NCBI GenBank assembly: GCA_016193065.1 | Contig: JACPSX010000043.1 | Coordinates: 3,600 to 16,908 of the forward strand | Direction of reading: 5' to 3' | Length of the DNA: 13,309 nucleotides | From: Candidatus Tectimicrobiota bacterium | Lineage (GTDB): Bacteria; JACPSX01 | Part shown: piece by piece, positions 1-13,309 of the stretch | Position numbering within the stretch: position 1 is the stretch's first letter | Layout: each line of letters opens with the position of its first letter | Notes under the pieces: generated by a model | Databases searched by the model: none | Seen by the model: only the letters and a program-made list of their open reading frames with translations | What the model was told of the DNA's origin: nothing | Made by a program: the position numbers and the translations under genes

Positions 1-1089
1 AACGAGGAACGCTGCTTCGGCTGCCACAATCCCGCCAAGAAGATCAACGGGATTATCAGCGTGGACGTTTCCCTGGCCCCGATCCGCACCCGGATTAACG
101 AGGTCCACAAAGTTCTACTGCCCTCGGCAGCCTTGACGGTGGTTGCCGTCTTTCTGGCTATCTGGTTCTCTTTGTCTCGCACAGTCACCCAACCTATCTC
201 CCTACTCATAAAAGGCATGAGGCGTACCGAGACCGGCGACTTCTCCGCCCGGATTTCACTGCCGCGGCGGGACGAGCTGGGGCAACTGGCGGAGAGGTTC
301 AACACCATGGGCGAGAAGCTCAGCTCGGCGCGGCGAGAGCTCGAGCAGTACCACCAGCAGCAGATGATGAGGGCGGAAAAGATGGTGTCCCTGGGGCAAC
401 TGGCCTCGAGCATCGCCCATGAAATTAAAAACCCCCTGGCGGGGATCAGCGGCGCCATGCAGGTGCTTGCCGCGGAGTTTCCCAAGGAGCACCCCAACCA
501 GGTAATCGTCAAGGAAATCCGTGGGCAGGTGGACCGCCTGAACCAGGTGGTGCAAAACCTGCTGGACTTCGCCAAGCCTTCGCAGCCCCGCTTCGTGGAG
601 GCGGATATTCACGAGATCCTGGCCAGGGTCCTTTTTCTCGTCAAGCAGCAAGCCCGGGAATTGGGCATCGAGCTCCAGGAGCAATTCGGCCAAGATCTGC
701 CCTCCCTGTGGGTCGATGAAAAGCAGATCCAGCAGGTCTTCCTGAACGTTAGCCTCAACGCTCTTCAGGCCATGGGCTCCGGAGGGAAGTTGACCATCCG
801 AACCCTTTCCCGGACAGCCGACCGCGTGGCGGTAGAGTTCCAGGACACGGGGCCGGGAATCCCGCCCGAAATCCTGAACACCGTGTTTCAACCTTTCTTC
901 ACCACCAAGCCCAAAGGGACCGGGCTGGGGCTGGCCATTGCCCAGAGAATCATGCGAGAACATGGAGGGGAAATCCGGATTCTGAGCGAACCGGGGAAAG
1001 GGACGTGCTTCATCCTGCTGTTTTCCACCCAGAGAAGAAACGGCAGGGTGAGCCTGGAGAGGCAGGAGGAGTGGCATGCTGCCTTATGA
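1..1089 (+). CDS. Haem-motif sensor histidine kinase, 5'-truncated (NtrB/ZraS-like)
   Basis: The frame is open from base 1, so the N-terminus lies outside the window. The first visible residues contain C-F-G-C-H (bases 13-27), a CXXCH c-type haem site in the extracytoplasmic sensor part just before a membrane helix (about residues 39-60 of the visible part). A HAMP domain follows with a DELGQLAERFNTM segment. HisKA has S-I-A-H-E-I-K-N-P, with phospho-acceptor His at bases 418-420. The HATPase_c domain shows an N-box (FLNVSLNALQ), G1 box (DTGPGIP) and G2 box (GTGLGLAI). As in other kinases of this class it should autophosphorylate and pass phosphate to the regulator encoded next, whose ATG lies 14 bases inside this gene. 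The haem suggests redox, oxygen or NO sensing, which is inference. Kinase identity is certain; the ligand is unknown. Confidence 0.95.
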   Translation, partial: NEERCFGCHNPAKKINGIISVDVSLAPIRTRINEVHKVLLPSAALTVVAVFLAIWFSLSRTVTQPISLLIKGMRRTETGDFSARISLPRRDELGQLAERFNTMGEKLSSARRELEQYHQQQMMRAEKMVSLGQLASSIAHEIKNPLAGISGAMQVLAAEFPKEHPNQVIVKEIRGQVDRLNQVVQNLLDFAKPSQPRFVEADIHEILARVLFLVKQQARELGIELQEQFGQDLPSLWVDEKQIQQVFLNVSLNALQAMGSGGKLTIRTLSRTADRVAVEFQDTGPGIPPEILNTVFQPFFTTKPKGTGLGLAIAQRIMREHGGEIRILSEPGKGTCFILLFSTQRRNGRVSLERQEEWHAAL

Positions 1090-2506
1090 GATCCTGATCG
1101 TAGACGACGAGAAACTCATTCGCTGGTCTTTGTCCCAGGCGCTGGAAAAAGAAGGGTACCATGTCTTGACGGCTGAAGATGGGGAACAGGGTCTGGCTCT
1201 GGTCAAAGAAGAGGACCCGGACCTGGTAATCCTCGACGTAAAGCTGCCGGGGCTCGACGGTCTCCAGGTGTTGGAAAAGATCCGGGAGTTTAATCCGGGA
1301 GTGGTGGTGATCATGCTGACGGCCTTCGATGCCCTGGAAATTGCCGTGGGAGCCATGAAGCTCGGGGCTTACGACTACATTCACAAGCCCTACGAGCTGG
1401 AGAAGGTCCAGGTCTGCATCAAGAATGCGCTGGAGACTGTCAAGCTGAAGAAGGAGGTCCAACAGCTTCAGGAGGAACAATCGAGCCGTTACGGCTTCAA
1501 GAACATCATCGGACAGACGGAGAACATGCGGCAGGTCTTTGAAACGGTCCGCCTGGTGGCCCGCAGTGATACCACGACCGTCCTGCTCCAGGGGGAGAGT
1601 GGCACGGGCAAGGACTTAATTGCCAAGGCCATCCATTACCAGAGCTCGCGGCGGGATCATCCTTTCATGGAGATTGACTGTACTTCTCTGCCCGAGTCCC
1701 TGGCCGAAAGCGAGCTCTTTGGGCACGAGAAAGGGGCCTTCACGGACGCCAAGGTTCAAAAGAAAGGACTCTTTGAGCTGGCCAACGGGGGGACCGTTCT
1801 CCTGGACGAGATCGGCGACATGCCACTGGGGATCCAGTCCAAGCTCCTGAGGATTCTGGAAGAGCGGACCTGCAAGCGAGTCGGGGGCGTGCGTGACATC
1901 AAAGTGGACGTGCGGGTCATCGCGGCCACCCACGTGGATCTGGAGAAAGCGGTGACGGCGGGAAAGTTCCGGGAGGATCTGTACTACCGGCTCAAGGTGA
2001 TCCCGATCTACATTCCCCCGCTGCGGGAGCGTCGAGATGACATTCCCTTGCTGGCCAAGTATTTTGTTCACATATACAGCAAGGAATTCAAGAAAAAGGT
2101 GAAAGGTCTGTCTGCGGAAACAATCCAACTCCTCCTGGAGTACGATTGGCCGGGCAATGTGCGCGAGCTGAGAAACGTCGTCGAGAGGGCAATCATCCTG
2201 GGCAACGAGGACTGGATCATGCCCGATCAACTGCCTCGGGAGATTTTTGCCAAGACCAGCGAGTCCGCCAGGGAGGAGTTCTTTCGTCTTCCCGGAGCCG
2301 GGGTCAATCTGGAGGAAGTCGAAAAGGCGCTCATTGCCCAGGCCCTGAGCCGCACGTTGGGTAACCAGATCCAGGCTGCCAAGCTGCTGGGAATCTCCCG
2401 GGATACGCTGCGCTACCGGATGAAGAAGTACAACCTGGGAGAAGAGGAGGTCGTACGCTCCCACGAGGAGCCTGAAGGGGATTCCCTGGCGGGCTTCGCC
2501 ATTTAG
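1076..2506 (+). CDS. NtrC-family sigma-54-dependent response regulator with GAFTDA variant
   Basis: A 476-residue protein with the three domains of an NtrC/ZraR-type activator. The receiver (about 1-120) has the acidic pair D10-D11, phospho-acceptor D54 (VILDVKLPG), a conserved T (MLTAFD) and K (IHKPYE). The AAA+ domain (about 145-385) has Walker A GESGTGKD at 173-180 and Walker B LLDEIGD with D244-E245. The C-terminal Fis-type helix-turn-helix covers about 425-465 (AAKLLGISRDTLRYRMKKY). The sigma-54 contact loop, normally GAFTGA, reads GAFTDA (220-225). The ATG at 1076 follows AGGAGGA (1064-1070) at 5 bases and overlaps the kinase gene, so the two are co-translated partners. A sigma-54 promoter at 3216-3229, beyond a convergent cytochrome gene, is a plausible target. 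Family call is secure; target is inferred. Confidence 0.96.
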   Translation: MLPYEILIVDDEKLIRWSLSQALEKEGYHVLTAEDGEQGLALVKEEDPDLVILDVKLPGLDGLQVLEKIREFNPGVVVIMLTAFDALEIAVGAMKLGAYDYIHKPYELEKVQVCIKNALETVKLKKEVQQLQEEQSSRYGFKNIIGQTENMRQVFETVRLVARSDTTTVLLQGESGTGKDLIAKAIHYQSSRRDHPFMEIDCTSLPESLAESELFGHEKGAFTDAKVQKKGLFELANGGTVLLDEIGDMPLGIQSKLLRILEERTCKRVGGVRDIKVDVRVIAATHVDLEKAVTAGKFREDLYYRLKVIPIYIPPLRERRDDIPLLAKYFVHIYSKEFKKKVKGLSAETIQLLLEYDWPGNVRELRNVVERAIILGNEDWIMPDQLPREIFAKTSESAREEFFRLPGAGVNLEEVEKALIAQALSRTLGNQIQAAKLLGISRDTLRYRMKKYNLGEEEVVRSHEEPEGDSLAGFAI

Positions 2507-2513
2507 CGATTAG

Positions 2514-2571
2514 CCCCGATCCGACACTAATCAGCCCAAGAAATCCTTGCAGATGAGCCTCGGATCAGGGG
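2514..2571. repeat. Imperfect inverted repeat between convergent genes
   Basis: Arms CCCCGATCCGA (2514-2524) and TCGGATCAGGGG (2560-2571) pair over 7 perfect bases plus 4 more past a bulged A, with a 35-base loop. It lies in the 109-base gap between the regulator stop and the end of the opposite-strand cytochrome gene. A bidirectional transcription end is the natural role, but neither strand has a U-run directly after the stem, so a simple intrinsic terminator is not supported. Confidence 0.35.
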
Positions 2572-2615
2572 GAAAATCTGTTTATGCGATGAATCAACAA
2601 CCCACCCTTTTGAGA

Positions 2616-3080
2616 CTACTTTTCGGCAATGAGAAAGCCCTTGCGCTCCTCAGCGGTCAGCTCGGCTTTCCTTTTCAAAGTCCAGTTCCCCACCCAGGCC
2701 TTGAAAGTCTGGAGATTCTTCTTCCTTTCCTCGTCGCCAGCTCCGAGAAACTGATGCATGTTCCCAGGCTTGCCGTCCTTCGTGCTCTTCCCGTCATCGA
2801 GCCGTCTCATGATGGCCCCGGCGTCGCCTCCGTTGACAAAATCCACCAGGAGCTTGTAGCTATCCATCCGGGGGCCCTTCATCTCCTTGGTGTATTTTTC
2901 CTTGTTTTTGTCAAATTCCTCAATGAGAGGGGCCGCCGCGCCGTGGCATGCGATGCATTTGGCCTTCCACAAGGGCTCAATGTCCTTTGCATAGGTGGCC
3001 TTCTGGGCGAATCCTGTCGCCGGGAGAAGAGCAAGGCTTACGAAGATCGTCCATGCTACGGCTGAACTGCGGCTTTTCAT
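2616..3080 (-). CDS. Secreted monohaem cytochrome c
   Basis: A 154-residue protein. Residues 1-25 form a signal peptide with hydrophobic core (TIFVSLALLPATG) and likely cleavage after GFA. One haem site, C42-I-A-C-H46, follows the typical DIEPLWKAKC lead-in. A Met near residue 108 (PGNMHQF) is the likely sixth ligand, as in class I cytochromes c. The C-terminal part is rich in Lys and Glu. It should act as a soluble periplasmic electron carrier; its partners are unknown. The start is supported by AGGAGGG (complement of 3085-3091), 4 bases before the ATG. It is the only - strand gene here, convergent with the NtrC-type regulator and divergent from the NarX-like kinase. Upstream on its own strand lie a sigma-54 promoter and a terminator-like hairpin, so it may be induced by the adjacent haem-kinase/NtrC pair. 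Confidence 0.9.
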   Translation of the reverse strand: MKSRSSAVAWTIFVSLALLPATGFAQKATYAKDIEPLWKAKCIACHGAAAPLIEEFDKNKEKYTKEMKGPRMDSYKLLVDFVNGGDAGAIMRRLDDGKSTKDGKPGNMHQFLGAGDEERKKNLQTFKAWVGNWTLKRKAELTAEERKGFLIAEK

Positions 3081-3140
3081 AGGACCCTCCTCTGTGTTTG
3101 AGAAGACCCAACCCCTGGTGCAGGAGACCCCGCCTCCCCT

Positions 3141-3168
3141 GAAAAAACAGGCCGTAGGGCTCAGGCCT
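3141..3168 (-). terminator. Terminator-like hairpin in the cytochrome leader (possible attenuator)
   Basis: Read on the - strand, AGGCC (3168-3164) pairs with GGCCT (3153-3149) around a 10-base loop, then G and six Ts (3147-3142). The stem is only 5 base pairs but all-GC except one. It lies about 35-60 bases after the predicted sigma-54 start and before the cytochrome ATG, so it would act on that gene's own leader. No other - strand gene upstream needs a terminator here. The short stem keeps confidence low. Confidence 0.35.
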
Positions 3169-3215
3169 CAACGATCAAAAATGCCTCTTTGGTCAATTTA
3201 CTCTCAGGGAGGAAG

Positions 3216-3229
3216 GCAATCAATGTGCC
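3216..3229 (-). promoter_or_regulatory. Sigma-54 (-24/-12) promoter for the cytochrome gene
   Basis: The - strand reads GGCAC (3229-3225), five bases ATTGA, then TTGC (3219-3216). The consensus is TGGCAC-N5-TTGCW; all nine core bases match and only the flanking -24 T (here A) and final W (here C) differ. Transcription would begin near 3204 and give a leader of about 125 bases before the ATG at 3080. The neighbouring NtrC-type regulator is the obvious candidate activator. The match is direct; activity and activator are inferred. Confidence 0.7.
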
Positions 3230-3234
3230 TTTCG
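3222..3234. repeat. 13-base motif, copy 1
   Basis: AATGTGCCTTTCG occurs here and again, identically, at 6091-6103 upstream of the dihaem cytochrome gene. This copy overlaps the -24 box of the sigma-54 promoter. It may be a shared regulator site or a chance match between two intergenic regions. Confidence 0.35.
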
Positions 3235-3294
3235 GCCTATTCCTGCGGGGAAAAAGAGGGGATGAAGGTAGTCCTTTGGGCCACCGTCAGAGTG

Positions 3295-3307
3295 TGGTTC
3301 CCAACCA
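3295..3307. promoter_or_regulatory. Inverted repeat, candidate upstream activator site
   Basis: TGGTTCCCAACCA is a perfect 5-base inverted repeat with a 3-base centre. Its midpoint lies about 97 bases upstream of the predicted sigma-54 start near 3204, a distance typical of enhancer sites for NtrC-family activators. Only one copy is seen, whereas such activators often use two, so this is tentative. It could instead serve the rightward kinase promoter. Confidence 0.25.
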
Positions 3308-3357
3308 TGGGGACTTCTCCTTGCCCCAGAGGATACCGAGGTCTGCTGGATTGGAAG

Positions 3358-3386
3358 TTGATTTCACATGTTTCCGGTGTTATAGT
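3358..3386 (+). promoter_or_regulatory. Sigma-70-like promoter for the NarX-like kinase operon
   Basis: TTGATT (3358-3363) and TATAGT (3381-3386) are 17 bases apart, matching 4/6 and 5/6 of the -35 and -10 consensus. Transcription would start near 3393. That fits translation from ATG 3439 and excludes the far-upstream in-frame ATG at 2995. Confidence 0.6.
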
Positions 3387-3438
3387 TCAACCAAATCCCA
3401 GCCTTACAATGTCTGGATTAGAGGTGGAAACCCCTGTA

Positions 3439-5367
3439 ATGGCTTGGTTACCACGGGCGGATCACAACCAGAAGAACCCTTTTTCTGGACGCATCAGCGC
3501 CAAGCTCTCACTTTGCTTCTCAGTTTTGCTGCTCCTCTTTCTCGCCGTGGGAGCAATATCCCTCCTGTTGGCCCGATCCATCTCCGAAATCCCCTCCGAG
3601 GTGGCATCGGAAACCCGGCACATTGAGGTGACGGAAGACATCCACTCGACGATTCAGCGCCTCATCCATGGGATCGATCGCGTTGCCAGCAGCTCCCCGG
3701 ACGGGATTGACTCCATTAAGACCCTGGAGAAAAGGTTATTGGATGCGCTGGAGGGCTTCTACCTGGAGCACATAAGTGAAAAAGAACCTTTCCCTGAAAA
3801 GCACCAGGAAATCAACCTCATCGAGAGGCTCCGCAGCGAAACGGCAGCCCTCAGCGCCACCAGGGAGAGGATCCTGGCAGCCATCGAAGATGGGGAGGAA
3901 CCCGATCCTACAGATCTCGCCGCACTCGACGGGATCAGCAACAACGCCCCTTCCCTTACTCAACAGTTGAACAGTGTCCACTGGAGCAAGGTTCGACGCC
4001 TCAATGAACGCAATCGTTGGACCATGTCCCTCCTGGTCAAGGTTTATCTTGCCTGCTTTTTAATTGGTACGGCTCTCGTGGGTGTAAGCAGTGCGATCTT
4101 GTTCCGGAAGATTTCTTCCCCCCTGCGCCGGCTGGCTGCGGCTACCATATCCGTTTCTCAGGGAGACCTCAGCAAGCGCATGGACTTAGAATCCAATGAC
4201 GAGATCGGGCAGCTCTCTCAATCCTTCAACACGATGGCCGCGACCCTTGAAGAACACGAGCGGGAACTCAACGGGCTTAACGCCATGCTGGAACGGAAGG
4301 TAAAGGAAACCCAGGCTCTCTACCGAATCGGGACCGAGATCTCAAGCTCCCTGGAACTCAATCAAATCCTTCACTCCGTGGTCGAAAAAGCAAAGGAGCT
4401 ACTGCAAGCCGACTGTGCCGCTCTTTGTATGTTCGACGATGGCATTCGCGAAGCCGGCCTGAAGGTCACGAGTGGACCGGCCTTGGCCTTTGTTTGCAAA
4501 ACGATCTCAACAGAGCCAGGGCCGGCGGAAGACCAAAGCACCTGCCTTTCCAGCGAAACGTGCGTGCCAGGCAACGCTCCGGAATCAAAATTAACCTGTA
4601 AATTCTTTAACTCCACTTACGTGCGCTCTCATCTGGCCGCTCCGCTCAAGAAAAGGGATAAAACGCTCGGCGCATTGTGCGTGGGGCGCTGCGAGAACCG
4701 GGAGTACCGGGAAGTTCGAAATCTTGCCGCGGTCGAGGAGCGAGAGCGCATCGCCCGCGAAATGCACGATGGGTTGGCCCAAGCCTTGGGACTCATCTAC
4801 CTCCGCATTGATCGGTTGCAAGAGCTCGGCACCGGGGCAGCCCCTAGACTCGAACACGAGTTGGAAGGAGTGAAGAAAATCGCCGAGAATGCTTACGACG
4901 AAGTCCGACAATCGATCTTCGGCTTGAGGACTCAAGTTTCCCGGGGCCGCAAGCTTCTCCCGGTTCTCACCGAGTACCTTCATGAGTTCAGCACCCAGAC
5001 CAACATCAATGTGAGCCTCGTGGCAGATGATGACCGGGCAGTTCAATTTTCCCCTGCGGTGGAAGTTCAACTGATCCGAATTATCCAGGAGGCTCTCACC
5101 AACGTCCGGAAACACGCCATGGCCACCAGAGCGGTCGTGAATTTTTGCCGCAACGGGGACCGCGCCCGGGTCACCGTGGAGGACAACGGCAGAGGCTTCA
5201 AGATGAGCGAGGTCTCCTCTAACGGTGGAAATCATTTCGGCCTTCATACCATGCGGGAGCGGGCCCAATCCATCGGGGGGTCCTTGGAGGTCAAGTCTTC
5301 TCACGAGCGGGGAACGATGATAACCGTCGAGTTCCCCATTCCATCTATTGAGGAATACCAGGGATGA
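3439..5367 (+). CDS. NarX-like sensor histidine kinase (HAMP, Cys-rich GAF, HisKA_3)
   Basis: With ATG 3439 the protein has 642 residues. Membrane helices at about 23-45 and 196-216 bound a helical extracytoplasmic sensor of about 150 residues. HAMP (about 217-270) carries DEIGQLSQSFNTM. A GAF-like domain (about 285-420) holds eight cysteines (326, 330, 353, 369, 375, 387, 414, 418). HisKA_3 reads ERERIAREMHDGLAQ with phospho-acceptor H443. The HATPase has an N-box (IIQEALTNVRKHA) and G-boxes (VEDNGRGF, FGLHTMRERA). This is the NarX/DegS/LiaS kinase class, which phosphorylates NarL-type regulators; one follows with an ATGA overlap. The start was chosen because GAGGTGG (3421-3427) lies 11 bases upstream and the promoter at 3358-3386 sits before it; ATG 3409 is an alternative. 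The last GAF helix and the linker to HisKA_3 look shortened. A paralogue begins at 12120. Confidence 0.93.
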   Translation: MAWLPRADHNQKNPFSGRISAKLSLCFSVLLLLFLAVGAISLLLARSISEIPSEVASETRHIEVTEDIHSTIQRLIHGIDRVASSSPDGIDSIKTLEKRLLDALEGFYLEHISEKEPFPEKHQEINLIERLRSETAALSATRERILAAIEDGEEPDPTDLAALDGISNNAPSLTQQLNSVHWSKVRRLNERNRWTMSLLVKVYLACFLIGTALVGVSSAILFRKISSPLRRLAAATISVSQGDLSKRMDLESNDEIGQLSQSFNTMAATLEEHERELNGLNAMLERKVKETQALYRIGTEISSSLELNQILHSVVEKAKELLQADCAALCMFDDGIREAGLKVTSGPALAFVCKTISTEPGPAEDQSTCLSSETCVPGNAPESKLTCKFFNSTYVRSHLAAPLKKRDKTLGALCVGRCENREYREVRNLAAVEERERIAREMHDGLAQALGLIYLRIDRLQELGTGAAPRLEHELEGVKKIAENAYDEVRQSIFGLRTQVSRGRKLLPVLTEYLHEFSTQTNINVSLVADDDRAVQFSPAVEVQLIRIIQEALTNVRKHAMATRAVVNFCRNGDRARVTVEDNGRGFKMSEVSSNGGNHFGLHTMRERAQSIGGSLEVKSSHERGTMITVEFPIPSIEEYQG

Positions 5368-6038
5368 AGCCCATCCGGGTTCTGGTGGTTGACGATCACC
5401 CTCTGTTTCGGCAAGGGGTCGCGAGCTTATTGCGCGAGCAGACCGATATGGAGATCGTCGGGGAAGCGGAAGACGGGGCACAGGCGTTGAATCGGATCCA
5501 AGCACTTCTACCCGACGTGATCCTGATGGATATCCAGATGCCGATCGTCGACGGAATCGAGGCCACCCGGAAGATCAAGGAGATCTTGCCCAACTCAAAG
5601 GTGATTATCCTCACGGTCGCGGAGGAGGAACACAGCCTGTTCGAAGCAATTAAAAGCGGCGCCGACGGATACCTGTTAAAAAAGATCGGCTCCCAGGCGC
5701 TGTTGCAAGCGATCCGGGGGGTTTTCCACGGGGAAGCCTCTATCTCCAGCTCCATGGCAGCCAAGATCCTGAAGGAATTCTCCGAGCAGTCACGGCGCGG
5801 CAAATCCAAAGAAGAAACCCCCGATGAATTGAGCCCGCGAGAGACGGAAGTTCTCGACCTGGTAACCCAGGGACAGACCAACAAAGAAATCGCCGCTGCG
5901 CTCGCAATCAGCGAGGGGACCGTGAAAAATCACATGCGCAACATCATGGACAAGTTACACTTGCGCAACCGGGCCCAGGCCGCAGTCTACGCGCTGCGCC
6001 AGGGTCTGGTCTCCAAAAAGCCCCCCAGCCTCGACTAA
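5364..6038 (+). CDS. NarL/FixJ-family response regulator
   Basis: A 224-residue two-domain regulator. The receiver (1-120) has D10-D11, phospho-acceptor D56 (VILMDIQMP), T84 and K106 (YLLKKIG). The C-terminal LuxR-type helix-turn-helix (about 152-215) reads LSPRETEVLDLVTQG then NKEIAAALAISEGTVKNH. All phosphorylation residues are present, so it should be a functional partner of the NarX-like kinase whose stop codon overlaps its ATG (ATGA, 5364-5367). The Rieske/cytochrome b operon starts 199 bases downstream in the same direction and is the most likely target, by position only. The partially sequenced kinase at 12120 could also act on it. Confidence 0.95.
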   Translation: MKPIRVLVVDDHPLFRQGVASLLREQTDMEIVGEAEDGAQALNRIQALLPDVILMDIQMPIVDGIEATRKIKEILPNSKVIILTVAEEEHSLFEAIKSGADGYLLKKIGSQALLQAIRGVFHGEASISSSMAAKILKEFSEQSRRGKSKEETPDELSPRETEVLDLVTQGQTNKEIAAALAISEGTVKNHMRNIMDKLHLRNRAQAAVYALRQGLVSKKPPSLD

Positions 6039-6046
6039 CTCCCCGC

Positions 6047-6082
6047 CTTGGCCGAAAGTACTACGGGAGCTAAGCCTTTTTT
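6047..6082 (+). terminator. Possible weak intrinsic terminator after the NarL-type regulator
   Basis: CTTGGC (6047-6052) can pair with GCTAAG (6069-6074), including one G-U pair, around a 16-base loop. CC and six Ts (6077-6082) follow, nine bases after the regulator stop. The stem is short, so read-through into the cytochrome operon is likely even if it works. Confidence 0.35.
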
Positions 6083-6090
6083 GCCGGGAA

Positions 6091-6103
6091 AATGTGCCTT
6101 TCG
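6091..6103. repeat. 13-base motif, copy 2
   Basis: AATGTGCCTTTCG is identical to 3222-3234. Here it ends 5 bases before the candidate -35 box at 6109, centred about 46 bases upstream of the inferred start. An activator commonly binds at that position. Confidence 0.35.
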
Positions 6104-6108
6104 ACGGA

Positions 6109-6136
6109 TTTACTCGCACGCTGAGCTCACTACATT
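6109..6136 (+). promoter_or_regulatory. Candidate promoter of the Rieske/cytochrome b operon
   Basis: TTTACT (6109-6114) and TACATT (6131-6136) are 16 bases apart, each matching 4/6 of the sigma-70 consensus. This is weak, as expected for an activator-dependent promoter. It lies in the 199-base gap before the first operon gene. No sigma-54 box was found in this gap on either strand. Confidence 0.35.
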
Positions 6137-6145
6137 AACGGTGAG
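6126..6145. promoter_or_regulatory. Inverted repeat over the candidate -10 box
   Basis: CTCAC (6126-6130) and GTGAG (6141-6145) form a perfect inverted repeat with a 10-base spacer that contains the proposed -10 hexamer. The placement would suit a repressor operator, but five-base arms are common by chance. Confidence 0.25.
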
Positions 6146-6237
6146 ATTCAACGCAACCCGAGTACCCCTCACACTCCTTAAGTCCATCCAAGTCGCGCCC
6201 TCCAGGAGGTACGGACGGTGCGGGAAAGGAGGCGGCC

Positions 6238-7086
6238 ATGTGGAGAACGCTGGGCACTACTCTGGTTACCCTCTGGCTGATTTCCTTATTGCTCCCCCCG
6301 GAGACTGAAGCCCGGGCAGCTTCCTCCGACCCGGTAGCCCGGGGGAAATATATCTTTGCCGCCGCCGGAGGGTGCGCCTGTCATACCTCGCCCGCTTCTG
6401 AGGGAAAGCCGAACGCCGGGGGCAAGAAAATCACGGGGCCTTTCGGAACCGTCTACGCCTCCAATATCACTCCGGACATTGAGACAGGGATTGGCCGGTG
6501 GAGCCAGGAGGAAATCATCAATGCAATACGGCGGGGCGTGAGGCCAACGGGAGAAAAAATGTATCCGGTGATGCCTTATCAGTACTACAGTTTCATGGCC
6601 ATGGAGGATCTCAAGGCTCTCGTTGCCTACCTGATGACCTTCCCGCCAATCCGAAACCGGGTTCCAACGTCTCAACTCCGAGTTCAAGTCCCGAACCTTG
6701 CGGTCCCGGATCCCCCCCAGAAAGCGCCACGCTCAGGGATTGAGCGGGGTCGCTATCTAGTGGATGCCATCTCAGCCTGTGGAGATTGTCACACGGGAAA
6801 AACCCCCCGCCATCCCTATCTTGCCGGTACCCTCTCGGGTCCTGAAGACACCCCCGTCCCCAATATTACTCCCGACCCCAGCACGGGGATCAGCCGGTGG
6901 ACAAAGGCCCAGGTCGTCAAATACCTACGCACGGGCGAACGGCCGGATGGCCGCAGGGCCAATCGGATCATGATGGAAGTGATCCAGGGAACGTTGGTGG
7001 GTTACAAAGACATGACGAGGCAGGACTTGGAGGCTACCGCGGATTACTTACGATCTGTATACCCGGTCCGTTTTGCCCCCCAATAG
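6238..7086 (+). CDS. Dihaem cytochrome c, one site with CXCH
   Basis: A 282-residue protein with an N-terminal signal or anchor helix (about 4-20; possible cleavage after EARA). Two class I cytochrome c repeats follow, each with haem site, then NITPDxxTGIxRW, then a Met-containing region (VMPYQYYSFMAME; RIMMEVIQG). The second site is canonical, C181-G-D-C-H185. The first reads C46-A-C48-H49, with one residue between the cysteines. The repeat pattern resembles dihaem cytochromes related to membrane alcohol or sugar dehydrogenase cytochrome subunits, but no dehydrogenase is encoded here. The ATG follows AAGGAGG at 7 bases. It is the first gene of the respiratory operon, 18 bases before the flavoprotein. 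The likely role is periplasmic electron acceptor or donor for the Rieske/b complex, by inference from position. Confidence 0.9.
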   Translation: MWRTLGTTLVTLWLISLLLPPETEARAASSDPVARGKYIFAAAGGCACHTSPASEGKPNAGGKKITGPFGTVYASNITPDIETGIGRWSQEEIINAIRRGVRPTGEKMYPVMPYQYYSFMAMEDLKALVAYLMTFPPIRNRVPTSQLRVQVPNLAVPDPPQKAPRSGIERGRYLVDAISACGDCHTGKTPRHPYLAGTLSGPEDTPVPNITPDPSTGISRWTKAQVVKYLRTGERPDGRRANRIMMEVIQGTLVGYKDMTRQDLEATADYLRSVYPVRFAPQ

Positions 7087-7104
7087 GAGAAAAGAGAGGA
7101 ATTC

Positions 7105-9033
7105 GTGCCGGAAAAGGAGACAATCGCCAAACGGTTTCGGGCAAAGATTCGCGACCTGCGCTGGTTCAGGGAAAACATCCCATGCCTGGCAGCGTGCCCT
7201 GTGAAAACCGACGCGGGCAGGTACGTGCAGTTGATCGCCGAGGGTCGCTATGAGGATTCCTACCGGGTCGCCCGGGCGCCGAACCCGATTGCCTCCGTGT
7301 GCGGGCGCACCTGCGGGGCACCTTGCGAAGATGCCTGCCGGAGAGGGAAAATCGATGAACCCGTGGCCATCCGGCCACTCAAACGCTTTGTCACCGAGCG
7401 CTACGGACCTGAATCTCTGTACCCGCCCCCTTTTGAAGAGTTGTTCCCGCCGGAGGCGGATCTCGGCAGCGAAGTCGATTGGGGCGCTAGATCCCTCATG
7501 AAAAGAGGCGGCCCGGGTGCCTCTTCCCAAAAGGTTGCGGTGGTCGGGGCTGGGCCCGCGAGCCTGGCCTGTGCCCACGACCTGGCCCTCATGGGATACC
7601 AGGTGACAGTCTTCGAAGCCATGGACAAACCGGGGGGGATGATGCGCTATGGGATACCCGAGTACCGCCTCCCCCGGGAGATCATTGATCGCGAAGTTGG
7701 AGTCTTGGAATCCCTCGGCGTTGAGTTTCGCTACCGCACCCCCCTCACGGAGTCTTTTGGCATCGCAGACCTGCGGCGTCTAGGCTACAAGGCGATCTTT
7801 CTCGGTGTCGGAGCGGGCCGCGGCCGGGATCTCAAGATTATTGGGAACGACCTGGACGGCACCATCAAAGCAATTGACTTCCTCCTTAACATCAACCGCG
7901 GTTATCGGGTCACGGTGGGCAGAAAAGTCGTAGTTGTCGGAGGAGGCTTGGTAGCCCTTGATGCAGCCCGAACGGCCATCCGAGCCGCGGCAGGCAAAGT
8001 GGCTGAAGAAGAAGTCGGAGGAACCGCTTTTCGAGTGGCGCTGGATGCGGCCAGAGAGGCGGTGAGACGAGGGGCACTGGAAGTCACCGTGGCCAGCCTT
8101 GAATCTCTCGACGAGATGCCGGCCATGAAAACCGTGCAGGGCCGGGAAGAGATGGAAATCTCCCAGGGAGAGGGGATTCACTTTCTGCCCTCCTGGGGTC
8201 CCAGGCGGGTGATTGGAAAATCCGGAAAGGTGAGTGCTCTTGAACTCGTGCGCTGCACCCGGGTCTTTGACGAAAACGGACGGTTCAACCCCAGATTCGA
8301 TGAAAATGAAACCATGATGATTGAGACGGAAACATTGATCCTGGCCATCGGCCAAGCCCCCGATCTTTCCTTTTTGCGACCCGAGGATGGGATCAAAGTC
8401 AGCCCCGCGGGGACCATCGAGGTCAATCCTGAAACCATGGAAACCTCATGTCCCGGCATCTTCGCGGGGGGAGACGGGTCCTTTCCGCCCACCCTGTTGA
8501 TCACGGTGGCGGCTCATGGGAAACGGGCAGCTCTTTCCATTGATGCCTGCTTGAAGAGTCAGCTTCCTGCCAAGCTCGAACTAAAAACTACTGTGGAAGA
8601 GATCCCCACGGCCAGCCACCGCATGGCCCCGCACTACGAAACGATCCCAAGATACATCCCCACGCTCCCCCTGGAGCGCAGGACGGGAATTGCCGAGGTC
8701 GAACAGTGCTATTCGGAAAGCCAGGCCCGCACTCAGGCACAGCGCTGCCTCTATTGCCATATACACCCCATCTACGATAGTGACAAATGCGTCCTGTGCG
8801 GGCGCTGCGCCGATATCTGCCCCGAATACTGCATTACGTTCGCCCCATTCACGGCGCTGGAACTGGATGCCGACGAGTACCGCAGGGCCCTGGAAGGATG
8901 TGGAAGCGGCCCAGGCGTAGAGCTGACCGCATTCCTCTACGACGAGACCAAATGCATCCGTTGCGGTCTGTGCGCGATCCGTTGCCCTACCGGTGCAATT
9001 ACTATGGAGCGATTTAGTTTTCAGGAGGCCTAA
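7105..9033 (+). CDS. GltD/NfnB-like FAD/NAD(P) oxidoreductase with ferredoxin domains
   Basis: A cytoplasmic protein of 642 residues from a GTG start (GAGAGGA 5 bases upstream). The N-terminal Fer4_20-type domain binds Fe-S through C27, C31, C66, C70, C74 and C78 ([14 protein letters not shown]). The FAD Rossmann fold has VVGAGPAS at 146-153. The NAD(P) Rossmann fold has [10 protein letters not shown] near 277-286. The usual YRR after the second strand, which holds the NADPH phosphate in GltD-type enzymes, is replaced by ASLES (E333), hinting at NADH; this is inference. A 28-residue insertion repeats the helix VALDAARxA (283 and 311). A C-terminal 2x[4Fe-4S] ferredoxin uses C562/565/568/572 and C617/620/623/627. 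It stops one base before the Rieske ATG, so it is probably a subunit feeding or draining the cytochrome b complex. Confidence 0.93.
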
Positions 9034-9034
9034 G

Positions 9035-9505
9035 ATGGTCACGATTGCGCGCCGCACAGTCCTGAAGGTGATCGGACAACTCTCCGTTTTTGGCGCCTTT
9101 TTGATCCAGATTGGAGGAGCCGTGAGGGCCTTTATCCCCAATGTCCTTTACGAGCCACCCAAGAAATTTAAAGTCGGCAAACCGGAAGACTACCCGGAGG
9201 GGGTTAATTTCGTCCCAGAGCATAGACTTTTCACTGTGCGCAGCGCCAACGAGTTTGGAATTATTTCTGCCGTTTGTACCCACCTGGGCTGCACGGTACG
9301 TTGGGAATCCAAGGTTCCGGAATTCGAATGTCCCTGTCACGGCAGCCACTTCAGGCCTGACGGGACGGTCATTTCCGGGCCCGCGCCCCGACCGCTCGCC
9401 TGGTTTGCCCTCTCCCTGTCTCCCGATGGATATCTCGTTGTAGATAGATCAGAGCAAGTGGCCAGTACCTACCGTTTTAGCCCACCGGCAAAGGAGAAAG
9501 CATGA
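9035..9505 (+). CDS. Rieske [2Fe-2S] protein of a cytochrome bc complex
   Basis: A 156-residue protein. An N-terminal RRTVLK segment, Tat-like, precedes the single membrane anchor (about 12-32). The cluster-binding loops are C81-T-H83-L-G-C86 and C99-P-C101-H102-G-S104-H105, complete for Rieske ligands and the loop disulfide, followed by the GPAPRPL loop. The position just after the second loop, usually Tyr in high-potential Rieske proteins, is Phe106, which suggests a lower potential suited to menaquinol; this is inference. The ATG at 9035 follows AGGAGG (9022-9027) at 7 bases and is preferred to an in-frame ATG at 8993, inside the flavoprotein gene. Its stop overlaps the cytochrome b start (ATGA). 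It passes electrons from quinol to periplasmic cytochrome c. Confidence 0.96.
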
Positions 9506-10803
9506 AAACCCGGCTGCTCTCTCTGTGGAGGACTCTGACCTGGAGCTGGACGCCCATCAGTGAGCGCGAGGCGGGAGAGGCAGTGGTACGAAATTTCTGG
9601 ATCCACTGGTTTCCTGCCAAGGTAGCTGACCAAAGTTTCAGTTGGAGCTATTCCCTGTGGCTCGGGACCATTTCTCTGGTCCTGTTCTTTATTCTGACCG
9701 TGACCGGTTTTCTTCTGATGTTTTTCTACGTGCCCTCCGTGGAAAGGGCCTATTGGAGCATCAAGGACCTGGATTTTTCCGTGAGTTTTGGCTGGCTTCT
9801 ACGCAATCAGCACCGCTGGGCCGCTCACCTCATGGTGGCCACCGTTTTCCTCCACATGGCCCGGGTCTTTTTTACCTGTGCCTATCGGGGGAGGCGGGCC
9901 CTGAACTGGCAGGTCGGGATTACTCTGCTGCTTTCAACACTCCTCCTGTCCTTCACGGGCTATCTTCTTCCCTGGGATCAACTTGCCCTGTGGGCCATCA
10001 CGGTCGGGACAAACATTGCCAAAGAAGCCCCCCTGGTTGGAGATTGGATTTACTTTCTCTTGCTTGGCGGCAACGTGATCGGCCAGGAAACGCTGATCCG
10101 CTTCTACGTCTTCCACGTTTTTATCATTCCGGGGTTCGTTCTGCTGGCAGTCGCCTATCACATGTGGCGGATTCGCAAAGACGGCGGGCTGGCTGCGCTG
10201 GACCGCCTGGAGAGTAGCGCTGAAATCAAAGAAAAGGCTCCCGTACCCACGAAGACCTACTCCCTCTTCGGGCTGGCCAAGGGGACCTCGGTCCAGGTGA
10301 AAGGAGTAGACAAAATTGGAGAAGAGAATAGCCTTTTTGCGACCCCCCATCTGCTCCGCCGGATCATGCTTGTCTTTCTTGTGACTTTCACGGCAACTCT
10401 TCTCCTGGCCATCTTTTTCAACGCGCCTCTCGAGGAAGCAGCCAACCCTTCCGTCACGCCAAATCCCGCCAAGGCCCCCTGGTACTTCCTCTGGCTGCAA
10501 GAGCTGGTGGCCGACACGACCTTACACCTGGGAAAATATACGATCAGCGGCGGGCTCATTGGGGGCATCCTGATTCCGGGGCTGTTGTTATTGCTGGCGG
10601 CACTTTGGCCGTTTCTTGACAGGAGCTCTCCGCAAAGTTTGGGAGTCTGGTTTCCTCCCGAGCGGCGGACCCAGAACTGGATCTTCGCTGTCATCGTCAT
10701 CGCAATCATTCTTTTGATGTACATCGGTGTGGCCATGCGCGGACCCAACTGGAAAATCTACTGGCCTTGGCAAAATTGGCCCCAACTCCCGACACTCCTC
10801 TAG
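9502..10803 (+). CDS. Cytochrome b, fused b6/subunit IV type
   Basis: A 433-residue membrane protein. Residues 50-225 align well with cytochrome b6: four helices, [22 protein letters not shown], and RFYVFH. Haem ligands are H104/H118 (13 residues between) and H205/H220 (14 between, the b6f spacing rather than the 13 of bc1). After a polar linker (about 226-285), three more helices match subunit IV, with [10 protein letters not shown] at the place of the quinol-site PEWY motif. The b6f haem cn attachment Cys is replaced by W53, so that covalent haem is not expected. It forms the quinol-oxidising, transmembrane core of the complex with the Rieske protein before it and the pentahaem cytochrome after it. 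Confidence 0.96.
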
Positions 10804-10839
10804 GTGTCCGGGAATGCACACTCACTAAGAGGAAACCCC

Positions 10840-12051
10840 ATGAAACCATTGGACCGCTTTGCGAACCGGGATTTTGTATGGCTTTTTGCCATATCGATTC
10901 TCTTCTTCGCGCTGGTGGCAGCCGCAGTGGGTAGGGAGTATTCCACAGACTGGCGCGAGATCCAGACAAAGTACCGGAAGATGCTGGCGGCAAAAAAAGG
11001 GGAAACTGCTGTCAAGAACTTCCAAATCGATGCAAAGCAACTTTGGATTCCAAGATTGGGACGGGTCGATCGCTGTGTCGCATGTCACCTCTCTTATGAG
11101 GAGACGGCCTCTGTCCCCTCCGACCTTCCCGAACCGTTCAAACCACATCCCGCACTTGCTTATTTGGAACCCCATCGGTTCCCCAATTTTGGCTGCACGA
11201 CCTGTCACGGAGGTCAAGGCTTCGCCACCCGAACCCGGGATGCTCACGGGACGGTGGAACACTGGGAGGACCCGCTGATTACCCGAGAGCTGGCTCAGCG
11301 CTACGGGCTTACCCGGCGGGAGTTGATGGAGGCCAAATGCAACTCCTGTCACCGGCAGGATCCGGAGACCCGAGGGATGGACCTCATCAACATGGCCAAA
11401 CGTCAGATCTCGCAGAGAGGCTGCACTGGTTGTCATGCCATGGATGGGAAGGGCGGAAATGCAGGCCCCGATTTAACCTATGCGGGCGACAAAAATCCGG
11501 AACTCTTGGATTTCTCCAACGTAGAAGGGGAAAAGACTGCATTGAATTGGCACGTGCAACACTTCAAGGACCCTCAAAAGGTCGTCCCCGGCAGCATCAT
11601 GCCCAATTTGGGGATCCCTGACCGGGAAGCAAAAGCTTTGGCTCTCCTGATGATGAGCTGGAGAAAAGAGAATTTCTCTCCGGAATACGTCTCCAGGCCT
11701 CGCCCCGCGGCGGCAAAAGTCATACCTGCTGCGGCACAAGCACCTTTTCCGCCTCTGAATCCTCAAGCTTCGGAAGCCGCGAAACGGGGACGCGAGACTT
11801 TCCAGAACAAGGGCTGTCGGACCTGTCACTCGGTGGGCGGAGGCCGCATCATCGGCCCCGACCTGCTCGGCGTCTCCCGAAAACGGAGCAAGGAGTGGCT
11901 CAGGGCGTGGTTGGGGGATCCCGCTGCCTTTATTCGCTCCCATCCCGAGCTTAAGAGCTGGCCCGATGAGTTCGGGGGAGTTGTCATGCCGAATCAGAAC
12001 CTTTCCTCGGAGGAAATTTCGGCCCTGGTGGAATTTCTGGGGACCTTGTGA
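10840..12051 (+). CDS. Membrane-anchored pentahaem cytochrome c
   Basis: A 403-residue protein with one N-terminal membrane helix (about 12-31, FVWLFAISILFFALVAAAVG) that probably stays as an anchor. Five CXXCH sites start at residues 79, 119, 167, 195 and 326. The first three lie in a His-rich module (PHPALAYLEPH, DAHGTVEHW) with no obvious Met ligand, suggesting bis-His haems. The last two are class I cytochrome c domains with likely ligands in SIMPNLG and VVMPNQN. ATG 10840 follows AAGAGGAA at 5 bases; the upstream GTG 10804 is less likely. It sits 36 bases after cytochrome b and takes the place of cytochrome c1 or f in this complex, receiving electrons from the Rieske cluster. No covalent link to cytochrome b is present. 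Confidence 0.92.
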   Translation: MKPLDRFANRDFVWLFAISILFFALVAAAVGREYSTDWREIQTKYRKMLAAKKGETAVKNFQIDAKQLWIPRLGRVDRCVACHLSYEETASVPSDLPEPFKPHPALAYLEPHRFPNFGCTTCHGGQGFATRTRDAHGTVEHWEDPLITRELAQRYGLTRRELMEAKCNSCHRQDPETRGMDLINMAKRQISQRGCTGCHAMDGKGGNAGPDLTYAGDKNPELLDFSNVEGEKTALNWHVQHFKDPQKVVPGSIMPNLGIPDREAKALALLMMSWRKENFSPEYVSRPRPAAAKVIPAAAQAPFPPLNPQASEAAKRGRETFQNKGCRTCHSVGGGRIIGPDLLGVSRKRSKEWLRAWLGDPAAFIRSHPELKSWPDEFGGVVMPNQNLSSEEISALVEFLGTL

Positions 12052-12119
12052 AGAGAAGCGGGAAAACAAGGCCTCGTTAAGAAATGCTCAGGTTAAGATC
12101 CCGGAGGTTTCGATGCATC

Positions 12120-13309
12120 GTGAGTGACCCCGCTTTCCCAGAAAAAATCAGCCACAAGATCCGCCTCTACCTGATCGTCACATTCTCGGCCGTGGCGTTG
12201 ACCGGAGCCGTCTCGATTATCAGCACCCGCAACATCTTTCTCAGTTCCAAGAAGATCAACAGTCTTAACCAGCACATCAAAATCATGGACCAGTTTCATA
12301 TCCTCTTCCATCACCTCATTGACGAGCTCCATCGTGCCATCATCCTCAAGACACTCGATCGGCAGGAGCATATTCGCGATCTGGAACAAGAGCTCAAGGA
12401 ACAGCTCGTCCGCTACCGCGCCGAACACCTGGGGGAAATTCCGTCCCCGGAACAGACGCTTGAGATGACCCTGGTCGAGGAAATCCAGAGATCTACCGCC
12501 CAGCTTCTCAGTCTTTCCGGAAGCATCCAAAAGCTCATTGCCAAGAGACAGAAGATACCCAATGAGCAATTTGGTCTTCTCGACGGCATTGCGCACACGA
12601 TCCCCCCGGTAAATCAACAACTCAACGAACTTCACCTAAAAGAGATCCGGGGACTGATCCAAGAGAATACCTCCAGGATGGATATGATTTTCTGGATCTA
12701 CCTGGGATTCCTCGCATTTGGAACCGTTGCGACAGTCCTGGGGATTCGGAAATTCTCGACAGCCATCATTCATCCCCTCCAACTCCTGACATCGGCCACA
12801 GTTGAGGTCGGATCCGGAGCCCAGGGCAAAAGAATCGACGTTGCTTCCAAGGACGAATTCGGTCAACTCTCCCATTTTTTCAATGAAATGCTCGAAACAC
12901 TTGAAAACCGTGAACGTGAACTCAGAGCGTCTCAAAGGGATCTCGCCCGGCACGTGAGGGAACTCGAGGCCTTGCACCGAATCAACGTAGAAATTTCAGG
13001 CCTGCTCGATCTAGACCAGGTCTTGAAGCTGGTCGTTGAAAAAGCGCGTGAGTTGATGGGGACCGATCTAGCGTCTCTATGTACCCCCGCCGCAGATGGA
13101 AACGGATTCACCCCTCAGACGGTCAGCAGCCCGGAAAGATTATCCGGACTCTTCGAGGCCAACAGACGCTGCACGTTTCAGGAGAGCTCTCATTCCGATC
13201 TTCCGGGTCCGGAATGCGCAATCCCTCTGGAGTATCGTAGAGCTTACCTATCCGCTCCCTTGAAGCGAGGGGATCATATCGCCGGTGTCCTGTGCGTGGG
13301 CTGCAAGTC
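12120..13309 (+). CDS. NarX-like sensor histidine kinase, 3'-truncated by the window
   Basis: The frame is open to the window end, giving 396 residues from GTG 12120 and no catalytic domain yet. Membrane helices at about 14-34 and 190-211 bound a helical sensor domain with a His-rich first helix (FHILFHHLIDELH). HAMP (about 212-265) carries KDEFGQLSHFFNEM. The start of a GAF domain (EISGLLDLDQVL, VVEKARELM) holds Cys 321, 351, 366, 392 and 395. Layout and wording closely match the kinase at 3439, so the two are paralogues and a HisKA_3/HATPase end is expected beyond 13309. GTG 12120 has GGAGG 12 bases upstream; ATG 12084 is an in-frame alternative with poor ribosome binding. It begins 68 bases after the pentahaem gene with no visible terminator between, so it may belong to that operon. 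Confidence 0.88.
   Translation, partial: MSDPAFPEKISHKIRLYLIVTFSAVALTGAVSIISTRNIFLSSKKINSLNQHIKIMDQFHILFHHLIDELHRAIILKTLDRQEHIRDLEQELKEQLVRYRAEHLGEIPSPEQTLEMTLVEEIQRSTAQLLSLSGSIQKLIAKRQKIPNEQFGLLDGIAHTIPPVNQQLNELHLKEIRGLIQENTSRMDMIFWIYLGFLAFGTVATVLGIRKFSTAIIHPLQLLTSATVEVGSGAQGKRIDVASKDEFGQLSHFFNEMLETLENRERELRASQRDLARHVRELEALHRINVEISGLLDLDQVLKLVVEKARELMGTDLASLCTPAADGNGFTPQTVSSPERLSGLFEANRRCTFQESSHSDLPGPECAIPLEYRRAYLSAPLKRGDHIAGVLCVGCK

Follow-up and report, generated by a model that had tools for sequence, protein, structure and literature searches.

A conserved Rieske/cytochrome b module with a predicted NAD(H)-type flavoprotein outside anammox bacteria

Whether a bc-type complex can push electrons from quinol uphill to NAD+ has been asked of anammox bacteria, organisms that are slow and difficult to handle. 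Two gene clusters of Kuenenia stuttgartiensis, Kuste4569-4574 and Kustd1480-1485, encode Rieske/b complexes that include an NAD(P) oxidoreductase (PMC12954380). In the function that Kartal et al. (2013) proposed for them, electrons from menaquinol are bifurcated between NAD(P)+ and an acceptor of high potential. Octahaem Rieske/b6 complexes without a flavoprotein, of the Nitrospina type, are also known (PMC3578206). In the open-access literature we found no earlier description of a flavoprotein-containing arrangement beyond anammox bacteria. Here we describe such an operon in a 13,309-nucleotide stretch (the window; contig JACPSX010000043.1) of a Candidatus Tectimicrobiota genome, a fragmented metagenome-assembled genome (MAG) of 294 contigs that is 86% complete.

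Gene content of the operon

Open reading frame and Pfam checks confirmed the five consecutive plus-strand genes of the original prediction, with spacings of 18, 1, -4 and 36 bases and starts at 6238 (ATG), 7105 (GTG), 9035 (ATG), 9502 (ATG) and 10840 (ATG). The second gene (7105..9033, + strand) encodes a cytoplasmic NfnB/GltD-like FAD/NAD flavoprotein of 642 amino acids, in which an N-terminal [4Fe-4S] domain (Fer4_20, 2.7e-15) and a C-terminal ferredoxin domain (Fer4, 7.2e-12) enclose Pyr_redox_2 (3.5e-26); the C-terminal domain is predicted with low confidence (pLDDT about 28-70). It is followed by a Rieske [2Fe-2S] protein (9035..9505, + strand; Pfam Rieske 1.2e-10) with a twin-Arg N-terminus (17 letters, not shown) and the motif CPCHGSHF, and by a cytochrome b (9502..10803, + strand) whose b6-type part (Cytochrome_B, 1.9e-41) is joined through a cytoplasmic linker to a subunit-IV-type part with three transmembrane helices (Cytochrom_B_C, 8.2e-06). 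The last gene (10804..12051, + strand; frame open already from GTG 10804) encodes a membrane-anchored cytochrome c (Pfam Cytochrom_C 1.7e-22), rightly called pentahaem, as it has five CXXCH motifs. The CTHLGC/CPCHGS motifs of the Rieske protein, four haem-b histidines, the Cytochrom_B_C domain and five CXXCH motifs place the operon in the Rieske/cytochrome b superfamily; the cysteine for haem c_n near the first transmembrane helix, by which b6f proper is recognized, is absent.

The first gene (6238..7086, + strand) encodes a periplasmic c-type cytochrome of 282 amino acids (Pfam Cytochrom_C 5.8e-10). It had been described as dihaem, and two motif sites are indeed present, but just one is CXXCH (CGDCH, residue 181), the other being CXCH (CACH, residue 46). 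The CXCH probably represents an atypical haem site, since the closest relatives of the protein, L171-L173 and L180, retain it. In the PDB this protein best matches the cytochrome subunits of dehydrogenases acting on glucose, fructose and alcohol.

Upstream lie a HAMP/GAF/HisKA_3 sensor kinase and a NarL-type response regulator (2995..6038, + strand; Pfam), which are probable regulators, and downstream a second HAMP/GAF sensor kinase truncated by the window end (12084..13307, + strand; Pfam), 31-33% identical to the other two kinases. Paralogues of the upstream kinase and regulator (41% and 60% identity) flank a second operon of this genome, on contig C210, as well.

The anammox complexes, chosen for comparison in the original prediction, proved the right ones, since the top PDB matches of the window Rieske protein are both from Kuenenia: 9rk3 (Kustd1480) and 9rk4 (Kuste4569), with measured potentials of +335 mV and +303 mV. 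The window protein shares the Ser/Phe second-sphere pair of Kustd1480. In a Rieske tree Kustd1480 falls with the octahaem, flavoprotein-less clade, and the window is not placed specifically with either anammox complex. Common to the window and Kuenenia are a single cluster of Rieske protein, b6-type b, subunit-IV-type part, multihaem c and FAD/Fe-S/NAD(P) oxidoreductase, the Rieske serine, and several Rieske/b complexes per genome. The window differs in its fused b/subunit IV with three C-terminal helices (separate, with five, in Kuenenia), its pentahaem rather than hexa- or octahaem cytochrome, the lack of an HAO-like gene such as Kuste4574 provides, and a gene context that is not anammox.

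The octahaem Nitrospina type, represented here by L158-L160 with similar b/IV/octahaem sets at L097-L099, shares with the window a menaquinol-type b6 core and a multihaem c, but has split b and IV genes, carries the haem c_n cysteine and, over the 11-16 kb read, shows no flavoprotein. Geobacter ExtP is the best NCBIfam model for the window b6 half, although at 242 bits it remains below the curated cut-off of 290 bits; ExtQ matches the subunit-IV half too.

Conservation of the module across genomes

With close flavoprotein homologues defined by a score of at least ~399 bits, we obtained 39 loci from about 30 genera. It had been proposed that the operon would be undermined if homologous operons usually lacked the flavoprotein. 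The outcome was the opposite: a Rieske gene adjoins the flavoprotein gene at all 39 loci, accompanied by cytochrome b at 38 and multihaem c at 37, the missing genes being explained by loci that stop at contig ends. At the equivalent position the multihaem c of other loci has 4-10 CXXCH motifs. These data support flavoprotein, Rieske, cytochrome b and multihaem c as one conserved module. The first cytochrome is accessory and lies outside the conserved core. The flavoprotein was found in 22 of 385 other genomes, about 6% of the bacterial genomes sampled.

The fragmentation of the MAG might suggest that these genes are neighbours by chance or through faulty assembly. We give this explanation practically no weight: gene order is identical in named MAGs from other projects and kept in tens of genomes, which refutes a chance arrangement, and the source genome itself holds a second such set on contig C210, its flavoprotein truncated by the contig start. 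A third flavoprotein is present on C226.

The association also runs in the other direction. In the nine kin genomes every cytochrome b above 300 bits is linked to the flavoprotein, and in 26 genomes without the flavoprotein no cytochrome b scored above 274 bits. The linked flavoproteins form a single branch against 22 unlinked GltD/Nfn-type homologues (SH-aLRT 99). As a single clade, the linked-type cytochromes b are neither rejected nor established (AU p 0.265).

Flavoprotein and cytochrome b sites

The flavoprotein matches NfnABC, StnABC, NfnI and DPD in the PDB by both sequence and fold (9bov, E 2e-41; 8oh5; 9n5u). With NfnB/NfnL and NfnABC/StnABC it has in common the GltD-type N-terminal Fe-S domain and the arginine at FAD N5: R188, near-invariant in the linked family, aligns with Arg187 of Thermotoga NfnB. 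Seventeen cysteines are invariant in the linked family; by sequence they would suffice for four clusters, the number modelled for the anammox modules. K93, also invariant, may be the equivalent of the buried anammox lysine beside the cluster that has no fourth cysteine. In contrast to Nfn, the partner here is a membrane cytochrome b, and there is no NfnA-type small subunit gene within the operon.

A further difference concerns the nucleotide site. In place of the motif YRR, which judging from its position would contain both arginines for the NADP phosphate, 38 of 39 linked flavoproteins have (S/C)LE, with E333 as the acidic residue in the window; YRR is present in all 22 unlinked homologues that were readable. 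Because of this replacement, the operon flavoprotein probably uses NAD(H) rather than NADP(H). The NAD(P)-type module of the original prediction is retained, with NAD(H) as the predicted nucleotide, and here too the window may depart from Kuenenia.

In cytochrome b, the haem b ligands H104, H118, H205 and H220, together with His35, are conserved in all 38 linked sequences. Its predicted structure (pLDDT 42 from a 10-row alignment) was not used. At the haem c_n site, W53 aligns with Cys35 of b6. The cysteine is absent from all 38 flavoprotein-linked cytochromes b and present in eight of nine flavoprotein-less b6-type proteins; the flavoprotein-less L059 of the same genome likewise lacks it. Since the Cys-bearing proteins form one clade, the loss may have been one historical event, and with L059 also Cys-less we do not claim repeated loss of haem c_n along with gain of the flavoprotein. 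The Kuenenia models, by comparison, have a haem c_N with a Glu ligand. Hauser et al. regard haem c_n as favouring quinone reduction and as lying ~250 mV too high to reduce NAD(P)+; its loss counts in favour of bifurcation because it takes away that centre.

His35 was dismissed as a signature of coupling. In anammox Kuste4571, His43, with an Arg nearby, ligates an extra interface haem b. H35 and a W222-R223-x-R225-K226 stretch are conserved in the 38-sequence alignment and are candidate equivalents, but flavoprotein-less b6-type proteins share His35, so its presence is not diagnostic of an interface haem.

The relatives NfnB, GltD and DPD are soluble enzymes with other partners, and no membrane anchor was seen in the window flavoprotein. 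It could accordingly be a soluble enzyme, for instance an NADH:ferredoxin oxidoreductase, merely co-transcribed with an ordinary Q-cycle quinol:cytochrome c complex. We regard this as improbable in view of the strict linkage to Rieske and b, the dedicated branch, the almost exclusive pairing, in both directions, with this type of cytochrome b, and a haem c_n loss limited to the linked type and one other protein. Assembly of the subunits into one complex is very likely.

Possible electron paths

Such a complex would be a membrane quinol:cytochrome c oxidoreductase, menaquinol b6-like, bearing an NAD+/NADH module at the cytoplasmic side. Quinol would be oxidised at the periplasmic Qo site. The first electron would pass via the Rieske cluster to the pentahaem cytochrome, the cytochrome f/c1 equivalent, and then probably to the atypical cytochrome of the first gene. 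The second would cross the membrane via both b haems and then go through about four Fe-S clusters and FAD to NAD+, either in place of quinone reduction on the n-side or in addition to it, the downhill high-potential branch paying for uphill NAD+ reduction. A quinol:cytochrome c/NAD+ complex with bifurcation at Qo is in our judgement the most likely reading, at about even odds. Against it, the energetics leave little room: about +370 mV (menaquinone at -70 to Rieske at ~+300) versus 250 mV to NAD+ plus the cost of electron movement towards the negative side.

The same cofactor chain is reversible in principle. The flavoprotein could oxidise NADH and feed electrons into the n-side b haem/quinone site, giving an NADH-fed Q cycle; with haem c_n gone, the quinone pocket on the n-side could be accessible, and in a respiratory genome with several haem-copper oxidases (a COX1 match of 519 bits and three more) NADH oxidation is plausible. 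We consider this unlikely, however, because electron transfer from NADH to menaquinone loses about 250 mV if no pumping accompanies it and complex I-type NuoD genes are present, and the anammox authors rejected this direction on the same ground. If the subunits assemble, electron flow towards NADH is somewhat favoured.

Reverse electron flow, also suggested originally, gained no specific support as a means of autotrophy. With NuoD and the oxidases present, and neither RuBisCO nor CdhC found in this 86% complete MAG, the need for NADH through reverse flow is not obvious, a further point against the bifurcating reading.

As far as we have found, the arrangement has been published for anammox bacteria alone; the variant described here is set apart by its fusion, predicted NAD(H) site and lack of the haem c_n cysteine. 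We suggest only tentatively that it represents a widespread Rieske/b class beyond anammox, in which the n-side half-Q-cycle has been replaced by an NAD+-reducing flavoprotein to give a quinol-driven, bifurcating NAD+ reductase. As about 6% of the sampled bacterial genomes carry the module, the idea of direct quinol-to-NADH transfer becomes testable outside anammox bacteria, and the NADH-type site and absent haem c_n trap sharpen it. If true, many uncultured lineages would have a further route from menaquinol to NADH, and MAG-based respiratory-chain models would be in error where they count this operon as a plain complex III.

An operon with a conserved flavoprotein and Rieske/cytochrome b core

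All five genes proposed to form the operon, which lies in contig C148 of the source MAG (2.9 Mb, 86% complete), were confirmed at 6238-12051 on the forward strand, with spacings of 18, 1, -4 and 36 nucleotides. They encode a c-type cytochrome (6238-7086, +; Pfam Cytochrom_C), a flavoprotein (7105-9033, +; Fer4_20, Pyr_redox_2 and two Fer4 domains), a Rieske protein (+; Rieske), a fused cytochrome b (9502-10803, +; Cytochrome_B and Cytochrom_B_C) and a pentahaem cytochrome (+; Cytochrom_C) with five CXXCH motifs. The first cytochrome had been called dihaem, but a motif count gives only one CXXCH; its first haem site is CXCH (GGCACH), with the first Cys one residue closer. CXCH is also present in its three closest relatives (L171, L172 and L173) and in L180, and may represent a rare kind of covalent haem attachment, or else a site that forms a single thioether bond or no such bond; a literature search found no paper that uses the term. 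This cytochrome is outside the conserved core, because Binatota-type loci carry a different monohaem c there.

When named genomes were scanned, nine relatives of the flavoprotein (58-62% identity) turned up, in Candidatus Binatus soli and in MAGs labelled Proteobacteria or Deltaproteobacteria; genes for Rieske, fused cytochrome b and multihaem c come after every one of them. In a broad bacterial sample, 22 of 385 other genomes contained a match at E <= 1e-90. Where surrounding DNA was read (39 flavoprotein loci), Rieske was present in all, cytochrome b in 38 and multihaem c (4-10 CXXCH where complete) in 37, the missing genes lying past contig ends. Gene order varies slightly (Rieske precedes the flavoprotein in L131 and L136), and cytochrome b and subunit IV are split in L125, L127, L128 and L130. 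In the nine related genomes, every cytochrome b scoring over 300 bits is linked to the flavoprotein, and none above 274 bits was found in 26 genomes without it. In a quick tree, calculated with NAD-site columns omitted and L055 (a contig-end fragment from the window's own genome) excluded, a branch with SH-aLRT 99 separated the linked flavoproteins from 22 unlinked homologues. The operon is real and conserved.

Cofactors and nucleotide preference of the flavoprotein

In fold and sequence the flavoprotein is closest to NfnABC, StnABC, NfnI and DPD. Linked members share six N-terminal and eleven C-terminal invariant Cys, which, judged by homology, would fit four Fe-S clusters. C548 and C551, which share the EAxRCLxC context of the GltD N-terminal CxxC, would complete one cluster with C27 and C78; C31, C70 and C74, with K93 nearby, would form the cluster adjoining FAD, and two more would lie in the ferredoxin domain. 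The predicted FAD-side cluster matches that of the anammox modules, which lacks a fourth Cys and is approached by a Lys (PMC12954380).

R188 is the counterpart of Thermotoga NfnB Arg187, which bonds FAD N5. NfnB holds the additional phosphate of NADP+ through two Arg. At the end of the strand concerned, in the NAD(P) domain, YRR occurs in every one of the 22 unlinked homologues that could be read and, from its position, would contain these Arg, whereas 38 of 39 linked flavoproteins carry an acidic residue there (E333), in nearly all cases within (S/C)LE(S/T); only L140, one of the most divergent members, departs from this. Glu at this position is the usual sign of NAD(H) preference, and linked complexes are predicted to use NADH, not NADPH.

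Residues 296-320 form an insertion that separates an NAD-domain helix from the (S/C)LE strand and carries a conserved DAAREA/DVAREA. The window and Binatota flavoproteins have this insertion, as do several more of the linked ones, and unlinked GltD homologues lack it. It is possibly a docking element.

Cytochrome b and the anammox complexes

All 38 linked cytochromes b keep the four haem-b His as well as His35, and none has the Cys to which b6 attaches haem c_n; G, W, Y or other residues stand there instead. Among nine flavoprotein-less b6-type proteins, eight have this Cys; the ninth, L059, belongs to a complex from the window's own genome. The octahaem b6-type complexes L158, L159, L160 and L097-L099, which have no flavoprotein, retain the Cys. 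Repeated loss of the Cys with gain of the flavoprotein was considered and dropped: Cys-bearing cytochromes b form one clade (100/100), so the association rests on few events. The absence still matters, since haem c_N is the awkward step of the anammox models, where its potential exceeds the suitable value by ~250 mV and it offers a likely route to quinone (PMC12954380); unlike these models, the linked family manages without it. Separately, the Qo-site PEWY is replaced at residues 322-334 by KAPWYF...QE, its A-P-W-Y invariant in the window and nine nearest relatives.

The nearest known systems are two Rieske/b complexes of the anammox bacterium Kuenenia that include an NAD(P) oxidoreductase and have been proposed to bifurcate electrons from menaquinol between NAD(P)+ and a high-potential acceptor. 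The best PDB matches of the window Rieske, 9rk3 (2.9e-25) and 9rk4 (1.6e-23), are exactly the Rieske proteins of these complexes, and its HGSHF has the Ser/Phe pair of Kustd1480. The Kuenenia Rieske potentials were measured at +335 and +303 mV, and AlphaFold3 models place four Fe-S clusters in a chain between the b haems and FAD (PMC12954380). Kustd1480 (of Kustd1480-1485) grouped, in a Rieske tree, with Rieskes of flavoprotein-less octahaem complexes (L158-L160), not with linked ones, and the position of Kuste4569 among the latter was left unsettled. The two anammox complexes may thus have separate histories; the Kustd1480 grouping suggests separate gain of the NAD(P) module or subunit exchange.

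Electron route and genome context

Quinol would be oxidised at Qo, one electron passing via Rieske to the pentahaem cytochrome and the other crossing the b haems and, most likely, reaching FAD and NAD+ by way of the Fe-S chain, because the NAD module is present and haem c_n absent. Assuming menaquinone (-70 mV), as in relatives, the drop to Rieske (~+300 mV) would be ~370 mV, more than the 250 mV needed for NAD+; little would remain for membrane potential, and a terminal acceptor of higher potential would help. The main rival to this quinol-to-NAD+ route is the opposite flow, in which electrons from NADH would enter the quinone pool. Several COX1-family genes (best 519 bits) and a complex I-type NuoD occur in the genome, which gave no match to RuBisCO or CdhC, so the organism looks like a respirer and the suggested reverse electron flow gains no specific support as a means of autotrophy.

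At least three Rieske/b clusters occur in this genome: the window's, a flavoprotein-linked set on contig C210 with a 5-TM subunit-IV-type part, and one on C173 without flavoprotein, with split b/IV and an octahaem c. NarX/NarL-like two-component pairs adjoin both the window operon and the C210 copy, suggesting that these complexes are regulated and possibly serve as alternatives. A third flavoprotein (L055/L200; C226, about 17000-17832), truncated at the contig end and sharing 80% DNA identity with the C210 copy, probably marks a further, incompletely assembled linked operon. Elsewhere, a monohaem cytochrome c of the PccH type (E 9.8e-46) lies at 2616-3080 on the opposite strand, directly upstream of the sensor kinase; its family is known from Geobacter. 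A short N run, a scaffold gap, immediately precedes the window; upstream in C148 (L057, 3-2512), an NrfD-like membrane protein, a TorD-like chaperone and a tetrahaem cytochrome c look, by eye, like the tail of a molybdoenzyme-type operon.

This kind of complex is already known, though biochemically unproven, and the window's is a variant of it. Its value lies in its wide distribution and in specific testable predictions: use of NADH, not NADPH, no haem c_n, and co-purification.
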